A DNA stretch of 64,000 nt from Candidatus Micrarchaeota archaeon (GTDB lineage Archaea > Micrarchaeota > Micrarchaeia > Micrarchaeales > Micrarchaeaceae): contig JAGWHU010000001.1 in assembly GCA_028866575.1 (NCBI GenBank), positions 64,197 to 128,196 on the forward strand, written 5' to 3'. Positions 1 through 64,000 of this stretch are shown here, piece by piece. Position 1 is the stretch's first letter. The number at the start of each line of letters is the position of its first letter. The notes below the pieces were generated by a model, which saw only the letters and a program-made list of their open reading frames with translations, had not been told where the DNA came from and did not search any database. Both the position numbers and the translations under genes were made by a program.

Positions 1-8
1 GCAAGAGC

Positions 9-716
9 TTGATAAAAACCCATGCTAGCAAGAAAGAAAAGCAACCAAACAAAAAGTCCAGTCTGGCCAAGCAGCAGCCAAAATCAAAAGACGCCAAGTT
101 TTCAGGCAAGTCACCATTGCAAAAGAAAGTCAACAATAATGATGTTTCTGGCAGGAAGAGGGCAAACGTAAGCATACCCAAGCCTGACGAGGTAAAGGTG
201 GCTCTTGACACGCTACTGTCCAATGAGCATGCGATAGAGTACTTGAGGAAAAACGTAAGCAAGATGGCGGTTGACGTAATAGGAATGCTTGTTACCCCTA
301 AGACTGACGAGTATCTTGCCGAAGAGCTGGGGACCAAGATTAATGCCATAAGGCGCATTCTCAACATAATGCAGGGCTATGGAATAACCAACTACTACAT
401 ATCGAAGAACACTAAGGGTTGGCTCTCCTTCGCGTGGTACATAAACACAAGCAAGCTTCCCCCATTTCTGGAGTATGTCGAGGGCATGGAAAGGGAAAAG
501 TCCATAGTCAACGACACGTGCAACGACTACTTTGTATGTGAGGAATGCTACAAAAGCGACAGGTTCGTATTCACATTTGATTCCGCCTTCGAGAACAGCT
601 TCAAGTGCAACAACTGCGGAAACAACCTGAACAGGATGGACAGGATCGAGGCAGAACTCCTTGTAAACAACAGCAGGAAAAACCAGATGCAACCCACAAA
701 CGTTCGCCCAGCCTGA
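9..716 (+). CDS. tfe: Transcription factor E (TFE), alpha subunit
   Basis: This is the archaeal homologue of the TFIIE alpha subunit, which helps RNA polymerase open and hold promoter DNA. A winged-helix region spans about residues 60-150. A C-terminal zinc ribbon is visible as CEEC at 177-180 and CNNC at 200-203. The first ~55 residues are a Lys/Gln/Ser-rich extension not usual for TFE, which is normally about 170-190 residues. The start used is TTG at 9, so close to the window edge that a start further upstream cannot be excluded. It lies 4 nt before the Pcc1 gene, suggesting co-transcription. The family call is firm; the exact start is not. Confidence 0.88.
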   Translation: MIKTHASKKEKQPNKKSSLAKQQPKSKDAKFSGKSPLQKKVNNNDVSGRKRANVSIPKPDEVKVALDTLLSNEHAIEYLRKNVSKMAVDVIGMLVTPKTDEYLAEELGTKINAIRRILNIMQGYGITNYYISKNTKGWLSFAWYINTSKLPPFLEYVEGMEREKSIVNDTCNDYFVCEECYKSDRFVFTFDSAFENSFKCNNCGNNLNRMDRIEAELLVNNSRKNQMQPTNVRPA

Positions 717-720
717 TAAA

Positions 721-1011
721 ATGCCAAGAGAAGCAGTCAATCCTCTCAAACTTGATCTTGTCATACGTAAAACCGACGAAGTCAACTACTCAAAAATACT
801 TGGGGATAACAAAAGGCACAGGAGAAGCGCGATAAGCATACGCGAGAATGGGAAAATGCTCATCATAGAAATAAAAGCCAGCGACCTCACCGCGTTAAGG
901 GCCTCGGCCAACTCCATACTCAGGAACCTCCAGGTAATAAACGCGACAAGGCTGGGATATCCAAGAAAAGGGAAAGTGGTAAGTGCAAATGGCAACAGGA
1001 AACACCCGTAA
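721..1011 (+). CDS. pcc1: KEOPS complex subunit Pcc1
   Basis: Pcc1 is the small dimerising subunit of KEOPS, the complex that makes the universal t6A modification of ANN-decoding tRNAs together with Kae1 and Bud32. The 96-residue protein has the typical Pcc1 arrangement of a beta hairpin followed by a helix carrying the pattern LRASANSILRNL near residue 60. It starts with ATG 4 nt after the TFE stop, and its end overlaps the start of the next gene by about 20 nt. Its partners Kae1 and Bud32 are encoded together about 58 kb downstream in this window. The call rests on length and pattern recognition. Confidence 0.8.
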   Translation: MPREAVNPLKLDLVIRKTDEVNYSKILGDNKRHRRSAISIRENGKMLIIEIKASDLTALRASANSILRNLQVINATRLGYPRKGKVVSANGNRKHP

Positions 1012-1780
1012 AATCAAATTGATCGTTGCGGATCTCGATGGCACGATATCAATAAGCAAGCAGCACATAGACAAGGAAATGTCAAATCTGCTCGGCGAAC
1101 TGCTCAAATACAAGGACTTTGCACTGATATCTGGCGGATCATACAACCAGTTCCGCAACCAGTTTCTTGACGGGCTGAAAATAGGGGAAGATGCAAGCAG
1201 GCTTTCCAGGCTCTACCTTTTCCCAACGTGCGCAACATCCATGTACGTAACAAGAAATGGCTCGTGGAAAAAATTATACGGGGAAAAATTACCTACTAAT
1301 GTAAAGAAAGAAATATACTCTGCATTGGACAAAGCGCTTGCCGAATGCAATTTCAAAAAACCAGGAACGATTTACGGCGAGCTTGTGGAAGACAGGGAAA
1401 CGCAGGTCACATTCTCTGCTTTGGGTCAGCTCGCTCCTATAGAGCTTAAGCAAGAATGGGATCCGCAAAGGCTGAAGCGCAAGCGGATACTGAAGCATCT
1501 CGCCAAGCACCTGCCGAAAGGATACGTGGCGAAAATCGGCGGCACCACATCCATAGACGTAACTAAGAAGGGCATTGACAAGGCATACGGGATACGTAAG
1601 ATAATGGAGAAGCTAGGCTATGGGAGAAGCGAAATACTGTTCATAGGCGACATGCTTCAAAAAGGGGGAAACGACTACCCTGTTAAGGCAACAAGGGTAA
1701 GATGCATGGAAGTAAAGAATCCTGAAGAAACAAAAACAATAATCAGGGCAATCATATCAGAGTCTGCCGGCCAGAAATAA
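989..1780 (+). CDS. HAD-superfamily phosphatase, phosphomannomutase-like (type IIB)
   Basis: A HAD-fold protein resembling eukaryotic-type phosphomannomutase. It has the nucleophile motif DLDGT near residue 16 and a SGGS motif near residue 46. Further on are the cap-like GTIYGELVEDRETQVTFS segment and a C-terminal IGGTTSIDVTKKGIDK motif in which GIDK resembles the conserved lysine loop. GDML supplies the acidic metal site. In the family such enzymes act on hexose phosphates; the substrate here is inferred. ATG at 989 is preferred, with GTG at 983 possible. The gene overlaps Pcc1. It could instead be a sugar-phosphate phosphatase, but HAD membership is secure. Confidence 0.75.
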   Translation: MATGNTRKIKLIVADLDGTISISKQHIDKEMSNLLGELLKYKDFALISGGSYNQFRNQFLDGLKIGEDASRLSRLYLFPTCATSMYVTRNGSWKKLYGEKLPTNVKKEIYSALDKALAECNFKKPGTIYGELVEDRETQVTFSALGQLAPIELKQEWDPQRLKRKRILKHLAKHLPKGYVAKIGGTTSIDVTKKGIDKAYGIRKIMEKLGYGRSEILFIGDMLQKGGNDYPVKATRVRCMEVKNPEETKTIIRAIISESAGQK

Positions 1781-1782
1781 CC

Positions 1783-2250
1783 TCAATTGCCGTCAATTAG
1801 ATCTACTGAATGTTTCACTACTACTTTGTTTTCTTTATCGTAATAAAAATCAGCGTCGAACCTGTCGCCCTTCAGCATGTATTCAATCCAGTATATGTCA
1901 TCATCCCACATGTCATTTAACGGAAGGCTCCCAACATCGAACCACTTCAATTCCCCCTCATCTGTCTGCTTCAATTCGCCACTGAAGCTTTTCGTGGAAA
2001 ACAGGTGAACGGAAAAGCTCAGCTCTTCTTTGCCATCCATGTGAAAATTCAGTTTCCCGTGCTTGAACAAGCCGTCAACAACCAAACCTGTTTCTTCGAA
2101 TACCTCACGCGTTGCGCAATGCTCGACTGTTTCCCCATCGTCTATCTTGCCGCCGAGGCCATTCCACTTGTCCTTGCTTACTCCTCTCGTTGCTTTTTTC
2201 AGGAGAAGCATCTTTCCATTAAAAATATGACAGAGTGTAAAATCCCCCAC
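1783..2250 (-). CDS. NUDIX hydrolase, MTH1-like (8-oxo-dGTP diphosphatase type)
   Basis: The Nudix box is complete, running from GGKIDDGETVEHC to REVFEETGL at about residues 33-57, with the catalytic RE..EE residues. The WNGLGGK lead-in and the C-terminal DDDIYW segment resemble MTH1-type enzymes that remove oxidised purine nucleotides from the pool, so a sanitising role is likely but inferred. It begins with GTG at 2250. The AT-rich stretch just upstream (about 2265-2280) could be a promoter shared divergently with the CMP kinase gene. It is convergent with the HAD gene, with only 2 nt between stops. Confidence 0.85.
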   Translation of the reverse strand: MGDFTLCHIFNGKMLLLKKATRGVSKDKWNGLGGKIDDGETVEHCATREVFEETGLVVDGLFKHGKLNFHMDGKEELSFSVHLFSTKSFSGELKQTDEGELKWFDVGSLPLNDMWDDDIYWIEYMLKGDRFDADFYYDKENKVVVKHSVDLIDGN

Positions 2251-2311
2251 AGAATTACCAAAGGTAAAGATATTATATTAAAAAAAAACTAATAATTGTT
2301 ACGGTGAACTG

Positions 2312-2869
2312 GTGCACAATTACAAAAGCATAGTGATCTCTGGACTGCCGGCATCCGGCAAATCCACTTTAGTGAGGGCGCTAGCAAAGGATTACAACAT
2401 GCCTACGTATTCGGCAGGGGACACGCTCAAGGCAATGTACGCACGAATGCACCCTGAAAAGGAAATAACATTCGAGGAATTTTGGAGGAAAATGAGCCTC
2501 GAGGAAAACAGGAAATTCGACGAGGGGCTCAAGGCAATGTTCGAGGATAACTCTCTCGTGGGCGATTCAAGATACACGTCGTACCTGGACAGGACAAAAT
2601 GCATGCTTGTTTTTGTAAGCGCAGACATGAAAACAAGGTCGTTACGCGCCCTTCTCAGAAGCGAGTATGAGGGCATGACTGTTGAAAGCGTGTCAAAAGT
2701 GCTAAGGATGAGGGAGGAGGACGAGCTCAAGACGGGCATAGGGCTGTTCGGTATAGACTATAGGGATCCGGGGCAGTACCACATAACGATGAATTCTGGC
2801 ATGCTCTCCATAAGGCAGGAAGTTGACACAATAAAAGCCGCATTCGAGTCAAAAACCATCCATCTGTGA
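2312..2869 (+). CDS. cmk: Cytidylate kinase-like P-loop nucleotide kinase
   Basis: A small kinase of the archaeal CMP/adenylate-kinase type that would phosphorylate (d)CMP for pyrimidine nucleotide supply. It has a P-loop GLPASGKST at about residues 11-19 and an AGDT substrate segment near 36. A lid-like arginine region RMREEDE lies near 130, followed by FGIDYRDP as in archaeal CMP kinases. The GTG start at 2312 is supported by GGTG exactly 5 nt upstream, the spacing used by many genes in this window. It is followed by the promoter of the ribosomal operon; CMP kinase genes often lie near ribosomal genes in archaea. Confidence 0.78.
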   Translation: MHNYKSIVISGLPASGKSTLVRALAKDYNMPTYSAGDTLKAMYARMHPEKEITFEEFWRKMSLEENRKFDEGLKAMFEDNSLVGDSRYTSYLDRTKCMLVFVSADMKTRSLRALLRSEYEGMTVESVSKVLRMREEDELKTGIGLFGIDYRDPGQYHITMNSGMLSIRQEVDTIKAAFESKTIHL

Positions 2870-2921
2870 CGCATTTTCAAAAAGGCGTTATTTACTTCTG
2901 CAAATCGCCCCAAAAGCTAAG

Positions 2922-2939
2922 GTATATAAAAATATATAC
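2922..2939 (+). promoter_or_regulatory. Palindromic TATA region before the ribosomal operon
   Basis: A perfect inverted repeat, GTATATA-AAAA-TATATAC, covers a TATA-box-like sequence about 100 nt upstream of the L3 start. It is the only strong TATA-like element in the gap between CMP kinase and L3. The symmetry would allow a dimeric regulator to compete with TBP, but no regulator is identified. Confidence 0.55.
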
Positions 2940-2987
2940 AAGAATATATTAAGCTGAATATAAAGCCTCGGAAGAAAACCATTACGG

Positions 2988-3014
2988 AAAGATCGGTAAA
3001 AGGGATCTTTTTTT
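2988..3014 (+). terminator. Hairpin plus T tract in the ribosomal operon leader (attenuator or terminator)
   Basis: AAAGATC (2988-2994) pairs perfectly with GATCTTT (3004-3010) across a 9-nt loop, and the stem runs into seven consecutive T residues ending at 3014. It lies downstream of the likely promoter and 29 nt upstream of the L3 start, so it could attenuate the operon. Alternatively it ends transcripts coming from the CMP kinase gene. Confidence 0.45.
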
Positions 3015-3042
3015 AGGCACTTAATAAAACGCAAGGTCTATT

Positions 3043-4005
3043 ATGCACAGAGGTTCTTTGCAGTATTGGCAGCACAGACGCGCAAGGGGGCGCATGCCCA
3101 GAGTGCGCTCTGCACAAGACGGCATAAAAGAGCCAGTCCTGGCAAACTTCGTTGCATACAAGGTCGGGATGGCGCATCTGGCGATGGTTGACGATTCAGA
3201 ATCCCCGTCAAAGAACATGGAGATAAGCGTGCCATGCACGATACTGGAGGTGCCGCGTGTAGAAATGTACGGTGCAAGATTCTACACAAAAGACGAAAAC
3301 GGATACAAGAAGATAGCCCTTGAGCTCCACGACAAGGAGGTCTCGAAGAAGCTCAAGGAAAAGAAGCTCAAGAACGACGAAACGAAGCTGGGCCAGATCA
3401 AGGATGGCATAGGCACATATTCGGCAATAACGGCCCTTCTTGTGGCTTACCCGAAGGACGTGAAGGTAGGGCAGCACCATACTATGAGGTTCGAATCTGC
3501 CATAGGCGGCACAAAGGAGGAAAAGCTCAGCTTCATAAGCGCTAAGCTTGGAAGGGAGGTAAAGCCATCTGACATATTCAAGAGCGGGGAGTTCATAGAC
3601 ATATCCTCGGTGACTAAGGGTAAGGGCTGGCAGGGAACCATCAAGAGGTTCGGGACTGCAAGGCTCTATCACAAAGCAACGAACAAGGTGAGGCACGTAG
3701 GGACGCTCGGCCCGTTCACCCCTGGAAAGGTTCTTTTCACCGTGCCGCAAGCTGGGCAGCTGGGATTCAACTACAGGACAGAGACAAACAAGCGCATACT
3801 CAAGCTAGGCAGCGCATCGGACGCAAAGGAAGTAAACCCAAAATCCGGGTTCATAAACTACGGCAACGTCAAGAATGACTACATAATAGTTAAGGGCTCT
3901 GTGGGCGGCCCTGCAAAAAGGCTTGTAAGACTAAGGAAGTCATCCACGAGAAACAGCAAGGGCATAAAGGAGCCCAAGATAAACCAGATATCAACTAACG
4001 CTTGA
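3043..4005 (+). CDS. rpl3: 50S ribosomal protein L3 (uL3)
   Basis: First gene of the ribosomal block. L3 sits near the peptidyl-transferase centre and is an early large-subunit assembly protein. The 320-residue archaeal/eukaryotic-type sequence begins with HRGSLQYWQHRRARG (the HRPRRGS-type N-terminus) and contains VTKGKGWQGTIKRFG and RHVGTLGPFTPGKV, the conserved core loops. It starts with ATG at 3043 after AAGGTC. It ends just ahead of L4, opening the archaeal-order run L3-L4-L23-L2-S19-L22-S3. Confidence 0.97.
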   Translation: MHRGSLQYWQHRRARGRMPRVRSAQDGIKEPVLANFVAYKVGMAHLAMVDDSESPSKNMEISVPCTILEVPRVEMYGARFYTKDENGYKKIALELHDKEVSKKLKEKKLKNDETKLGQIKDGIGTYSAITALLVAYPKDVKVGQHHTMRFESAIGGTKEEKLSFISAKLGREVKPSDIFKSGEFIDISSVTKGKGWQGTIKRFGTARLYHKATNKVRHVGTLGPFTPGKVLFTVPQAGQLGFNYRTETNKRILKLGSASDAKEVNPKSGFINYGNVKNDYIIVKGSVGGPAKRLVRLRKSSTRNSKGIKEPKINQISTNA

Positions 4006-4010
4006 TTTTC

Positions 4011-4784
4011 ATGAAAGAAGCTGAAATACTATCATTGGACGGCAAGGTGAAGGGCAAGATGCCACTGCCGGGAATATTCGAAATCATGGTAAAGCCTGAG
4101 CTGATAAGAAGGGCTGTCATAGCCGAGAACACGAAGGCACTCCAGCCCCAGGGGCACTTCCCACTTGCTGGAATGCAGACATCAGCAAGGTACTATGGAA
4201 AGATGAACTCATACAGGAGCGGAAGGCACATGGGAAACGCCATAAGGCCAAGGCAGAAGCTCGGTGCTGGCGTACAGGGGCAGGTAAGGAGGATACCGTC
4301 TGCAACAAAAGGCAAAAGGGCGCACCCCCACCTGATAGAAAAGACGATGGAAGAGGCCATAAACAAGAAAGAGTACCAAAGAGCCCTTGCCAGCGCAATA
4401 TCAGCAACCTGCCGCGCCGCAAATTCAACGCCCCTAATAGTTACCGATGACATAGAATCAATAAGCAAGACCAAGGAAATGCTGAAGGTTCTGGGCAGCC
4501 TTAAGCTATCTGAAGAAATAAACAAAGGCAAAAATTCCAAACTTAGGAAGGGGCTGAGGCGCTCCTCGCGTATGAAGCGATATCCTAAGTCGATATTGCT
4601 GGTTGTCGGCAAGGAAACCCCGGCAATCAAGTCCGCAAGGAACATAGCAGGGGTCGATGCATGTACAACTTCCACCATAACGGCGAACCTTCTGGCCCCT
4701 GGGGGAAATCCAGGGAGGGTAACAGTATGGAGCGAGAATGCCGTAAACGGCATAGAAGAGTCTATAAAGAAGCAAAGACCATAA
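4011..4784 (+). CDS. rpl4: 50S ribosomal protein L4 (uL4)
   Basis: Archaeal-type L4, whose extended loop lines the exit tunnel. It has the N-terminal LSLDGKVKGKMPLP, the loop region with SYRSGRHMGNAIRPRQK and GQVRRIPSATKGKRAHPH, and the C-terminal LAPGGNPGRVTVWSE. I place the start at ATG 4011, which matches where archaeal L4 proteins begin. A TTG at 4002 would add three residues and overlap the L3 stop. L4 is known to autoregulate ribosomal operons in some bacteria; nothing here shows that directly. Confidence 0.96.
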   Translation: MKEAEILSLDGKVKGKMPLPGIFEIMVKPELIRRAVIAENTKALQPQGHFPLAGMQTSARYYGKMNSYRSGRHMGNAIRPRQKLGAGVQGQVRRIPSATKGKRAHPHLIEKTMEEAINKKEYQRALASAISATCRAANSTPLIVTDDIESISKTKEMLKVLGSLKLSEEINKGKNSKLRKGLRRSSRMKRYPKSILLVVGKETPAIKSARNIAGVDACTTSTITANLLAPGGNPGRVTVWSENAVNGIEESIKKQRP

Positions 4785-4795
4785 TGGTGTAATCA

Positions 4796-5047
4796 ATGAG
4801 CATATTAAGGTATCCTCTGGCAACAGAAAAGTCCGTAGGCATAGTCGACAGGGGAAACACCATAACATACGTGGTGGACCAAAGGGCTTCAAAAAAGGAG
4901 ATAAAGGCCGAATTCGAAAAGAGCTTCAACGTGAAGGTTAAGAGCATAAACATAATCAACATGCCGAAAAATGCCAAGAAGGCATTCATTAAACTGGCCA
5001 AGGGGTACAATGCGACCGACGTGGCGCTTAAACTGAAACTGGTGTAA
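4796..5047 (+). CDS. rpl23: 50S ribosomal protein L23 (uL23)
   Basis: L23 lies at the tunnel exit and forms part of the docking site for SRP and other nascent-chain factors. The 83-residue protein has the standard archaeal length and opening, LRYPLATEKSV, followed by the ferredoxin-like core and a FIKLAKGYNATDVA end. The start is ATG at 4796 with GGTG 6 nt upstream. It is spaced 11 nt from L4 and 4 nt from L2, so it is co-transcribed with both. Confidence 0.96.
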   Translation: MSILRYPLATEKSVGIVDRGNTITYVVDQRASKKEIKAEFEKSFNVKVKSINIINMPKNAKKAFIKLAKGYNATDVALKLKLV

Positions 5048-5051
5048 ACAT

Positions 5052-5762
5052 ATGCCTAAAAAGCTCAGACAGCAGAGGAGGGGCAAGGGAAGCAACGTGT
5101 ACGGCAAGCTTCCTGGGACGTTTGACATCAGCGTAAGCTATCCTGGTTCTGGAAAGGACATTACCGGCGAGGTCATAGGGATGGTGAACCACACGGGCCA
5201 TTCCGCGCCATTGATGGAGATACTCTACGAGGACATGGAAACAGGGTACCTGCTTGCGCCTGAAGGCATAAAGATAGGCGACAAGGTAAGAATAGGGAAG
5301 TCCCCCGATTATTCATTGGGCAGCGTGGTTGCTATAGGCGACATACCTGAGGGTACCCCGATATACAACGTGGAATCAAATCCCGGCGACGGGGGAAAGC
5401 TGGTGAGGAGCGCCGGCGGCACGGCATACGTATCAGTGCATCTGCAAGGCAAAACCACAATAACGCTGCCGTCTAAGTCAATGCTAACCCTGAAAAACGA
5501 ATGCAGGGCCCAGCTGGGCGTTCTTGCATCTGGTGGCATGACAGACCAGCCGATAGTAAAGGCCGGGAAGAACCACTACATAATGCATGCGATAAACAGG
5601 ACATGGCCGGTTATAAGGGGCGTAAAGATGAATCCTGTGGATCATCCGTTCGGGGGTAAGCAGCACCACAAGGGCAAGAGCAGCATGACTTCCAGGAATG
5701 CACCGCCAGGAAGGAAAGTGGGGCATATCGCAGCCAGAAGGGTGGGAAGGAGGAAGAGATGA
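5052..5762 (+). CDS. rpl2: 50S ribosomal protein L2 (uL2)
   Basis: L2 is a core large-subunit protein needed for subunit joining and peptidyl-transferase structure. The 236-residue sequence is normal archaeal length. It contains GTPIYNVESNPGDGGKLVRSAG and, near the C-terminus, the highly conserved MNPVDHPFGGKQHHKGKS region with the histidine near the active centre. ATG at 5052 follows GGTG. It ends 4 nt before the S19 start. Confidence 0.97.
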   Translation: MPKKLRQQRRGKGSNVYGKLPGTFDISVSYPGSGKDITGEVIGMVNHTGHSAPLMEILYEDMETGYLLAPEGIKIGDKVRIGKSPDYSLGSVVAIGDIPEGTPIYNVESNPGDGGKLVRSAGGTAYVSVHLQGKTTITLPSKSMLTLKNECRAQLGVLASGGMTDQPIVKAGKNHYIMHAINRTWPVIRGVKMNPVDHPFGGKQHHKGKSSMTSRNAPPGRKVGHIAARRVGRRKR

Positions 5763-5766
5763 TATC

Positions 5767-6159
5767 ATGGTAGAGAGGATCGCATTTAGGGGAATGACGC
5801 CAACGCAGGTATCCGACATGAGCTTTGAGCAGTACCTGAAGCTGGTCAATTCAAGGGAAAGGAGGGCCATAAAGAGAAACCACCTTGAATTCAAGGAGCT
5901 CAACGAAAAAATCGAGAAGTACAAGAAGAACGGGATAAGCAAGCCGATAAGGACCCACGTCAGGGAAGCGGTGATACTTCCTTCATGGATAGGGATGAAG
6001 CTCGAAGTACATTCTGGCAAGGAATTCAAGCAGTTGGTGATAACTGCAAACATGCTGGGCCACAGGCTCGGCGAATATGCATATTCAACGAAGCGCGTGC
6101 TTCACTCGGCTCCCGGAATAAGGGCAACAAGAGGTAGCAAGTTCCTTGCGGTGAAATAA
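5767..6159 (+). CDS. rps19: 30S ribosomal protein S19 (uS19)
   Basis: S19 binds 16S rRNA in the head of the small subunit near the A site. The open frame could begin inside L2, but the proper start is ATG at 5767, giving 130 residues that begin MVERIAFRGMTPTQ as in archaeal/eukaryotic S15e-type S19. Conserved segments include THVREAVILPSWIG and LGHRLGEYAYSTKRV. A GATGATATC sequence upstream of the ATG serves as ribosome-binding site. The gene ends directly against the TTG start of L22. Confidence 0.96.
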   Translation: MVERIAFRGMTPTQVSDMSFEQYLKLVNSRERRAIKRNHLEFKELNEKIEKYKKNGISKPIRTHVREAVILPSWIGMKLEVHSGKEFKQLVITANMLGHRLGEYAYSTKRVLHSAPGIRATRGSKFLAVK

Positions 6160-6876
6160 TTGAGGTATTCATACAATCTCGACAGGAAGGGGATAGTCTT
6201 TGCCAGCGGGCACGATATCAACGCGAGCTTCAAGGACCTGTGCGCGGTATGCGACGCAATAAGGTACAGGCCAGTCCCATCTGCGCTAAGGATCCTTGAC
6301 GGCGTGATAGACGGCGGGATGGCCATAGAATTCAGAAGGCACAACAAGTACATGGGCTCAAGGCACGAGCTCCACGGGAAGAAGGGCAGGTATCCTAAAA
6401 AATGCGCGTCGATAGTCAAGAAGGTGCTTGTTAACAGCGCGGCAAATGCCAGGGGCAAGGGCGAGGACCCAGATTACATGTATGTGGTTCACGCATCTGC
6501 AAACAAGACATACGAGGTCATGCGAATACCGTCAAAAGGCACAAGGGCGGTAAGATCCGGCGGATACGGATATACGAAGATGCGAAGGAGCAATCTCGAC
6601 TTTGCCAAGTTGGAAATAGGGATAGCTGAGAAGGGCAAGCTGGAGCTTGGGGCAAGGATGAAGAGGGCGCTCGCCTCGACGAGCAAAATGGAGAAGATAG
6701 TTGAGAAGCCGGCCGTAAACGCAAAGCAGCAGAAGAAAGAAACCACAAAGGCTACGGAAAAGCCTGCAACGCAAAAGAAGCCCCCGGAAGTCCCGAAGCC
6801 GGCAAAGGAAGCGAAGGCCAATAACAATACTGTAAAAGAAAGCGATCAAAAAGGCGATGGAACTAAAAAGGTGTAA
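6160..6876 (+). CDS. rpl22: 50S ribosomal protein L22 (uL22) with a long low-complexity tail
   Basis: L22 lines the exit tunnel with its hairpin loop. Residues 1 to about 150 form the normal archaeal L22, including GKKGRYPKKCASIVKKVL and VHASANKTYEVMRIPSKGTRAV. From about 165 to 238 there is an added tail rich in Lys, Pro, Ala, Glu and Thr, predicted disordered, which archaeal L22 proteins usually lack. TTG at 6160 directly follows the S19 stop and has GGTG 6 nt upstream. It ends 2 nt before S3. Confidence 0.94.
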   Translation: MRYSYNLDRKGIVFASGHDINASFKDLCAVCDAIRYRPVPSALRILDGVIDGGMAIEFRRHNKYMGSRHELHGKKGRYPKKCASIVKKVLVNSAANARGKGEDPDYMYVVHASANKTYEVMRIPSKGTRAVRSGGYGYTKMRRSNLDFAKLEIGIAEKGKLELGARMKRALASTSKMEKIVEKPAVNAKQQKKETTKATEKPATQKKPPEVPKPAKEAKANNNTVKESDQKGDGTKKV

Positions 6877-6878
6877 AC

Positions 6879-7502
6879 TTGGCAATAGAGACTAAATTCA
6901 TAGACGATTCGCTCATAAAGCTGAACATATCAAAGTACCTTGGCAGGGAGCTGTCAAGGGCGGGATTCTCAAGGGTAGAAATACAAAAGACCCCAATACT
7001 CACCAGGATAACCGTATACGTGCTGAATCCCGGAAGGGTCATAGGGAGGGGAGGCCGCACGATAGACATCATAACAGAGGCAATAAAGACCAGGTTCAAG
7101 GTTGAGAACCCGCAGATAAACGTGATGAAGGTCGAGAACAAGATGCTTGAGCCGCTACTTGTGGCAAAGAACATAGCTGAGAAGCTGGAAAGGGGGATGA
7201 ATGCCAGAAGGATAATACAGTCCACGCTCAGGGAGATAGTTGGCAACGGGGCCCTAGGCGCTGAGATAATAGCGAGCGGCAAGCTTGCAGCCAAGGGCGC
7301 CAGGGCGAAGTCCATAAGGAAGAGCCTGGGATACATACCGAAGGCCGGGGACGTGACCGAGCTCGTGAAGGAGGCCAATGCTACCGCATACCCGAAATAC
7401 GGGGCTATAGGTGTAAGGGTAAGGATAGTTCCTCCCGGGACTGTATTCCCTGACAGGGAGATAAAGCCTATAGAGATTCCAAGATCTATACTGAACAGCT
7501 AA
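6879..7502 (+). CDS. rps3: 30S ribosomal protein S3 (uS3)
   Basis: S3 forms part of the mRNA entry channel. The N-terminal type II KH domain carries the signature VIGRGGRTID near residues 54-63. The C-terminal S3 domain contains ARRIIQSTLREIVGNGALGAE and a GAIGVRVRIVPPGT end. TTG at 6879 is supported by GGTG 5 nt upstream. It is the last gene of this ribosomal block: the usual next genes, L29 and SUI1, are about 52 kb away and S17-L14 are not in the window. Confidence 0.96.
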   Translation: MAIETKFIDDSLIKLNISKYLGRELSRAGFSRVEIQKTPILTRITVYVLNPGRVIGRGGRTIDIITEAIKTRFKVENPQINVMKVENKMLEPLLVAKNIAEKLERGMNARRIIQSTLREIVGNGALGAEIIASGKLAAKGARAKSIRKSLGYIPKAGDVTELVKEANATAYPKYGAIGVRVRIVPPGTVFPDREIKPIEIPRSILNS

Positions 7503-7564
7503 GCACGGGCCAAGGCTAATAATGCTTCGGCACATATCATCTATGGAAACAGGGTCGAATAAAC

Positions 7565-10500
7565 ATGGTACTAGGATTGTTTGCTGCCATTATCATATCG
7601 TTCTTTTCTATGTTCATACCTGGCCTTCTTCTTGCGCTTGCGCTTTTGAGAAAGACTGAGCTTCACATATTTGAGATAGTGGTAATCGGGTTCATATTCG
7701 GCCTCATAGCTCCGGCAACAATGACATGGGCCGAGTCGTACCTCATGAGCTACGTGCATGCCTTCTCGTTCTCGCTATCGCTTTTCGAGGCTAATGTACT
7801 TGCGCTTACGGTCGTAGGCGCAATCCTGTGCTACTGGCAGGGCGTCTTCAAGGACCTTTCATCAACGCTTCACGGCCTTTCGGGAATGCTCGGCGGCTCG
7901 CGGCCTTCAGCAGCCGACGGCAGCTCAAACCCCGAGGCAGAGACGAAGAGGCGCAGCAAATCAATGTGGTGGGTGTGGGCCATACTTGTAGCGCTCATGC
8001 TCATAACTTTCTATACCAGGCTGCAGAGCATAGTGATAGCCCCGAAGTTCTTCGAGTTCGATCCGTACTTCGACATGATAGACACACATTACATACTTAC
8101 GTACGGGCACCAGCTGCTACTTGACCCATCCGCATGGCCTGTAGTTGCTGCAGGGACAAACCACCGGCTTCAGCCGCTGGTTCCGTACCTTGAGGCCTTC
8201 TGGTATACTCTAGTAAACGGGCTGCAGTACCACAAATCTGCGTTCAGCACCTCATTAATGAGCTACGTAGGCAGCATATACCCTCCAATAACTGCTGCTC
8301 TTCTTGTATTCTCCATATTCGTGCTCCTTTACCATGAATACGACGAGAGGATAGGCCTTATAGGCGCCGCCCTGACCGCAACGATGCCAGTACTTTTCAC
8401 CACATTCATAGCAGGGGAGCAGCTCGTCGAGCCGTGGGGTATATTCGCTCTGTTCTTCTTCTTTGCAACCTATATGCTTGCCGTTAGAAACCCGAAGGAC
8501 AAGAGGCTGGCAATACTCGCAGGTATAGCGTTCGCGTCAAACTTTTTGGGCGCACACTACTATACAGTAACAACCGGAGTCCTTGCCATATACATAATAT
8601 TCGCAGGCCTGATAGACATACTGAGGGGAGAGTCACTGGCAGATTTCTACAAAATGAACGCGATAGTCATAGCAATAATAATACTGTTTTATGCGCTGTA
8701 TGCGCCGTACCAGGCAACGCTGCAGAGCAACCTCTCGGGCGTACTGGGCATCCCGATAATAGTCGCCGCGCCGCTGTTCGCGTTGATACTCATAGCACTG
8801 CTTGACTTCATACCCAAATTCATGGCAAGCAAAAAGCTCATAATAAAGGAGGCCAACTTCATCAGCAGGCTCGGATTCATGGTAATAGTAGGCATACTCG
8901 CGAGCATAGCCATACTGTTTACCAGGATAGGCAATCCAATAAAGAACTACATAGAGATAAGCACCAGGTTCACAACCCCGTCGAAGCCGCTCTTCATGAC
9001 AGTGCAGGAATTCATACCTACTGGTCCAACATACGCATTCGGCTCGCAAGGATTCGGGGCCCTAGGCGCTGGCATGCTCGGCGTTCCTATAATAATATGG
9101 GTCGTGTGCGTGATATCGATAATGCTAATATGCATGTCTATCGCCTTCAGGAAAAGCAAAACTGGAATACTATACATAGCAATAGCGCTGCCGCTGATGG
9201 CTGCGGGGTTCTCGGAGGTCAAGTACCTCCCGCATTTCGGAACCGCATACATAATGCTCTTCGGTATAATGCTCGGCGAATTGCTGTACATTGTCTCTTC
9301 AAATTACCACAAAATGGCAAAGCACAGGGACATACTCATAGGCATATCTGCTGTGATAGGCGTAACCTCCCTGCTGATAGGGTTCTCCCTATACAGCTTC
9401 GGCATAGCGGCAACGGTGAGCCTCGGTGTCCTCATACTCGCGCTTCTGATGCTTCTGGTTTACTTCTCCAGGGCAGAGCAGGAGCAGTACAGCATCAAGT
9501 CCATATACGAAGAGCACCCGCTTGCTCTCGGGCTTGTGCTTGTTGTAGGGCTGTTCTTCCTTTTCGGCCTTGCGTTTTCGATTGCAGCCATCGCATTCAT
9601 ACTGATATATTTATACGGGATCAAGCAGGAAAAGGGCAGGAACAACGCGGTGCTTGTAGTCGCATGCGTGCTGCTGGCCCTGTTCTCGCTTACATCCCAC
9701 ATGTTCCTGTACGGTGAAGGAAGCTCCATAATAGGCTCGATAAGCGCGCAGGTAACATACGCCACGAGCCCAGCAAGCGCATGCAACATACTGTCCAATG
9801 CGGGGAACAGCCTCGGATACAACTCCTACTGCAACACCATACCCCAATACTGGCTGAACGCAATGACATGGCTCCACATAAACGTAGGGCCAAACGCGCC
9901 TCGAGTCCTTGCATGGTGGGACTACGGCGACTGGATAAACTGGTTCGGCAACAGCAATGCGGTTCTCAGGGGGGACAACTCGGTCGCAACCGAGGACTAT
10001 GCCGTCGCGGCGCAGTACGTCCTTGGCCCGAAATACAACTATACTCCCCAGAGGCTGGCGCAGTACATGAATGGAAACCAGACAAGGTACGTGCTGTTCG
10101 ATCAGGACCTCATACAGAAATGGGGTGCGCTCAACTTCCTCGGCTGCGTCAACATAAACTCGACATCCGAGGCTTTCGCGCTCGCTCAGGGCAGGAGCAG
10201 CTCCCCTCCAGTGCCATACGTGCTGGGTACGTCCCAGTGCGAACAGGCACATGATCCCGAATTCGTGCTGCTTCCCCTGTCTGCACTGATACAAACAAAC
10301 CAGTCGCAGAGCATCAACAACTACTGCATGATATCAAACAGCACAACCACATACATAAGCGGTTACCTTGTAATAGGCAACAGCCTAGAGAACAATACCG
10401 TTTGCGTCAGCAGCGCGCCCAATGCGGGAGGGGTTCTCGGCGTTTATACCACTACGGGCAAGAAGATGAACGCAGTCGTTCAGGCATCACAGTACCTGGG

Positions 10501-10798
10501 GGTGCAAAACATACAGGGAAGCCTTTACGTGGAATTCCTTATGATATACGTGCCTAACGGCCCGAATGGCACCATAACAGACGCGCCTTCAGAGTTCTAC
10601 AACTCGAATTACTACAAGGGCTTCATACTCGGAGACCTTCCTGGATTCAGGCAGGTATATCCGCTAAACGCAACAGGCATAAACTTCATCAATGGCACTT
10701 ATCCTGTAAGGATATTCGAGCTCGTCAACTACACGGGGGGATTGCCTCCGGTTCCTGCCAAACCATCATGGATAACGAACAACGACGTAATGCCGTGA
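7565..10798 (+). CDS. aglB: STT3/AglB oligosaccharyltransferase
   Basis: This membrane enzyme moves a lipid-linked glycan onto Asn in N-x-S/T sites of exported proteins. The 1077-residue protein has many hydrophobic segments in its first ~720 residues. The first external-loop acidic motif is EFDPYFD, with Asp166 and Asp170. The diagnostic WWDYGDW motif is at 784-790 at the start of the soluble catalytic domain. It follows S3 after 62 nt without a convincing promoter between. Several neighbouring surface proteins are rich in N-x-S/T and are plausible substrates. Confidence 0.95.
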   Translation: MVLGLFAAIIISFFSMFIPGLLLALALLRKTELHIFEIVVIGFIFGLIAPATMTWAESYLMSYVHAFSFSLSLFEANVLALTVVGAILCYWQGVFKDLSSTLHGLSGMLGGSRPSAADGSSNPEAETKRRSKSMWWVWAILVALMLITFYTRLQSIVIAPKFFEFDPYFDMIDTHYILTYGHQLLLDPSAWPVVAAGTNHRLQPLVPYLEAFWYTLVNGLQYHKSAFSTSLMSYVGSIYPPITAALLVFSIFVLLYHEYDERIGLIGAALTATMPVLFTTFIAGEQLVEPWGIFALFFFFATYMLAVRNPKDKRLAILAGIAFASNFLGAHYYTVTTGVLAIYIIFAGLIDILRGESLADFYKMNAIVIAIIILFYALYAPYQATLQSNLSGVLGIPIIVAAPLFALILIALLDFIPKFMASKKLIIKEANFISRLGFMVIVGILASIAILFTRIGNPIKNYIEISTRFTTPSKPLFMTVQEFIPTGPTYAFGSQGFGALGAGMLGVPIIIWVVCVISIMLICMSIAFRKSKTGILYIAIALPLMAAGFSEVKYLPHFGTAYIMLFGIMLGELLYIVSSNYHKMAKHRDILIGISAVIGVTSLLIGFSLYSFGIAATVSLGVLILALLMLLVYFSRAEQEQYSIKSIYEEHPLALGLVLVVGLFFLFGLAFSIAAIAFILIYLYGIKQEKGRNNAVLVVACVLLALFSLTSHMFLYGEGSSIIGSISAQVTYATSPASACNILSNAGNSLGYNSYCNTIPQYWLNAMTWLHINVGPNAPRVLAWWDYGDWINWFGNSNAVLRGDNSVATEDYAVAAQYVLGPKYNYTPQRLAQYMNGNQTRYVLFDQDLIQKWGALNFLGCVNINSTSEAFALAQGRSSSPPVPYVLGTSQCEQAHDPEFVLLPLSALIQTNQSQSINNYCMISNSTTTYISGYLVIGNSLENNTVCVSSAPNAGGVLGVYTTTGKKMNAVVQASQYLGVQNIQGSLYVEFLMIYVPNGPNGTITDAPSEFYNSNYYKGFILGDLPGFRQVYPLNATGINFINGTYPVRIFELVNYTGGLPPVPAKPSWITNNDVMP

Positions 10799-10820
10799 CC
10801 GCAGGATCAGTCAGATAGCG

Positions 10821-10831
10821 TTAAATATTTT
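10821..10831 (+). promoter_or_regulatory. TATA box of the tRNA-Ile gene
   Basis: TTAAATATTTT lies 22-32 nt upstream of the tRNA 5' end, the expected distance for an archaeal TATA box with transcription starting at or near the mature end. It is the only A+T block in the 54-nt gap after AglB. Confidence 0.6.
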
Positions 10832-10852
10832 GATTTTGTTAAATCATTCAAC

Positions 10853-10962
10853 GGGCTTGTAGCTCAGCATGGTTAGAGCGACGGTCTTATAATTTTAAAC
10901 TCCAACATGGGGTTTAATCAGAGGAAAGCCGTAGGTCGAGAGTTCAAATCTCTCCAGGCCCA
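10853..10962 (+). tRNA. tRNA-Ile (anticodon UAU), intron-containing
   Basis: The acceptor stem GGGCTTG/CAGGCCC, D stem GCTC/GAGC, anticodon stem ACGGT/GCCGT and T stem GAGAG/CTCTC with loop TTCAAAT all pair. The discriminator is A at 10962 and CCA is not encoded. The anticodon loop after splicing is CTTATAA, giving anticodon TAT at 10888-10890. Most archaea read AUA with an agmatidine-modified CAU tRNA; a genomically encoded UAU is unusual. An intron interrupts position 37/38. Confidence 0.88.
10892..10926 (+). other. tRNA-Ile intron at position 37/38 with relaxed bulge-helix-bulge
   Basis: The 35-nt intron sits at the canonical archaeal site. Its core folds as a 9-bp hairpin, TTAAACTCC (10895-10903) with GGGGTTTAA (10909-10917). 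The 3' three-nt bulge AAA (10925-10927) and the 5' bulge TAA (10890-10892) are separated by a central helix CTTA/GAGG in which three of four pairs form. This is a relaxed substrate for the splicing endonuclease. Confidence 0.75.
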
Positions 10963-10999
10963 TTTATGGTCCAGGAATAGGATGCATGGTGATGCGCTG

Positions 11000-11398
11000 A
11001 TGGATGACGAATGCATTTTCTGCAAGCTTGCGAAGGATAACCCGAAAACCATCTTTGATGATGGGAAATGCTACGTCATACCCGACAGGTTCCCGTCAGA
11101 ATTCGGCCACTTGCTGGTCGTATCAAAGGACCACCACGAGAACGTGCTTGCGGCCCCGGACGAAACAGTGGGGCACATGTTCATAGTCGCAAAGAGCTAC
11201 GGCCTTAAAATGAGGGAAAGGCTCGGCGCAAGCGGATTGACCATAACCACAAACACCGGAAGGGATGCAGGGCAGATCATATTTCACCTCCACATACACG
11301 TAGTGCCAAAATACCCCAAGAAGATAGAGGGGTTCGTGAAGCACAGGGAGCTGAGCGACGACGATGCCAAGAGGCTCAAGGACAAACTTAGCAATTAG
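11000..11398 (+). CDS. HIT-family nucleotide hydrolase
   Basis: A histidine-triad protein of the Hint/Fhit superfamily that cleaves nucleoside phosphoramidates or dinucleotides. The catalytic HLHIHVVP motif is present, as is the typical N-terminal CIFCKLAKD with a CxxC pair that often binds zinc. The start ATG at 11000 is preceded by GGTGAT, a perfect anti-Shine-Dalgarno match, giving 132 residues. An in-frame ATG at 10982 would add six. It follows the tRNA closely and overlaps the end of the RNase P subunit gene by 4 nt, tail to tail. The biological substrate is not identifiable. Confidence 0.88.
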   Translation: MDDECIFCKLAKDNPKTIFDDGKCYVIPDRFPSEFGHLLVVSKDHHENVLAAPDETVGHMFIVAKSYGLKMRERLGASGLTITTNTGRDAGQIIFHLHIHVVPKYPKKIEGFVKHRELSDDDAKRLKDKLSN

Positions 11399-11700
11399 TA
11401 AATTATCTTCTTCTCTGCGCCGCAGATCGTGCACCTGTAGATTATGCGCCTTTTGCTGCTGGCAATCCTCACCGACAAGCTGGCTCCAGGAACCAGGAGC
11501 GAGCCGCATTTCCTGCATATGTGCCTTTTTACCTCAATGCTTGGCTTAACCCTGTAGTGCCTGCTTATCTGCCCTATGAGCCTTACATACCTTTCGGAGA
11601 GCTCCGGGTCATCCTTGTATGCCTCTTTTGCAAGCGCGTACAGCAGCTCCATCCTCTCGAGCGCTATACTTTTGACGATTCCCGAATTCTTCACCGCCAT
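11395..11700 (-). CDS. rnp4: RNase P protein subunit Rpr2/Rpp21 (Rnp4)
   Basis: Rnp4 pairs with Rnp3-type partners in archaeal RNase P, which matures tRNA 5' ends. The 101-residue protein has an N-terminal helical half (ALERMELLYALAKEAY) and a C-terminal zinc ribbon with CRKC near 62-65 and CTIC near 92-95, both as in the family. It is last in a minus-strand run PCNA, DJ-1-like, Rnp4 with 1-13 nt gaps, so probably one transcript. Confidence 0.88.
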   Translation of the reverse strand: MAVKNSGIVKSIALERMELLYALAKEAYKDDPELSERYVRLIGQISRHYRVKPSIEVKRHICRKCGSLLVPGASLSVRIASSKRRIIYRCTICGAEKKIIY

Positions 11701-11701
11701 A

Positions 11702-12226
11702 TCAAGTTACTCCCATACTCTCGAGTATCTTGAGCATTGATTCCTCTATGTCGCTAGATTTCCTTATCGTTATAAGGTTGCCCGATATCTCGTATTCGTT
11801 GTCAGAAGGTATGCCATGAAAGAGGTTCACGAGGCGCAGCGTCTCCCTGTCGTCCGTGGAAAATGATACGCGCTTGTTCTTTATTATGTTGGCCCTTGCC
11901 GGTATCTTCGCGGCGTTGTTCACGCTCATTATGTACTTCCTGCTATTGTTGAATCCGATCATCAGGTCGAGCAGCGGCCTGTAATCATATAATTTATAGG
12001 ATTCTATTCCCGTACCGTCTATGAGCACTATGCCGTCGTACTCCGACGGCGATATCTTGGAGGCGTGTATGTCCGGCGTGTAAACCGCGCCGTGTATGCC
12101 TGTGCACCTGTTTGATGTATAGCTTGATATGCTGTACTGTATGCCCCACTTGTCGAAAAACAGCTTTATCAATGAGACTGACTCATCCCTAAAATCCTTC
12201 GGCGTTATGATTATTAGGAATCTCAT
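11702..12226 (-). CDS. DJ-1/PfpI-like protein lacking the usual nucleophile Cys
   Basis: The sequence follows the DJ-1/PfpI pattern. It has a MRFLIIITP first strand, YDGIVLIDGTG in place of the YDAIVIPGG strand, and KYIMSVNNAAKIPARANII where the nucleophile elbow belongs, then KNKRVSFS. At the position normally held by the catalytic Cys there is Asn (SVNN). It is therefore probably not a classical DJ-1 hydrolase or deglycase and may be structural or regulatory. It lies between PCNA and Rnp4 in a tight operon. The family assignment is by pattern only. Confidence 0.55.
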   Translation of the reverse strand: MRFLIIITPKDFRDESVSLIKLFFDKWGIQYSISSYTSNRCTGIHGAVYTPDIHASKISPSEYDGIVLIDGTGIESYKLYDYRPLLDLMIGFNNSRKYIMSVNNAAKIPARANIIKNKRVSFSTDDRETLRLVNLFHGIPSDNEYEISGNLITIRKSSDIEESMLKILESMGVT

Positions 12227-12238
12227 TCGAGAATCACA

Positions 12239-12982
12239 TCAGTTTTCCATGTAAGGCGCAAGATAGTAGGACACATTCGCATCCCCTATGCTGTAGTCTA
12301 TCTTTATCGGCTCCTCAGTCTTTATCGACAACATCATCGATGAGTTTGACGGGCATGCGCTTATCATCCTTTCCAGATAATCCAAATTGAACGTGGCCGA
12401 GGAAGACTTTGAGGTGTCTATCTTCTTTATGACCTCTGCATTGTTCATGTGCTCCTCCTCAAGCTCTCCCGCATCGCCCTTTGCAACGACCACAAAAGAA
12501 TCCTTGTCAGTCTTGAACCCCACGTGCGTAGAAAGCAGGTTCGCATCCTTGAGTATCTCCTTCAGGGGATCCGACTTGACTTCCACTACGGAATCGAACT
12601 CTATTTTCGGCTCCTTGTCGGCGTCCTTCTTGACGTCAATCATTGGCAGCCTGTATCGCCTCCTGCTGTTCTTGCCTATGAACTCCACAAGAAACTTGCC
12701 GTTGCCCTCCTTCATGACGAGCTGCTCCCCGCTCCTTGAGCTGGCGAGGATCTTGCCGAAGTTTTCCAGGTTGAGGCCTACTGTAGAGGGCTTTTCTATT
12801 TCGTATTTTGCAAAGGCCTTGTTCGGGATGAAGAAGGATATCATGCTTATTCCGGACGGGTCCATTGCCTTCAGGGATATGCCCTCCTTGGATATCGTAA
12901 ATGATCCCTCGTCTATCAGGCTTACTATCGAATCAACACAATTCTTCCAGTATCGTGCGTCATCTATCTTTATCTCAAACAT
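12239..12982 (-). CDS. pcn: DNA polymerase sliding clamp (PCNA)
   Basis: PCNA encircles DNA and tethers PolB and repair enzymes. The 247-residue length, the LKAMDPSGISMISFFIP segment, the interdomain region and the C-terminal YYLAPYME fit archaeal PCNA. I start it at ATG 12982 (MFEIKID); an in-frame codon four residues upstream is less likely. GTGATTGT before the ATG resembles the ribosome-binding consensus. A terminator separates it from the upstream gene, and an A+T block at about 13000-13010 could be its promoter. Client genes in this window include PolB and a Hef-like helicase with a PIP-like tail. Confidence 0.95.
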   Translation of the reverse strand: MFEIKIDDARYWKNCVDSIVSLIDEGSFTISKEGISLKAMDPSGISMISFFIPNKAFAKYEIEKPSTVGLNLENFGKILASSRSGEQLVMKEGNGKFLVEFIGKNSRRRYRLPMIDVKKDADKEPKIEFDSVVEVKSDPLKEILKDANLLSTHVGFKTDKDSFVVVAKGDAGELEEEHMNNAEVIKKIDTSKSSSATFNLDYLERMISACPSNSSMMLSIKTEEPIKIDYSIGDANVSYYLAPYMEN

Positions 12983-13029
12983 ACAATCACACAAATAGTC
13001 ATATTTATTGTGCAGTAAAAGAATAAAAA

Positions 13030-13047
13030 GCCATGCGCTGGCATGGC
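13030..13047 (-). terminator. Hairpin terminator of the upstream surface-protein gene
   Basis: A perfect 7-bp hairpin, GCCATGC/GCATGGC with a 4-nt loop, lies 43 nt beyond the stop of the minus-strand surface protein. On that strand it is followed by a T-rich run (CTTTTTATTCTTTT). It separates that gene from PCNA. Confidence 0.65.
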
Positions 13048-13089
13048 AAAGGCTTATCTTCCATTCGGTGCGCGAGCCAGCCCTTATGT

Positions 13090-13752
13090 CTACTGCTGCT
13101 TCTTGTCATCCTTTTTCTCGTCCTTGGGCTGCGCCTTGGCACTCTCCGGCTCCTTCTGCTTTCCAAAATTCTTTCCGTTAAGCGCGAAATAAGCCACTAT
13201 CACAAGTATTATGATGAGCACTATTGCTCCGCCAACGACAAGCGCCGTTTTGTTGCCGTTCGACGAGCTGTTTTGCCCGGTTTGGTTGTTGGATTGCTGC
13301 GTTGTTGTGGGCAAGGCGGTTGAGCTCACTGTCGAGTTTGCCGTTATCGTAGATGGCACTGTGGAGTTTACCGAGTGCCTGTTTGCTGTGCAGTTGGCCG
13401 GCGAGGAGCCAGGCTTGAGCAGGTATGTATTGAACTGGTACGCCCCATTCTGATGATATGATGTAATGAACTTTATTGGCATATAATTGGGCTTTGAGAC
13501 AGTGACATTCCAGCTTCCGGAGCCAAGGAGTAGTATATATCCGCCTGTCGAGTTAGTTATGTTGGTGGTGTTGCTGTTATATGGTGCCGAAACCACTGCG
13601 CCCACGATCGGATTGCAAGTGCTGCCGTCTATAACATTACCGTAGAGGGTGAACTGCGATGCGCCTACCGAATACGACAACGGTAGAAAATACGATACAA
13701 ATATACTTGCTACTAAAAGCAACGAAATTGACCTAAACTTATTATTCTGCAT
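13090..13752 (-). CDS. Secreted membrane-anchored protein with carboxypeptidase-regulatory-like domain
   Basis: The protein has a signal peptide (residues 1-30) and then a beta-sandwich of the carboxypeptidase regulatory-like type (LYGNVIDGSTCNPIVGAVV through GGYILLLGSGSWNVTVSKP). A Ser/Thr/Asn stalk (about 115-165) follows, then one transmembrane helix (about 170-190) and a charged Lys/Glu cytoplasmic tail. Several N-x-S/T sequons suggest glycosylation by AglB. The domain usually serves in surface structure or adhesion; the specific role is unknown. Divergent promoters share the 160-nt gap with the next gene, where I see only A+T-rich promoter-like sequence. Confidence 0.7.
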   Translation of the reverse strand: MQNNKFRSISLLLVASIFVSYFLPLSYSVGASQFTLYGNVIDGSTCNPIVGAVVSAPYNSNTTNITNSTGGYILLLGSGSWNVTVSKPNYMPIKFITSYHQNGAYQFNTYLLKPGSSPANCTANRHSVNSTVPSTITANSTVSSTALPTTTQQSNNQTGQNSSSNGNKTALVVGGAIVLIIILVIVAYFALNGKNFGKQKEPESAKAQPKDEKKDDKKQQ

Positions 13753-13915
13753 AGTTTGTACACCTGCTTATACTTTAATTTACACGAGTCCTTTATAATC
13801 CTTTTCATTTATTTTGGAAAAATCACTCTATGCTTTTCTAATGGCAAAAATGCCGCAGTTGCAGCGATAAACAAAGGAATATATCACTTTCCAAATCAAT
13901 TATAATGGGAATTGA

Positions 13916-14572
13916 ATGAATGGCATACTAGCGGCAATAATAGTGGTAGTTGTTATAGCAATCATAGTGATAGGGTATACTGTATTCTCTGGCAGGCAGT
14001 CTGCAATATCCACCACGACGGTGCAAAACCAGCAACAGAATACTAGCACTTCAGCGTCCTCGATATACACATCAACGATAACGGGCAACAGCACCAATTC
14101 CACCATGCCTTCCAATAGCGAAAACAAGACAATTACGATGACCCAGGTAATATCGACGCTTGGAACTGGCTGGACAGCAGCGGCGCAGTACAGCTACGGC
14201 ACATCCAACATCACGCTCCCTTACGGGCCCCAAAGGCATGTATTAGGTTATGGGATAGCAAACTTCAGCAAGGGCGGGACGTTCCTATCCACTGAATGGA
14301 TAAGGTTCGCGAACGGCAGCAGTGCCATAAACTACATAAACTCCACGTTCAATCCTCCATATCCTATTTCCGAAAGGCAGATGGGGAGCTCCGGCAACGC
14401 CACGTATGTGCTGTATTCCGGCGATTCAATAAACAACGGGCAGGCCGCACTGACACTTGGGGCATACTACAAAAACTATGCTATACTCATAATAAACAAC
14501 GGAAGTACATTCCCAAAGGCGCAGGCAGAGCAGCTGCTGAACTACCAGGTTACGGATCTCAATGTTACATAA
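13916..14572 (+). CDS. Single-TM surface protein, function unknown
   Basis: The protein has an N-terminal transmembrane anchor at residues 4-24 and no cleavage signal. A Ser/Thr/Asn-rich stalk (about 30-75) then leads to an external globular domain of about 140 residues with no family I recognise. At least eight N-x-S/T sequons are present. The pattern of short anchor, glycosylatable stalk and globular head recurs at 13.1, 22.7 and 41.6 kb. The start ATG at 13916 lies close behind A+T-rich promoter-like sequence. It stands alone and is convergent with the tRNA-Pro gene. Confidence 0.6.
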   Translation: MNGILAAIIVVVVIAIIVIGYTVFSGRQSAISTTTVQNQQQNTSTSASSIYTSTITGNSTNSTMPSNSENKTITMTQVISTLGTGWTAAAQYSYGTSNITLPYGPQRHVLGYGIANFSKGGTFLSTEWIRFANGSSAINYINSTFNPPYPISERQMGSSGNATYVLYSGDSINNGQAALTLGAYYKNYAILIINNGSTFPKAQAEQLLNYQVTDLNVT

Positions 14573-14608
14573 AGGCAGTATAACTGCTATGGCTTGGCGC
14601 TAAAATCA

Positions 14609-14681
14609 CGGGGCTGCCGAGATTTGAACTCGGATAACCAGAACCCGAATCTGGTAGTCTGCCAGGTTAGCGTACAGCCCC
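14609..14681 (-). tRNA. tRNA-Pro (anticodon CGG), poorly paired D arm
   Basis: On the minus strand the acceptor stem GGGGCTG/CAGCCCC, anticodon stem CCAGA/TCTGG and T stem CCGAG/CTCGG with loop TTCAAAT all pair. The loop TTCGGGT gives anticodon CGG and matches the proline-type loop. The discriminator is G, and there is no intron and no encoded CCA. The D arm CGCTAACCTGGCAGACT makes at most two standard pairs, which is odd given how well the rest folds. Confidence 0.82.
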
Positions 14682-14697
14682 AAAATAAGCTTGTAAG

Positions 14698-15219
14698 TCA
14701 ACTGTTAATAAAGACCTTGTTCGTTATCCCGAACCTTCCCCTTTTTATTATCTCCTTGTTCTCAAGGCTTTTCAGTATCCTATGGATCTTCACTTTCGAG
14801 AAACCGGACTTTATCACAAGATCCGATTGAAGTGCGCCATCAGGATACTCCCTTATTAGCTCCATTATCCTCTTTTCAGTATCGTTCAGGAATGCATTCA
14901 GGATCTTCTCCTTGTGCTGGATAGCCCTTTTCCTGTTGCTTTGCACCATGTTCCTTTGTGCCGTGAGCTCGTCTATGTTGAGGAGTTTCAAACCCGCCAT
15001 TATCAGCAGTATCCCTCCTACGAGCGGTACAAGGAAAGAGAACACTATCCTGTCAATGTTGCTTCTTACGTATGCAACGGCATGGGACGAAAGCATGCCC
15101 CCTGAGAAGACGAGAACGTCAACCCCTGTAATCAAAGCCGTAACTATAAGGAGAACGCCTACGGATGCGGCAATCATCGCAAAGTTCTGTATACTTTTAT
15201 ATTTGGATCTATGCTCCAT
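14698..15219 (-). CDS. Two-TM membrane protein with C-terminal winged helix
   Basis: Two hydrophobic helices (about residues 15-40 and 55-80 from the ATG at 15219) are followed by a basic linker. The C-terminal winged helix-turn-helix contains GALQSDLVIKSGFSKVKIHRIL and KEIIKRGRFG, typical of archaeal membrane-tethered regulators. It would sense or anchor at the membrane and bind DNA on the inner face. The frame is open further upstream, but ATG 15219 gives a sensible N-terminus. It is divergent from a small soluble wHTH gene, and the two may share a control region. Confidence 0.62.
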   Translation of the reverse strand: MEHRSKYKSIQNFAMIAASVGVLLIVTALITGVDVLVFSGGMLSSHAVAYVRSNIDRIVFSFLVPLVGGILLIMAGLKLLNIDELTAQRNMVQSNRKRAIQHKEKILNAFLNDTEKRIMELIREYPDGALQSDLVIKSGFSKVKIHRILKSLENKEIIKRGRFGITNKVFINS

Positions 15220-15291
15220 GACAACCAAGCTGCTATAATGATTAATAAACTTATTTTTATATATAGTTAACATTTGGCAGATATGAATTAA

Positions 15292-15585
15292 ATGAACAGC
15301 AATATAATCCTGAAGCAAAAACAAATAAAAATACTTGTCGCGCTCAAGGACAATTCACAGAACTGGTACATATCGACGCTTGCAAAGGCCTCAAGCACCA
15401 CGTATGTCCACGCGTGCAATTTCCTTGCCACGTGCGAGGCGTTGGGGATAACATCCAGCGAGAAGCACGGCAAGCTAAAGCTCATAAGGCTTACTGAAAG
15501 GGGCGCGAAGATCGTAGAACTTATAATCGGGATAAATTCGCTGGTCAACTCGCAGCAGGAGCAGCAAAAGCCCGCCGAGCAATAA
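15292..15585 (+). CDS. Small winged-helix (MarR-like) regulator
   Basis: The 97-residue protein is a single winged helix: helix 1 (KQKQIKILVALKDN), a recognition helix region (SSTTYVHACNFLATCEALG) and a wing (EKHGKLKLIRLTERGAKIVE). The LTERG element is typical of MarR-like archaeal regulators. The Gln/Glu-rich end is probably disordered. It lies divergent to the membrane-tethered wHTH gene with a 72-nt gap holding A+T-rich promoter sequence. The target is unknown; autoregulation of the shared promoter is a guess from layout. Confidence 0.68.
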   Translation: MNSNIILKQKQIKILVALKDNSQNWYISTLAKASSTTYVHACNFLATCEALGITSSEKHGKLKLIRLTERGAKIVELIIGINSLVNSQQEQQKPAEQ

Positions 15586-15590
15586 ACCGA

Positions 15591-16004
15591 TCATACCAAC
15601 TCTATCAGGACTCTTTTTTTTATCGCATTCAATACATGTGCATAATCCCTGTAATGGGCTATTGTGGTGAGCGCTATGGTGTACTCGCCAGCGTCGGATC
15701 CTATGCTGCTGTATATGCCGAGGCTAACCTCCTTCTGCTCGCCAGGCTGCATCTCCCCAATCCTTATCTCCCTCTGCTTTGATACGACCATCTCGTCAAA
15801 TCCGACTTTCCCTGCAGATTCCGCCACCACTGAGGTTAGCAAAATATCCTTTGTGAGGTTCTTTACCTTTATGTTAAGCGTTGCGGAGCTCGCCTTCTTT
15901 GCGTATAGCCTATAAGGTATTAATTCGGTGGATACGCTGTAGGGCGGCCCCTCTGTTATGCCTTTCGCTGAATCTTTTTTTCCAAATATGTTCAAAATTC
16001 CCAT
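15591..16004 (-). CDS. Hypothetical protein with a beta-sandwich-like domain
   Basis: The gene encodes 137 residues from ATG 16004, chosen because GGTG lies 6 nt upstream. After a short N-terminus (MGILNIFGKK) the sequence alternates strands in a way reminiscent of CARDB/NEW3-type immunoglobulin-like modules: SSATLNIKVKNLTKD, then MQPGEQKEVSLGIY and GEYTIALTTIAHYRD. There is no signal peptide, so it is probably cytoplasmic or peripheral. It is convergent with the small regulator, 5 nt away. I do not recognise a named family. Confidence 0.5.
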   Translation of the reverse strand: MGILNIFGKKDSAKGITEGPPYSVSTELIPYRLYAKKASSATLNIKVKNLTKDILLTSVVAESAGKVGFDEMVVSKQREIRIGEMQPGEQKEVSLGIYSSIGSDAGEYTIALTTIAHYRDYAHVLNAIKKRVLIELV

Positions 16005-16100
16005 AGTATCCACCAATGCTGATTATTTCTATTGTTTGAAATCTTTATATACTTTATTATTGTATATTAAGTAGGTCAACTACAGGTTGTAGGACATTAT

Positions 16101-16538
16101 ATGCCTATAAAGTATAATCTAACGAAATATGATATACTCGCGGAAAAAATTCACGAACTTTCACAGAAGAGAGATACGCCATTTAGCAAGGACGAAGAAC
16201 TTCTAAGAGCAAAAGCAATACTCATAGCATCTTTCGATTCTGCGCATTCATACCAGACAAACAAAATAATAACGAGCGGCAATGTCATAGAGCTGCTTAA
16301 TTCTGATTACATAAAAATGGAGCATGCAGATGCGCGCTCAACGAAGTGGAGGAACGTTAAAAATACTGACATAGAAGAGGTTGCCCACACAAACATAAAC
16401 GGGACTTTTCCTTTGTGGCTGCGCTCCATATGTGCCGACAGGGAAACCTGTGAAGGGTACAGGTATGCATGGGGAATGCTGCAAAAGGAATTCGCTGCAG
16501 AATGCGATGGCATAACATTGCAGAGGCAGCAACACTAA
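16101..16538 (+). CDS. Hypothetical protein
   Basis: This 145-residue soluble, mainly helical protein has no recognised motif. It holds two cysteines near residues 113 and 119 (CADRETC) and a Trp/Tyr-rich stretch after them. The upstream A+T-rich sequence (TATATACTTTATTATTG around 16047) looks like a promoter. It is followed on the same strand by another unknown protein after 64 nt. Codon use is somewhat more A+T-rich than in the flanking housekeeping genes. Confidence 0.45.
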   Translation: MPIKYNLTKYDILAEKIHELSQKRDTPFSKDEELLRAKAILIASFDSAHSYQTNKIITSGNVIELLNSDYIKMEHADARSTKWRNVKNTDIEEVAHTNINGTFPLWLRSICADRETCEGYRYAWGMLQKEFAAECDGITLQRQQH

Positions 16539-16602
16539 TTAATCTACTAAATTCCTGTACAACATATATAAATAAATTCTCTAGGAACTTTAAACTGATA
16601 GA

Positions 16603-17226
16603 ATGCATAAAGGCGCACATAGGGGGCACGGCGGATTTGTGACTTGCGACATCCTGAGAAAATCAACAAGTCACATGAAGGAAAGCATATCCATTCCGCT
16701 AAAGGATGAATATGCAATAGAAAATGCCCCAAATCCGATATCAGAAACCATAAAATCCGTAAAAAGGCTGAATACACCGCACTTTACGGATTTCCTGGAT
16801 GGGATCAGGATAAGCCTTAGCAGTACTGAATTCAATAAGCTGGCGGATTACGATGCGCTCCAAATCTGCATCTCGAGCCCAGAAGGCGTAAAATCGACAA
16901 TATCCAACGCGTACTACTATGCAAATAAGGGTGATGTGAGAAGCTCCACAAGCTGGTTCCATACATACGTGCACAGGCCCATACTGGAGATGGTATTGGA
17001 AGATCTTGGAAGCAAAAAAAGAAAAGAGGATGATATAAGCATATTCTTGAACGAAATCAAGCCATTCCTAATCAAAGAAAAATTATTGGCTGCCGTGGGG
17101 ACCGGGCCGGAAATCAGGGAGAGAACGCTGTGGAATGACATAAGGGTGCAGTTCGGGGATCATTTGGGGTTGCAGGTAATCGACAACATCGAATTCCTCA
17201 GGAAGGCAAAGATCATACCCCCGTGA
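16603..17226 (+). CDS. Hypothetical protein
   Basis: This 207-residue soluble protein has no family I recognise. The start may be ATG 16603 or, perhaps better, ATG 16675, where the sequence becomes regular (MKESISIPLKDEY). The middle contains FTDFLDGIRISLSSTEFNKLADYD and YYYANKGDVRSSTSWFHTYVHRP, and the end is helical and charged. A TATA-like run ATATATAAATAAATT lies about 40 nt upstream of the first ATG. It is convergent with methionine aminopeptidase, 10 nt apart. Confidence 0.45.
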   Translation: MHKGAHRGHGGFVTCDILRKSTSHMKESISIPLKDEYAIENAPNPISETIKSVKRLNTPHFTDFLDGIRISLSSTEFNKLADYDALQICISSPEGVKSTISNAYYYANKGDVRSSTSWFHTYVHRPILEMVLEDLGSKKRKEDDISIFLNEIKPFLIKEKLLAAVGTGPEIRERTLWNDIRVQFGDHLGLQVIDNIEFLRKAKIIPP

Positions 17227-17236
17227 ATTACAGGAT

Positions 17237-18160
17237 TCATCTTTTTGCCCTTGTTATTACTTCGAACCCGTCCTTTGTTACTATCACTTGCGCCTCTGCC
17301 TGGGCAACCATTCCACCGCTGGCCTCAACAAGGACAGGGCTGGGCTCTATTGCGCCGCTTCTTACGAGCTCTGACACCGCGGCATAAAGCCTGAACCTGG
17401 AGCCGACAAGATTGCTGAACCAGCGCACGGCAAAAGGCTCCTTGCTGTTGTTCTTCTCTATGTGCTGCAGCAACGCCCTTGCTTCCGAAGACCTTACCTG
17501 TCTTGAGCCGCTATCGGCATCATAGCTGTAAATCTCGCAAAAATCACCGTCGACTACCAAACCGTCTCCCGTAGTGAGGAATGGCTCTATTGCAATTACC
17601 ATGCCCTCCTCCACTACCGTGAAGTCACCGTTGTCGTAATTCGGTATGAACAGCTCAGCATGCAGGTCATGCAAACCAATCCCATGGCCTCCGAGGTTCT
17701 TTATCGGCCTGAACCCGTCAGATTCGGCACTATCGGCTATGGCCTTTCCTATGTCGCATACGCTCACCCCATGCCTTATCATGCCTATCGCTTTGTCAAG
17801 GGATTTATCCGCAGCCTCTACCATCTTTGCGTACTTGCCTGATAAATCTACCGTTATCGCGCCGTCGCCAAGCATGCCGTTCTTCTCCCCGCCGAAGTCT
17901 ATCTTGACTAGATCATCGTTTGTGAATACCGATTCATCGCTCATAGAGGGGGTATAATGGGCAGCCTGTTCGTTTACCGAAAGATTTATCGGGAATGCAA
18001 GGCCATAGCCTTTGTCCCTAAGGAATTTCTCGGCAGATTCCGCAACTTCAAGAAGTTTGGCCCCGGGCCTGACAAGATCTGCCGCATAGAGTATCGCCTC
18101 CGAGGAAATTCTTCCGACCTCCTTTATGGTATCAATCTCCTCCGCGCTAACCTTTGTCAA
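17237..18160 (-). CDS. map: Methionine aminopeptidase, type II
   Basis: The enzyme removes the initiator Met from nascent proteins using a dinuclear metal site. Ligands are visible as Asp in KIDFGG, Asp 11 residues later in LGDGAITV, His in GGHGIGLHDLH, Glu in AIEPFLT and a C-terminal Glu in AQAEAQVIV. The AHYTP motif near residue 67 is also present. The insertion helical region of about 60 residues marks type II. TTG at 18160 is supported by GGTG 5 nt upstream. Its neighbour on the other side is a divergent acyltransferase. Confidence 0.95.
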   Translation of the reverse strand: MTKVSAEEIDTIKEVGRISSEAILYAADLVRPGAKLLEVAESAEKFLRDKGYGLAFPINLSVNEQAAHYTPSMSDESVFTNDDLVKIDFGGEKNGMLGDGAITVDLSGKYAKMVEAADKSLDKAIGMIRHGVSVCDIGKAIADSAESDGFRPIKNLGGHGIGLHDLHAELFIPNYDNGDFTVVEEGMVIAIEPFLTTGDGLVVDGDFCEIYSYDADSGSRQVRSSEARALLQHIEKNNSKEPFAVRWFSNLVGSRFRLYAAVSELVRSGAIEPSPVLVEASGGMVAQAEAQVIVTKDGFEVITRAKR

Positions 18161-18271
18161 AGAAACACCAAGAATATATGAACTGCACGAAACTTTAGCA
18201 ATCTTACTATGGCTGATTATGTTCTTATAACTGCGTTACAAATTCAATAAAACGGTTACAATACCCATGGG

Positions 18272-19258
18272 ATGCACTTGGAGGAGGAAATAGGCATACA
18301 AGGCATGCGCGGATTCGCAGCAATAATGGTCATGTGCACCCACATAGCATCCGATCTCCCCCTGTCATTGATATCTGCACCAATACTCATAATGTACTCG
18401 GGATATTCTGGCGTAGAGCTGTTCTTCCTTATCAGCGGTTATATCCTGATGCGCAAGTTCCAATCCGAAGATTATTCGGTAAAGGGCAGGTTCAATGCCC
18501 TGAAGTACTACATACGCAGGATCTTCAGGATATGGCCACTTTATTTCATAGCGATACCGATATTCGCGCTTGCATTCTCAACAAACGTGGCATGGCAGCA
18601 GTATTTCTTCATACAGAACTTCTTCCCTCAGACGTTTAGCATGACCCCGTTATGGACCCTGGTAATCGAAGAGCTTTTCTACCTGGTTCTTCCCTTGTGG
18701 GTGATAGCGTTCCGAAAAAATTGGCTTGCGTCTTTCATCGGGATGGTCGGGTTCAGCATCGGCTATATGGCGTTCATCGCATACGGGCTGCACATAACCG
18801 TTATGTCAAGGTACCTTTTCGCGCAGTTCCCGATGTTTGCAATATCATATGCGCTTGGCACCATAATAGCTTTGGGCAAGACCGTCAAGGTCAATTCCCT
18901 GCTTATTGTTATACTTTGGTTGAACTTCAGCCTTATACTTGCTTTCAGCGAAGTTTCATGGTTCGCCCCGGTAATATTCTCATTGATATACTTCCTGGTC
19001 CTTGCAAACCTGCGAAACTCGAAATTTTTCACCAACAGGGTATCCCATTTTCTCGGGAGCCTTACGTACCCGATATACATATTGAGCGTTCCTGTGGAAA
19101 TCGCCGCGGTAGCCGTTTCCGGCCAGCCTAACTTTTTCGTGTGGATACCTCTGACCGTTTTAGGGACTATCGCGCTTTCATATGTGGCGCACAGGTATTT
19201 CGAAAAGCCATTCATAGGGTTCGGCAGGGCTATGGAGCGGACTTTCGGGATTGCTTAA
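18272..19258 (+). CDS. Acyltransferase 3 family membrane protein
   Basis: A polytopic protein of the OafA/YrhL type that O-acylates cell-surface sugars or lipids. About ten hydrophobic segments are present. Family marks are the N-terminal IQGMRGFAAIMVMCTHI with its conserved Arg and His, SGVELFFLISGYIL, YYIRRIFRIWPLYF and the late RYFEKPF. The usual RGIAALLVVLYHA-type motif is recognisable although His follows a Cys-Thr pair here. The acceptor is unknown, but a glycan made for AglB or a lipid headgroup would fit. It is convergent with PolB. Confidence 0.85.
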   Translation: MHLEEEIGIQGMRGFAAIMVMCTHIASDLPLSLISAPILIMYSGYSGVELFFLISGYILMRKFQSEDYSVKGRFNALKYYIRRIFRIWPLYFIAIPIFALAFSTNVAWQQYFFIQNFFPQTFSMTPLWTLVIEELFYLVLPLWVIAFRKNWLASFIGMVGFSIGYMAFIAYGLHITVMSRYLFAQFPMFAISYALGTIIALGKTVKVNSLLIVILWLNFSLILAFSEVSWFAPVIFSLIYFLVLANLRNSKFFTNRVSHFLGSLTYPIYILSVPVEIAAVAVSGQPNFFVWIPLTVLGTIALSYVAHRYFEKPFIGFGRAMERTFGIA

Positions 19259-19271
19259 GGGAAATGCCCTT

Positions 19272-21704
19272 CTAAAGCTTCCGCTGCGTTCCAAGCCCCT
19301 TGAGCTCCTCCTCGCTGAAATTCAGCTCCTTGAGTATTCGCATAGTTGCCGGGAGCACCTGGTTGTTTATGTAGTAATCCGCATCGTAGTCCCTTGCAAA
19401 CTCCTCCAGCTCCGCCCTGTCTGATATGCTGCTGCCGTGCCTTGTTATCACATAGCTTATCACAGCGCCTTCAAGGTCCTCCCTTTTCTTCTTCCCTTCC
19501 CTTACTGCCTTTCGCGCGGCCCCAAGCTCCGGGGATTTTACGTCGTATCCGTCTATGCTCTTCCTTAGTTGCGTGCTTATCGCGAGCTCTTCCAGGGGCA
19601 CGTTTCCGTCCCTCAGCTCCTTAACCGCATTTTTCACTATGTCCACTGCTTTCTGCGCGTCGCCCTCGTTCAGTATCGTCTCAAGGACCTTCCTCTGGGT
19701 GTCCCTTGCGATCCTGGACCAGTCTCTCCTGACAAGCTCGAATCCGCGTATCTTTATCCTGCCCGTTTCTGATATCAGCGCGTACTTCTTCTTTGCACCT
19801 GAGACGCTCTTCTCGGTTTTCTTGCCTACGAAGACACCGCGCTTGTAAAAATCCTCCAGCTCCAGCTCCATTGATTCAGGGAGCTTGGCGTTGAAATCCT
19901 TAAGGAATTTCATGACGTCGTCCTTGGTCTTGCCCTCCATAAGCGCAACTATGCTATCCGTATCACCATAAATGGGCTTCAGCCCGAACTTTTCCGCAAT
20001 GTCTATGCTCTCCTTTATATACTGCCTGCCGAATGCTGTGACGCTGGCGGCGCAAGCCCTGGAGTACCACCTGGATCTTGGATAGCCAAGGTATCCATAT
20101 ACGGAGTTGGACACTATCTTCAGCGCCTGGGATCTGGATCCTAGGAAAACGTTATCAGGATCCTTCTTGTACGCCTTTTTCACCTCCGCGCGCTGCTCTA
20201 TCATCTGCTTCAGTATCAGCGGAACTATGCTCTTCCTTTTTTTGTCGAAACGTATGCCGTTGGGGGACTCATAATACTCTTTGCAATCATTGCAAACGGA
20301 TGAGGGGTCTATGTTGTAGGCGATTATTATGGAAGGGTACAGTCCCCTGAAATCAAACATGGCGAGGTTGCTGTAAATTCCCGGCTCCGGGGTCTTAACG
20401 TATGCACCCTCAATCGGATTGGCAAGCCTTTCCCTCATCTCGATATCCGTGGGCTTGTTCGGTATTATCTCGTTGTACTTTACGGAATTGTGCATGAGCA
20501 TGAATTCCACGAGCTGCCCTGTTGTGGAAACGCACACGTCCCCAAGTGCATCGTGCGTAAGCTTCGATAGCTCCACCATTATCGGCACGAAAGTCTCGTA
20601 GACCTTGTAAAGCGCCTCCGCATCCGCAAGATTGTAAGTCGCAAGGGTTTCAAGATCGTTGCCGCTTCCGTCCCAGAGCCTGAATATGTCCATCTTTTCC
20701 ACGGCAAATTTCTTGTCCTTGGTTATTGCCTCGTATACGTTTTTCAGTGTCTTGCTGTTGAGCCTCAATATGTTCTCAGATGCGCCGACTATGGATATGA
20801 ACTTTACTACGGTGTACATGTCTACGTGTACAATACCTGCAATCTTGACCATGTCCACCAGCCCGTGATTCTCTATTTTAGTGTTGCCCTCGAACCTGCT
20901 CAGATTGAAGTCCATCTTCAGCGCCCTTGCCCTCTCCAGAAGGTATCTTATGTCAAAGTTTGCCGAATTGTACCCGACCAGAACATCCACGCCGAGCTCC
21001 CTTACCCTGTTTACGAACGAATTTATCATCGACTTTTCGTCATCTGCAACTTCCACGAAAGGGAGCCCTATCTCCTTGAACGTTATGACGCCCTGCTTCA
21101 TGCTGCTCTTGCCGCTGTTGTAAAGGTAGCTTATCATGATTACGGGATCCTTGCTTGCCCTTGGCACGCCGAGGGGGTTGTACACCTCTATGTCAAAGCA
21201 CATGACATTCAGGTCTATCGGCGAGTCGTCAACCGCATCCCCTATCGATTCAAGAAACAGCATCCCATTCTCCTCCCCTACCTCCATGCTGTAGTATATG
21301 AGTGGCACAACCTTTTTGTCTACGGAATACCTTTTTGCGAAGGGTATGTCATACTCATAACAAACGCCGTACTGGGACATCGCTGAGCTGAGCTTGGGCA
21401 CGTGCGAAGTGCTGCTTACGAAAACCTGGTACGCGTTAACCTGCTTTCCCAGCACGGAGCGCTCGGCCATCAGGACCTTCAGGGCCTTTATGGTCCTTCC
21501 GTTGTCTACTGTTGAAATGGACCCGACAAAATCCTCATCAAGCTCTTTCGACGGGACGAGGTAAAAATAGGGCTTGAAAGAGCGATCAAATACCTCGTAG
21601 CACTTTCCGTCCTTCCCTTTTACTGTCAACCTAAGTACGGACTCGCTTTCATTATTCAGGTAGTCTATGTTGAAAATAGCCCCTTCTAATCTCTTGGATC
21701 CCAT
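19272..21704 (-). CDS. polB: Family B DNA polymerase
   Basis: This is the replicative or repair B-type polymerase with proofreading. The exonuclease motifs are CFDIEVYNP (Exo I), VGYNSANFDIRYL (Exo II) and YNLADAEALY (Exo III). The polymerase motifs are FDFRGLYPSIIIAYN (motif A), KIVSNSVYGYLG (motif B) and YGDTDSIVAL (motif C). All catalytic acids are present. The length of 810 is normal for archaeal PolB1/PolB3. The start ATG 21704 (MGSKRLEG) is the natural one. A PIP-like C-terminus is not obvious. Confidence 0.97.
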   Translation of the reverse strand: MGSKRLEGAIFNIDYLNNESESVLRLTVKGKDGKCYEVFDRSFKPYFYLVPSKELDEDFVGSISTVDNGRTIKALKVLMAERSVLGKQVNAYQVFVSSTSHVPKLSSAMSQYGVCYEYDIPFAKRYSVDKKVVPLIYYSMEVGEENGMLFLESIGDAVDDSPIDLNVMCFDIEVYNPLGVPRASKDPVIMISYLYNSGKSSMKQGVITFKEIGLPFVEVADDEKSMINSFVNRVRELGVDVLVGYNSANFDIRYLLERARALKMDFNLSRFEGNTKIENHGLVDMVKIAGIVHVDMYTVVKFISIVGASENILRLNSKTLKNVYEAITKDKKFAVEKMDIFRLWDGSGNDLETLATYNLADAEALYKVYETFVPIMVELSKLTHDALGDVCVSTTGQLVEFMLMHNSVKYNEIIPNKPTDIEMRERLANPIEGAYVKTPEPGIYSNLAMFDFRGLYPSIIIAYNIDPSSVCNDCKEYYESPNGIRFDKKRKSIVPLILKQMIEQRAEVKKAYKKDPDNVFLGSRSQALKIVSNSVYGYLGYPRSRWYSRACAASVTAFGRQYIKESIDIAEKFGLKPIYGDTDSIVALMEGKTKDDVMKFLKDFNAKLPESMELELEDFYKRGVFVGKKTEKSVSGAKKKYALISETGRIKIRGFELVRRDWSRIARDTQRKVLETILNEGDAQKAVDIVKNAVKELRDGNVPLEELAISTQLRKSIDGYDVKSPELGAARKAVREGKKKREDLEGAVISYVITRHGSSISDRAELEEFARDYDADYYINNQVLPATMRILKELNFSEEELKGLGTQRKL

Positions 21705-21764
21705 TATCTCACTAAGTCCTAAAACTAGCAGGAGGCCACATTACGGGCGCACGTGCTGCCCGTA

Positions 21765-22181
21765 TTACTTGCTCTCCTGTATCTTAGTTGTGCTTATTAC
21801 CAAGGGCGGTATCAGTCCGAGTGAATATGCCACCAGCGTGCCCGTAGCGCTGCACCTGAAATTCAGCCCGTTTATTATTTCCTCGGCAAGCTGCACGGGC
21901 AGGACGTGGTCCTGATTCCACTTCTTGAGCACGCTGGCCACTTCATCCTTAGATTCGGTTACCTCGACTAGCCCTGTAAGCTTTATATGGCCTATATTCT
22001 TGGAATCCTTGTTATCGCCATCAAGGTAGTCGGCCTGGAACGAGTAGTCCACATTGAGCTTCGTCCCGTCGGCGGAAACCTTGTCTATGTTTATGTTCAG
22101 CCTCGGGAATCTTTGCTTGGAAAGTACTTCAGAGGAATTTATCTTGCCTTCTACATTCAGTATTGAGAATCCTGTTATCAT
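21765..22181 (-). CDS. Conserved archaeal-type hypothetical protein, SecB-fold-like
   Basis: This 138-residue protein comprises antiparallel strands (FSILNVEGKINSS, LNINIDKVSADGTKLNVDYSFQADY, HIKLTGLVEV) and a long helix (KDEVASVLKKWNQD). It ends LPVQLAEEIINGLNFRCSA then GLIPPLVIS. The order of strands, helix and hydrophobic Pro-rich C-terminus is reminiscent of SecB-like chaperone folds, but that is an impression, not a match. It lies upstream of PolB on the same strand with a 60-nt gap, so it may have its own promoter. Confidence 0.5.
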   Translation of the reverse strand: MITGFSILNVEGKINSSEVLSKQRFPRLNINIDKVSADGTKLNVDYSFQADYLDGDNKDSKNIGHIKLTGLVEVTESKDEVASVLKKWNQDHVLPVQLAEEIINGLNFRCSATGTLVAYSLGLIPPLVISTTKIQESK

Positions 22182-22263
22182 GCAATCACTTAAATTATTT
22201 TAAAAACAAAGTTATTTAAGCCTGAACGAAATTAACTTGGTAAGGACAGCCACGGGTGGCAAA

Positions 22264-22611
22264 ATGGAAGCCGAAATAAGGAGAAACAATGCATTATCCG
22301 ACAAGCCTTCCAGCTCCTCCGCTTTCAGGGATAGGGTAAAGAGCAAAATTTCCCAGATGGAGGGAAATCCCAAAATTAAGGCTACCATATCTGCTGTGAG
22401 GGTAACATACTTCCACTCGTCCACAATAGCGCTCTATGCGATCCATACCGGCGTTACGCCCAACAACCTGTTCACAAACAACCCAAACATGCACCTGCTA
22501 CAGTTCGGCGCGCTATCAATGGGCACCGTAATAGCAACAATAGCTGTTTCAAGCGCCGCAAGAAGGATGAGGGCCAGCATGCTTCCGAAAGACACCAAAA
22601 ACGGCAGTTGA
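22264..22611 (+). CDS. Small membrane protein, unknown
   Basis: This 115-residue protein starts at ATG 22264, chosen over TTG 22237 because GGTG lies 5 nt upstream. A charged N-terminal half (residues 1-35) precedes two weak hydrophobic segments (YFHSSTIALYAIHTGV and LLQFGALSMGTVIATIAVSSAA) joined by an Asn-rich turn. The C-terminus is basic. It is probably an inner-membrane protein with both ends inside. It is divergent from the SecB-like gene. Confidence 0.5.
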   Translation: MEAEIRRNNALSDKPSSSSAFRDRVKSKISQMEGNPKIKATISAVRVTYFHSSTIALYAIHTGVTPNNLFTNNPNMHLLQFGALSMGTVIATIAVSSAARRMRASMLPKDTKNGS

Positions 22612-22691
22612 TGCAATGCGTGATATTGCAAGCTGTCCCGCAGGCACTAGTTATTTATTAGTACATATGCAATTTTTAATAGGTGTAAACC

Positions 22692-23471
22692 TTGCAAAAC
22701 CCAGCACTGTACGCTCTTGCTGCATTTTTGATTCTGGCAGGAATTATGGCATCAATGCCAGTTGCCAATGCCTCCTACACTGTCAAGAACCTTAACGTCA
22801 CGCTTGTACTCAACACAAACACGAGCGCACAGGTTACGGAAGTCATAAGGCTTTCCATAAGCAACGAGTCCGTAAGCCAGTACTCTGTGGACAGGGCAGC
22901 CCTCAACCTGACGCTCAGCGACTGGCGCGCGATAATAGGGCCCATAGTAACTGACCACATAATAAACCCCAACTCCAGCGTTTACAATTTCAAGTTCTTT
23001 CCCGGCCCGGTAACGCGCACCGGCAGCGGAAACTATGCAAACATAACGCTGCTGTACAGCGTCTCAAATGTGACGTTCGTAAACCGCATAGCGCCCAGGG
23101 AATACGAATACAAATTCAATTCCAGGATATTCAATTTCGAGCATGGGGTCAGCGGCGAGGTCCTAAACCCGAGCACCGAGCTCACCGTAATACTGCCGCA
23201 CGACGGGAAAATAGTGTCTGTTTATCCAATACCTGACCTCCCACCGTACGCATTCACCACCCAGTACAAGAACGTAACCATCATATCATGGCTGTACGGT
23301 GAGCCGCTCTCCACGTTCACCCTCGTCTATACGATAAAGGAGAGCATGCCTGCTGAAGTCGAAGGGTTTTTCACCGCACTATACAACGGCCTGGGGATAT
23401 ACACATACGTGATAATAGCTCTTGCCGTAGTGCTTTCTGTGCTGTACATATATCGCAGGGCAGTGATTTGA
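22692..23471 (+). CDS. Secreted membrane-anchored protein, unknown
   Basis: A signal peptide (residues 1-27, ending near ANAS) is followed by an external domain of about 200 residues rich in beta strands and N-x-S/T sites. A C-terminal transmembrane helix (about 238-256) ends in YRRAVI. The topology is type I. TTG at 22692 has GGTG 6 nt upstream. It ends only 7 nt before PheS, so it may be co-transcribed with PheST although no functional link is evident. The layout resembles bacterial and archaeal DUF2207-type N-domains, but I would not assign it. Confidence 0.55.
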   Translation: MQNPALYALAAFLILAGIMASMPVANASYTVKNLNVTLVLNTNTSAQVTEVIRLSISNESVSQYSVDRAALNLTLSDWRAIIGPIVTDHIINPNSSVYNFKFFPGPVTRTGSGNYANITLLYSVSNVTFVNRIAPREYEYKFNSRIFNFEHGVSGEVLNPSTELTVILPHDGKIVSVYPIPDLPPYAFTTQYKNVTIISWLYGEPLSTFTLVYTIKESMPAEVEGFFTALYNGLGIYTYVIIALAVVLSVLYIYRRAVI

Positions 23472-23478
23472 GGAATTA

Positions 23479-24963
23479 GTGGCGATACTTTTGCATGAAG
23501 ATGAAAAAGCTGTACTGAACTTGATAAAAAGGGAGAATACCGGCGATCCAGATTACATAAGGGATAAGCTAGGGATGGACAGGGATTCCCTGCTCCGTGC
23601 GATAGAGGGCCTGATCAAGGCCAACATGATAAAGGTTGACAGGGACACTGGCAGGACTGCAAGGCTCACCAGTGAAGGCAAGAGGTACGTAAAGAAATTC
23701 CCTGAGGAGGCATTGGCCGAGCTCCTGAGGAAAAAAGGCGGCAGGGAAAGCCTGGCATCCATAAACAACAGGATAGGGATAATATGGGCGAAGAAGAATG
23801 CCTGGATAGAAATCGAAAAAGGAACCGTCATACTCACTGAAAAGGGAAGATCCGCATCGCAGGAAGGTTCGGATTACAAATACAGGGCCCTGCTCAAAGA
23901 GTTGAATACCTCAAAGAGCGAGGAGAATACCGAAGTAATATTGAAAAGAGATGCTGATCTCGCAAACGATCTTAAAAACAGGAACCTGATAGAAATAACG
24001 GACAAGGGCAGGATAAAAGAGATACATGTCATTGAAGGCGCAGACGCATCGGGATTCCCGGAAGACGAAGGGATAGGCACGCTTACAAGGGAAATGATAG
24101 TCAGCGGAAAGTGGAAAAAGGAGAAGCTGAGGAAATACGACATAAACTCAAACGCCGAAGCGCTCAACCCTGCAAGGCCGCATCCGATGCACGAGCTTCT
24201 GGACGTCATAAGGTCCGCATATTTCAATCTTGGGTTCACCGAGGTATCCGGCCCCATAATAGAATCCGCGTTTTGGAACTTCGACGCGCTGTTCGTGCCG
24301 CAGGACCACCCCGCAAGGGAGATGCAGGATACCTTCTTCCTCTCCAACCCTAAAAAGATAACAATAGAGGACGTGGAGCTAATGCACAAGCTGAAGAGGG
24401 CTCACAGGAAAAACTGGAAGGACCTGTGGAAGGAGAGCGTAGCGCAGCAGGCGCTTCTCAGGACGCACGCAACAACCGTATCCGCGCATTACATACGCAA
24501 ATTCGCGAGCAGCATGGAAAGCAGCTATCCCATCAAGCTTTTCTCTGTGGGCAGGGTATTCAGGAACGAGAGCATAGACTACAAGCATCTTGCGGAATTC
24601 TACCAGATGGACGGAATAATAATAGGCGACAACCTAACTTTCTCCAACCTGATAGACACGCTCTCGAGGCTGTATTCGCAGTTGGGTCTAGAGGTTAAAT
24701 TCAAGCCTGCGTATTTCCCGTTCGTGGAGCCCGGGCTGGAGATATACTACTACGACGAGAAGAAAAAGGATACCATAGAACTTGGCGGCGCAGGCATAAT
24801 AAGGAAGGAAATAACGAGGGCAATGGGCACGAACAAGACCGTTCTGGCATGGGGGCCCGGCGTTGACAGGCTGATATTCAATTTCATGGATATAGACAGC
24901 CTTCTGCACCTTTACAAGAACAATGTAGGATGGCTGCGCAGCAGGCCTGAGCTTAAATTGTGA
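23479..24963 (+). CDS. pheS: Phenylalanyl-tRNA synthetase alpha subunit
   Basis: This is the catalytic subunit of the alpha2-beta2 class II enzyme that charges tRNA-Phe. The first ~200 residues form winged-helix DNA-binding-like modules as in archaeal/eukaryotic PheS. The catalytic core has HPMHELLDVIR, the motif 2 region FSVGRVFRNESIDYKH and motif 3 GPGVDRLIF near the C-terminus. GTG at 23479 follows a GAGGA ribosome-binding site. PheT starts 4 nt after the stop, the usual operon. Confidence 0.95.
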   Translation: MAILLHEDEKAVLNLIKRENTGDPDYIRDKLGMDRDSLLRAIEGLIKANMIKVDRDTGRTARLTSEGKRYVKKFPEEALAELLRKKGGRESLASINNRIGIIWAKKNAWIEIEKGTVILTEKGRSASQEGSDYKYRALLKELNTSKSEENTEVILKRDADLANDLKNRNLIEITDKGRIKEIHVIEGADASGFPEDEGIGTLTREMIVSGKWKKEKLRKYDINSNAEALNPARPHPMHELLDVIRSAYFNLGFTEVSGPIIESAFWNFDALFVPQDHPAREMQDTFFLSNPKKITIEDVELMHKLKRAHRKNWKDLWKESVAQQALLRTHATTVSAHYIRKFASSMESSYPIKLFSVGRVFRNESIDYKHLAEFYQMDGIIIGDNLTFSNLIDTLSRLYSQLGLEVKFKPAYFPFVEPGLEIYYYDEKKKDTIELGGAGIIRKEITRAMGTNKTVLAWGPGVDRLIFNFMDIDSLLHLYKNNVGWLRSRPELKL

Positions 24964-24967
24964 TCAC

Positions 24968-26629
24968 ATGTCAATTGTTATGTTCGAGCTGGAAGACCTA
25001 AAGGATTACGGGATATCAAGGCAAAACATACAGGGAATAGTCGACAGATTCGGGATGTCGCTTGAATCGCTTGACGAAAAGTCTGCAACTATCGACATAA
25101 CCCCGAACAGGCCTGACATGCTTGACCTGACGGGCTTCGCAAGGGCCGCTGCCTTCCTTTCAGGGAGCAGCGTGCCCAGGGAGAAGCATTATTCAATAAG
25201 GAACGGAACAGCAATGAATGTCAACGTAACAAGCGCGGTGAAATCAAGGCCTTTCATAGCCGCTGCTGTGGTAAAGGGCCTGAACCTGAACGGGAACAGG
25301 CTTAAGTACCTAATAAACTTCAGCGAGAAATTCTGCGAGACCTACGGCAGGAAGAGGAAGAAAATAGCGATAGGGCTTCACAACCTCGATGTCATAAAGG
25401 GCGACCTTGTCTATGATGCTTCACCCGGCGAAACTGAATTCAGGCCCCTCGGATCTGATTCAAGGCAAAAGTTCAGCGGCATAATAAAGGAGCACGAAAA
25501 GGGCTTGCAGTATTCTAGTGCATTGGGCAAGAGCAAGCTATACCCCTGCCTAAAGGATTCTTCCGGAAACGTGCTTTCACTGATACCAATAATAAACTCC
25601 GAGCTCACCAGGGTTACCTGGACGACAAAGAATCTACTTGTTGAAATAACTGGAACCTCCTTGAGCGCAGTTGAGGGTGCTATAAGCATGTTCGCATGCT
25701 CGTTCATAGACATGCACGCGGAAGTATACCCGTGCGGCATAGTGTATCAACGCAAGGCCAAGATTAGGACAACTCCAGCCCTAGAGTACAAGCACCTGAA
25801 GCTTAGGAGGACGAAGGTCGAAAAGACCCTTGGCGTCTACCTGGAGGAGAACAAGATGGTAACTCTTGCTAACAAGCTTGGGCACGTGGCCGCCAAGTAC
25901 GGCAACTACACGCTCATATACTCGCCGCCATACAGGCTTGACGTTTTCAACGAGCAGGACATAGTGGAGGACATAGCCATAGCCTACGGCTACGATAACA
26001 TAAAGCCGGTACCTGTGCTCGGGTTTTCCACAAGCCTCCCTGAGGAATCTAAGGAAATAGAGAACAGGCTCTGCAGGATGATGCTGGGCATAGGATTCAG
26101 CGAGGCAATGAACCTTTACCTGACCAACGAGGAGCTTAACTTCAGGAATGTCCTTTATGAGGAGGAGCCGGAATCCACCATAAAGGTTGCATATGCAAAA
26201 ACGGAGTCGATAACAATGCTTAGGACGTCACTGCTGCCACACCTTATGCAGAACCTCGGCAATTCAGTTCACGAAAGCATGCCCCAGAAGCTGTTCGAGA
26301 TAGGCAAGGTATTCCGCATAAGCAAGGGCAACCCCGTTGAAAATACGCACATAGGTATAGTCAGCGAGCACTCAAGGGCAAACTATTCCGAGATCAAGGC
26401 AGTAGCAACTGAAATACTGAGGTTCCTGGGTTGCAAGGATTACAGGATAACCGAGCTCCACGACAAGTCATTCATAGAGGGAAGGGCTGCATCCATAATC
26501 GTAGGAAAGGAGACAATAGGGCATTTCGGCGAAGTAAATCCGAAAGTCCTGAACAATTTCAGGCTGGAAGAGCCGGTAGTCGCAGCAGAGATACTTATTG
26601 ACAAATACATCGGCAGGGGCTCACTTTAG
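24968..26629 (+). CDS. pheT: Phenylalanyl-tRNA synthetase beta subunit
   Basis: The beta subunit recognises tRNA-Phe and carries the editing region. ITPNRPDMLDLTGFARA near residue 40 is the typical archaeal beginning. The B3/B4 region follows, then B5 (LDVFNEQDIVEDIAIAYGYDNI) and the inactive synthetase-like domain with KLFEIGKVFRI and GHFGEVNPKVL. The length of 553 is normal for archaea. GTGATCAC upstream of ATG 24968 is a good ribosome-binding site. Its last 9 bases overlap the end of the convergent HAD gene. Confidence 0.95.
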   Translation: MSIVMFELEDLKDYGISRQNIQGIVDRFGMSLESLDEKSATIDITPNRPDMLDLTGFARAAAFLSGSSVPREKHYSIRNGTAMNVNVTSAVKSRPFIAAAVVKGLNLNGNRLKYLINFSEKFCETYGRKRKKIAIGLHNLDVIKGDLVYDASPGETEFRPLGSDSRQKFSGIIKEHEKGLQYSSALGKSKLYPCLKDSSGNVLSLIPIINSELTRVTWTTKNLLVEITGTSLSAVEGAISMFACSFIDMHAEVYPCGIVYQRKAKIRTTPALEYKHLKLRRTKVEKTLGVYLEENKMVTLANKLGHVAAKYGNYTLIYSPPYRLDVFNEQDIVEDIAIAYGYDNIKPVPVLGFSTSLPEESKEIENRLCRMMLGIGFSEAMNLYLTNEELNFRNVLYEEEPESTIKVAYAKTESITMLRTSLLPHLMQNLGNSVHESMPQKLFEIGKVFRISKGNPVENTHIGIVSEHSRANYSEIKAVATEILRFLGCKDYRITELHDKSFIEGRAASIIVGKETIGHFGEVNPKVLNNFRLEEPVVAAEILIDKYIGRGSL

Positions 26630-27286
26630 GAATCTCCTGCAGTCATTCAGGCCCTTGGCAACGGGCTCGCCGCCGAAATCTTCCCTTGAATGGGCGCCTG
26701 TTATGACCCCTATGGCGTTTATCCCTAGTCTGCGTGCCGCGTCCACATGGGCCTTGGAATTGCTTATGAATGTCAGCTGATCCTTGTCTGCCGAAAATTC
26801 GTCCTTGGCCTTGCCTATCGCGACGCCTATTACGTCGGAAATATGCATTCCGGAATCCCCATATGCTCCCAATTTGAAGTACGAATCGTAGTCAAGGCCC
26901 GCCCTTTCGAACATGTTTCTCAGTATCCTCTCCATCTGCCCCGAAGCGGAGCCGATCACGTAGTCCCTGCCCTTCAGGTAGCTAAGCAGGTCCTTTGCGC
27001 CGTCAACCAGGATTGCCTTGTCGTGCCCGGCTACATTGTAATGCGCATACGGCAGCTCCTGGAGGAAAAGCTCGAGCTTTGCCTTTATTTCATCATCCGA
27101 AAGGCCGTTTTTGGAGAGTATGCCGTAAACAGTTTCCTGGACTGTGAATCCCTCGTATTTCTGCAATTCGACTTCAACGGTAAGGCCGTAAGAGTTCCTT
27201 ATGGCCTCGACGTAATACTGCGAGACGTCCTTCCACTCCCTTATGAGCGTGTTCTCCGTATCAAAAAGCACAACCTTTCCCACCAT
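26621..27286 (-). CDS. HAD-like hydrolase with altered nucleophile motif
   Basis: A phosphoglycolate-phosphatase-like HAD protein with a helical cap. The core strand carries FDTENTL where DxDxT/V is normal: the first Asp is retained but the second, the acid/base, is Glu. VIGSASG supplies the motif II Ser and ISNSKAHVDAARRLGINAIGV covers motifs III-IV, where the usual DD pair is reduced to SN. Activity may be changed or lost. I use ATG 27286; ATG 27301 would add five residues. It is convergent with PheT. Confidence 0.65.
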   Translation of the reverse strand: MVGKVVLFDTENTLIREWKDVSQYYVEAIRNSYGLTVEVELQKYEGFTVQETVYGILSKNGLSDDEIKAKLELFLQELPYAHYNVAGHDKAILVDGAKDLLSYLKGRDYVIGSASGQMERILRNMFERAGLDYDSYFKLGAYGDSGMHISDVIGVAIGKAKDEFSADKDQLTFISNSKAHVDAARRLGINAIGVITGAHSREDFGGEPVAKGLNDCRRFLK

Positions 27287-27321
27287 TGGCAAACACTGCA
27301 TGTTTTAGAAACGGGCAAAAA

Positions 27322-28005
27322 TCAGACGCCGTGGAACCAGAACCCTTTTTCAGTTTTCTTCTTCCCGAATATCCTTCCGAGAAGCGTAGTCTTTGCAACT
27401 ACCTTCTTGGGCTTGTAGGAAGGGTCAACTATGGGCACCAGTTCGGGATTCTGATCGAGGTATTCCTCGCGGAATTTCCTGAACTTCTCCTGCTTCTCTA
27501 TCTCTCCCTGCTTTAGCTTCTCCTGCCAGCTGGCCCTCATCCCCTTCCATTCCTCCGTTGTATAGCCGTAAGGTACCCTTTCCCTTATGGATGGCGGCGT
27601 ATATGCATAGGAATAAAGGTCCTTGTAGTAATCGTAATCCTCTATGCTCGTTTTTTCAATTTCCGTGTGGATTCCCTGCTTCTCGAGGAAATCCCTAAGC
27701 TCCTCTATGCTTATCTTCTCCTTCATGTTGTCTGCATCCCTCGGATTGTAAAGAACAGTTATCTTGGACTTCGTGAAGTCCACCGTGGCCTTTATCACCG
27801 GGTCCATGAGCATGAGCCTGTACTGCAGCCTCGCAGCATGGGGTATGTCTATGAGCTCCTCCTTCTTCAGTCCGGTAAATACGGCCTTCTTTATGATGTT
27901 GTAGGGAACCCTGAACTTCTTCCCGTCCTCCATAATGTACCCGCTGTACTTGGAGTTGGTATCCTCCTCCTGCTTTATGTTGTAATCAAGATTTCTGTGG
28001 TCCAT
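27322..28005 (-). CDS. Hypothetical protein linked to the Tes-like radical SAM gene
   Basis: This 227-residue soluble protein has no named family. Residues ~75-110 (IKATVDFTKSKITVLYNP, then ISIEELRDFLEKQG) have the strand-helix rhythm of a heavy-metal-associated ferredoxin-like fold, without a CxxC metal site. The C-terminal half is charged and helical and ends FGKKKTEKGFWFHGV. The start is ATG 28005, just past the stop of the radical SAM gene on the same strand. The two are almost certainly co-transcribed, which makes this a candidate accessory protein. Confidence 0.5.
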   Translation of the reverse strand: MDHRNLDYNIKQEEDTNSKYSGYIMEDGKKFRVPYNIIKKAVFTGLKKEELIDIPHAARLQYRLMLMDPVIKATVDFTKSKITVLYNPRDADNMKEKISIEELRDFLEKQGIHTEIEKTSIEDYDYYKDLYSYAYTPPSIRERVPYGYTTEEWKGMRASWQEKLKQGEIEKQEKFRKFREEYLDQNPELVPIVDPSYKPKKVVAKTTLLGRIFGKKKTEKGFWFHGV

Positions 28006-28020
28006 CGCAACCAACCGCCT

Positions 28021-30048
28021 TCAGCACCCGCAGTTACCTCCGCATCCGCAGGATCCTTCATGTGCCTCACCTGCATGTGCCCCGGAGCCGCATCCGCACT
28101 CCGAATCCGCCTTGCCGCAAGCGCATGACTCATCCTTGCCGGAAGGCTCAGCCGCCTTGGTTTCGCTGAAATTCACCTTTGTTTCAGTTGACGGTGCTCC
28201 CTTCGGTGCGCTTGTCATTACCACCTGCATTTCAGGCGCGTCGAACTTCTCGTTTGCGAAGTTCCTGACATGCTTGCCTCCGTTAACCGGCAGCTCGAAG
28301 TAATCCACGAGCTCACCGTACGTCTTCTTGTAGAGCTCGCCTTTCTCCAGCTCCTTTACGTTCCTGACGTACTTGTCCTTAGCGTATGTCCATGCGTTGT
28401 GCGTTTTCTCCCATTCCTTCGATGGTATGCTGTACTGCTTCTGCACCTTGTCCCTGTAAACCTCCGGAAACACGTTGAACGTGCAGAACGGAAGCACCTC
28501 CCCGTCCGGCATCGCGTAGTGTATGTCGCACTTCTCTACCCTGTGTATGTCATACGTGTATTCGTCCTGGAAGTGCATCATTCCCAGGAAAAGCGTCTTC
28601 ATCTGGAACGTGCCCATCGATTCGAAGTTGTGCTTCAGGAGCACCGACATGAGCAGCTTCATGAAATTGACGCTCTTCGGCTGCTTCTTCTTGTCTATGA
28701 ACCTGTTGATCCCGAACAGCGTCTTGACTGCTATGAGCCTCCTCTCGAGCTTGCTCTTGCCCTCCATTTCGTTTACAGCCTTCTGCAGGTGTTCAAGCAT
28801 TCCCGCAGCATCAACGAATTCCGTTATCGGTATTATCTTGCCGTCAGGGTCTATGAAGAGGTAGCATCCCGCACCGCAGGCGAAATGTATGGACAAATCG
28901 TACTTGAACTCGCCCGTCAGCGCCTCTATGAACTTGTTTATCCCGCCTACATACGGCACAGAGAACCAGTGCTCCTTCCTTATCACGCCGTTCGTCTGCT
29001 CCTCTATCAGCTTTATCGCCCCGGGGATCGATATCCTCTGCTTCTCCCTGAGCCTCGTCGGCATCCTCCCTACAAGTGATACCGGCTGGAAGTTGACTGC
29101 CCTTATTATGTCTATGTTGTTTATCGCGAAGTTGATCATTGCACCCAATTCGTGGTCGTTTATCGTCCTTATTACCGTGGGCACAAGGACTATGGTGCTG
29201 CCTGCCTTCCTTATTGCATCAAGAGTCATGGGCACCTCCCAATGGTTCTTCGGATTTGCGCGCTTGCTTACGCCGTCAAAGCTCATGTAAAGCGTGCTTA
29301 CCCCAGCATGCCTGAGCTGGTAAGCCATATCGGGGTTGAGCCCTATGTTTATGCCTGTGGTGTTGAGCTGTATCTGGTCGAAGCCGACCTCCTTTGCCGT
29401 CCTGACTACATCTATTATCTGCGGATGCATCGTAGGCTCCCCTCCCGTTATCTGTATGGCATTGGCTGGTATCGGCTTCTGGTTCCTCAGGTTTATGAAT
29501 ATCTTCTTTATCTCGTCAAGCGTAGGCTCGTATATCGGCTCGCCCTCCTTTGCATAGAAGAAGCAATACCAGCAGCTAAGGTGGCACCTGTTAGTTATCA
29601 CCACGTTGGCAAGACCTGTGTGCGACTTGTGCCTCTCGCACATGCCGCAATCAAACGGGCAGTTAGCGCCCTTCGTCTCGGTTATGTAGTTTGGATTCTC
29701 GAAGCCCCTTCCGTAGTAGTTGTATCTCCTCATCTTCATGTACATGTCGTAGTCTTCCCAGTATTTCTCCACAGTCCACTGGTGCTCCGGGCAGAACTTC
29801 CTTATCATCACGTTGTCGCCGTCCTTGTATATTATGCCGTTTATTATCAGCTTGCACTCAGGGCAAACAGTCATCGTCTTCTCTATTATGGGCATCTTCT
29901 CTATTTCTTCAAGGGTCCTGTGATAAGGCGCAAGCACCGGATCCGATGTCTGAGATTCCGAAACGCTTATCTCCGGCCTTACGCTATTAATATTAACGCT
30001 TATGCTCTCTACGACCGTCCCGTCCCTGTGTTGTGGGCTATTCGGCAT
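28021..30048 (-). CDS. tes: Radical SAM protein, tetraether lipid synthase (Tes/MJ0619) type
   Basis: Tes-type enzymes join lipid tails of two archaeol molecules to make tetraether lipids. The N-terminal metal-binding module has C62-C65 and CPEH at 86-89. CPFDCGMC at 130-137 holds a further cluster site. The radical SAM triad CHLSCWYC is at 155-162, then a GGEPTMHP loop. This order is as in MJ0619. From residue 640 the protein ends in a Cys/Gly-rich tail with eight Cys. ATG 30048 has GGTG 7 nt upstream. MJ0619-type proteins were also proposed to act in pterin methylation, so the substrate is inferred. Confidence 0.8.
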   Translation of the reverse strand: MPNSPQHRDGTVVESISVNINSVRPEISVSESQTSDPVLAPYHRTLEEIEKMPIIEKTMTVCPECKLIINGIIYKDGDNVMIRKFCPEHQWTVEKYWEDYDMYMKMRRYNYYGRGFENPNYITETKGANCPFDCGMCERHKSHTGLANVVITNRCHLSCWYCFFYAKEGEPIYEPTLDEIKKIFINLRNQKPIPANAIQITGGEPTMHPQIIDVVRTAKEVGFDQIQLNTTGINIGLNPDMAYQLRHAGVSTLYMSFDGVSKRANPKNHWEVPMTLDAIRKAGSTIVLVPTVIRTINDHELGAMINFAINNIDIIRAVNFQPVSLVGRMPTRLREKQRISIPGAIKLIEEQTNGVIRKEHWFSVPYVGGINKFIEALTGEFKYDLSIHFACGAGCYLFIDPDGKIIPITEFVDAAGMLEHLQKAVNEMEGKSKLERRLIAVKTLFGINRFIDKKKQPKSVNFMKLLMSVLLKHNFESMGTFQMKTLFLGMMHFQDEYTYDIHRVEKCDIHYAMPDGEVLPFCTFNVFPEVYRDKVQKQYSIPSKEWEKTHNAWTYAKDKYVRNVKELEKGELYKKTYGELVDYFELPVNGGKHVRNFANEKFDAPEMQVVMTSAPKGAPSTETKVNFSETKAAEPSGKDESCACGKADSECGCGSGAHAGEAHEGSCGCGGNCGC

Positions 30049-30226
30049 ATATATTCACCAATAACGGAATTGACCTTTGGAAAGTATTTAAATACTATCT
30101 GCTTATTTTTTTACTTTTTTTCAAAAATTGCAGCGCATAGACGACATAAAATACCCGGCAAAAAAGCAAATACAACCAATATATAAAATAAATTATATAA
30201 ATCAAGCCGAACGTTTTCCTTACTTC

Positions 30227-30565
30227 CTATGCCCTTGCCCTGATGCGCCCCAATGCCGCATCAACAAGCCTGCTATCAGAGGCCACGCTGTCAATTATTT
30301 TTGCCGTTTCAGTCGCCCCTGCTCCTCCTGTTATTGCCTTTACTATCCTATGCTGCAGGTTATCCGCCATTATCTCCTTAACCAGGCCTTTCGTTTCCGC
30401 AGAATACCTTCCAGTGAGGTATTTGCTAACAGATGCCTGCGCCACGCCGAGGATTTTGGCTATCTCCGTCTCGCTCATCCCATGCTCGCTGCTCAGGCTC
30501 CTGGAAACGGCTATCCTTAGCGCAGGTATGGTGAGCTTTATCGCCTTCTCGCAGTTCTGGTACAT
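30227..30565 (-). CDS. Predicted HTH transcriptional regulator (COG2522-like)
   Basis: This 112-residue archaeal regulator opens with MYQNCEKAIKLTIPALR and carries a Cro/XRE-type helix-turn-helix: MSETEIAKILGVAQASVSKYLTGRYS at about 30-55. The N-terminal pattern Cys-Glu-Lys-x-hydrophobic and the HTH spacing match the archaeal family often fused to thiamine-phosphate synthase. Here the protein stops after the HTH and a helical tail. The target is unknown. The 180-nt gap to the Tes gene contains only A+T-rich promoter-like sequence. Confidence 0.75.
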   Translation of the reverse strand: MYQNCEKAIKLTIPALRIAVSRSLSSEHGMSETEIAKILGVAQASVSKYLTGRYSAETKGLVKEIMADNLQHRIVKAITGGAGATETAKIIDSVASDSRLVDAALGRIRARA

Positions 30566-30672
30566 TCAAGCACTTGGAATGGCTTACATAGCATTAGCAT
30601 ATAATCTATGCTGATAAAGGATTATTAACCTTATCATAGTAAAATCTATCATATCATACAAATGGTGTTAAA

Positions 30673-30912
30673 TTGAGAGGAAAAGACACGTTAGTTAGAT
30701 GCGAGTCATGCGGAAGGACTGTGCCCCACAACAAGGCCATAGCATATGAAAGGGGGATAAGCTTCAGCACCGAGACAAGGACTGCACAGGACGTAAGGTT
30801 CTTCGAAAGAAGGAAGACGTACTACTGCATAAGCTGCGCCAAGCACAGGGGCATATTCGAAAAGCTCAAGAGGAAGGCCATAGAGAAGTCCAAGAGGGAC
30901 TTCAAGGTTTAA
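30673..30912 (+). CDS. rps26e: 30S ribosomal protein S26e (eS26)
   Basis: S26e binds near the mRNA exit site of the small subunit. The 79-residue protein has the paired zinc sites CESCGR at residues 10-15 and CISC near 57-60, with VPHNKAIAYERG between, as in the family. TTG 30673 is supported by GGTG 5 nt upstream. S26e is known mainly from eukaryotes and TACK-group archaea, so its presence is informative about lineage. It sits apart from other ribosomal genes, upstream of a membrane protein gene. Confidence 0.88.
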   Translation: MRGKDTLVRCESCGRTVPHNKAIAYERGISFSTETRTAQDVRFFERRKTYYCISCAKHRGIFEKLKRKAIEKSKRDFKV

Positions 30913-30971
30913 GGTTTAAGCTTCAAGCTTCGTCCCTTGTGCATTATCGCAAGGGAAAAGAGGGATGCGCA

Positions 30972-31655
30972 ATGCCGGACGATCCAAAACCCGCGGGCAA
31001 TAATGCCAGCATTCGCCTTTCGGGAAAAGGCGGCAGGGACGCAGCAATGGGGAAAAAATGCGTGTTTCACCCATGGCGCTCCGCGTATGCCGTCTGCGCA
31101 TATTGCCATAGGCCCTTCTGCTTTGAGGACATCGTTGAATACAACTCCGGCCATTATTGCCTTGATGATATAGACAGGGTGCTTCCAACGCAGGCATCTG
31201 CGCGTCCCTCAAAATACGGAATATACATGCTCTCCGGGATAATGCTGGTGCTCGCGTTCCTCGTGTTCCTTTATGCGAGTTACGGGCAGCTCCTCCAAAT
31301 GCTCCAATATATCGGAAGCGCCAGCCTCATCGCGTCAATCGGTACATACATATACCTGCTATCAGAGGCCGTACTGATGGCGCTGGGGCTTGTATCCGGC
31401 ATCTTGCTGCTAATGCAGTCAAGGAGCGGCGTATACATCGGCGCAGCGGTTTCTTTATCGGCACTCGTAGTGTTCAGCTACATGCTAATCGGGGCGCTTG
31501 ACGCGTATTTCATAATAATAGACATCGCCGCATCGGTGTCCCTCGCCACGCTCATTTATTTGGTCATTTCAGGTCGGCGCGGGGAGAAGGCCTCGCCGCG
31601 CAAGGAAACTGTAGAAGACCGCCTATTGAAATGGCCGGAATCCGGAAGGTTCTGA
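30972..31655 (+). CDS. Zinc-finger (B-box-like) membrane protein
   Basis: The N-terminal soluble part has CVFHPWRSAYAVCAYCHRPFC followed by a histidine and a further Cys (GHYC), a pattern like the B-box zinc finger found in prokaryotic membrane proteins. Four to five transmembrane segments follow (about 85-215) and a basic tail. The start ATG 30972 is chosen over GTG 30939 because of a GAGGGATG site upstream. It probably belongs to a S26e transcript (60-nt gap). Function is unknown; in other proteins this finger serves protein-protein contacts. Confidence 0.62.
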   Translation: MPDDPKPAGNNASIRLSGKGGRDAAMGKKCVFHPWRSAYAVCAYCHRPFCFEDIVEYNSGHYCLDDIDRVLPTQASARPSKYGIYMLSGIMLVLAFLVFLYASYGQLLQMLQYIGSASLIASIGTYIYLLSEAVLMALGLVSGILLLMQSRSGVYIGAAVSLSALVVFSYMLIGALDAYFIIIDIAASVSLATLIYLVISGRRGEKASPRKETVEDRLLKWPESGRF

Positions 31656-31664
31656 TAGGCAAGC

Positions 31665-32918
31665 CTAATCTATCCTTATCACGTCCCCAATCTTCGGGGC
31701 GTATGCGTCGTAGCCCTCAAGCTTCAGGCTTTCAGATAGGGCCGCCGCATTAGCGCTGTCCCCGTGCACGCATATTATCTTTTTGGCCCCGCTGCCTTTT
31801 GCATATTCATGCAGCTCTTTCATTCCTGCGTGGGCCGACATGTCGTAATAGTGCGCGGGCGCACTTATCCTCATTTGCCTGTTGTTTAACATCACCATGC
31901 CGCTTTCAAGAAGCATGCGCCCGTTGCTTCCCTCTACCTGGTATCCTGTTATGAATATCCTTGAATTCTTGCGCAGCCTTGTTATGTAATCAAGAACCGG
32001 CCCGCCGCTCAGCATGCCCGCTGTTGTCATTATTATCGAAGGGGAGTTAAGTGCATCGCCTCTATCGAACCTGTCCCTTATAGTCATGGATTCGCCTACG
32101 GCCTTCTCCAGAAGGCCGTGGTTGCTTATGTAGTCGCTGTTCTTCAGCACTATTGCGGTTGCGGCCCTTGCCATCCCGTCAACGTACGTGTATTGCGTGA
32201 GGTTGCTCTTGCACAATAACGAGAGTATCTCCTGGCTCCTGCCTACCGCAAAGACCGGAAGAAGTACGGTGCCATTGTTGTCAAGCGTCTCCTTTATCTT
32301 ATCAACAAGGTCCTTGGCCAGGGATTCCTTGTCGGGATGCTCCCTTGTCGCATATGTGGACTCTGTTATGAGCACGTCGCATTCTACTTTCTCCGCGCCC
32401 TTGTGCAGGTACTGCGGCAGCATCTTGAAATCCCCAGTATAAAGAACGCGCTTGTTGTCTTTTGAATTTTTCCTCTCGATGAGCGCCATCGCGCTGCCGC
32501 ATATGTGCCCCGCGTCGAAAAACTCTATACCGAGGCCGCCTATGCTTGCCCTGGAATGATATCCCAGGCTCATGTACCTGTGCATGAAGCTCGATATCTG
32601 CCTCTTGTGGAACCTCTGCTTCATGTGCTGCTTCTTTGCTATGTTCAGCGAATCGTTCAGCAAAAGCTCTGAAAGCTCCAGCGTCGGCTCGGTTCCGAAC
32701 GCTGGGACCATCATCTCGTTGTACAATGCCGGTGCGTATCCGCTGTGATCCAAATGCGCATGGCTCAGCACCAGCGCATCGATCTCGGGCATCGCAATGG
32801 GATAATCTATCTTGTGGTTCAGTTTTATCCCGTAATCCAGCATGAGCCTTGTGCCGTCCGTTAACAGTATTGAAGACCTTCCGACCTCGCCGGCGCCCCC
32901 AAGAAACCTAAGCTGCAT
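31665..32918 (-). CDS. Metallo-beta-lactamase / beta-CASP ribonuclease (aCPSF2-like)
   Basis: A zinc-dependent RNA nuclease of the CPSF73/RNase J superfamily. The MBL signature is SHAHLDHSG near residue 54. Later metal ligands lie in AGHICGSA, YTGDFKM and CVHGDS, and the beta-CASP region is GTVLLPVFAVGRSQE to SPSIIMTTAGMLSGG. The protein lacks the N-terminal KH domains of aCPSF1, hence aCPSF2-like. I start at ATG 32918 (MQLRFLGGAGEVGRS). Archaeal relatives act in 3' end formation or 5'-3' decay; which applies here is unknown. Confidence 0.88.
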   Translation of the reverse strand: MQLRFLGGAGEVGRSSILLTDGTRLMLDYGIKLNHKIDYPIAMPEIDALVLSHAHLDHSGYAPALYNEMMVPAFGTEPTLELSELLLNDSLNIAKKQHMKQRFHKRQISSFMHRYMSLGYHSRASIGGLGIEFFDAGHICGSAMALIERKNSKDNKRVLYTGDFKMLPQYLHKGAEKVECDVLITESTYATREHPDKESLAKDLVDKIKETLDNNGTVLLPVFAVGRSQEILSLLCKSNLTQYTYVDGMARAATAIVLKNSDYISNHGLLEKAVGESMTIRDRFDRGDALNSPSIIMTTAGMLSGGPVLDYITRLRKNSRIFITGYQVEGSNGRMLLESGMVMLNNRQMRISAPAHYYDMSAHAGMKELHEYAKGSGAKKIICVHGDSANAAALSESLKLEGYDAYAPKIGDVIRID

Positions 32919-33040
32919 TATCGATAGCACCTACATAGTCTAATTGGGCAAAAATGTTATAATACTGTGCGCGGGAAACGCTATGCGACCGACAAGCTAA
33001 TAAATACATTTACTTATTATACTAGATAATTGGTGCGTTC

Positions 33041-33832
33041 ATGCAGGACAATATAAATTTCATAGACCTAGTCGCATTGATGCGTATAACTCCCGATTCG
33101 ACCGTTGAAAGGTTCGGCGGGCTCATAAATTCATCATTCTTCGACGCCTCAAACATACTGGGATCATTGAAGCAGAAGGGGCTCGTTGATTTCGTTACAT
33201 CATTTCCAAGCCAAAGCTCAATATCAGTCACTGAAAGCGGAAAGCAGCTCATCACCGAGGCCCAGGAAAAGGCCACGGTGCCGTTTGACACATTGGACAT
33301 GGAAATCCTGGAGCAGATATCAAGTGGGAAGCGCACGCTGCAGGATCTTACCGCTGTCGTGAACGTGACTTCCAAGGACCTTGCGCTTCATCTCCACAAG
33401 CTCTCCGTCCAGCAGTTCCTGGCATACGAGCTGAGGAACGGGAACATGATCGTCACCTTGACCGAGAAGGGCTTCCTTAGGGTGCGACAGGGCATGCCGA
33501 AAGCGGAGCAGCAAGCGCAGGATGCCGCAAGCACGCAAGCCAAGGGCGACAACGAGCAGGATGCCGTTCAGCAGGACGGCGCAACAAAAGGCCCAGATGA
33601 AACCGGTCCTGACGTTGCAGGGCCAGAAACCCACGGTGCAGAAAGCAGCCAGATGGATCCGGCCCAGGCGTTCCTGAAGCAGGCAACCCTGCAGATCGAG
33701 CACGACACGGAGGTGAAAAGCATAGAGAACAGGATCCTCAAGGAAAAGAGGATGGACAGGCTGATAGTGCTTGCTATAATAGTGGTAATAGCCGTGCTGG
33801 TCGCGTACCTTTACATTCTTGGGATAATCTGA
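33041..33832 (+). CDS. Membrane-tethered protein with two winged helices and a C-terminal anchor
   Basis: Residues 1-75 and 85-150 are two winged-helix units, each ending in a VTESGKQL or LTEKGFLRV wing. A low-complexity Gln/Asp/Ala linker (about 150-205) follows, then a charged helix and a single C-terminal transmembrane segment (about 240-261) with almost nothing after it. The DNA-binding part would be held at the inner face of the membrane. ATG 33041 has GGTG 5 nt upstream. It lies 31 nt before the ADP-forming synthetase operon on the same strand and could regulate it or ride on the same transcript. Confidence 0.65.
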   Translation: MQDNINFIDLVALMRITPDSTVERFGGLINSSFFDASNILGSLKQKGLVDFVTSFPSQSSISVTESGKQLITEAQEKATVPFDTLDMEILEQISSGKRTLQDLTAVVNVTSKDLALHLHKLSVQQFLAYELRNGNMIVTLTEKGFLRVRQGMPKAEQQAQDAASTQAKGDNEQDAVQQDGATKGPDETGPDVAGPETHGAESSQMDPAQAFLKQATLQIEHDTEVKSIENRILKEKRMDRLIVLAIIVVIAVLVAYLYILGII

Positions 33833-33863
33833 CCCTGATATTCATGCTCAAGCAAGTGAATCG

Positions 33864-34478
33864 ATGGAACTAATGGATTACGAGAAAGCTCGTGCCTTGC
33901 TTTCTAGATACGGCATAAAATCCGCGCAAGCCAAGTACGTGAATTCAGCCGAAGACGCGATCGCATTTTCAGGCGGGGAGCCGATAGTGCTCAAGGCGAT
34001 ATCCCAGAAGGCATTGCACAAGACTAAGAACAAGCTTGTGGCCCTGGACCTCTGTTCAAAAGCGGAGATAACAAATGGCTACAATGTATTGGTGGGCAGG
34101 GCAAGCGGGTTCAAGCCATACAGGATTCTCGCCCAGAAAATGGTGGGCAATGGAATCGAGATGATAATAGGGGGCAAAATGGACGAGCAGTTCGGAAAGA
34201 TGTTGCTTGTGGGCCTTGGCGGCATATACGTGGAAGTTTTCAAGGATTTCTCATTGAGGCTGTGCCCTATAACAAAGAGGGACGCGCAATCGATGCTTGA
34301 GCAGCTGAAGTCCATGCCTGTCCTGGCGCCGAACCCGCAGAAGGCCGGAATGCTTGTCGAGCTGCTGATGAAAGTGTCGAGGATGTTCGAAAGCAGCGAA
34401 ATAAAGGAGCTCGACCTCAACCCAATAATACTGCATGACGATACTTATGATGTCGTAGACATACGCATAATCAGATGA
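33864..34478 (+). CDS. acdB: ADP-forming acyl-CoA synthetase, beta subunit (ATP-grasp)
   Basis: This subunit binds ADP/ATP in the enzyme that turns acyl-CoA, ADP and phosphate into acid, CoA and ATP, the main substrate-level ATP step of many archaea. The ATP-grasp features are PIVLKAISQKALHKTKN, the glycine-rich GKMLLVGLGGIYVEVFKD strand and ELDLNPIILHDD with the metal-binding Asp/Asn. The length of 204 is slightly short for the family. The stop TGA directly touches the alpha-subunit start. Confidence 0.88.
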   Translation: MELMDYEKARALLSRYGIKSAQAKYVNSAEDAIAFSGGEPIVLKAISQKALHKTKNKLVALDLCSKAEITNGYNVLVGRASGFKPYRILAQKMVGNGIEMIIGGKMDEQFGKMLLVGLGGIYVEVFKDFSLRLCPITKRDAQSMLEQLKSMPVLAPNPQKAGMLVELLMKVSRMFESSEIKELDLNPIILHDDTYDVVDIRIIR

Positions 34479-35897
34479 ATGCAAATTGATGCCATGAAAA
34501 AGGGAAACAGGAAAATAAAATACGCCAATCTCGAAAGCATAATGCACCCAAAATCAGTCGCAATAATAGGGGCATCCGAGAATCCTAGCAAGGTAGGGCA
34601 CATAATACTTCAAAACTACATAGATTCAGGCTATTCCGGAAGGATATACCCGATAAACATAAACGCTACCGGAAAAATAATGGGCATGAAGGCCTACAAG
34701 AGCGTGTTGGAAGTTGGTTCTGGGATAGACCTTGCTGTGATAGCAGTTCCTGCGCAGGCCGTCCCTAAGGTACTGGAGGAATGCGGCAGGGCGCACGTAA
34801 AAGGCGCCGTTGTCGTAAGCGGCGGGTTCGCGGAAGTAGGGGAAACGAAGCTCCAAGACGAGCTCGTGCGCATAGCCAACAAATATTCGTTGCCTGTAAT
34901 CGGGCCCAACTGCCTGGGTGTCATGGATCCTAGGTCAAGGATAGATACCCTATTCCTTCCTACGTTCAAGCTGGACAGGCCCAAGATAGGCGGTGTCAGC
35001 TTCGCGGCGCAGAGCGGCGCAGTAGGGAGCTCGGTGCTCGATCTCATAAGCAACGAGGGGTTCGGGCTCGCCAGATTCTTTTCCTACGGGAATGCTGCGG
35101 TGGTTGATGAGACTGACATACTAAACTACCTTATGTACGACAAGGAAACAAAGGTTGCTGTGCTGTATCTCGAAGGTGTAAAGCGAGGCAGGGAATTCGT
35201 CGAAACCGCAAAGAAAATAACCGCGAAAAAGCCAGTGGTTGTCATAAAGGGAGGGGTAACGGATGAAGGCGCGCAGGCCGCGCATTCCCATACTGCTGCG
35301 CTTGCAGGCAGCCACGAAGCATACGAGGCGATATTCAGGCAGTTCGGATTTACTATAGCAACGGACATAAAGGACCTGTTGAATTTCGCAAAGATATTCG
35401 ACACGCAGCCGCTAGTAACCGGAAACAGGGTGGCGATAATAACGAACGGCGGGGGCATAGGCGTGCTTGCCACAGACGCGCTCTACCAGAACGGCCTGGT
35501 TTCGGCAAGCCTCTCAAGCGAATCCAAGAAACTCCTGAGAAAATCAATGCCCCCGATAGTCAACGTGAGACTGCCATTGGACATGGCCGGAGATGCCGAT
35601 GACAAGAGATTCAACGACGCGCTCGAAGCTGTCGGGAGCGACAGGAACGTGGATGCGGTGATGGTTCTTGCGCTCTTCCAGACCCCCGGGGCAGATTCGA
35701 GGGTTGCCGCAACCCTGATAAACTACGGCTCCAAGATGAAGAAGCCCATGATCGTTGTGAGCATAGGTGGCAAGTACACCATGGCGCACAAGGAGATGAT
35801 GGAAAACGCCGGGGTTCCTGTTTACGGGTCTCCCGGAGACGCAGCGAAGTCATTGGCAGCGCTCATAAACTACGCGAAATACAAGAAGGGTGTTTGA
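34479..35897 (+). CDS. acdA: ADP-forming acyl-CoA synthetase, alpha subunit
   Basis: It carries the CoA-binding Rossmann domain (VAIIGASENPSKVGH, GPNCLG) and two succinyl-CoA-ligase-like domains. The phosphohistidine is in AAHSHTAALAGSHEAYEA near residue 265. Separate alpha and beta genes in the order beta-alpha occur in several archaea. The start may be ATG 34479, touching the beta stop, or the ATG 15 nt later. Which acid it handles (acetate, branched or aryl acids) cannot be read from sequence; the aminotransferase that follows suggests amino-acid catabolism. Confidence 0.9.
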   Translation: MQIDAMKKGNRKIKYANLESIMHPKSVAIIGASENPSKVGHIILQNYIDSGYSGRIYPININATGKIMGMKAYKSVLEVGSGIDLAVIAVPAQAVPKVLEECGRAHVKGAVVVSGGFAEVGETKLQDELVRIANKYSLPVIGPNCLGVMDPRSRIDTLFLPTFKLDRPKIGGVSFAAQSGAVGSSVLDLISNEGFGLARFFSYGNAAVVDETDILNYLMYDKETKVAVLYLEGVKRGREFVETAKKITAKKPVVVIKGGVTDEGAQAAHSHTAALAGSHEAYEAIFRQFGFTIATDIKDLLNFAKIFDTQPLVTGNRVAIITNGGGIGVLATDALYQNGLVSASLSSESKKLLRKSMPPIVNVRLPLDMAGDADDKRFNDALEAVGSDRNVDAVMVLALFQTPGADSRVAATLINYGSKMKKPMIVVSIGGKYTMAHKEMMENAGVPVYGSPGDAAKSLAALINYAKYKKGV

Positions 35898-37202
35898 TTG
35901 TCTTCGCAGAAAAGGATAGATGACATTATAAAAAGGGACAAGAAAATATTCCTTACGACTACCAGGTCCCCTTACAATTTCGTTGCGGATCGCGGGGACG
36001 GCGACTATGCATACGACATAACGGGGAAGAGGTTCATAGATTTCACCAGCTTCATATCAACATACAACCTCGGGGTCAACGGCAACGCCGAAATAAGGCG
36101 TGCCATAAAAATGCAGGTTGACAAGCTGACGCACTCAGCCTTTACCGATTATTATTCCGAGCTCCCTGTGCTGTTCGGCGAGTCCCTGATAAAGATGTTC
36201 CCCAAAGGATTCGGAAGGATGTTCCTTTCAAATTCAGGCACCGAGGCTAACGAAGCAGCGGTGAAGTTCGCGAAGATCTTCAGCAAAAGGCAATACGTCA
36301 TTTCATTCTACAACAGCTTCCACGGCAGATCTGCCGGATCGCTGGGGCTGACAGCATCCAAGTCTGTCCAAAGGGCCCACTTCGGGCCGTTCAACGGGGT
36401 AATACATGCGCCATACCCGTATCCGTACAGGTGCCCGTTCAACCACGGAATGTATAGCTGCGGCGAGGACAGCATAGAATACATAAGGAACTACATATTG
36501 AAGAAGGAGGTTAAGCCAGAGGAAGTCGCTGCGATAGTGTTCGAGCCCATACAGGGGGAGGGCGGCTACATAGTGCCCCCAAAGGAATTTTTCAAGGGCC
36601 TGAAGGAGCTTTCAACTGAGAACGGCATACTGCTCATAGACGACGAGGTCCAGTCAGGTTACATGCGCACAGGAAAGTTCCTCGCTTTGGACAATTTCGG
36701 AATAACTGCCGACATATACACAATGGCGAAGGCACTTGGCGGTGGTCTTCCCCTTGGCGCCACAGTTACAAGGGGCAGCCTTGGAGACATACCTCAAGGA
36801 GCGCATGCAAGCACCTTTGGCGGAAACCATGCATCTGTAGCTGCAGCATACGCCTCGCTGAAATACGTAACTAGGAACAAGAGGAAGCTTGAGATTGAGG
36901 TAAGGCGGAAGAGCGGGATTGCATTCAAGCGTCTCAGGGAGATGCAGGAAAAGTACGACATGATAGGCGATGTTAGGGGGCTCGGCCTGATGATAGGGAT
37001 CGAGCTGGTCAGGGACAGGAAAACGAAGGAGCATGCGATAAGGGAAAGGGAAAAAATAATCAAATCCGCATTCAATAAAGGCTTACTTCTCCTCACATGC
37101 GGAGATTCAACGATAAGGATAATCCCTCCGATTACAATAAGCGAAACTTCGCTAATGGATGGACTTGATATACTGGAAAAATCGATAAAAGATGTCTCTT
37201 AG
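35898..37202 (+). CDS. Class III aminotransferase (GABA/acetylornithine type)
   Basis: A PLP enzyme that moves an omega or alpha amino group to a keto acid. PLP sites are SNSGTEANEAAVKFA, FHGRSAGSLGLT, DDEVQSGYMRTG and the Schiff-base lysine in MAKALGGGLPLGA. The length of 434 fits 4-aminobutyrate or related aminotransferases. TTG at 35898 has GGTG 5 nt upstream and follows the alpha subunit without a gap, so the three genes form one operon. The exact amino donor is unknown. Confidence 0.88.
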   Translation: MSSQKRIDDIIKRDKKIFLTTTRSPYNFVADRGDGDYAYDITGKRFIDFTSFISTYNLGVNGNAEIRRAIKMQVDKLTHSAFTDYYSELPVLFGESLIKMFPKGFGRMFLSNSGTEANEAAVKFAKIFSKRQYVISFYNSFHGRSAGSLGLTASKSVQRAHFGPFNGVIHAPYPYPYRCPFNHGMYSCGEDSIEYIRNYILKKEVKPEEVAAIVFEPIQGEGGYIVPPKEFFKGLKELSTENGILLIDDEVQSGYMRTGKFLALDNFGITADIYTMAKALGGGLPLGATVTRGSLGDIPQGAHASTFGGNHASVAAAYASLKYVTRNKRKLEIEVRRKSGIAFKRLREMQEKYDMIGDVRGLGLMIGIELVRDRKTKEHAIREREKIIKSAFNKGLLLLTCGDSTIRIIPPITISETSLMDGLDILEKSIKDVS

Positions 37203-37220
37203 GCGCTTATTTACGCGCAG

Positions 37221-37499
37221 TCAAATTCTTGGGTTGGTCTGATCCTCGTTGGAGCTTTCCATCTGGCGTATGAGCTTTCCTAATCTCTCCCATGCAATCT
37301 GCTTTGCGTCCTTGCTTTCAACTTCGGAACTACTTGTTTGGGGCTTTCCGTACAACCTATGCATCTCGTCAAGTTTCGTTTCTAGGCTTCCGGAGCTTGG
37401 CGCAGGATTCTTCGCCGATTGCCTTTCGCGCATCCTCTGTCCGTCTATGTGCCCTATCAGATCCATTTCCCGGGTTCTCATATTCCTGAATCTTCTCAT
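37221..37499 (-). CDS. Small hypothetical protein
   Basis: A 92-residue, highly charged, helical and probably partly disordered protein (MRRFRNMRTREMDLIGHIDG, then Ser/Glu-rich, then AWERLGKLIRQMESS). No motif is recognised. The start ATG 37499 follows GGTC with the usual 5-nt spacing. It is convergent with the aminotransferase and preceded by about 85 nt without another gene, where I see only A+T-rich sequence. Confidence 0.45.
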   Translation of the reverse strand: MRRFRNMRTREMDLIGHIDGQRMRERQSAKNPAPSSGSLETKLDEMHRLYGKPQTSSSEVESKDAKQIAWERLGKLIRQMESSNEDQTNPRI

Positions 37500-37583
37500 A
37501 AACTGACCTATAATTTATGACTAATCCTAGCATAATATAAAAATCTTCCGTTTATTGGTTTATTGGAAAGACTGAACCTATCG

Positions 37584-38159
37584 TCATCTTTTCTTCGGCT
37601 TGAAGGAAAGTATTTCACTTCCGGCGCTTTCAAGCTGTATTCGCGCAACATCCTGCTTTCTCCTGAAGCCATTCAGAACGGCCTCTGCAAACCTTACGCT
37701 TCTCGTGCTGTCATATATGGTGCGCATGCTCCTGAAGTATTCGTCTGCCTCGTCCACCCTCCCTTCGCCAAGGGATTCGAACACCTCTCTCTTCAATTCG
37801 CCCATAACGTCCATAAGGCCCATGAGGTACGACTCCTGATCAACCCCTGTCTCTGCGCAGGTTGGTATTTCATGGTTGAGTTTTATCCCAAGAAGTATCC
37901 TTGCCTCTGCATACTCCTGGTATGCCTGCTTCGCATTGTGTGCAAACGCAGGCGCAAACTTCTTCAGCTCCTTTACCATGCTTAAAGTGGTACTGACTAT
38001 CTTTGAGGCTGATTTCGCATCGTTGTTGTGGAGCATCGTTATCGCCTGGGCCGAATTCCTTATTATGTCCCTCACGAGCGCCATCACCCTGTCGAAGTCC
38101 TTCTGCTTTTGCGTAAGGTGCTTTGTTATGGATTTTATATCTGAATCTAGCTTTGACAT
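37584..38159 (-). CDS. Translin-family RNA-binding protein
   Basis: Translin proteins form all-helical oligomers that bind RNA or single-stranded DNA; with Trax they make the C3PO nuclease, and archaeal versions can form the same barrel. The 191-residue protein is helical throughout. Family segments are KQKDFDRVMALVRDIIRNSAQAI, PAFAHNAKQAYQEYAEARIL, YLMGLMDVMGELKREV and RSMRTIYDSTRSVRF. GGTG lies 5 nt upstream of ATG 38159, which itself overlaps the Ogg stop by one base. The likely role is RNA processing, perhaps of tRNA. Confidence 0.85.
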   Translation of the reverse strand: MSKLDSDIKSITKHLTQKQKDFDRVMALVRDIIRNSAQAITMLHNNDAKSASKIVSTTLSMVKELKKFAPAFAHNAKQAYQEYAEARILLGIKLNHEIPTCAETGVDQESYLMGLMDVMGELKREVFESLGEGRVDEADEYFRSMRTIYDSTRSVRFAEAVLNGFRRKQDVARIQLESAGSEILSFKPKKR

Positions 38160-39040
38160 CAGATCACCTGAAGGTTTCTCCCTCCCCAGAATATATATTG
38201 CTGCAGGTATCCTAAATATCTATTGTCCCAATTTTTTTCAACGAACCTGTGCAGATCCTTTATCTTCTTGCTTCTGCCCTTGAAATAAACCCTTTCCAGG
38301 GTCCTTTTGACCCATACGTCTATGGGGAATGCCTCCATTTTCCCGTAGCCCATTAGCGCTATGCAGTCAGCAACCTTGTCGCCAACTCCGCTTATCCCCA
38401 TAAGCTCCTCCTTCACCTCATCGTAGCCCTTGCTACTTAGACTGTACAAATCGATGTTGTTGGTGCAGTATTCCGCTGCTTCCTTCAGGTATTTGGCCCT
38501 GAATCCTGTTCCGCACATCCTGAAGTCCCTCTCCGTGAATGAAAGGAGGTCCTCGCTCCTCGGGAAGCCCCTAGCAACTACGTTTCCGTTTTCAACTATG
38601 TCCGTTCCGAATTCCGCAATGAGCTTCCTTACTATGAGCCTTATCCTTTTGACGTTGTTGTACTGTGACATTATGAAGCACAACGTAGTCTCCCAAGGGT
38701 CATTCAGCGTCACCCTCATACCGCGATACCTGTGTACCGAGCGCGATACGAACTCGTCAGTCGCTATCCTCGAGTAAATCTCGTTTATGTCGTCCTTCAG
38801 CCTGAACCTCTTCTCGAAATCCTTCCTGGAAAAAGGGGCATTGGGCTTGTCAAACCTAACATTGCAAGACCTTCCATTTCCGTTGAAGGTGAAACTCACG
38901 AGCTTTCCATCGCTTGCATAGCCCATGGTGCCTTTTGCAAAATCATAATCCGCGTGGAAAGTAAGCGGCTGCGCGCTCTCCACAGTATGCCTTATATCAA
39001 GATCCCTTACTTTTAGCAATCCGGTGGCATGTATGCCCAA
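38159..39040 (-). CDS. ogg: 8-oxoguanine DNA glycosylase (Ogg1-type HhH-GPD)
   Basis: It removes oxidised guanine and nicks the abasic site. The HhH-GPD core reads LMGISGVGDKVADCIALMGY with the catalytic Lys and, 19 residues later, AFPIDVWVKR with the catalytic Asp; both match human OGG1. The N-terminal Ogg domain has LNDPWETTLCFIMSQYNNVKRI. The length of 293 fits Ogg1 rather than the shorter Ogg2/AGOG. The TTG at 39040 is accepted as start. It is co-directional with translin and GlyRS, 13 nt after the latter's stop. Confidence 0.92.
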   Translation of the reverse strand: MGIHATGLLKVRDLDIRHTVESAQPLTFHADYDFAKGTMGYASDGKLVSFTFNGNGRSCNVRFDKPNAPFSRKDFEKRFRLKDDINEIYSRIATDEFVSRSVHRYRGMRVTLNDPWETTLCFIMSQYNNVKRIRLIVRKLIAEFGTDIVENGNVVARGFPRSEDLLSFTERDFRMCGTGFRAKYLKEAAEYCTNNIDLYSLSSKGYDEVKEELMGISGVGDKVADCIALMGYGKMEAFPIDVWVKRTLERVYFKGRSKKIKDLHRFVEKNWDNRYLGYLQQYIFWGGRNLQVI

Positions 39041-39053
39041 TCAAAGCACCGCA

Positions 39054-40535
39054 TCAATCTGAATAAACGCAGCTAGTCCCTGAAATCAGGAATTCCGCAA
39101 GCTCTTTCATGCTTTTCCTCTCCTGCTCTCTGCTGTCCCTGCTCCTTACGGTCACGGTATCATAGTTCTTGGAATCCTTGTCAGTGCTCTCGAAATCAAC
39201 TGTTATGCAGAACGGCGTGCCTATCTCGTCCATCCTTGCATACCTCCTGCCTATCGAGCCGGAATCGTCGACAAAAACCCTCGTCCTGCTCTTGAGCATG
39301 CCGTAAACCTCGTCTGCCTTGGCCTGCAGCTTTTCATCCTTCTGCAGCGGAAACAGCGCTGCGCTGAAGGGCGCAAGCCATGGCTTCAATTTCAGGACCT
39401 TCCTCTCACCTTCCTCATCATAGAATACATCGATGAGCATCCACACGTTCCTGTCAACCCCGAAGCTCAGCTCCAGGACATTCGGCATTACCCTCTTGCC
39501 GTCTATCGAAACAGACAGGTCCTGGTTCGAGCCCTTTGTATGCGAGCTAAGGTCATAATCGCTCCTGTAATGCAATCCTCCAACCTCCTTGAATCCCCCC
39601 CAGCTTTCAACATCCACCTCTATGTCCATATGCAGCTTGTTGTAGAACGCCTTCTCGTCGCCGCCCTTCTCGAGGAAACGTATCCTCTCCTCTGGGACTC
39701 CTACAACTTCCCTGTAAAACGTGTGTATCAGCGCCATGTGGTATGCGTAGAATTCAGGGACCTCGTAATTCTTGACCAGCTCGGATGCAGAAATGACCTC
39801 CTGCTTTTTGGTCTTGTAAGGAACCACAGACATCCTTACGTCTTTGAACTTCCCGAAATCCACCGGGAAATTCTCCGGGTCGAAAAATATCTGCAGCTCT
39901 GCCTGGGTCAGCTCCCTCATCCTGTACAGGCCCTGCCTCGGCGATATCTCGTTCCTGTATGCTTTCCCGATTACAGCAAGCCCCATCGGGAGGCTCTTGC
40001 GCAGCACGTTAAACTCCCTGAAGAAGTTCAGGTAGGCTGATTGCGCTGTCTCTGGGCGAAGGTAGCCCTTGTCGGCCTTTTCAGGACCCAAATACAGGTC
40101 TATCATCATGTTGAACGCCTTCGCAGGAAGGAACGTGCCCTGGCATTTCGGGCATTTTACGCCATTGCTTTTTATCAGCGAGTCTATCTCATCCGTTCCT
40201 GCACCTTCCGATACGCTTACCTTTGCATCCGAGAGCATGACATCGGCCCTGTAATACGTGTGGCATTTGGAGCAGCCGACAAGTATGTCGTTGAACCTTG
40301 CCGCGTGCCCCGAGGCTATCAAGGGCTTTTCGGGGAGCATCGTGGATCCCTCTATCAGGTAGTAATCCCTGTTCCCCTCAACAAAATATGACAGCCATTG
40401 CTGCTCGAACCTTCTTTTCAGCAGCGTGCCGAGATGGCCATAATCGTATAGGCCCGCAGCCCCTCCGTATATCTCCGCGCTGGGCCAGAAGAATCCCTTG
40501 CTTTTAGCAAAAGCAGTCAAGTTGTCCATTTTCAT
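39054..40535 (-). CDS. glyS: Glycyl-tRNA synthetase (class II, dimeric type)
   Basis: Charges tRNA-Gly. Family segments are the N-terminal AKSKGFFWPSAEIYGG and YDYGHLGTLLKRR, the zinc-like CSKCHTYYR...CPKCQG insertion, motif 2 KAYRNEISPRQGLYRMREL, and motif 3 LELSFGVDRNVWML. The anticodon-binding C-terminal domain follows. At 493 residues it is shorter than the usual archaeal 550-590, the loss lying in inter-motif insertions. It is divergent from Nop5, with an A+T-rich promoter region between. Confidence 0.95.
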   Translation of the reverse strand: MKMDNLTAFAKSKGFFWPSAEIYGGAAGLYDYGHLGTLLKRRFEQQWLSYFVEGNRDYYLIEGSTMLPEKPLIASGHAARFNDILVGCSKCHTYYRADVMLSDAKVSVSEGAGTDEIDSLIKSNGVKCPKCQGTFLPAKAFNMMIDLYLGPEKADKGYLRPETAQSAYLNFFREFNVLRKSLPMGLAVIGKAYRNEISPRQGLYRMRELTQAELQIFFDPENFPVDFGKFKDVRMSVVPYKTKKQEVISASELVKNYEVPEFYAYHMALIHTFYREVVGVPEERIRFLEKGGDEKAFYNKLHMDIEVDVESWGGFKEVGGLHYRSDYDLSSHTKGSNQDLSVSIDGKRVMPNVLELSFGVDRNVWMLIDVFYDEEGERKVLKLKPWLAPFSAALFPLQKDEKLQAKADEVYGMLKSRTRVFVDDSGSIGRRYARMDEIGTPFCITVDFESTDKDSKNYDTVTVRSRDSREQERKSMKELAEFLISGTSCVYSD

Positions 40536-40644
40536 GATAAAACCGCAGAATGCAATCTAATGGTTTGGCCGACAAAGAATTAATATTCCATTTACCAGCC
40601 AGTTATATAGTATTATTTATCATATAATTATTAAAGGTGTTATT

Positions 40645-41529
40645 CTGGCAAAGGCTCCATTCGAAGAACTGCGGGAACGAATGATAAAGAAGGCAAAGGA
40701 GGGCATAAGGAGCTCGTACACCAACGAGGAGCATGCACTCATACAGGCGATAAACGCATATCTGGAAACGAGCAAGTCGTACAACCTCTCATTCGAAAGG
40801 CTGAGCGAATGGTATGGGATATACTTTCCCGAGATAAAGATAGCCAACCCCAAGACGCTTGCAGATCTTGCAATGGTGCTCAACAGCAAGGAGGGCATAG
40901 ACAAGGAGAAGATAAATTCCGTGATAAACGACCCGCAAAAGAGCGAATCGATATACAAAAAGGCCTCGTCAACGATAGGCAGGGACATGAACGAGGACGA
41001 GCATGCGGCGCTGCTCGGGTTTGCCGGTATGAGCAACCAGATGTATGATGCCATGCTTCGGCTTGAATCCTACATAAAAACCGCATCGACTAAAATCATG
41101 CCCAATACAACATACCTCACCGATGAAAAGATAGCTGCGGAGCTGCTCAGCAAGGCAGGCTCCATGGAGCGGCTTGCAACGATGCCCGCGAGCACCATAC
41201 AGCTCCTCGGTGCAGAGAAGGCGCTGTTCAAGCACATAAAATTCGGAAGCAAGCCGCCGAAGTACGGAGTGCTCTTCAAGCTAGCCGAAATAAGCAACGG
41301 TCCGAGGGACAAGCGCGGAAGGATAGCAAGGGCATACGCAACGAAGATAAGCATAGGGCTCAAGGCGGATTTCTACACCAAGAACTTCATAGCAGAGAAG
41401 CTTAAGTCGGATCTCGAGAAGACCATAAAGAAAATAAAGGAAACCCCAAACAAGGGCCCGAGCACCAAGCAAAAAAGGGAATTTAACACTAGGAAGCCGA
41501 GCGCAAGGCCGAAGTGGAGGAAGAAGTGA
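40645..41529 (+). CDS. nop5: Nop5/Nop56-type C/D-box RNP protein, short form
   Basis: Nop5 is the core of archaeal C/D sRNPs that guide 2'-O-methylation, linking L7Ae on the RNA to fibrillarin. The coiled-coil start (ERLSEWYGIYFPEI) and the Nop domain (GSMERLATMPASTIQLLGAEKALFKHI, KPPKYGVLFK) are present, with a basic C-terminus. The fibrillarin-binding N-terminal domain of about 110-120 residues is absent. An ATG occurs at 40681. However, AAAGGTG at 40633-40638 with a 5-6 nt spacer points to CTG 40645 as start, giving LAKAPFEELRER before that ATG. Confidence 0.8.
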   Translation: MAKAPFEELRERMIKKAKEGIRSSYTNEEHALIQAINAYLETSKSYNLSFERLSEWYGIYFPEIKIANPKTLADLAMVLNSKEGIDKEKINSVINDPQKSESIYKKASSTIGRDMNEDEHAALLGFAGMSNQMYDAMLRLESYIKTASTKIMPNTTYLTDEKIAAELLSKAGSMERLATMPASTIQLLGAEKALFKHIKFGSKPPKYGVLFKLAEISNGPRDKRGRIARAYATKISIGLKADFYTKNFIAEKLKSDLEKTIKKIKETPNKGPSTKQKREFNTRKPSARPKWRKK

Positions 41530-41537
41530 ACTGCGCC

Positions 41538-41549
41538 TGCTTCGGGCGA
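41538..41549 (+). repeat. 12-bp island motif, copy 1
   Basis: TGCTTCGGGCGA starts 9 nt after the Nop5 stop. The next ~14 bases (TGGCCTTCAGGTTC) also resemble those after copy 2 (TGCCCTTCAAGTAC). It marks the left edge of the accessory interval. See the repeats at 42344, 46240 and 48132. Confidence 0.7.
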
Positions 41550-41624
41550 TGGCCTTCAGGTTCTGCTCCTGCTCGCTTAAGCACAACGCCCATATAATTT
41601 AAACATTCAGTGAATAATAGTATC

Positions 41625-42320
41625 ATGGCAAAAAGAAGGAAGTCACTACCACACAAGTGGATTCTAGTGGTCATAGTTATCGCAGCCCTGCTAATCGCTG
41701 CGGTTGCCATACTGGACAGTTACAGTATGCCCTACATTAAGCCCTCAAGCTTCAATTCAAGCAACGTATCCAATTCCATGAAGCTTTCGCTTACGATACC
41801 TCACCAGACAGTGGCATACGGAAGCAACGTCTCAATAGAAGTCAGCCTCTTCAACACTGCTTCGCAGGCATACAACATATCAATACACGGCTACTATACG
41901 CAACCTAACACGATAACACTGGGTTCAACGTCTCCATGCGGGGACTGGGAGATGCCACTCGGAATAGCCCTGTTCAAAGGCCACTATAATCTGAGCGAAA
42001 TAAGCATCGGCACAGGTGAGCTGCAGCTTTCAGAGCCTGGTGTATATTTCGGTTGTCCTGCAGAACTGATCGCCACATCATACTACTTCTGGCCTCACAG
42101 CGATAACGCAACGGTCTACATACTCACAAGCGGAACGAACACATCCAAGTACGCAACTCTGCCCATACAGACCACTTTCGTAGTAGGCGGATACTGGAGC
42201 AATTCTACCCTTTTCGGGGATCAATATGCCTTTAACAAATTCCCTGTAGGCAACTATACCGTAGTCGCTGGTAATGGCTACTGGAAGCGATACGTAGTAG
42301 GATACTTCAGGGTCGAATAG
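41625..42320 (+). CDS. Membrane-anchored surface protein, unknown
   Basis: A basic N-terminus (MAKRRKSLPHK), one transmembrane helix (about 12-32) and an external domain of about 190 residues make this a type II surface protein. The external domain is rich in beta strands, aromatic residues and N-x-S/T sequons. It contains two Cys (SPCGDW and FGCPAE) that could form a disulfide. The end FPVGNYTVVAGNGYWKRYVVGYFRVE is typical of small archaeal surface beta-sandwiches. The start ATG 41625 is used; GTG 41610 is possible. It is the only gene between motif copies 1 and 2. Confidence 0.6.
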   Translation: MAKRRKSLPHKWILVVIVIAALLIAAVAILDSYSMPYIKPSSFNSSNVSNSMKLSLTIPHQTVAYGSNVSIEVSLFNTASQAYNISIHGYYTQPNTITLGSTSPCGDWEMPLGIALFKGHYNLSEISIGTGELQLSEPGVYFGCPAELIATSYYFWPHSDNATVYILTSGTNTSKYATLPIQTTFVVGGYWSNSTLFGDQYAFNKFPVGNYTVVAGNGYWKRYVVGYFRVE

Positions 42321-42343
42321 CTACGGCCTAGCCTATGCGCCAG

Positions 42344-42538
42344 CGCACGCCCAGGCGCCCACGCCCCTTACAATTTAAATGATATAAATGAATTTATATA
42401 ATTTATATCTCTATAAATTCATTTAAATGAATGTATAAGTGGTATAAGTACTTATATGCAAAAACAGGGCGAAAACCGACGATATAAAAATCCTTCTTGT
42501 AGGAGATGTGCCTGACGCACATCTTTTGCTTCGGGCGA
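42344..42538 (+). repeat. 195-bp diverged direct repeat, copy A (contains motif copy 2)
   Basis: This A+T-rich block matches the one at 46240-46433 over its whole length, by eye roughly 70-75 percent identical. It runs from CGCACGCC through ACAATTTA, TATAAATGAATTTA, TTCATTTAAATGAA and GGTATA, then ATATAAAAATCCT, CTTGT and GGAGATGTGCCT to TGCTTCGGGCGA. It includes a 14-bp inverted repeat (TAAATGAATTTATA at 42385-42398 with 42412-42425) and an 8-bp hairpin (AGATGTGC/GCACATCT, 42504-42524). I see no open frame shared with copy B. It fills the gap before the hemerythrin gene. The inverted-repeat and hairpin content fits a structured RNA, a promoter-leader or an element end. Confidence 0.75.
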
Positions 42539-42640
42539 TGCCCTTCAAGTACGACCACAGTGCTCAACAGTCCAATGGGAATTTGCAGCATACATCGCAT
42601 CCCGCAACGCTTAAATTGCTTAAAAGACAACACATACCGT

Positions 42641-43204
42641 ATGGAACAGTACGATAAAGAGTTCTTGGAATACATGAAGACCAAGTACAAACTTACGTTG
42701 GATGAAGCAACAAAAGGCACAGAACCGCAGATAATAAAGTTTGCCATCGCATGGGATGTATGGAAGCAGGCAAAGAGCGCTATCTCCCAGAGGGAGCAAG
42801 ACATATACGGATTCATGTCGAGAGATCATTCAAGACTTGACTACATTTTCCAGGAGTTCAGGAAATCGAAAAAAGCGGCAGAAGCAGAGCAACTCTTTTT
42901 GGAATTTAGGGCAGGCATTGAGCGCCATATAAAATGGGAGGAGGATATCCTATTCCCGCTTGCCAAAAAGAAAATGGGAGACGACTCGCCGATGATAGAC
43001 GAACTGATAGTGCAGCACAACAGGATAAAAGCCGATCTAAAGGGATTGGCTGATAGCTTAAAAGCCAGAGATACAACCCTTGAGAACGACTTGGAGCAGT
43101 TGCTGGCAGCACACGATAAGATAGAGGAAGAAGACATGTATCCGTGGATAGATAATTATATCGATGATAAAGCAAAGAAGGAGGCACTATCAAGGATGGT
43201 ATAA
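42641..43204 (+). CDS. Hemerythrin-like (HHE) diiron protein
   Basis: This 187-residue helical protein with the HHE cation-binding pattern binds two irons and O2, NO or peroxide in known relatives. Candidate ligands are His in SRDHSRLDYIF, His and Glu in ERHIKWEEDILFP, His in VQHNRIKADL, and His/Glu in LAAHDKIEEEDMYPWID. An N-terminal ~70 residue helical extension precedes the domain. The frame opens further upstream inside repeat copy A, but the protein proper starts at ATG 42641. It is convergent with the redox operon (8 nt), so they probably serve one response. Confidence 0.85.
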   Translation: MEQYDKEFLEYMKTKYKLTLDEATKGTEPQIIKFAIAWDVWKQAKSAISQREQDIYGFMSRDHSRLDYIFQEFRKSKKAAEAEQLFLEFRAGIERHIKWEEDILFPLAKKKMGDDSPMIDELIVQHNRIKADLKGLADSLKARDTTLENDLEQLLAAHDKIEEEDMYPWIDNYIDDKAKKEALSRMV

Positions 43205-43212
43205 TCCTCACG

Positions 43213-43629
43213 CTATGTCGTATTCCCGCTTTTCCTGCCGATTATCGTGCGCCATATGTTAACTGCGTGCAACAAAACAGCCACTATCATCACTATCAGC
43301 CCTCCCAGAATCACTACTGCCTCCTTCTGGCCTGTGAGCGCAACAACCTCGAATGCAATTATCCCTGCATTTAGGAGGACGTATTCTGCGATTATGACCT
43401 TATAATTTGCTCCGCTATGGCGTGAGACCCCAGGCACAAAAATGTATGAGACGCCAAAAATCAGCTGCGTGACGAAACCATACAATAGCAGTATAAATAT
43501 TGGATCTCTACTTACAGTAATTGCGCCTGACAGGTTAAAAGCAAGAAGTATTGTACCAATTACGAAATACAAGAAACCCGTAGCTATGTAAAGCCTTACC
43601 ATCTTGCTCGTTGCAGCAACATTATCCAT
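43213..43629 (-). CDS. Four-TM membrane protein, haem-oxidase-subunit-like
   Basis: This 138-residue protein has four hydrophobic helices. The segment LLYGFVTQLIFGVSYIFVPG resembles the helix around the first haem ligand of NnrS or cbb3/NorB-type subunit I proteins, but the usual His is Tyr here (YGFVTQ), so haem binding is uncertain. ATG 43629 has GGTG 5 nt upstream. It is the last gene of the minus-strand operon led by PadR. A role in NO or oxygen handling is inferred only from neighbours. Confidence 0.5.
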   Translation of the reverse strand: MDNVAATSKMVRLYIATGFLYFVIGTILLAFNLSGAITVSRDPIFILLLYGFVTQLIFGVSYIFVPGVSRHSGANYKVIIAEYVLLNAGIIAFEVVALTGQKEAVVILGGLIVMIVAVLLHAVNIWRTIIGRKSGNTT

Positions 43630-43658
43630 AAACGCACCGATTATCTCTTGCAGACCAG

Positions 43659-44183
43659 TTATTTATACACTATATTCAGCCTGTTCACCCTTGCGCTTTT
43701 TGTCAGCTCATGAGGTTTTGAATTGGTCGGACTGAAGATGTGCCTGACATCCACACCCCTGACCAGAAGCGCATCTGCTATCAGCGATCTATGGCATCTC
43801 CAAGGTACTGCTTCTGCACACATTATGGCCGTCTGTCTTTTCTTTGCCAGGCTTATAAGCTCAATGAGGCTCTCCCTGAACTCGCTGGTCTGCATATAGT
43901 CTGCGAAGCCTCTGAACGACGCATTGTACCAGTACGTATTGGCTGAATCCTTCAACGGATGTCTGAGGCCTCCAAGTCCTTTCATATGCATGTAGCGTAT
44001 GCGATGCCTTTTCAGACCGGCAGCTAACCTTTTCTCATTGAACTGAGGGTTGGCCCTGGACTTTGGTATTGTGCGTATATCTACCAGTTCTTTTATCTTA
44101 TACGCATCCAGTAGTCCCATAAATTCACCGAGTTTGCGTATAGAATGCCCTACGGTAAATACAAGCAGCTTATTTTTAGCCAT
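43659..44183 (-). CDS. DUF488 family protein
   Basis: It has the DUF488 marks: FTVGHSIRKLGEFMGLL near the N-terminus, LVDIRTIPKSRANPQFN, then YMHMKGLGGLR, and later CAEAVPWRCHRSLIADAL with the conserved CxE...CHR pattern. The biochemical role of the family is unsettled. It overlaps the end of the glycosylase gene by 8 nt, so the two are translationally coupled. DUF488 genes are often found beside redox and nucleic-acid repair genes. Confidence 0.9.
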   Translation of the reverse strand: MAKNKLLVFTVGHSIRKLGEFMGLLDAYKIKELVDIRTIPKSRANPQFNEKRLAAGLKRHRIRYMHMKGLGGLRHPLKDSANTYWYNASFRGFADYMQTSEFRESLIELISLAKKRQTAIMCAEAVPWRCHRSLIADALLVRGVDVRHIFSPTNSKPHELTKSARVNRLNIVYK

Positions 44184-44712
44184 GTGTTGCCACCCTGTTT
44201 ATCTCCCGTAACTCTCTAATCCTGACAAGCGCTTTTCCTCTTATCGGGAAGTGCATAACATACGCCTTTGAGTTGTAAATATCCTCCTGCCAGCCGAATC
44301 TGAAATCATCATTTCCTGTGAATTTTGAATAGGTTACCTTTCCTATAAAACAGACCACACTGGGCTTATTCAAGGAAACCAGCCGTAAAATTCTTCTTCT
44401 GCCGTTATTTTCTTCACCGCGCTTCAGCTGAGACACATCACGTGAAGGTCTGGTTATTATATTGGTAAAATTGAGATTATACACCTTCAGGAATTTTTCC
44501 CTGTATAACCGCCTTAGGTCTTTGTCATTTCTCAGATCCTCGATATCCTCATCTATTATCCTAGAACGATTCAGAAGGTACCAGAACATCTTGTTATTTG
44601 AAAAGGGAATGCCACGCCTGTATGATCCATGATGCGGATTTATTCCCACGAACATTATCTTCGCATTTTTAGATGTGACATAGCGTATAATGAAATCACC
44701 AGCAAACACCAT
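44176..44712 (-). CDS. Mug/TDG-type uracil/thymine DNA glycosylase
   Basis: The uracil-DNA-glycosylase fold is shown by MFVGINPHHGSYRRGIPFSNN near residue 20, corresponding to the GINPG catalytic motif with Asn as in Mug/TDG. Next comes FWYLLNRS, and near the C-terminus VMHFPIRGK in place of the intercalation loop. It would excise U or T from mismatches, products of cytosine deamination such as those caused by nitrosative stress. Length is normal at 178. It is in the PadR-led operon. Confidence 0.78.
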   Translation of the reverse strand: MVFAGDFIIRYVTSKNAKIMFVGINPHHGSYRRGIPFSNNKMFWYLLNRSRIIDEDIEDLRNDKDLRRLYREKFLKVYNLNFTNIITRPSRDVSQLKRGEENNGRRRILRLVSLNKPSVVCFIGKVTYSKFTGNDDFRFGWQEDIYNSKAYVMHFPIRGKALVRIRELREINRVATHG

Positions 44713-44777
44713 TATTCCACGGCAAACGCAATCTCATACGACTCAGCATATGCCTCATGCAACCTACTACCTAATCA

Positions 44778-45494
44778 TCAATATCCTGCAAATTCCTCTA
44801 TCCTCACATCGTCTTCGCTGATTCCTGCCTTTGCCAGCATTTCCCTCATTTCGGATACCATCGCAGGCGGACCTGCTATATAATAGACAACTCCTTTGCC
44901 ATCCTCATCTGAATATTTACGTATCATGTCCATGTTTATGTGGCCGTTCTCGTAACCTTCAACCTGTTCACGCGTCAATGAAGCTACCAGCTTGAATTTC
45001 CTGTTCTTCAGCTCAAATTCTTTCAGTTCAGCGATGAATGCCGCATCTTTCGCAGTTTTATTTGAATAAAACAGTATGATTCTGTTGTCTAGCTTGTTTT
45101 CAGTGGCATAAGCTATCATACTTCTCATAGGCGTAATGCCTATCCCTCCTGCTATCATGATGGCTAACCGTGAAGCGTCTTTGGGAAGCGTAAAATCTCC
45201 CATGGGGCCCTCCAGAGTCACAATGGTTCCCATGCTCATCTCTTTTAGGCTATTCTTGAAAGCTGTGTTCCTCATCCTGGTGGTGACGCATATGTACTCC
45301 TTCTCGTTTGGTGAACTGCCTATAGTGAATGTTCTTCTATTGCCTTCGTCATCGGTGTGCGGTGGGTTATTCAGCGTTATGTCTACAAACTGCCCTGCCC
45401 TGAATGTAAATTCCTTGGGCCTGCTGAACTTGAAGCCAATAGTATCACGCGCCACATCTTCCTTTTCCAGCAATCTTACTTCATATTTCGCCAT
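44778..45494 (-). CDS. FAD/NAD(P)H oxidoreductase (ferredoxin-reductase-like)
   Basis: A soluble flavoreductase with an FAD domain (RRTFTIGSSP, GPMGDFTLP) and a NAD(P) domain (IAGGIGITPMRSMI, YYIAGPPAMV), like the reductase half of flavohaemoglobin or phenol hydroxylase. There is no iron-sulfur or globin domain. It would pass electrons to a partner such as hemerythrin or the membrane protein in the same island. The start ATG 45494 is preceded by GGCGGTGAT, a very strong ribosome-binding site, so the longer open frame is not used. Confidence 0.85.
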   Translation of the reverse strand: MAKYEVRLLEKEDVARDTIGFKFSRPKEFTFRAGQFVDITLNNPPHTDDEGNRRTFTIGSSPNEKEYICVTTRMRNTAFKNSLKEMSMGTIVTLEGPMGDFTLPKDASRLAIMIAGGIGITPMRSMIAYATENKLDNRIILFYSNKTAKDAAFIAELKEFELKNRKFKLVASLTREQVEGYENGHINMDMIRKYSDEDGKGVVYYIAGPPAMVSEMREMLAKAGISEDDVRIEEFAGY

Positions 45495-45576
45495 ATCACC
45501 GCCTATTAAATACGACTGGGCCCGAAAGCGGCGGGGGATAGCCGCATAATCCACCGCCTCGGGCGTGTGGGGGTGC

Positions 45577-45708
45577 CTACATCTTATGGTATTTCTTGTT
45601 GTGCTCCTTCAATTCGGATTCGCCATGCATCCTCATGTTACCGCACGGCACGCAAAGGTAGTCTGCGTGGTCCCCATGTTTCTCGGCCTTTATATCTATG
45701 CTTGCCAT
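45577..45708 (-). CDS. Mini C2H2 zinc-finger protein, 43 aa
   Basis: This small gene lies between PadR and the flavoreductase on the minus strand. The protein begins MASIDIKAEKHGD and contains YLCVPCGNMRMH then LKEHNKKYHKM. The spacing C19-x2-C22-x13-H36-x4-H41 is that of a classical C2H2 finger. ATG 45708 has GGTG exactly 5 nt upstream, as strong a translation signal as any in the window, and PadR ends 11 nt before. Archaea encode a few such single-finger proteins; function unknown. Confidence 0.7.
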   Translation of the reverse strand: MASIDIKAEKHGDHADYLCVPCGNMRMHGESELKEHNKKYHKM

Positions 45709-45719
45709 ATTCTCACCTA

Positions 45720-46115
45720 TTAAGCAGAAATCTCCTTAAGCCCTACCCGCTTCAAACCTACAGCTGCGGATCTATCTGGATCAAATATTGTATTACTGCA
45801 ACGTTCGCAAGGCCTCAGCTTCGGCTGTACTGCTATATTGAAAAGGTAATCTAAGTTATACAAAACCTGACCGACAAACCTCTTACCTTCAGGAGTAAGA
45901 TAATAGATTTGCCTATCTCTTGCTTCCTTTCCTTCAGACGAAATGTAGCGATTTTTCTTCAACTGCTTCAGGAACGGATACATCTGTCCAGGGCTCGGTT
46001 TACTGCCAAGTTTCTCTCCAAGCTGCTTTATCAGCTCGTAGCCATGTCTTTTTCGTTCGTTTAGCAACAGGAGAACAAACAGTCTTGACGTGCTCTTTAT
46101 TTGTATCTCAGCCAT
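45720..46115 (-). CDS. PadR-family transcriptional regulator
   Basis: It has the PadR winged helix: STSRLFVLLLLNERKRHGYELIKQL, then GSKPSPGQMYPFLKQLKKNRYI and RDRQIYYLTPEGKRFV. The C-terminal part is short and holds a CERC pair that might bind metal or react with oxidants. It heads a run PadR, mini zinc finger, flavoreductase, Mug, DUF488, membrane protein with short gaps. A perfect palindrome just upstream of its start suggests autoregulation of the operon. Confidence 0.85.
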   Translation of the reverse strand: MAEIQIKSTSRLFVLLLLNERKRHGYELIKQLGEKLGSKPSPGQMYPFLKQLKKNRYISSEGKEARDRQIYYLTPEGKRFVGQVLYNLDYLFNIAVQPKLRPCERCSNTIFDPDRSAAVGLKRVGLKEISA

Positions 46116-46126
46116 AGTCCCACACT

Positions 46127-46149
46127 AATATATCTTCATTAGATATATT
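46127..46149 (-). promoter_or_regulatory. Palindromic operator before padR
   Basis: AATATATCT (46127-46135) and AGATATATT (46141-46149) form a perfect 9-bp inverted repeat with a 5-nt spacer, 12-34 nt upstream of the PadR start. It overlaps the most TATA-like sequence there, so a bound PadR dimer would block transcription. Confidence 0.6.
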
Positions 46150-46239
46150 TAAATTAGTAATATCATAACTGAGTAATAAAGTAAAATCTGCGCTTGTGGG
46201 CCATCTAGAGATCGACTGGCCAAGCGTCATGCATCTAGA

Positions 46240-46433
46240 CGCACGCCAATGCATGCCCACACCCTACAATTTATAATATAAATGAATTTAAACAATAAAC
46301 CTTCTTGTAACTTCATTTAAATGAACGTATATCTGGTATATGTTCTTATACAGGGCAAAATATGCGAAAATCGACGGTATAAAAATCCTCCTTGTCGGAG
46401 ATGTGCCTCACGCGCATCTTGTGCTTCGGGCGA
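46240..46433 (+). repeat. 195-bp diverged direct repeat, copy B (contains motif copy 3)
   Basis: The partner of copy A, with the same order of blocks. The hairpin AGATGTGC/GCGCATCT (46399-46419) keeps pairing through a G-T wobble where copy A has A-T, and the 14-bp inverted repeat is reduced to TAAATGAA/TTCATTTA. The motif TGCTTCGGGCGA ends it at 46422-46433. It lies in the 461-nt gap between PadR and the A+T-rich genes. The remaining 143 nt of the gap hold only A+T-rich promoter-like sequence (CATTATTATATTTC near 46540). Confidence 0.75.
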
Positions 46434-46576
46434 AATGGGAAGCTTGTCGTCGAAGAACTTGGATTTTGTCGTCAGATGTTCGGTTTATGTCCTTTTTCCT
46501 GGAATCGCTCTTCCTCAAATTTACCATTTTTATGAAACATTATTATATTTCAGCGGGAATATAATAATGAGATAAA

Positions 46577-47188
46577 ATGACTACAAAAATCTTAGATAAA
46601 GAAAAAAGTTTTAAGAAAAGGTTAGGAGTATTCAAAATACCCTATACTAATACATTTAAACCTGTGTTGGAAGGTTATCATTTTAAATTTACTTTGTTAT
46701 TACCAATAAGCGAAGAGAAGAAAATACTTAGAAGACCGTTCGCTGTAGAAAAGTCTATCTTTACTCCTGCGGATCTTGATACTCTTGAAATGCATTTTGA
46801 AAAACATTTAGGAGGGTATACAAGTTTTAGATACAAAGTAAAATATTCAGAAGATGAACTAAAGAATATCCCAAAGGCGTTCCTACCTTTCTTGCCAGAA
46901 ACACCTATTGGAATTCCGCATATACTAGCATCACCTACAATAAGAGGAGCATGGATTAATAAAGAGAAGAAAACAATAGTAAATAGACATGTAAGATATG
47001 ACGTTTATACATTACGACACAATAACGTAATGGAATATTTCAAGAAATTAAGACGAATACTCGAGGAACAATCAAGAGAAAAGATAATAGTAATAGAACA
47101 GGCCGAAGTTACAATTGTACCAGGAATTTCTCCTGAATTAAAACCATTGTTGAGAAAAATAAAAAACTTGGAGAAAAAACAAAGATAA
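46577..47188 (+). CDS. Unknown protein of A+T-rich gene pair (1)
   Basis: This 203-residue soluble, Lys-rich protein has no recognised family. Hydrophobic and aromatic segments alternate (GYHFKFTLLLPISEEKK, LGGYTSFRYKVKYSE, HVRYDVYTLRHNNVMEYFKK) with a predicted helical C-terminus, suggesting a mixed alpha/beta fold. Codon use is strongly A+T-ending (AAA, AGA, TTA, ATA), unlike the genes on either side, a sign of recent transfer. It is followed 23 nt later by a second gene with the same base bias. Confidence 0.55.
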   Translation: MTTKILDKEKSFKKRLGVFKIPYTNTFKPVLEGYHFKFTLLLPISEEKKILRRPFAVEKSIFTPADLDTLEMHFEKHLGGYTSFRYKVKYSEDELKNIPKAFLPFLPETPIGIPHILASPTIRGAWINKEKKTIVNRHVRYDVYTLRHNNVMEYFKKLRRILEEQSREKIIVIEQAEVTIVPGISPELKPLLRKIKNLEKKQR

Positions 47189-47211
47189 AAATATTTTAAT
47201 ATAGTGATATT

Positions 47212-47490
47212 ATGAAGACAAAATCAAAATTCGAAGAAAAAGAATCAGGAATAAAAGACGAAAATACATATATGTTAATATTTCCTTCTCGAAAAGCAAG
47301 GATAGAAGGAAAAGAGGCAATGTCAGAAGCTGGAGGCATTAGACAAGGGGCATACATAGATGGAGAGCACGTTTCTATTGTTTGGGGATTTCAAGTAAGA
47401 GAATTAAATAGGCTCAAGATACCCTACCGTTTTTATACCGAATTATCTAGAAAAACCAATCATAACAATCACAGAATACTTAGGAAATAA
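47212..47490 (+). CDS. Unknown protein of A+T-rich gene pair (2)
   Basis: A 92-residue protein with no recognised family. An N-terminal charged stretch precedes YMLIFPSRKARIEGKEAMSE, then GAYIDGEHVSIVWGFQVREL and a basic end. It could be a small nucleic-acid-binding or structural protein, but nothing proves it. Its codon bias matches the preceding gene, with which it likely forms an operon. Confidence 0.5.
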   Translation: MKTKSKFEEKESGIKDENTYMLIFPSRKARIEGKEAMSEAGGIRQGAYIDGEHVSIVWGFQVRELNRLKIPYRFYTELSRKTNHNNHRILRK

Positions 47491-47548
47491 TATAGTTGAG
47501 CATACCAAAGACAGGATATAAGTATAGACCGATACGAAGGGAGATGGA

Positions 47549-48064
47549 ATGATAAAATCTTACAAGAATCTAGATAAAATAGACAGAAGCCTTATAGACA
47601 GTGCAGACAAGATAGTAAAAAATGGGTACGACCCTTATAGTAAATTTTATGTTGGTGCTGCCCTACTCGCCGAATCTGGGGCTGTCTATACTGGTGCGAA
47701 TATAAACACGTGTGCATATGCATCTATCTGTGCAGAAAGGATAGCGATTGGAAATGCAGTGACAAACGGTGAATATTTGTTTAAAAAAATAGCAGTCATT
47801 GCAAAATCCGACTTTAACGAAGTAAATGTACTGTCTGGTCCATGTGGGATATGCAGGCAGATGCTTTGGGAGTTTGCCGAATTGTCAAAAGGAGACATAG
47901 AGATATTGGTGGCTGACAGTAGCAAGGATAAAGTTTTAGTCACAACGATAAAAAACCTGCACCAATATGGGTTCGGGCCAAGATTGTGTGAGGGTGACTT
48001 CCAGAAGTACATAAGGAATGGTAACTCACATAAGCATTCAAAGCGTCAAACTGTGAAATCTTAA
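47549..48064 (+). CDS. cdd: Cytidine deaminase
   Basis: Converts (deoxy)cytidine to (deoxy)uridine for pyrimidine salvage. The zinc site is complete: CAERIAIGNAV supplies Cys and Glu, and PCGICRQML supplies the two Cys of the tetrameric-type CDA. The N-terminal YDPYSKFYVGAALL binds substrate. A Lys/His-rich tail of about 20 residues follows the normal C-terminus. It lies inside the third module of the accessory interval, 68 nt before motif copy 4, with moderate A+T bias. Confidence 0.92.
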   Translation: MIKSYKNLDKIDRSLIDSADKIVKNGYDPYSKFYVGAALLAESGAVYTGANINTCAYASICAERIAIGNAVTNGEYLFKKIAVIAKSDFNEVNVLSGPCGICRQMLWEFAELSKGDIEILVADSSKDKVLVTTIKNLHQYGFGPRLCEGDFQKYIRNGNSHKHSKRQTVKS

Positions 48065-48131
48065 CTTCATAAGACGAGAAGAATTTGATAGAATAAATAA
48101 GGTGCGGGCTATGAACAAAATGAATAACACC

Positions 48132-48143
48132 TGCTTCGGGCGA
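48132..48143 (+). repeat. 12-bp island motif, copy 4
   Basis: TGCTTCGGGCGA lies between cytidine deaminase and the ClC gene end, 12 nt from the latter, in the same orientation as the other three. The flanks do not resemble the longer repeat. It marks the right edge of the accessory interval. Confidence 0.7.
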
Positions 48144-48154
48144 TATTAAAACGG

Positions 48155-49933
48155 CTAAGAAACCCAGTCCAGGTCTATTACATCGTTGCCGAGATCGTTT
48201 ATCTGGACCTTGTACTTGGCTATGACGTCGCTTAGCTTCACGAAGCCCACGTACTTCCCGTTCTCCTCCACTATTGGCATCCACCTGGAGTTGTTCTTGT
48301 GCATTGAGGACATGAGGTTGTCTATGTTGCTGGTCTGCCTTATTGGGGTCATGTTCTTCATTATCGACTTTCTGATGCTTCCGTTAACCTTCTTGTAGGA
48401 TAGGACGCCCACGAACTTGCCTGTGCTTGTAACCGGTATCGAATTGAGCTTGTATTTTTTCATGAAGTCTATTCCCTGATCCGTGGTCGCATTTACGTCC
48501 AGGCCGTCCTTTATTATCAGGCTTTCCGATATGCTGTACCTCATCGCATCCTTGAGCAGCGGCTTCAGGTGCTCTATCTCGTGGGCTGGGGAAACCTCCC
48601 TGTTTTCCACCTGCGACTTGTAAAGGCTGCCGCTGCCCGAAATGAAATACGCTATGAACGTGGCTATCATCGCCGCGGCAAGAAGCGTCAGGCTTCCTGT
48701 CATCTCTATCACCATGATCATCACGGCTATCGGCGTCTTTCCTGCCGCGCCGAAAAGGCTTAGCATGCCTATTATGACGAACGGCGTTATCGAAGGCACC
48801 AATACCGGGAACATGATGTGCATTGAAGTTCCGAACAATGCACCAAGGGATCCTCCTATGAATATTCCTGGTGCAAACTCCCCTCCGCTTCCTCCCGAGC
48901 CGAGGGTGAGCCCTGTCGCGAGTATCTTTGCCAATGGCAGCATGAACAGCACCATCAACAGCGGGAGTCCGAAAGTCGGTATCAGGTTCAGCTGCTGGTT
49001 CACGAAAATCTGCAGCCACCCGTACCCTATGGCGATGGTTTCGGGGAACATTATGAATATCAATCCTGCAATAAGGCCGCCCAAAGCGGGCTTGAGGAAC
49101 CTCCTTATCTTCAGCTTCCTGAACTTGTCGCTTATGTAGTGTGACGACTTGTAGTACATTACCGCATACAGGCCAGTAAGCAGGCCGAGTATGCCGAAGA
49201 ATATCAGCGTGGTGAGGTTTATCACCCCCGAGTACCTGCCCAATATTGGCGCGAACCCGAAGAACGAGCAGAATATGGTGTAGCTTATCGCTGTTGCTAT
49301 GAACGACGGGAGTATGGCATTCGCCTCAAAGTCGTTCTTATAAAGCACCTCTGTTCCGAAAATTGCACCGCCAAACGGCGCCTTGAACACTGCTCCAAGC
49401 CCAGCGCCTATCCCTATTACGAGCGCTGTCCTCCTCTCTTCTGCATTCAGGCCAAGGAATTCCCCTATGCTCGATCCTATTCCTGCGCCTATCGCCGAGC
49501 TTGGGCCTTCGTTCCCTGCGCTTCCACCTGTGCCTATCGTGATGACCGATGCTATGAACCTTATTACCGTGCTCCGCTTCTTTATCTCGCCGTTGTCGTT
49601 GTGGAATGCACTTATCGCGCTGCCGGTTCCTCCATAGCCCTCATCAGGCTCGAACGAATGCCTTATCAGCCCCACTATAAGGCCGCCTATTGCTGCTATA
49701 ATCGGTATGAGCCATATCTTTGCATCAGGCGTGTAATGGTAGCTTATGGTGCCTCCCTCGCTGTAGGAGTTCGGTATGCTCAGTCCTATTATCTTGCCGA
49801 AAACCGAGCCTAGCACCGAGCTTACAGTAAAGAAAAACAGAGAGATGGTTAAGCCTACAACAACCCCTATGATAATACTCAATATTATCCATTTGGGGAG
49901 GTACGGCAAATCCCTCAGTCTTGTACGTTGCAT
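48155..49933 (-). CDS. ClC-family chloride channel/transporter with CBS pair
   Basis: A membrane protein that moves Cl- or other anions, with or without proton exchange. ClC selectivity loops are present: GTGGSAGNEGPSSAIGAG with the gating Glu in GNEGP (Arg is more usual than Asn), and GSGGSGGEFAPGIFIGG. About ten to eleven hydrophobic helices span residues 15-430. The C-terminal ~150 residues form two CBS domains (DGLDVNATTDQGIDFM, TPIRQTSNIDNLMSSM) that sense nucleotides in relatives. The length of 592 is typical. Whether it is a channel or an antiporter is not clear. Confidence 0.93.
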   Translation of the reverse strand: MQRTRLRDLPYLPKWIILSIIIGVVVGLTISLFFFTVSSVLGSVFGKIIGLSIPNSYSEGGTISYHYTPDAKIWLIPIIAAIGGLIVGLIRHSFEPDEGYGGTGSAISAFHNDNGEIKKRSTVIRFIASVITIGTGGSAGNEGPSSAIGAGIGSSIGEFLGLNAEERRTALVIGIGAGLGAVFKAPFGGAIFGTEVLYKNDFEANAILPSFIATAISYTIFCSFFGFAPILGRYSGVINLTTLIFFGILGLLTGLYAVMYYKSSHYISDKFRKLKIRRFLKPALGGLIAGLIFIMFPETIAIGYGWLQIFVNQQLNLIPTFGLPLLMVLFMLPLAKILATGLTLGSGGSGGEFAPGIFIGGSLGALFGTSMHIMFPVLVPSITPFVIIGMLSLFGAAGKTPIAVMIMVIEMTGSLTLLAAAMIATFIAYFISGSGSLYKSQVENREVSPAHEIEHLKPLLKDAMRYSISESLIIKDGLDVNATTDQGIDFMKKYKLNSIPVTSTGKFVGVLSYKKVNGSIRKSIMKNMTPIRQTSNIDNLMSSMHKNNSRWMPIVEENGKYVGFVKLSDVIAKYKVQINDLGNDVIDLDWVS

Positions 49934-50018
49934 TTGGTCGCCCTGCTGATAAACACTATATCTATGTAAAAAAAGATTTTAATGCTAGCAAGGGAAAACC
50001 AGCTATAAACTACAGGGA

Positions 50019-50912
50019 TTAGTACATGCTCTCCAGCCTTTTTATCCTGTCCTCTATCGGCGGATGGGTGGAAAACAGGTTCATTATCGACCTAACCGTA
50101 AACGGGTTTGCAAAGTAGAGCGATGCTGTCATCTCGTTCGCATTCTTTACCGGCGTTGCGTTTGGCTTCTTCTCATATTGCTGTATCTTCTTGAGCGCGC
50201 TGGCAAGGTATTCCGGTTCCCTTATTATCCTTGCGCCGTTGGCATCCGCCATGTACTCCCTCCTCCTTGATATCGCAAGCCTGAGCAGCAGGGCGAAGAG
50301 CGGCGCCAGGAGCCCAAGCACTATGCCCACAAGCACCAGTATGCCTCCGTTCCCCCTCTCCTCCCCGAATCCGAAGAAGAACAGGTTCCTCAGCACTGCA
50401 GACATCAGCCCTATGACCCCTGCAAAAACTACCGCGAACAGCATGAACTGTATGTCATTGTTGTATATATGGGACATCTCATGTGCGATGACCCCCTCGA
50501 GCTCGTTCTTGCTCATCATTGAGAGAAGCCCGGTTGTCACTGCAATCGATGCATGGTTCTTGTTCTTCCCGGTTGCGAATGCGTTTGGGTTCGGGTCGTT
50601 TATGACATACACGTCAGGCATCTTTATCTGCGATGCCATGGCAAGCCCCTCTACTATGTTGTACAATTGCGGATACTGCTTTTTGTCCGCAATTTGCGCC
50701 CTTGACATCTTGAGCACGAGCGCGCTGCCGTACTGGTAAGATACAAAGGCGTAAAGCACTATTATCGCAATGCCGGCGCCGAATGCTATCGGGCCTCCGC
50801 CAAGCAGGTACACGAACAGGAAGACTATGCCGCCGAATATCGCGCCGAATGCGAGCATGAGCAGGATGGACTTTAGCTTGTTCCTATGTATCTCGTCAAA
50901 GAAGCTTGCCAT
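50019..50912 (-). CDS. htpX: HtpX-like membrane zinc protease (M48)
   Basis: HtpX cleaves damaged membrane proteins on the cytosolic side. The zinc motif HEMSH near residue 137 is followed by the third ligand in the REYMADANGARI region. NPNAFATGKNKNHASIAVTTGLL precedes it as in the family. Four hydrophobic helices are visible. ATG 50912 follows GGAGATGATC. It follows LemA on the same strand after 32 nt; a LemA-HtpX pair is seen in many genomes. Confidence 0.93.
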   Translation of the reverse strand: MASFFDEIHRNKLKSILLMLAFGAIFGGIVFLFVYLLGGGPIAFGAGIAIIVLYAFVSYQYGSALVLKMSRAQIADKKQYPQLYNIVEGLAMASQIKMPDVYVINDPNPNAFATGKNKNHASIAVTTGLLSMMSKNELEGVIAHEMSHIYNNDIQFMLFAVVFAGVIGLMSAVLRNLFFFGFGEERGNGGILVLVGIVLGLLAPLFALLLRLAISRRREYMADANGARIIREPEYLASALKKIQQYEKKPNATPVKNANEMTASLYFANPFTVRSIMNLFSTHPPIEDRIKRLESMY

Positions 50913-50944
50913 GATCATCTCCTAATGTGCGCGTTTTGCGCAGT

Positions 50945-51631
50945 TCATTTGCCCTGGGGCTGCGCCTTGCGCTTCCTGCCACTTCCTTTCCTGGGCTGCT
51001 TCTGCGGTGCAGCTGGCGCTGCCTGTGCAGCGGCTGGCTTCTGCGGAGCATTCACGTCATCGAAGTTGACCTGCACCGGCTCAGCCGCTTCAGCCGGGGC
51101 CTGGAAGAATTCAGCCTTCTGGAAATGGAATGAGCTTGCGAACACGCTTCCCGGGAATGTCTGTATCGCGTTGTTGTAGTCAAGCACGTAGTCGTTGTAC
51201 GAGGTCCTTACAAATGATATCTTGTCTTCGGTATCCGTAAGCTCGTCCTGGAGCTGCTTGAAATTCTGCGAGGCCTTCAGATCCGGATAATTCTCAGCCA
51301 CGGCGAATATCGTCTTCAATGCCTGTGATATCTGGTTGTTGGCCTGCGCCTTGTCCTGCATGCTTCCTGAAACTATCGAACTTCTCAGCTTTGTGACAGT
51401 GGTTAGCACGTTCTGCTCGTATTTCATGTAACCCTTTACGGAATTCACAAGGTTGGGTATCAGGTCAAACCTCCTTTTGAGCTGCACGTCTATCTGCGCC
51501 TGCGCATCCTGCACCCTGTTCCTCAGGCCTATAAGGTTGTTGTACCCGCCTATGATTACAAGGACCACTATTATTATGACTGCAACAACGGCAAGCGCAA
51601 CCCAGCCCAGCAAACTCAATAGTAAGAACAT
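50945..51631 (-). CDS. lemA: LemA family protein
   Basis: It has one N-terminal transmembrane helix, then the coiled helical LemA domain with YNNLIGLRNRVQDAQAQIDVQLKRRFDLIPNLVN and YNDYVLDYNNAIQTFPGSVFA. From about residue 175 the protein has an Ala/Pro/Lys-rich disordered tail longer than usual. Its function is poorly known; in operon with HtpX it probably helps membrane protein quality control. GGTAATCAT precedes ATG 51631. Confidence 0.9.
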   Translation of the reverse strand: MFLLLSLLGWVALAVVAVIIIVVLVIIGGYNNLIGLRNRVQDAQAQIDVQLKRRFDLIPNLVNSVKGYMKYEQNVLTTVTKLRSSIVSGSMQDKAQANNQISQALKTIFAVAENYPDLKASQNFKQLQDELTDTEDKISFVRTSYNDYVLDYNNAIQTFPGSVFASSFHFQKAEFFQAPAEAAEPVQVNFDDVNAPQKPAAAQAAPAAPQKQPRKGSGRKRKAQPQGK

Positions 51632-51827
51632 ATGATTACCTTGGAGGATTTAATCGCTCCACCCAATACTATTTATGGAATTAAATCTTTTAAACCTGAT
51701 GTTTTTGCGCAAATGCACTGCCATTAGACAAACGGCACAAAAACGCCGCAAAATCAGAATTCATTTTTATGAAAAAAGCAAAGATATATATGCTTTGAAT
51801 GTAGGGTAATAGTACATTTTATCACTT

Positions 51828-51874
51828 GGTGGTAGGCTGAGCCACGGTTTCTATCGCTGTGGCATACTACCATC
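51828..51874 (+). ncRNA. Structured RNA or leader before the CDP-alcohol phosphotransferase gene
   Basis: In the 272-nt gap after LemA there is a two-helix hairpin. The outer helix is GGTGGTAG (51828-51835) with CTACCATC (51867-51874), the internal loop is GCTGA/ATA, and the inner helix is GCCACGGT (51841-51848) with GCTGTGGC (51856-51863) around a 7-nt loop. TATA-like ATATATATGC is about 45 nt upstream, and the next gene begins 29 nt after. It could be a leader element or a small RNA; no known class fits clearly. Confidence 0.45.
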
Positions 51875-51903
51875 CAAAAAATCCGAAAAACAAATGATCG
51901 TTC

Positions 51904-52539
51904 ATGAGGAGCGCGGATGCCAGCACTATCATAAGGACGGGTATAATCCTCTTTGTAATCTATCTGATACTGGTCAAGGCGGATCCGCTGATATCAATAG
52001 CGCTACTTGCATTCGCTTTCATAATGGACGGGGTTGACGGATTCCTGGCCCTGAGCGAGGAGAGCAAGGGAAAGATAACGCTGCGCATGTACGTAAGCTA
52101 CTCCCTGGGGAACAAGAGGTACGCAAAGAAAATAAAGGACACCAAGAACGGGATAGAAAAGAGCGCAAGGTACGGACCAAGATTCGACGTCGCAGCTGAC
52201 AGGATATCCGAATACTCCTTCTGGGCGCTTTTCACCTTTGTCGGGATACTGCCTTTCTTCCTTCTTGTAATAGTAATAATACGCCATTCTATAGCTGATG
52301 CGTTCCTGGGCACCAAGGGCACATCATCTAAGATGAAGACCGGAATAGCAAGCGCGCTTTACGCCTCAAGCATATCAAGGGCAGGCGTCAACGTCCTTAA
52401 ATTCGTCACGTTCTCATACCTTATACTGGCATATGTTTCGTCATATCCGCTGTTGCCCGCATATGCGCTTAGCGCGCTGCTAGTGATATTCATAGTCGCA
52501 AGGGGCGCTGCAGAGGTGTACGAATCAATAAAAGATTGA
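51904..52539 (+). CDS. CDP-alcohol phosphatidyltransferase-like, with insertion in the motif
   Basis: The family joins a CDP-linked lipid to an alcohol headgroup or the reverse. The motif acids are present as D42 and D45-G46, then G91, D95 and D99 (RYGPRFDVAADR), all near the membrane face. Normally the two halves are about 13 residues apart; here they are about 46 apart, separated by a Lys/Arg-rich insertion. Six or so hydrophobic helices are visible. It probably makes an archaeal phospholipid headgroup. ATG 51904; the next gene starts 15 nt after. Confidence 0.7.
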   Translation: MRSADASTIIRTGIILFVIYLILVKADPLISIALLAFAFIMDGVDGFLALSEESKGKITLRMYVSYSLGNKRYAKKIKDTKNGIEKSARYGPRFDVAADRISEYSFWALFTFVGILPFFLLVIVIIRHSIADAFLGTKGTSSKMKTGIASALYASSISRAGVNVLKFVTFSYLILAYVSSYPLLPAYALSALLVIFIVARGAAEVYESIKD

Positions 52540-52554
52540 AGCCGGGTTTTTCTG

Positions 52555-53196
52555 ATGATCCCAATACTGCAGCTTGAAAGCGTTGCCATAACGACCATAA
52601 CGTTCATACTGACGCTGGTGCTTACGCTGTTCCTCACGAGATCATATCTGAGGGGCAGGAAGGCCAGCAGCCTTTTCTGGAGCCTGGGCATGTGGGCGTT
52701 CGCAATAGGTGTCTTGCTCGAGATCCTGTTCGCAATAGGCATATACTCCGAGTTCCTGATGGCCTCGTACATATTCATAGTCGCCATACTTGTGGAGCTG
52801 CTGGCGCTAGGATCTATACAATTGGTGAACTCCAGAAGGATAAAGCTGGCATATTACGCATTCTGCGCCGCAAGCACAGCATTCATGCTTTATTCCGTAA
52901 TCGTATCAAGGTTTGCCAACCTGGTGGTGAGCTACATAGTATACGGACTTCCCCCATTGCTGACGGTTTACGCATCTTCCTTCATAACCTTCCCGGCTGC
53001 TGCCATACTGGTCATCGTTGCATTGTCCGGATACCTAAAAGGCAAAAGCTACAGGCACCTAAGCATAATAGCTGGTGTAATACTCGTCAGCATAGCCGGG
53101 ACGCTGTACATAGCTGCGTTCCCCTCCATGCTTTACATAGCGGAGTTCCTTGGCATACTCCTGCTGTGGGTGGGATTCTTCAGGCCCAAGGGGTAG
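52555..53196 (+). CDS. Seven-TM membrane protein, unknown
   Basis: This 213-residue protein has seven closely packed hydrophobic helices, short loops and a basic first cytoplasmic loop (RSYLRGRKAS). I do not recognise a family, and no retinal-type Lys motif is apparent. It lies 15 nt after the CDP-alcohol phosphotransferase gene, so it may be functionally linked to lipid or membrane biogenesis. It is followed by the pyrophosphatase gene after 49 nt with its own promoter-like A+T run. Confidence 0.55.
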   Translation: MIPILQLESVAITTITFILTLVLTLFLTRSYLRGRKASSLFWSLGMWAFAIGVLLEILFAIGIYSEFLMASYIFIVAILVELLALGSIQLVNSRRIKLAYYAFCAASTAFMLYSVIVSRFANLVVSYIVYGLPPLLTVYASSFITFPAAAILVIVALSGYLKGKSYRHLSIIAGVILVSIAGTLYIAAFPSMLYIAEFLGILLLWVGFFRPKG

Positions 53197-53245
53197 CATT
53201 TAAATAACTTAATTCTTATATTTTAGAGTTTATCGGGGGTTAGAT

Positions 53246-55258
53246 ATGCAATTCTACTATTATAGCTTGTTAGCTGGTATAGCGTCGGTGCTTTTCGCCA
53301 TTTACGCCGCGATGCAGGTGCTCAAGAAACCTGAAGGCACCCCTAAGATGCGCGAGATAGCGAAGGCAATCAAGGAGGGCGCGAGCGCCTACCTGAACAG
53401 GCAGCTGCAGGTCATAGCTGTGTTCGCGATAGTGCTCGGCATACTTTTCGGCATATTCCTGCCCTCTGGCTTGCAGATTGTTTTGGCATTCGCAGTGGGT
53501 GCGGTTGCATCTTACCTTACTGCATACTTGGGAATGAACGTGGCAGTAAGGGCTAACATAAGGACCGCAAAGAGCGCGGAGAACGGGGTAAAGGAAGCGT
53601 TCTGGACCGCAATACTCGGCGGCTCGGTCACCGGCTTTGCAGCAATAGGGTTCGCATTGGTGGGATTGAGCGTGCTTCTGATATTCCTCACCGTATCGCG
53701 CATAGCAATACTCATAGGATTCGGGTTCGGCGCCTCGCTAATATCCCTGTTCGCAAGGGTCGGCGGTGGCATATACACGAAGGCGGCTGACGTCGGCGCG
53801 GATCTGGTCGGCAAGACCGAACTGAACCTTCCGGAAGACGACCCGAGAAACCCTGCTGTAATCGCTGACAATGTCGGAGACAACGTGGGCGACTGCGCAG
53901 GAATGGCAGCGGACGTGTTCGAAAGCTACGCTGTCACGCTGGTAGCCGCGCTCCTCATTGCGGCCGCGCTTGCATCGTCAGCAGGATCCGCAACATCATT
54001 CTACGTTACAAACGGATTTGCATACCCGCTGTACGTTGCGATACTGGGTTTCTTCGGAAGCCTTGTGAGCATTCCAATCCTCGGGCGCTTCGGCAGGAAG
54101 CCGAACAAGGCGCTCTACATGGGCATGGGATCCGCTGTTATAGTGTCTGCGCTGCTGGATCTAGCGCTCGTATACGCGATGCATCTTGGAATGGGTGCAT
54201 TCATACCTGTGCTGTCAGGTCTAATACTCGCCATGCTCCTGTTCTGGGTAGCTGATTACTATACCGGGAGCAAGAGCAAGTCCGTAATCAAGATAGCCAA
54301 CGCCTCAAGGAGCGGCGCGGGCACCAATGTCATAACGGGATTGGCCGTCGGGCTCCGCAGCACCTGGATGCCTGTGCTTTTCATCGTGATAGCGATACTC
54401 GTGAGCTATTACACCACCGGGGTTTACGGGATAGGCATAGCCGCAGTAGGGATGCTGTCGCTTACGGCCACGGTGCTCACGATAGACTCATTCGGCCCGA
54501 TAACGGACAACGCCGGAGGCATAGCAGAGATGGCATCGCTTCCTTCCGGCGTAAGGAAAGTCACGGACCAGCTTGATGCTCTGGGCAATACCACAAAGGC
54601 AACCACAAAGGCATACGCAATTGGCGGCGCAGCCCTTTCGGCAACGGCACTGCTGGTTGCGTTTGCGCAGGCCACCCACCTGACAGCAATCGACGCGATA
54701 AACCCCTCCGTAATGGTCGGGGTTTTCATAGGCGCATTGATACCATTCGTGTTCTCTTCGTTCCTGATGGAATCTGTAGGATATGCGGCAAACCTGATGG
54801 TGGAGGAGGTAAGGAGGCAGGTCAAGACGATAAAGGGACTTCTCCAAGGCACCGCAAAGCCTGATTATGCAAAGGCCGTAGACATAGCCACGATAAACGC
54901 GATAAAGTCCCTTGCAATACCAGAGCTCATAGCAATAGTAACCCCAATAGCTGTAGGGCTTATACTCGGAAAGGCCGCGCTTGGCGGGCTGCTTGTTGGG
55001 ATGATACCTGCAAGCCTGATGCTTGCACTGTTCATGGCAAACGGCGGGGCCGCAATGGACAACGCGAAGAAGTACATAGAGTCAGGCAAGTTCGGCGGCA
55101 AGGGCAGCGATGCGCACAAGGCGGCAGTAGTTGGCGATACGCTCGGGGACCCGCTAAAGGATACCGCAGGCCCTGCACTCAACTCAATGATAAAAGTGGT
55201 GAGCACGATATCGATACTTCTTGCGCCGGTGTTCCTGGTGTTCACGCTCATACATTAA
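53246..55258 (+). CDS. hppA: Membrane-bound H+-translocating pyrophosphatase
   Basis: This ion pump is driven by PPi hydrolysis. The catalytic loops are DVGADLVGKTELNLPEDDPRNPA and DNVGDNVGDCAGMAADVFESY, and later KIANASRSGAGTN and GDTLGDPLKDTAGPALN. In LGNTTKATTKAYAIGGA the Lys after GNTT is the K+-independent type residue, so it should pump protons without needing potassium. Its 670 residues with about 16 helices are typical. It would recycle PPi from biosynthesis into the membrane gradient. Confidence 0.97.
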   Translation: MQFYYYSLLAGIASVLFAIYAAMQVLKKPEGTPKMREIAKAIKEGASAYLNRQLQVIAVFAIVLGILFGIFLPSGLQIVLAFAVGAVASYLTAYLGMNVAVRANIRTAKSAENGVKEAFWTAILGGSVTGFAAIGFALVGLSVLLIFLTVSRIAILIGFGFGASLISLFARVGGGIYTKAADVGADLVGKTELNLPEDDPRNPAVIADNVGDNVGDCAGMAADVFESYAVTLVAALLIAAALASSAGSATSFYVTNGFAYPLYVAILGFFGSLVSIPILGRFGRKPNKALYMGMGSAVIVSALLDLALVYAMHLGMGAFIPVLSGLILAMLLFWVADYYTGSKSKSVIKIANASRSGAGTNVITGLAVGLRSTWMPVLFIVIAILVSYYTTGVYGIGIAAVGMLSLTATVLTIDSFGPITDNAGGIAEMASLPSGVRKVTDQLDALGNTTKATTKAYAIGGAALSATALLVAFAQATHLTAIDAINPSVMVGVFIGALIPFVFSSFLMESVGYAANLMVEEVRRQVKTIKGLLQGTAKPDYAKAVDIATINAIKSLAIPELIAIVTPIAVGLILGKAALGGLLVGMIPASLMLALFMANGGAAMDNAKKYIESGKFGGKGSDAHKAAVVGDTLGDPLKDTAGPALNSMIKVVSTISILLAPVFLVFTLIH

Positions 55259-55288
55259 GCTGCGCGCCTGAGCTTAAGAAGTTCCTGC

Positions 55289-55510
55289 TCAGCAGTCGGA
55301 TCTGGTACTGACCAGGTTTCCTTCAGTGTCCACTGAGTACCTGATCCACTTGTTGCCTTCCCCTTCCTCCTTCTTGAATACGTAGTTCTGGCCCCTCAGG
55401 AGCACCTTAACCTCAATCACGTCTGTCGCATTCAGGAAACTTTCCACATCGTCATCCTTATGGGTGACCAGCCTGCCCAACCCGTTTCCCTTCTTGTTTA
55501 CCATTACCAT
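55289..55510 (-). CDS. Small hypothetical protein
   Basis: A 73-residue protein starting at ATG 55510 (GAGTGAT upstream); TTG 55522 would add four residues. It is soluble and probably a small beta barrel (VKVLLRGQNYVFKKEEGEGNKWIRYSVDTEGNLVS). No named family is recognised. It follows FtsZ on the same strand with an 85-nt gap and is convergent with the pyrophosphatase. Confidence 0.5.
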   Translation of the reverse strand: MVMVNKKGNGLGRLVTHKDDDVESFLNATDVIEVKVLLRGQNYVFKKEEGEGNKWIRYSVDTEGNLVSTRSDC

Positions 55511-55595
55511 TTTATCACTCAATCCTGCCTAACCAATCTTATTAGGCCTATCAAGATATATATTGGTTTTGTACCTACGCGATTGATCTGCGACA

Positions 55596-56660
55596 TCATT
55601 CAAGGTTCTCTATTTCGATGTTGTCCTCCATGTTCTGCATCCGCTTCTTTATGCCTTCCTCTGTGTATTCCGGGAACTCAACCCCGCTCACGACAATCAT
55701 CACCTTGAGCGCATCCTTCTGCATCTCCGGGTCTATCCTTGCGCCCCACTTCAGCATCGCCTCTCCGCTTATCCTTCCTGCTATGTCCTGGAAGACCGTC
55801 TCTGCCTCCCTGAGGGTAAGGCTGTCCCCTCCAACGATATTGACAAGCGCCTTCCTGGCGGTGGTGAAATCAGCATCGAGCATAGGGCTCTTTATCGCGT
55901 TTTCAAGCGCCACTACAGCCCTGCTTGTGCCACCGTTGGTCGCCATGCCCTCCCCGCTGCCTATGACTGCATAGCCCGAGTCCTTAAGCACCGCCTTGAG
56001 GTCTGCAAAGTCTATGTTTACCATTCCGGGCTTGGTTACCATTTCCACTATCCCCTTGGTGGCACCTGCAAGCACCTCGTCCGATACCCTGAATGCCATG
56101 TTCAAGGGCAGGTCAGGGGCAACAGAAAGGAGCTTGTCGTTGTGTATTATGATTGTGGTGTCTGTTACCCTCCTGAGCTTCGACAGCCCCTCCAGCGCGT
56201 TTCGCATCCTTGTCCTGCCCTCGCTCGTAAACGGGAGCGTAACTATAGCTACGGTCAGCGCCCCGGCATCCTTGGCTATCTGCGCTATCGTGCTTATGGA
56301 CCCTGTTCCGGTGCCCCCTCCGAGGCCGCATGTTATGAACACCAAATTCGCGTCGCCGAAAAGGTGCCTTATCTCCTCCTTGCTTTCCACTGCCGCGCCT
56401 TCGCCGACCCTTATGTCGCTGCCCGCGCCAAGCCCCCTTGTCAGCTTCTTCCCGAGGAGCAGCTTCCTGTCGGCCTTCATCTTCACGAGATGCGCCGCAT
56501 CGGTATTCATCGATACTAGGGTGGCGCTCTGGACGCCGATGCTGAACAGCCTGTTTATGGTGTTGGTTCCGCTCCCTCCGGTCCCAACAACAAATATCTT
56601 GGGCTTTGCGCTTTCAATAAACCGGAGAATCTCCTCGTCATCCGGGCTCAGGGCATCCAT
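55596..56660 (-). CDS. ftsZ: Cell division protein FtsZ
   Basis: A tubulin-like GTPase that forms the division ring. The GTP site has VGTGGSGTNTINRL, the tubulin signature CGLGGGTGTGSIST, and the T7 catalytic loop NIDFADLKAVLKD. The 354-residue length includes a short C-terminal tail ending MQNMEDNIEIENLE. ATG 56660 is preferred because GGTG lies 5 nt upstream; ATG 56678 would add six residues. FtsZ implies a non-Cdv division mode, as in Euryarchaeota and many DPANN. Confidence 0.96.
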   Translation of the reverse strand: MDALSPDDEEILRFIESAKPKIFVVGTGGSGTNTINRLFSIGVQSATLVSMNTDAAHLVKMKADRKLLLGKKLTRGLGAGSDIRVGEGAAVESKEEIRHLFGDANLVFITCGLGGGTGTGSISTIAQIAKDAGALTVAIVTLPFTSEGRTRMRNALEGLSKLRRVTDTTIIIHNDKLLSVAPDLPLNMAFRVSDEVLAGATKGIVEMVTKPGMVNIDFADLKAVLKDSGYAVIGSGEGMATNGGTSRAVVALENAIKSPMLDADFTTARKALVNIVGGDSLTLREAETVFQDIAGRISGEAMLKWGARIDPEMQKDALKVMIVVSGVEFPEYTEEGIKKRMQNMEDNIEIENLE

Positions 56661-56802
56661 CATACCACCATTGACCATTAACCAATCGTCTTTAATATAA
56701 TAAAACCTAAAAAGATAAAAAGGTATTATCCAAAACCCAATACAGTCGTCCTAGAGCCCATCATGCAAAAGCCTAAATTATCAGATTACCAATTGGGATA
56801 TC

Positions 56803-57828
56803 ATGCCAAGGAAAATAGACCCGAAAAAGGCGCTGTTCAGGAAGAGCGTGGAGCTGGGGCACGGCAAAATCCGCGGGTACGACTTCGAAAAGGGGTTTGA
56901 TGCCGCTGGGTTTTTCGAATCCTACAAGGATACGGGCTTCCAGGCAACCAACCTTGGAAAGGCTATAGACCTGCTCAAGAGGATGCAGAAGGACAAGGCA
57001 ATCATATTCCTAGGGTTCACCTCCAACGTGTCCACGAGCGGGTTGAGGGACATCCTCACCTACCTTGTTAAGGGCAGGAAGGTGCATTTCCTAGTTACAA
57101 CTACGGGAGGCCTCGAAGAGGACATAATCAAGACCCACGGCAGCTTCCTGCATGGGTCATTCTCTGCCGATGGCGCCTACCTCAGGAAAAACGGGGTGAA
57201 CAGGACGGGGAACATATTCATACCCAACGAGCGGTACATATGGTTCGAGAAGTTCATGCGAAGAATTCTGGAAAAGGCATATGCAAGGCAGAAAGCATCG
57301 GGGGAATTGGTGGATAGCGTGGATTTCGTGAAGCATATGGGCAAGGCCCTTGAGGGGCTCCCGAACCACAAGGAGAGCTTTACCTATTGGGCATACAGGA
57401 ACGGCATACCCCTGCTATGCGTACCGCTGGCCGACGGCGCAATAGGCGACCACATCTACTTCTTCAAGAAAGAGCACAGGGATTTCGAGATCGGCCTTGC
57501 AAAGGAGGTGGAGCTGCTTTACGACACTGTTATAAATGCGGAAAAGACCGGGGCAATACTGCTCGGCGGATCCGTGCCGAAACACCACATAATGAATGCG
57601 CTCATGCTGCGAGAGGGCGCTGATTATACGATTTACGTTAATACCGCATACGAGCAAGACGGCAGCAACGCCGGCGCGAACCCGGAAGAGGCAAAAAGCT
57701 GGGGCAAGGCCGCGCTTGACGGGAACAACATAAAGGTATGGGGCGACGCAAGCATAATATTTCCAATACTCGTAGCCGCAGGCTTCAAGCTTGCCGAAAA
57801 GGCTAAACCAGCAAAGGCGAAATTATAA
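56803..57828 (+). CDS. dys: Deoxyhypusine synthase
   Basis: It transfers the aminobutyl group of spermidine to a lysine of aIF5A. The enzyme intermediate lysine lies in GGSVPKHHIMNALMLREGADYT, followed by YVNTAYEQDGSNAGANPEEAKSWGK, both as in eukaryotic DHS. The NAD region has FLGFTSNVSTSGLRD and TTTGGLEEDIIKTHG. Its 341 residues are typical. It stands alone between FtsZ (divergent) and a short unknown gene. No aIF5A gene is in the window. Confidence 0.95.
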   Translation: MPRKIDPKKALFRKSVELGHGKIRGYDFEKGFDAAGFFESYKDTGFQATNLGKAIDLLKRMQKDKAIIFLGFTSNVSTSGLRDILTYLVKGRKVHFLVTTTGGLEEDIIKTHGSFLHGSFSADGAYLRKNGVNRTGNIFIPNERYIWFEKFMRRILEKAYARQKASGELVDSVDFVKHMGKALEGLPNHKESFTYWAYRNGIPLLCVPLADGAIGDHIYFFKKEHRDFEIGLAKEVELLYDTVINAEKTGAILLGGSVPKHHIMNALMLREGADYTIYVNTAYEQDGSNAGANPEEAKSWGKAALDGNNIKVWGDASIIFPILVAAGFKLAEKAKPAKAKL

Positions 57829-57862
57829 ATATTACTGCTGCTACAGATAAACTGGCGATAGC

Positions 57863-58216
57863 ATGCCCACTAGATCTTTGGACTCTGATGGTATGAGGAA
57901 AGTGGTTCAAAAATGGAGAGAGGACGGCAGCCTTACGGTCAAGGAGAGGCAGATACTTGGCAGGCTCATGAGGGTTATGGACGCAGGCATCTCGGTGTCC
58001 GAAAGGCAGGAACTATTCAATCTGCCGATATTCAGGAAAGGCGAGAGCAAGCCTGGCGCTTACGGGACAGCGCAAATAACTGGCGAAGATAATGTTGGCA
58101 AAGGCACGATTAGCAAAGACGCAGCAACACAAATAGACGTATGCATACTAAAAATATACAAAATGAGAAATTCCCACCTATTCGAACGCACCAACCCGGC
58201 GTCGGAAACCAAATAA
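57863..58216 (+). CDS. Hypothetical protein
   Basis: This 117-residue protein starts with a helical half (MRKVVQKWREDGSLTVKERQILGRLMRVMDAG) and then becomes Gly/Lys-rich. No motif is recognised. The frame is on the same strand as deoxyhypusine synthase, 34 nt after it, and convergent with Bud32, 2 nt apart. Its second half has low complexity and could be disordered. It is a modest-confidence gene, chosen mainly because it fills the space and has no competing frame. Confidence 0.4.
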   Translation: MPTRSLDSDGMRKVVQKWREDGSLTVKERQILGRLMRVMDAGISVSERQELFNLPIFRKGESKPGAYGTAQITGEDNVGKGTISKDAATQIDVCILKIYKMRNSHLFERTNPASETK

Positions 58217-58218
58217 AT

Positions 58219-58839
58219 TCAGACTGTCAAAAGAGTCCTTGTATTGTATCTTCCCCTTTTCTCTATATCTTCAAGCCTTTTCAGTATCGATGCGCTTTCC
58301 TTGCATGCCGCTTTGTAGCTTTTGATAAAAACGCCGAAATGCGCTTCATCTATTGACCTTTTCATCAATAATATGTCCATCGCCTTGTCCTCCGCGGAAA
58401 GGCTTATGTCTGACAATCCAAAATCTATAATGTGCGCATTCTGCTTTTTGTCAATCATTATGTTTGCAGGGGTATAATCTCCGTGGGTTATGTTGTTGTT
58501 GTGCAGCACCGCAATGCCCCTGCCTATTTCCGAGAACACGCTGCGCGGTATTTTTCCAGTATTGGATTCAAGAATCCGGTTCATGCTGCTGCCCCTGATC
58601 CTGCTCATCAATATGTCATACCTGTCCGCAAGCAGGACTGTGGGCGAATTTATCCCCAATGATGATACGATTCCCATTATCCTTGCCTCCTTCCTCGTCC
58701 TCCTAGTCCTTATACTTTCGTCTATCTCCCTTATCCTGTATGGCTTGCTCATCCTCCTCTTCAGTATGCCGTCAAGCCCCATGAAATTCACCGAGTATAT
58801 GGATGATTCAGCTCCTTCCGAGATCTTGTCCATCGTCAC
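58219..58839 (-). CDS. bud32: Bud32 kinase/ATPase (KEOPS)
   Basis: A small RIO/piD261-type atypical kinase and partner of Kae1. It has GAESSIY in place of the glycine loop, LKRRMSKPYR with the ATP-anchoring Lys, the catalytic HGDYTPANIMI and the DFGLS metal motif near 140. The C-terminal RTLLTV tail is usual in the family. The GTG at 58839 overlaps the Kae1 stop (GTGA), with ATG at 58833 as an alternative. Separate Kae1 and Bud32 genes contrast with the fused form of many Euryarchaeota. Confidence 0.9.
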   Translation of the reverse strand: MTMDKISEGAESSIYSVNFMGLDGILKRRMSKPYRIREIDESIRTRRTRKEARIMGIVSSLGINSPTVLLADRYDILMSRIRGSSMNRILESNTGKIPRSVFSEIGRGIAVLHNNNITHGDYTPANIMIDKKQNAHIIDFGLSDISLSAEDKAMDILLMKRSIDEAHFGVFIKSYKAACKESASILKRLEDIEKRGRYNTRTLLTV

Positions 58840-59810
58840 ACCAGCCGTATTTTATCTATCCTGTATTTTTGGCTCACCGTGCATTCGGACTTGCGTACCT
58901 TGATGCCCATCTCAAGCATTCTTTCCGCAACTATCGCTATCATCGCGCCGTTGTCCGCATTGAACTCGTTAGGCGCAACCCCGAATAGCACACCATGGCT
59001 TTTTGATACCGCCTTGAGCATCTCCTTCAGGCGGTCGCTCTGCGCTACTCCGCCGCACAATGCCAGTTCCCTCTTCCTGGTAAGGAGCATTGCCCTTTCC
59101 GTTGCCTCGCACAGCATCGAGAAAGCCGTTTCCTGCAGCGAATACGAGACATCCTTCAAGCCGTTCCTCTCGAGCAATCCGATTGCATTGGTGAGAAGCC
59201 CTGTAAATGTGAAATCCATGCCCTTTACCGTGTACGGCATTTGTATGTATTTTCCCCCAAGCGCCGACTTTGCTACGGTAGAGCCCCACGCGGGGTTCAG
59301 TTTTGCCGCGCGCGCGAATGTGTCAAGCATGTTTCCTATCCCTATGTCGAATGTTTCCCCGTATATGTGGTAATGCCTGTACGGCTCTTCCGATATACCG
59401 AGTATCTGGGAATTGCCTCCGCTTACATAAACCGCGAGCGGATCTTTCATGCCGGAAACTGATTTCACTATCTCTATGTGCGCAACCGCGTGGTTGACTG
59501 GGAATATGGGAACTTTATAGCGGCCTGAAAGGGATTTAGCAGCAACCTGCGCAACCTCCAGGCATGCCCCTAACCCCGGCCCCTTTGTGTAGCCGACCGC
59601 GTCTATGTCCCCCATTCTCAGATCCGCGGAATTCAGGGCCCTGGTCAATGCCTTTTTGACGTTACCGGCGTGGAAGTCTGCAACCCTTGCGGGTATTATG
59701 CCCTTGTCAGTTATGTTGTACATCAGCCTTTCGTTGGCTATTACCTTTCCATTCTCGACAATGCCTATGCCCAAAGTGTGCGCGCTGCTCTCTATACCTA
59801 GAACTGGCAT
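58836..59810 (-). CDS. kae1: Kae1, catalytic subunit of KEOPS (t6A synthase)
   Basis: Kae1 makes N6-threonylcarbamoyl-adenosine at tRNA A37. The HxxxH iron site is in VNHAVAHIEI near residues 106-114. Also present are GYTKGPGLGACLEVA, YVSGGNSQ and LCGGVAQSDRL, as in the TsaD/Kae1 fold. Its 324 residues are normal. It is translationally coupled to Bud32. Pcc1 is 58 kb away at the window start; Cgi121 is not seen. The divergent gap to L29 holds the promoters. Confidence 0.95.
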   Translation of the reverse strand: MPVLGIESSAHTLGIGIVENGKVIANERLMYNITDKGIIPARVADFHAGNVKKALTRALNSADLRMGDIDAVGYTKGPGLGACLEVAQVAAKSLSGRYKVPIFPVNHAVAHIEIVKSVSGMKDPLAVYVSGGNSQILGISEEPYRHYHIYGETFDIGIGNMLDTFARAAKLNPAWGSTVAKSALGGKYIQMPYTVKGMDFTFTGLLTNAIGLLERNGLKDVSYSLQETAFSMLCEATERAMLLTRKRELALCGGVAQSDRLKEMLKAVSKSHGVLFGVAPNEFNADNGAMIAIVAERMLEMGIKVRKSECTVSQKYRIDKIRLV

Positions 59811-59921
59811 TGTATCATATAATATGGCTTTATGTATCTTTAATAATTTAGGGATTAGTTAGGTATCTGCGATCCATGGGGCAAAGTACCGATACTGCCC
59901 ATAACCATAAAATATAGATGG

Positions 59922-59931
59922 TATTTAAATA
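59922..59931 (+). promoter_or_regulatory. TATA box of L29-aIF1
   Basis: TATTTAAATA lies 26-35 nt before the GTG start of L29, the distance expected for a leaderless archaeal transcript. It is in the 146-nt divergent gap with Kae1. Confidence 0.5.
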
Positions 59932-59956
59932 TCTTAAAGGTCATAAAAGTACTTAG

Positions 59957-60163
59957 GTGTTTGATATAAAGGTAAAGGACATTAGGGCCCTGTCTGACGA
60001 TTCGCTGAAGACCACGCTTGGCCAGCTAGTTCTTGAGCTCAACATAGAGAAGAGGAAGAGCGCATCTACTGGTGTTTCAAGCAAGACGGCAAATACTAGG
60101 ACCGTAAGGCGCACTATAGCAAGGATAAACACGATACTTAAGGAGAGAGGTGCGAAGGTATAA
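59957..60163 (+). CDS. rpl29: 50S ribosomal protein L29 (uL29)
   Basis: L29 is a short helical protein at the tunnel exit next to L23. The 68-residue protein starts MFDIKVKDIRALSDDSL and has the family's two helices with NTRTVRRTIARINTIL near the end. GTG 59957 is probably leaderless (TATA about 30 nt upstream). Normally L29 follows S3 in the ribosomal block; here it is about 52 kb away, still followed by aIF1 as in archaeal order, so the pair moved together or the operon was split. Confidence 0.9.
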   Translation: MFDIKVKDIRALSDDSLKTTLGQLVLELNIEKRKSASTGVSSKTANTRTVRRTIARINTILKERGAKV

Positions 60164-60469
60164 ATGGCGGAAATCTGTCCCAAATGCGGTTTGCCGACTG
60201 ATATATGTGTATGCAACATACTGGACAGGGAGACCGAGACAAAGATAAAGGTCTACACAAAGAAGGCCAAATTTGACAAGTATGTCACTATTGTCGAGGG
60301 GATAAACCCGGACGAGATAGACAGGACCACAAAAAGCCTGAAGCGTATTCTCGCGTGCGGCGGTACGAGCAAGGACAATCTCATAGAATTGCAGGGAGAC
60401 CACAAGCAAGCTACTAAAAAGGCGCTCATAAGCATAGGATACAAGGAATCCAGCGTCGACATGACGTAA
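60164..60469 (+). CDS. Translation initiation factor aIF1 (SUI1)
   Basis: It supports start-codon selection on the small subunit. The SUI1 fold is recognised in VTIVEGINPDEIDRTTKSLKRI and CGGTSKDNLIELQGDHKQATKKALISIG. The N-terminus carries two Cys pairs (ICPKCG and ICVCN), consistent with the zinc-finger-bearing archaeal form. It follows L29 with no gap. Its 101 residues are normal. Confidence 0.93.
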   Translation: MAEICPKCGLPTDICVCNILDRETETKIKVYTKKAKFDKYVTIVEGINPDEIDRTTKSLKRILACGGTSKDNLIELQGDHKQATKKALISIGYKESSVDMT

Positions 60470-60549
60470 CATTCTTTTTTGCAATAATCTGGATTTTGTC
60501 AACAGGTAAATAAACTACCGGCAAAGCCACAGCCATGGCAATGCATTGG

Positions 60550-60560
60550 TATAAATATAT
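60550..60560 (+). promoter_or_regulatory. TATA box of the Hef-like helicase gene
   Basis: TATAAATATAT lies 21-31 nt upstream of ATG 60581, with no ribosome-binding site before the ATG, so the mRNA is probably leaderless. The promoter separates this gene from the L29-aIF1 transcript. Confidence 0.55.
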
Positions 60561-60580
60561 GAACCAGCGCATTTTTACTG

Positions 60581-62344
60581 ATGATAAAAACCCACGAGGC
60601 GCAACCCCCGGCATCGCTGCTATCCCTGGTCAGGGGCGACGCCAGCACGGAAGACGACACCTCGCAAAAGGGCAAAGGGTGGTCTGCCCTCGGAGAGCCT
60701 GCCAAGCTGATAAAGACCGAGGATATGGAATTCAGGGACTACCAGTCCAAGATTATAGCTTCCATATTCTCCGGAAAGAACACGCTGGTCATAGTGCCGA
60801 CGGGAAAGGGGAAGACGGTAATGGAGATCTTTTCTGCAGCAAAGGCCATTTCCGAAGGGAAAAAGGCCCTGTTCGTAGCATCGACAAGGCCGCTTGTGGA
60901 GCAGCACTACAACGAATCTGCAAATGCATTCAGGGACAACGGGCGCATTGCAATCCTGACGGGGGAGACGCGACGCAAGGATCGTGATGGGCTGTCAAGT
61001 AAAGCGGATATTATTATTGCAACCCCTGAAACTGTGCTGAACGAGGCGAAGAAGGGAAACCTTAAACTTGATGTATTCGGCATGCTGATTATAGATGAAT
61101 GCCAGAGGACGCGCGGAGAATACGCATACACCCACCTTGCAAGGATGTTCAGGAGAAAAGACACACAGATTGTAGCATTCACCGGCTCGCTGAGCAGCAG
61201 GACGGCAGTTGCGGATAGCATAATAGAGGCACTCGGAATTGAAAACATACAGGTCAGGGAGAAAAGCGACAGCGACATAATGCACTACATGATGCCCGTT
61301 AATGTAAGGAAAATCGTTGTGGAAAAATCAGAGACGATGCTTGCTGTAGAGAAGCGTTTCCAGGGCATGATGAATGTATACTTCGAATCGATGAGAAAGG
61401 TGGGCCTTGTGGGCGAAGACAAGGGCTTCGAGGAAATGCCGCGCGCAGAATTCATGAAGATAAGGTCGGCTGCAAACATGCTTATGGGAAAAGTATATAA
61501 CAGGGAATTGGAATGGGACAGGCGCGATGACGCCATTGCAGGCGTGAAAAGCTTCTACAAGCTGATGTATATGTCGCATGCCTACGACCTCCTGGAAACG
61601 CAGGGCTTCGGGCCAACACTGGATTACCTAAAACAGCTAAAGGGCAAGAAGGGCAAGAGCAAAAGCCTTTCCGAGCTCCTTGAGAACAGCAGCAACCTGA
61701 AGGAGGCCGCAAGGATCCTGGAGAGGGCATTGGATTCCGGCGAGGAGCATCCCAAGCTCGGCGTCCTGGTGGACTCGATAAAGGCCAATGGCAAAGACAA
61801 GGTGATGGTGTTCGTGCATTACAGGCCCACGGTGAAGATGATAGTAAGAAAGCTGAGGGAGAACGGGATAGAATCAATGCCTTTCATGGGGAAAAAGGAA
61901 GGAATAACCGATAAGCAGCAGAGGCAGACGCTTGAGGATTACTCCAAATCCAAGTTCAAGGTTCTGGTATCGACGCTTATAGGCGAAGAGGGCATAGACA
62001 TAAAGGCCGAGCCCAGCTTGGTGATATGCTACGATACGGTTCCCAGCGCCATCAGGAACGTCCAGAGGAAGGGGCGCACCGGCAGGAACATGCCCGGCAA
62101 CGCGATAATACTGGTGACGAAAGGCACCAAGGACGAGGCTTACTACAACATATCCGCGTGGCGCGAGTACAGCATGGAAAGGATCACGAAAAAACTAAGG
62201 CATTATTCAGCCCCAGCTGCAACGACTGAGCCTGCAAGAACAGGAAAAACAGAAACCGCAAACGCGGTTCAGCAAAGCAAGCCAGCAAAGCAGCTTGATC
62301 TTTTCGATTTTAGGAGGCTCGAGACGTTCGAGTATCCCGACTAG
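60581..62344 (+). CDS. Hef-like superfamily 2 DNA helicase, no nuclease domain
   Basis: An ATP-dependent helicase related to the helicase half of archaeal Hef, which acts on stalled replication forks. The motifs are VPTGKGKTV (motif I), a DECQ box in place of the usual DEAH (motif II), FTGS (motif III) and STLIGEEGIDIK with RKGRTGRN (motifs V-VI). The XPF-type nuclease of full Hef is missing. The C-terminus ends with KQLDLFDFRR, which resembles a PIP box for PCNA. The first ~45 residues are a disordered extension. Confidence 0.82.
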   Translation: MIKTHEAQPPASLLSLVRGDASTEDDTSQKGKGWSALGEPAKLIKTEDMEFRDYQSKIIASIFSGKNTLVIVPTGKGKTVMEIFSAAKAISEGKKALFVASTRPLVEQHYNESANAFRDNGRIAILTGETRRKDRDGLSSKADIIIATPETVLNEAKKGNLKLDVFGMLIIDECQRTRGEYAYTHLARMFRRKDTQIVAFTGSLSSRTAVADSIIEALGIENIQVREKSDSDIMHYMMPVNVRKIVVEKSETMLAVEKRFQGMMNVYFESMRKVGLVGEDKGFEEMPRAEFMKIRSAANMLMGKVYNRELEWDRRDDAIAGVKSFYKLMYMSHAYDLLETQGFGPTLDYLKQLKGKKGKSKSLSELLENSSNLKEAARILERALDSGEEHPKLGVLVDSIKANGKDKVMVFVHYRPTVKMIVRKLRENGIESMPFMGKKEGITDKQQRQTLEDYSKSKFKVLVSTLIGEEGIDIKAEPSLVICYDTVPSAIRNVQRKGRTGRNMPGNAIILVTKGTKDEAYYNISAWREYSMERITKKLRHYSAPAATTEPARTGKTETANAVQQSKPAKQLDLFDFRRLETFEYPD

Positions 62345-62468
62345 ATCTGCCACACCAAACAGCATAAATCCTGCTGATGCATAGGAGTCTGAATCCCGAA
62401 AGGATAGAGCAACTATTTTAATATTTATTGACTATATATATTGTGTACTCATTTTGGTAGAGACTAAC

Positions 62469-64000
62469 ATGGCTAAAACCACCGAAAACGTAAAGATACC
62501 TAGCAAGCTCATCGATCAGGTCATAGGGCAGAAAAAGGCAGTCGACATAATAAAGAAAGCCGCAAAGCAAAGGAGGAACGTACTGCTGATAGGATCCCCT
62601 GGAACCGGAAAGACGATGCTGGCGCAGGCAATGGCCGAGCTGCTGCCGCCTACGGAGCTTGAGGACATACTCGTGTACAGGAACTTCAACGACGAAAACG
62701 TCCCGATAGTCAAGGCCGTCAAGACGTATCCGGACCAGAAGTCTCTGGAGAAGCTCGGGGACGGGCAGGGCAGGCTGATACTGCAGAAGGAGCGCATGAA
62801 AAACAGGCTAGCTATGAACAAGGGCAATTCTGCAATAGGGCCAATAGTAACCGTGCTTGTCCTGATCCTCATGGGCCTGACGCTCTTCGGAGTTATAAAG
62901 GGATACAACATAATAGTTGTGGCTGCTGTGATTCTCGGGATAATGGTATTCGGATCCGTCGCGCTGCTCGTAAGCGGGCTTGCCAGAAGGGTAGGGCTCC
63001 CGGGAATGTCTGAGGGCAACGAGCCTAAGCTGATAGTTGACGACTCTGGTCTTACGCATGCCCCGTTCACTGATGCTACAGGAGCCAAAGCAGGAGCTCT
63101 GTTCGGAGACGTGCGGCACGACCCACTGCAATCCGGCGGCCTGGGAACGCCGGCGCATCTTAGGGTAGAGAGCGGGGCCGTCCACAAGGCCAACAAGGGC
63201 GTTCTTTTCATTGACGAGGTGTCAAATCTTGATCCGAGGTCGCAGCAGGAGCTTCTGACTGCACTGCAGGAGAAGAAATACTCGATAACGGGCCAGAGCG
63301 AGATGAGCTCAGGCGCGCTCGTAAAAACGGAGCCGGTGCCCTCCGACTTCATACTTGTCGCAGCAGGAAACGTCCAGGACCTGCAGCGCATGCATCCTGC
63401 CCTGAGGTCGAGGATAAGGGGCTACGGGTACGAGGTGTTCATGGAATCCACGATGGATGACACTGCCGCTAACCGCGCACTGCTCGTGCAGTTCATAGCA
63501 CAGGAGATAAAGAAGGACAAGAAGATACCACAGTTTGAGCAGAGCGCCATAGACGAGATAATAGAGGAGGCTAAGAGGAGGGCAGGCAGGAAGAACAGGC
63601 TTACGCTCATACTCAGGGATCTTGGAGGGCTTGTAAGGGCTGCAGGGGACATAGCAATAGAAAAAAAGAAGAAGCTCGTGACAAAGGAGGACGTGATCGA
63701 CGCAAAGAACCTCGCGTCGCCCATAGAATCGCAGATAGTGCTTCAGGAGCTTGAGTTCAGGAAGGACTACAGGGTGTTTACAACCCACGGCTACGCGATA
63801 GGCAAGGTCAACGGCCTGGCTGTTATGGGCAGCAGCTCCACATATGCAGGTGTCGTTATACCCATAGTTTCCGAGGTGGCTCCCGCTGGCTCAAGGTCCG
63901 AGGGCAAATTCATACCAACCGGAAAGCTGGGCAAGGTTGCCAACGAGGCGGTGAAGAACGTAAGCGCGATAATAAAGAAGCACATGGGCAGGGACATAGC
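62469..64000 (+). CDS. lonB: Membrane-bound LonB protease (partial, runs off right edge)
   Basis: An archaeal Lon protease that degrades unfolded and regulatory proteins at the membrane. Walker A is GSPGTGKT at 42-49. Two transmembrane helices (about 122-170) are inserted in the ATPase domain, as is diagnostic of LonB. Walker B is [14 protein letters not shown], and sensor and arginine-finger regions follow. The start of the protease domain is visible ([15 protein letters not shown]); the catalytic Ser-Lys dyad lies beyond the window. ATG 62469; the TATA-like run TATATATA lies about 30 nt upstream. Confidence 0.93.

Follow-up and report, generated by a model that had tools for sequence, protein, structure and literature searches.

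Archaea are stated to read the isoleucine codon AUA by means of agmatidine, and archaeal tRNAs with a UAU anticodon are described as absent or as two isolated gains (PMC6000648, PMC8450103, PMC8007984; here and below, papers are cited for those portions of their text that were available). The available text of one of these papers gives a UAU tRNA for two of 167 archaea (PMC6000648), and that of another names Nanoarchaeum equitans and Korarchaeum cryptofilum only (PMC8450103). A literature search, which covered titles and the openings of abstracts and had subscription papers mostly outside its scope, returned no paper on UAU tRNAs in DPANN archaea, none on agmatidine with DPANN, and nothing related on TiaS with DPANN. 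The gene described here lies in a 64,000-nucleotide stretch of DNA from a Candidatus Micrarchaeota archaeon, referred to as the window. Very probably it encodes the AUA-reading isoleucine tRNA, and the sole one observed, of a Micrarchaeota-type archaeon whose lineage lacks the agmatidine system; its transcript would be spliced at 37/38, charged with isoleucine, and read AUA through U34-A pairing, with AUG left to tRNA-Met(CAU) because Elp3 is absent.

A tRNA-Ile(UAU) gene with an intron

The features of the gene are collected in Table I. The tRNA model RF00005, whose gathering score is 29, was matched over model positions 1–71 of 71 (E 3.9e-10 when the window was scanned), and the genome scan returned the same place. 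ARAGORN reported no tRNA at this position, presumably because of the intron. The gene folds at −38.7 kcal/mol (z −3.5) with an intact cloverleaf from which the intron projects as a hairpin, and folding of the joined exons gave a 75-nt cloverleaf. Intronless orthologues read GGTCTTATAAGCCG and carry the loop CTTATAA, so the anticodon is UAU without recourse to any splicing model; the same orthologues rule out a different anticodon produced by alternative splicing. Moving the splice by one base, with an A on both sides, yields an identical mature RNA.

TABLE I. Coordinates of the tRNA-Ile(UAU) gene and its parts in the window
Feature	Position	Strand	Basis
tRNA-Ile(UAU) gene with intron	10853..10962	+	RF00005, 58.8 bits, end to end
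5' exon, positions 1–37	10853..10891	+	Aligned to intronless orthologues
Anticodon TAT (34–36)	10888..10890	+	Loop CTTATAA of intronless orthologues
35-nt intron at 37/38, internal hairpin TTTAAACTCC / GGGGTTTAA	10892..10926	+	Register common to 70/70 introns; 3/4 central pairs here
3' exon, A38 to A73	10927..10962	+	Intronless orthologues; A73 in 82/82 parsed archaeal UAU genes

Comparison of 70 distinct archaeal introns revealed a common splice register, in which intron bases −6 to −3 form at least three of four pairs with C32-U33-U34-A35 in every case and all four in 54. Base-shuffled introns reached this level in a mean of 11.0 and a maximum of 20 of 70 (1000 trials), and shifted registers in no more than 14. 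Not all UAU matches were accepted as archaeal: 16 parsed rows from bacteria-named records (mostly candidate-phylum, together with Thermus, Meiothermus, and Streptomyces) were dropped before these counts, and 52 rows that resisted parsing, for the most part owing to a contig end or to another intron within the T arm, were read by eye. The shared register is that of the archaeal bulge-helix-bulge. With three of four central pairs, the window's intron lacks the full four-pair helix of the canonical motif, which is flanked by two 3-nt bulges, and is a relaxed form. The initial annotation had described a UAU anticodon and a 35-nt intron at 37/38 with a relaxed bulge-helix-bulge, and the model match, the orthologue alignment, and the shared register bear out each part of that description. 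The archaeal splicing endonuclease would be expected to cut the precursor at 37/38, leaving a mature tRNA of 75 nt with the anticodon UAU.

Both A73 and the GGGC acceptor are shared with tRNA-Ile(GAU) of the same genome. By overall similarity, the tRNA stands as close to tRNA-Arg(UCU) as to tRNA-Ile(GAU), with 59 identities to each, which counts against the isoleucine reading; an arginine identity was nevertheless rejected, as tRNA-Arg(UCU) has G73 in place of the A73 found here. The discriminator and the Ile(GAU)-like acceptor are suggestive of charging with isoleucine, and IleRS may be helped by them.

The neighboring genes (ribosomal proteins, a HIT protein, PCNA, and an STT3-like ORF of 1077 amino acids) are uninformative on AUA decoding. 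The 1077-residue ORF (7565–10798, + strand) matched nothing in Pfam, and its match to archaeal STT3 oligosaccharyl transferase was weak, scoring far below the cut-off. Elsewhere in the window, the tetraether lipid synthase Tes was matched strongly at 28024–30048 on the − strand, with 654 bits where the cut-off is 450, and this small archaeon may therefore make its own tetraether lipids.

Distribution of UAU tRNAs

The window's order comprises two families (f1 and f2) and is taken, by inference, to be the Micrarchaeales of PMC12892359. A strict UAU pattern matched 138 of the 223 phylum genomes, and its reversed control matched none. A looser pattern matched 80 of 98 good phylum genomes (control, 1 of 98); the window's order contributed 47 of its 51 genomes and the remainder 33 of 47. 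The four genomes of the order without a match to the looser pattern were G012, G014, G015, and G069; the best matches of G014 and G069 were GAU tRNAs.

A scan of named genomes returned at least 115 UAU stretches. The archaeal titles among the matches listed were Micrarchaeota, Woesearchaeota, Pacearchaeota, Nanoarchaeota, Aenigmatarchaeota, Nanohalarchaeota, Diapherotrites, and Altiarchaeota, and some bacteria were also present. The view in the initial annotation that only a few archaea, such as Nanoarchaeum, encode a UAU tRNA fits the literature but not the genomes, in which such tRNAs are common across DPANN. Two records titled Candidatus Marsarchaeota (L144 and L202) appear to be genomes G020 and G197 of the window's order, and their titles look wrong.

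Intronless UAU tRNAs with the loop CTTATAC were found in candidate-phylum and unnamed bacteria (L145, L163, L168, L169, L196, L200, L203, L210, L214, and L223), and reduced bacteria may likewise often carry tRNA-Ile(UAU). Identical intronless UAU tRNAs were present in two genera, in Meiothermus luteus (L148) and Thermus caliditerrae (L181), and are perhaps carried by a mobile element.

TiaS and tRNA-Ile2(CAU)

The genome from which the window comes (G000) has 1,127,809 bases in 53 contigs and is 97.5% complete. The probe for TiaS was a single Pfam domain, PF08489, which matched four of four archaeal control genomes in each search. No match was obtained in the window's genome and 98 relatives (0/99) or in the phylum at completeness ≥80% (0/223). 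The same was true of the genomes behind the named UAU loci among the matches listed (0/38; 29 archaeal and 9 bacterial by title), of the phylum of a Pacearchaeota record (0/279), and of the phylum of an Altiarchaeota record (0/10); these genome sets overlap in part. The suggestion in the initial annotation that this lineage may lack TiaS and agmatine-dependent decoding is thus supported from its own genome and from its phylum.

Among 47 tRNA-model matches in G000, the CAU tRNAs were the initiator (L015) and an elongator tRNA-Met with an intron (L023), with no tRNA-Ile2(CAU), the second isoleucine tRNA that the initial annotation had set against its reading. Intron-bearing tRNAs were read by eye in this census, which is incomplete, as no tRNA-Cys was recognized, and a hidden or oddly split Ile2 could have escaped it. 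A CAU pattern returned the same elongator alone. Many tRNAs of G000 (L041–L051, for example L042, L043, L044, and L046) are interrupted by introns within the T or D loop and are hidden from ARAGORN on that account. Of the 98 phylum genomes, 50 contained the CAU pattern, with 52 matches in total; 50 of these matches had the same elongator arm, YYAGA-CTCAT, and the exceptions were in G217 and G167. The CAU tRNA of G167 (L233) looks bacterial and has an encoded CCA end; G167 itself shows 4% contamination and lacks a UAU match, and the tRNA probably derives from a foreign contig.

A divergent or non-homologous substitute for TiaS, acting on a CAU tRNA-Ile2 that was missed, would reduce the UAU tRNA to a minor extra. 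The narrowness of a one-domain probe and the odd-place introns that hide several G000 tRNAs from scans give this reading some room, but it is very improbable given that PF08489 found all four controls and none of the 223 phylum genomes, that the CAU pattern yields essentially one type of tRNA (50 of 52 matches), and that the UAU tRNA is kept in nearly all good genomes of the order. Reading AUA, the main isoleucine codon, is also an unlikely job for a minor tRNA. The core of the reading is well supported: TiaS is missing from this lineage in these searches, and a UAU tRNA very probably stands in for agmatidine decoding.

Isoleucine codon use and loss of Elp3

In 55 ORFs of the window, ATA was counted 1094 times, ATT 132 times, and ATC 188 times, in agreement with the initial annotation, which had named ATA as the commonest isoleucine codon. 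Over 1578 isoleucine codons of the window, the shares were 76% ATA, 13% ATC, and 11% ATT. ATA made up 91 of 106 isoleucine codons in six ORFs of the ribosomal-protein region and 70% in 30 other pieces of G000. The AUA share was 72% of 1754 codons in relatives from the order, 44% of 2879 in the other families of the phylum, and 26–45% in other DPANN groups. Comparison by locus (29 against 29, each with enough codons) gave means of 0.72 and 0.43, with a Mann-Whitney p of 9e-10 that ignores relatedness. In the same window ORFs, CTA accounted for 7% of leucine, GTA for 28% of valine, and AGG for 65% of arginine codons. A-ending codons are thus not favored generally, and a mere A+T bias was rejected as the cause of the AUA preference, CTA and GTA failing to follow it.

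Elp3, an enzyme acting on the wobble uridine, was sought with TIGR01211 in 98 phylum genomes of completeness ≥90%. It scored above cut-off in 47, which were all 47 of the genomes outside the window's order, and in none of the 51 genomes of the order, five of which gave weak matches below cut-off. In haloarchaea, a tRNA-Ile mutated from CAU to UAU receives cnm5U34 and then binds AUG (PMC7694415). We infer that cnm5U34 depends on Elp3, in which case loss of Elp3 would remove one hazard. Without Elp3, U34 should miss the Elp3-type side chain that permits reading of G. The tRNA-Ile(UAU) would then read AUA by U34-A pairing, and AUG would be left to tRNA-Met(CAU).

The dominance of AUA could be unrelated to the tRNA or to Elp3, being instead a signature of inheritance or growth condition, with the coincidence of Elp3 loss a single event in a single order; this has a substantial chance of being correct, if somewhat below even. 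AGG is dominant as well, and a joint preference for AUA and AGG is known from thermophiles. The AUA share of other UAU-using groups (26–45%) likewise indicates that a UAU tRNA alone brings no AUA dominance. Weighing on the other side are the low use of CTA and GTA, the strength of the AUA preference in the ribosomal-protein region, and the lower growth temperatures predicted for Micrarchaeales (PMC12892359).

Distribution of the intron and its pairing with the D arm

The presence of the intron was scored in 160 genomes, being those with a fetched UAU gene and not a random draw. Calls required the bulge-helix-bulge register, which was itself tested only on the set of 70 introns, and two introns, those of G123 and G124, entered this count truncated. 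In the window's order, 55 of 94 genes had an intron and 39 had none; in the other families of the phylum, 64 of 66 had an intron, none was intronless, and two were left without a call. Parsed archaeal UAU genes from outside the phylum also had introns, with the exception of L130.

These distributions bear on a rival reading, in which a different modification of U34, such as the eukaryotic pair of pseudouridines at 34 and 36, prevents misreading of AUG, rather than the absence of Elp3. The idea draws on yeast tRNA-Ile(UAU), in which both pseudouridines need an intron-bearing precursor (PMC4090602, PMC11912914), on the age and wide spread of archaeal UAU introns, and on the Elp3-bearing families, which use the same tRNA, so that another safeguard must exist there. 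It is nonetheless rather unlikely: in the window's order, the 39 intronless genes argue that an intron-dependent route is not general, and an unmodified UAU anticodon is reported to suffice in Mycoplasma mobile (PMC4013482).

Many introns of the other families begin with NGRC, followed by CGYUCURRY-ACA, the middle part of which pairs with D-arm nucleotides 20–26. When 58 distinct sequences were aligned, almost without gaps, 80.0% of 460 cells were standard pairs. Sliding the partner gave 22–53%; re-dealing the rows, a test that leaves relatedness in, gave a mean of 75.7%, with 80.0% reached in none of 2000 trials. The two variable pairs scored 86.6%, against 69.5% on re-dealing (0/2000), with U-A, C-G, and G-C types present. 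The D arm was the best target of the intron segment among all windows of the 5' exon. Fifteen of the 58 rows had four or fewer of the eight pairs, so the element is not universal. At least seven paired bases at the D-arm target were found in 26 of 63 introns of the other families versus none of 55 in the window's order.

In several other families, introns of the elongator tRNA-Met also carry complements to the D arm; such pairing may thus be more general, which counts against a special role. By the rule for C/D guides, the fifth base upstream of the box marks the target. The tRNA-Met(CAU) introns (L227–L256, together with L023 at G000:C4:66166–66281) have the look of C/D-box guides, with an antisense TTATGAGT followed by CTGA in several families. 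The fifth base before the box faces C34, which suggests a guide for 2'-O-methylation of C34; a related ATGAGTGATGAGC core is retained in the window's order.

As a hypothesis, the joint pattern of intron and Elp3 could be read as loss of an intron-dependent safeguard against misreading of AUG. The link is built on one contrast, that of one order with the rest, and so possibly reflects one event. In a fuller version, the UAU tRNA would be an old, shared DPANN substitute for agmatidine, made safe by the intron where Elp3 is present: the conserved intron segment would pair with D-arm nucleotides 20–26 and, with the ACA triplet that follows, shield U34 from Elp3 or offer the anticodon to an enzyme that modifies it, perhaps a Cbf5-like one. 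Once the window's order had lost Elp3, AUG would have been less at risk of being misread, the D-arm element would have decayed, the intron would have become dispensable, and AUA would have risen to be the main isoleucine codon. We offer this scenario tentatively and regard it as unlikely in its entirety.

Comparison with known systems

A large part of archaeal diversity appears to read AUA otherwise than published accounts state, which changes the inferred history of archaeal AUA decoding. Elp3-bearing and Elp3-less relatives with the same tRNA provide a natural comparison for how reading of AUG by a UAU tRNA is avoided. Since Micrarchaeum has been brought into co-culture (PMC8975820; Ca. Micrarchaeum harzensis, presumably of the window's order), the mature tRNA is open to direct examination.

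The archaeal agmatidine system performs the same task as that proposed here, the reading of AUA as isoleucine without reading of AUG, but does so with TiaS and tRNA-Ile2(CAU), neither of which was found in G000. In the bacterial UAU systems of Mycoplasma mobile, some Bifidobacterium, and Neorickettsia, a UAU tRNA replaces the modified CAU tRNA, as here, and an unmodified U34 is reported for M. mobile (PMC4013482); these belong to another domain and lack the intron that is present in the window's gene. Eukaryotic tRNA-Ile(UAU), with its intron-dependent pseudouridines made by Pus1, shares the anticodon, the 37/38 intron, and the decoding problem (PMC4090602, PMC11912914). It differs in that the window's order contains many intronless genes. 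Closest are the tRNA-Ile3(UAU) species of N. equitans and K. cryptofilum, which have the same anticodon and no accompanying tRNA-Ile2(CAU) (PMC8450103), a tRNA that the incomplete census of G000 did not show either; the K. cryptofilum gene has an intron too (PMC6000648). Whereas the available descriptions present these as two species-specific gains, the UAU tRNA described here extends across an entire phylum and into further DPANN groups, in a setting in which TiaS is absent, AUA is the main isoleucine codon, and Elp3 has been lost from the window's order.

Follow-up and report, generated by a model that had tools for sequence, protein, structure and literature searches.

In a 64,000-nt stretch of Micrarchaeota DNA (the window, on contig C1), the interval between the genes for Nop5 and a ClC-type protein holds three gene modules set between four copies of the 12-mer TGCTTCGGGCGA (Table 1). 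The modules, whose contents bear out the first-pass annotation, are a surface-type protein; a hemerythrin-domain protein with DUF488, UDG-like, FAD/NAD oxidoreductase, and PadR genes; and a pair of genes for 203- and 92-aa proteins with a cytidine deaminase. The four copies are exact and all on the plus strand, every other match to the motif in the window having two mismatches, and by our own estimate about 0.01 exact copies of a given 12-mer are expected per 64 kb. The outer copies abut chromosomal genes, with the Nop5 stop (41529) 9 nt before copy 1 and the ClC stop (48155) 12 nt after copy 4. The inner copies are the right ends of a diverged 195-bp repeat (42344 to 42538 and 46240 to 46433), which is 71 to 90% identical in blocks and terminates at the motif in both cases. 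These observations uphold the arrangement proposed earlier from the letters. The window has no recombinase gene, and no integrase is found on its contig. A search of the region against Rfam matched no family. The predicted structure of the 203-aa protein is of low confidence (pLDDT 46), and homologues of this protein are encoded in the same genome on contigs C2 (two), C4, and C13.

Table 1. Features between and beside the four motif copies, labelled according to the preferred reading; positions are those of the window
Feature	Position	Strand	Details
Left chromosomal flank	40681..41529	+	Nop5
Recombination core 1	41538..41549	+	Identical to tRNA-Asn 3' end; left array border beside Nop5; followed by cassette left end TGGCCTTCAGGTTCTGCTC
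Cassette 1 cargo	41610..42320	+	Putative surface protein, N-terminal membrane segment; no Pfam match
Conserved cassette right end with site 2	42344..42538	+	TATA-like box, hairpin GATGTGCCTGACGCACATC, TTT, core TGCTTCGGGCGA
Recombination core 2	42527..42538	+	
Cassette 2 cargo	42641..43204	+	Hemerythrin-domain protein
Cassette 2 cargo	43213..43629	-	138-aa predicted membrane protein
Cassette 2 cargo	43659..44183	-	DUF488 protein; last gene in common with the 1.8-kb form of cassette 2
Cassette 2 cargo	44176..44712	-	UDG-superfamily protein
Cassette 2 cargo	44778..45497	-	FAD/NAD oxidoreductase
Cassette 2 cargo	45720..46115	-	PadR-family regulator
Conserved cassette right end with site 3	46240..46433	+	Hairpin GATGTGCCTCACGCGCATC, TTG, core
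Recombination core 3	46422..46433	+	
Cassette 3 cargo	46577..47188	+	203-aa protein of unknown family
Cassette 3 cargo	47212..47490	+	92-aa partner of the 203-aa protein
Cassette 3 cargo	47549..48064	+	Cytidine deaminase
Recombination core 4	48132..48143	+	Right array border beside ClC
Right flank	48155..49933	-	ClC-type channel/transporter (assigned in the first-pass annotation, consistent with sequence)

The motif is identical to the 3' end of tRNA-Asn(GTT), whose final 12 nt it represents, a match that lay beyond the reach of the first-pass annotation. Genome-wide, it occurs in seven exact copies that form two clusters (reversed control, 0). Four are those of the window; on contig C2, one is part of the tRNA-Asn gene itself and two belong to an array immediately downstream. 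This distribution differs from the scatter over ordinary genes that had been named in advance as evidence against a recombination site. The C1 and C2 arrays have the hemerythrin/DUF488 module (89% identical) and the 203- and 92-aa gene pair in common and differ in cassette order and in their remaining cassettes. The hemerythrin cassette is also found in three other genomes (G047, G108, and G131). The window array is unusual in its position, at Nop5-ClC with no tRNA at its border, and no core is present at the Nop5 locus of 19 relatives; strict conservation of the interval, which would likewise have spoken against such a site, is thus not observed.

Copies 2 and 3 each belong to an instance of a larger conserved site, 78 of which were scored in the array loci that were fetched. 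This site consists of the hairpin GATGTGCCTGACGCACATC-TTG, then TGCTTCGGGCG, and then a partial inverted repeat; with the site matrix, sites 2 and 3 score 88.0 and 61.9, against a top score of -14 in shuffled sequence. Among the genomes compared, all of them draft metagenome assemblies, the extended site is present, within the order, in 47 of 164 genomes, which come from 26 of its 54 genera (reversed control, 0), and the rest of the phylum gives only weak matches (3 of 137), none of which is the site by the matrix. Where a tRNA-Asn gene lies on the same contig, the sites are downstream of it and on the same strand in all 30 such fetched loci. In 61 of the 78 sites, a TATA-like box precedes the core at a constant spacing (-46 to -38), with a small hairpin just downstream of the box, and the left end of a cassette is marked by a TTCAAG or TTCAGG motif just after the core. 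No site was found in viral contigs by exact pattern, and a match in Janthinobacterium is due to chance, the rest of the site being absent.

The consensus of the site folds and has dyad symmetry. Small stem A is 91% paired and contains one weakly covarying pair (p = 0.03); stem B is not supported. The inverted-repeat pairing across the core is present as a dyad and displays no covariation, and a mechanism through single-stranded DNA hairpins is therefore not established. The letters of the core agree only partially with the tRNA of the host, the AG variant being significant (p = 0.001) and TT versus AT not. No right end of this type was seen with the core of another tRNA; its variants are either tied to tRNA-Asn or have a decayed core.

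Of 63 core-to-core intervals, 62 span 0.3 to 5.5 kb and one spans 11.2 kb. Whole cassettes match from core to core, at about 79 to 98% nucleotide identity, between genera and families whose flanking sequences are unrelated, and one cassette that directly follows the tRNA in one genome has an internal position in another. The protein of a RibD cassette is 97% identical between two genomes (G000 and G059) in which the chromosomal genes beside tRNA-Asn are only 24 to 50% identical. A genus-mate (G001) has the same genes up to and including tRNA-Asn; ordinary, unrelated genes come next, and the motif has no copy there. The same motifs enclose different cassettes, as the first-pass annotation had proposed to look for, identical cassettes turn up in unlike surroundings, and the tRNA-Asn of the genus-mate is unoccupied; this comparison supports the earlier suggestion that cassettes build up at one spot through a recombination site. 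The cargo includes hemerythrin, AAA_14 ATPases, AHSA1-like proteins, surface proteins, and restriction-modification genes. The cassettes are exchangeable, have a fixed orientation, and share one anchor; copies of the tRNA 3' end recur between variable cargo, and the tRNA itself is left intact.

We conclude, with a probability of about 0.87, that three mobile gene cassettes make up the interval as an array and are joined at a core for site-specific recombination, whose letters are those of the tRNA-Asn(GTT) 3' end. The site, its identity with the tRNA, the arrays, and the exchange of cassettes between genera are read from the sequences themselves. From these comparisons we infer cassette integration and excision, along with an enzyme, a circular intermediate, a direction of growth, and an origin for the copy at Nop5. 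In this reading a cassette is about 0.3 to 5 kb of DNA, with its left end after a core and its right end formed by the TATA-like box, small hairpin, TTG, and core. A tyrosine recombinase would act on a circular cassette and join its site to the core within the tRNA-Asn gene, which would stay intact because the incoming cassette supplies the same 3' end. The newest cassette would thus lie next to the tRNA with older ones displaced downstream, and recombination between any two cores could lead to loss or rearrangement of cassettes. No circular or excised form of a cassette was seen.

The candidate enzyme is likely an XerA-like tyrosine recombinase with a C-terminal zinc ribbon, linked to the cassettes by position only. 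Five genomes (G052, G131, G039, G087, and G038) carry an integrase, or what remains of one, immediately behind tRNA-Asn, and in a further genome (G090) it occupies the second slot; of the five adjacent to tRNA-Asn in the fetched loci, two are intact and three are broken. Neither array of the present genome has a recombinase gene, and here, as in other such genomes, the enzyme may act in trans or may have been lost. The same integrase family is found elsewhere directly after tRNA-Arg, -Thr, -Ala, -His, and -Glu. In this genome, the right end of the tRNA-Arg integrase element resembles those of two tRNA-Asn cassettes but has a tRNA-Arg core.

A less likely but real possibility is that these arrays arose by ordinary tandem integration, the units being decayed or nonautonomous derivatives (satellites) of tRNA-Asn-specific plasmids or viruses that integrated serially, with no dedicated capture system and with common ends that are only attP relics. 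Tandem integrated elements are known in archaea (PMC8371274), the integrase-bearing elements that this genome has at tRNA-Arg and tRNA-Thr terminate in a copy of the core, and the first segment in G052 is an 11-kb element with an integrase and a type I restriction-modification methylase. Against this, most units span 0.3 to 4 kb and carry one or a few cargo genes, no replication or virus genes were recognised among those annotated in most of them, and one compact right-end site accompanies unrelated cargo in units that reassort freely. The window array most likely came about by insertion at a secondary core-like site beside Nop5, or by transfer to it. A chromosomal rearrangement that brought part of the tRNA-Asn array to this position, or homologous recombination between arrays, seems rather unlikely: the similarity of the hemerythrin modules and the shortness of a 12- to 14-bp identity as a target for fresh insertion speak for it, whereas the cores at both outer borders lie exactly where the chromosomal genes begin, as site-specific insertion predicts, and the order and other cassettes are unlike those on C2.

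The earlier alternative of a repeated promoter-leader, to which a small RNA before expressed genes may be added, draws on the TATA-like box and the hairpin. This part stands, and promoter and recombination roles of the site can both be true. As the sole explanation it is rejected because the cassettes move core to core; the motif is moreover a tRNA 3' end, many genes adjoining a site point their 3' end toward it, and Rfam gave no match, which makes duplicated leaders alone very improbable. A true integron, with IntI and attC sites as reported in other archaea, would explain why small cassettes with a structured site form an array and why some genomes have an integrase next to the anchor, and yet it is hardly tenable. 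Six integrases of this genome and its relatives score 29 to 56 bits against the integron integrase model TIGR02249, whose cut-off is 265; GTTRRRY occurs in none of the 78 sites and RYYYAAC in 2, rarer than in shuffled sequence; the anchor is a tRNA gene; and Micrarchaeota are never named in the text of the archaeal integron survey (PMC9668308).

Micrarchaeota have small genomes and are known mostly from metagenomes. Judged from sequence comparison, the cassettes are interchangeable among archaea of many genera, much as those of bacterial integrons but with different parts. Whether this amounts to a second, independently evolved integron-like form of gene capture, with a tRNA-Asn 3' anchor, a dedicated cassette site, a trans-acting, tRNA-specific XerA-like zinc-ribbon recombinase, and a pool among at least 26 genera, is evenly balanced in our judgment. 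The compact site so envisaged comprises the TATA-like box, hairpin, core, and inverted arm. Such a system would capture cassettes with no IntI and with a tRNA gene as its anchor, and, if true, small cassettes from one shared pool circulate among archaea with reduced genomes. The site can be searched for in any assembly, which gives a direct handle on the mobile pool, and it separates recently acquired cargo from the core genome.

The papers searched contain no account of such a system from Micrarchaeota. A casposon was considered and rejected: none of the 20 proteins encoded in the two arrays and at their borders is a Cas1, and the left and right ends, compared by eye, do not resemble inverted copies. 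Tycheposons (PMC10872708) likewise have a tRNA border and a tyrosine recombinase with cargo, but they are single elements of 4 to 200 kb, whereas rows of 0.3- to 5-kb cassettes are found here. Archaeal tRNA-targeted integrative elements (PMC8371274) and Islander islands (PMC4383910) also target the tRNA 3' end and restore the tRNA, with an integrase next to it in some genomes; in contrast, most Micrarchaeota units have no integrase, are far smaller, and lie several in a row, with a core identity of only about 11 to 15 bp. In additive flexible genomic islands at tRNA genes, recurring copies of the tRNA 3' end, such as those of the final 20 bp of tRNA-Lys in Methylophilaceae (PMC10872708), bound variable cargo downstream of the tRNA in a similar manner, but here each unit is a defined cassette that carries the conserved extended site, identical cassettes recur core to core in different genera and two families, and one array sits away from any tRNA. 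Integrons, including archaeal ones (PMC9668308), share with these arrays the single orientation of small promiscuous cassettes, a conserved structured end site, an anchor, and a tyrosine recombinase beside it in some genomes and not in others. They differ in that the Micrarchaeota arrays lack IntI and R boxes and are anchored on a tRNA 3' end, with a TATA-like box in the site and many cargo genes facing the anchor.

A sequence search of the window confirmed that the four 12-nt core copies reported by the first-pass annotation are exact and correctly placed. Genome-wide, the core occurs seven times, four times on the contig of the window (C1) and three times on C2, another contig of the same genome (G000, 1.13 Mb, 53 contigs); the reversed core, used as a control, has no copy in this genome. 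The three C2 copies lie within one 7.4-kb stretch in a single orientation, and the right half of the 195-bp repeat that forms the conserved cassette right end, used as a query, retrieved extra, slightly divergent sites in the same stretch. On C2, a tRNA-Asn(GTT) gene terminates in the first of the three copies (...GGTTCGATCCC-TGCTTCGGGCGA), and the array downstream of this tRNA holds the same modules as the window. The module of hemerythrin, a 138-aa protein, and DUF488 is 88.9% identical in nucleotides over 1688 bp between C2 and the window, and the pair of 203- and 92-aa genes is present in two forms. The C2 array carries the window's own modules, which makes the window interval a second array of this type. 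C2 also holds cassettes that encode a RibD C-terminal-domain protein, an AHSA1 protein, a 2'-5' RNA ligase-like protein, and a large secreted protein; cassette cargo was annotated with Pfam. The 203- and 92-aa pair recurs in two tRNA-Asn cassettes on C2, in the window, and on contig C4, where it follows the element at tRNA-Thr; it has no Pfam or PHROG match, and its structure model is poor.

A conserved site, TATTTAAA...CCTTGTCGGAGATGTGCCTGACGCACATCTTG | TGCTTCGGGCG | ATGCGCTTCAAGTTC, surrounds the core and is common to unrelated modules. Scanning the fetched array loci with a position matrix gave 78 sites with scores above 40, against a maximum of -14 in shuffled sequence. The site includes a 7-bp hairpin, which is paired in 91% of cells and has one weakly covarying pair; 61 of the 78 sites have a TATA-like box between -46 and -38. 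A dyad across the core (CCTGACGCNCATC / GATGCGCTTCAGG) forms 7.7 of 13 pairs, and at most 3.6 when slid; covariation was looked for in this dyad and none was found. The dyad would fit two inverted recombinase-binding arms. Host tRNA-Asn genes end in TGCTTC, TGCATC, or TGCAGC followed by GGGC. Among those counted, the rare AGC form of the site occurs only in hosts with an AGC tRNA (3/6 versus 0/45, p = 0.001), and the TT and AT letters show a nonsignificant tendency to follow the host tRNA. Such agreement would be expected if part of the tRNA tail is replaced by the cassette core, which then has to pair with the acceptor stem. G000 has a second tRNA-Asn(GTT), on contig C5, whose acceptor stem differs and at which no array was seen; tRNA-Asn redundancy may allow the C2 copy to tolerate insertions.

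Allowing up to three mismatches, the pattern ACGCACATCTTGTGCTTCGGGC was found in 47 of the 164 genomes of the order, spanning 26 of 54 genera and both families, and its reversed control gave no match in these genomes. In the rest of the phylum, 3 of 137 genomes gave a weak match, none of which is a site. An exact pattern matched 29 contigs in named genomes, most titled Micrarchaeota; three are titled otherwise (two Marsarchaeota, one "bacterium") yet carry the full site. One Janthinobacterium match is due to chance. In the 30 fetched loci with tRNA-Asn and sites on the same contig, every site lies downstream on the same strand (30/30); of the remaining loci, many lie at contig ends or on short contigs.

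Cassettes travel whole. Nucleotide BLAST of core-to-core intervals revealed the same cassettes in several genomes, and the 300-bp flanks of matching cassettes are unrelated, short pieces excepted. A cassette that directly follows tRNA-Asn in one genome occupies an internal position in another. The RibD protein of G000 is 97% identical to that of G059, and the chromosomal genes upstream of tRNA-Asn in these two genomes are 24 to 50% identical. In the genus-mate G001, where tRNA-Asn is identical and the genes upstream of it are the same, ordinary genes follow, and no core was found among them. The proposal of the first-pass annotation that cassettes accumulate at a recombination site is thus supported by the comparisons with genome and relatives that it had suggested, through the shared intervals, their unrelated flanks, and the lack of cores after the tRNA-Asn of G001. 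In copies of one otherwise closely similar cassette, the ~36 nt right after the core diverge strongly, which suggests that this first stretch is swapped or converted separately.

Coordinates of array features and of cassettes shared between genomes (L numbers are fetched loci, with positions within the locus)
Feature	Location	Length	Genomes	Nucleotide identity
Core copies of the window	41538, 42527, 46422, 48132	12 nt	G000	
203- and 92-aa pair, window	46577-47490		G000	
Second tRNA-Asn(GTT)	C5:62541-62616 (L043:17541-17616)		G000	
Element after tRNA-Arg	C4 (L040-L042), about 26.8-33.1 kb	6.2 kb	G000	
Element after tRNA-Thr	C4 (L040-L042), about 40-54 kb	12.6 kb	G000	
First segment after tRNA-Asn	L154:1296-12461	11 kb	G052	
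Three tyrosine recombinase genes	L189 (G131:C50:1-3554)	within 2.7 kb	G131	
Integrase N-terminal fragments	L161:400-520, L177:5316-5436			
Cassette diverging after core	L168:1-9152, L165:4416-6247, L162:2280-3737, L169:6514-7972			94-98%
Hemerythrin cassette		1.8 kb	G000, G047, G108, G131	88-98%
AAA_14/DUF4143 ATPase cassette		1457 bp	G043, G047, G087, G107	94-98%
AHSA1 cassette		0.57 kb	G003, G048, G114, G123	79-94%
AHSA1 cassette		0.54 kb	G000, G019, G134	80-96.5%

In five genomes, tRNA-Asn is immediately followed by a XerA-related tyrosine recombinase that has a C-terminal zinc ribbon; it is intact in G052 and G131 and broken in G039, G087, and G038. In G090 a fragment of it occupies the second slot, behind a cassette, an order that would be expected from insertion beside the tRNA. 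The same integrase family is found directly after tRNA-Arg and tRNA-Thr in G000, and after tRNA-Ala, -His, and -Glu in relatives. The tRNA-Arg element of G000 ends 6.2 kb away in a right end that carries the tRNA-Arg core and otherwise resembles the right ends of the two tRNA-Asn pair cassettes. The G000 arrays may therefore depend on an enzyme that acts in trans, or their enzyme may have been lost; the assignment is based on position and is the weakest step of the argument. The tRNA-Thr element includes genes that look like type I restriction-modification and adenine methylase genes. In G052, the segment that comes first after tRNA-Asn encodes an integrase together with a type I restriction-modification methylase, with defence genes as cargo. 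One G131 locus holds three consecutive tyrosine recombinase genes. N-terminal integrase fragments from two genera share the codon at which they break, and their sequences differ beyond it; this looks as if the gene had a common internal breakpoint.

The outer cores of the window array directly adjoin Nop5 and ClC. The core at Nop5 is absent in 19 relatives, and G001 has other genes between Nop5 and the next conserved gene. We read the window array as an insertion at a secondary site; a live rival reading is that part of an array was transferred here. Cassette 2 of the window is longer than its relatives elsewhere, its hemerythrin part matching as far as DUF488, and the genes beyond, for UDG, oxidoreductase, and PadR, resemble a further cassette that has lost its boundary site.

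The arrays work in like manner to integrons but show neither of the two defining features tested, IntI and attC boxes. The system belongs with tRNA-anchored, site-specifically accreted islands, and a published parallel is the Methylophilaceae additive island, which is marked by repeated copies of the final 20 bp of tRNA-Lys (PMC10872708). As far as the literature searched shows, three features are new: a cassette site that is compact and conserved, a pool of identical cassettes shared across genera of DPANN archaea, and an array located away from a tRNA.
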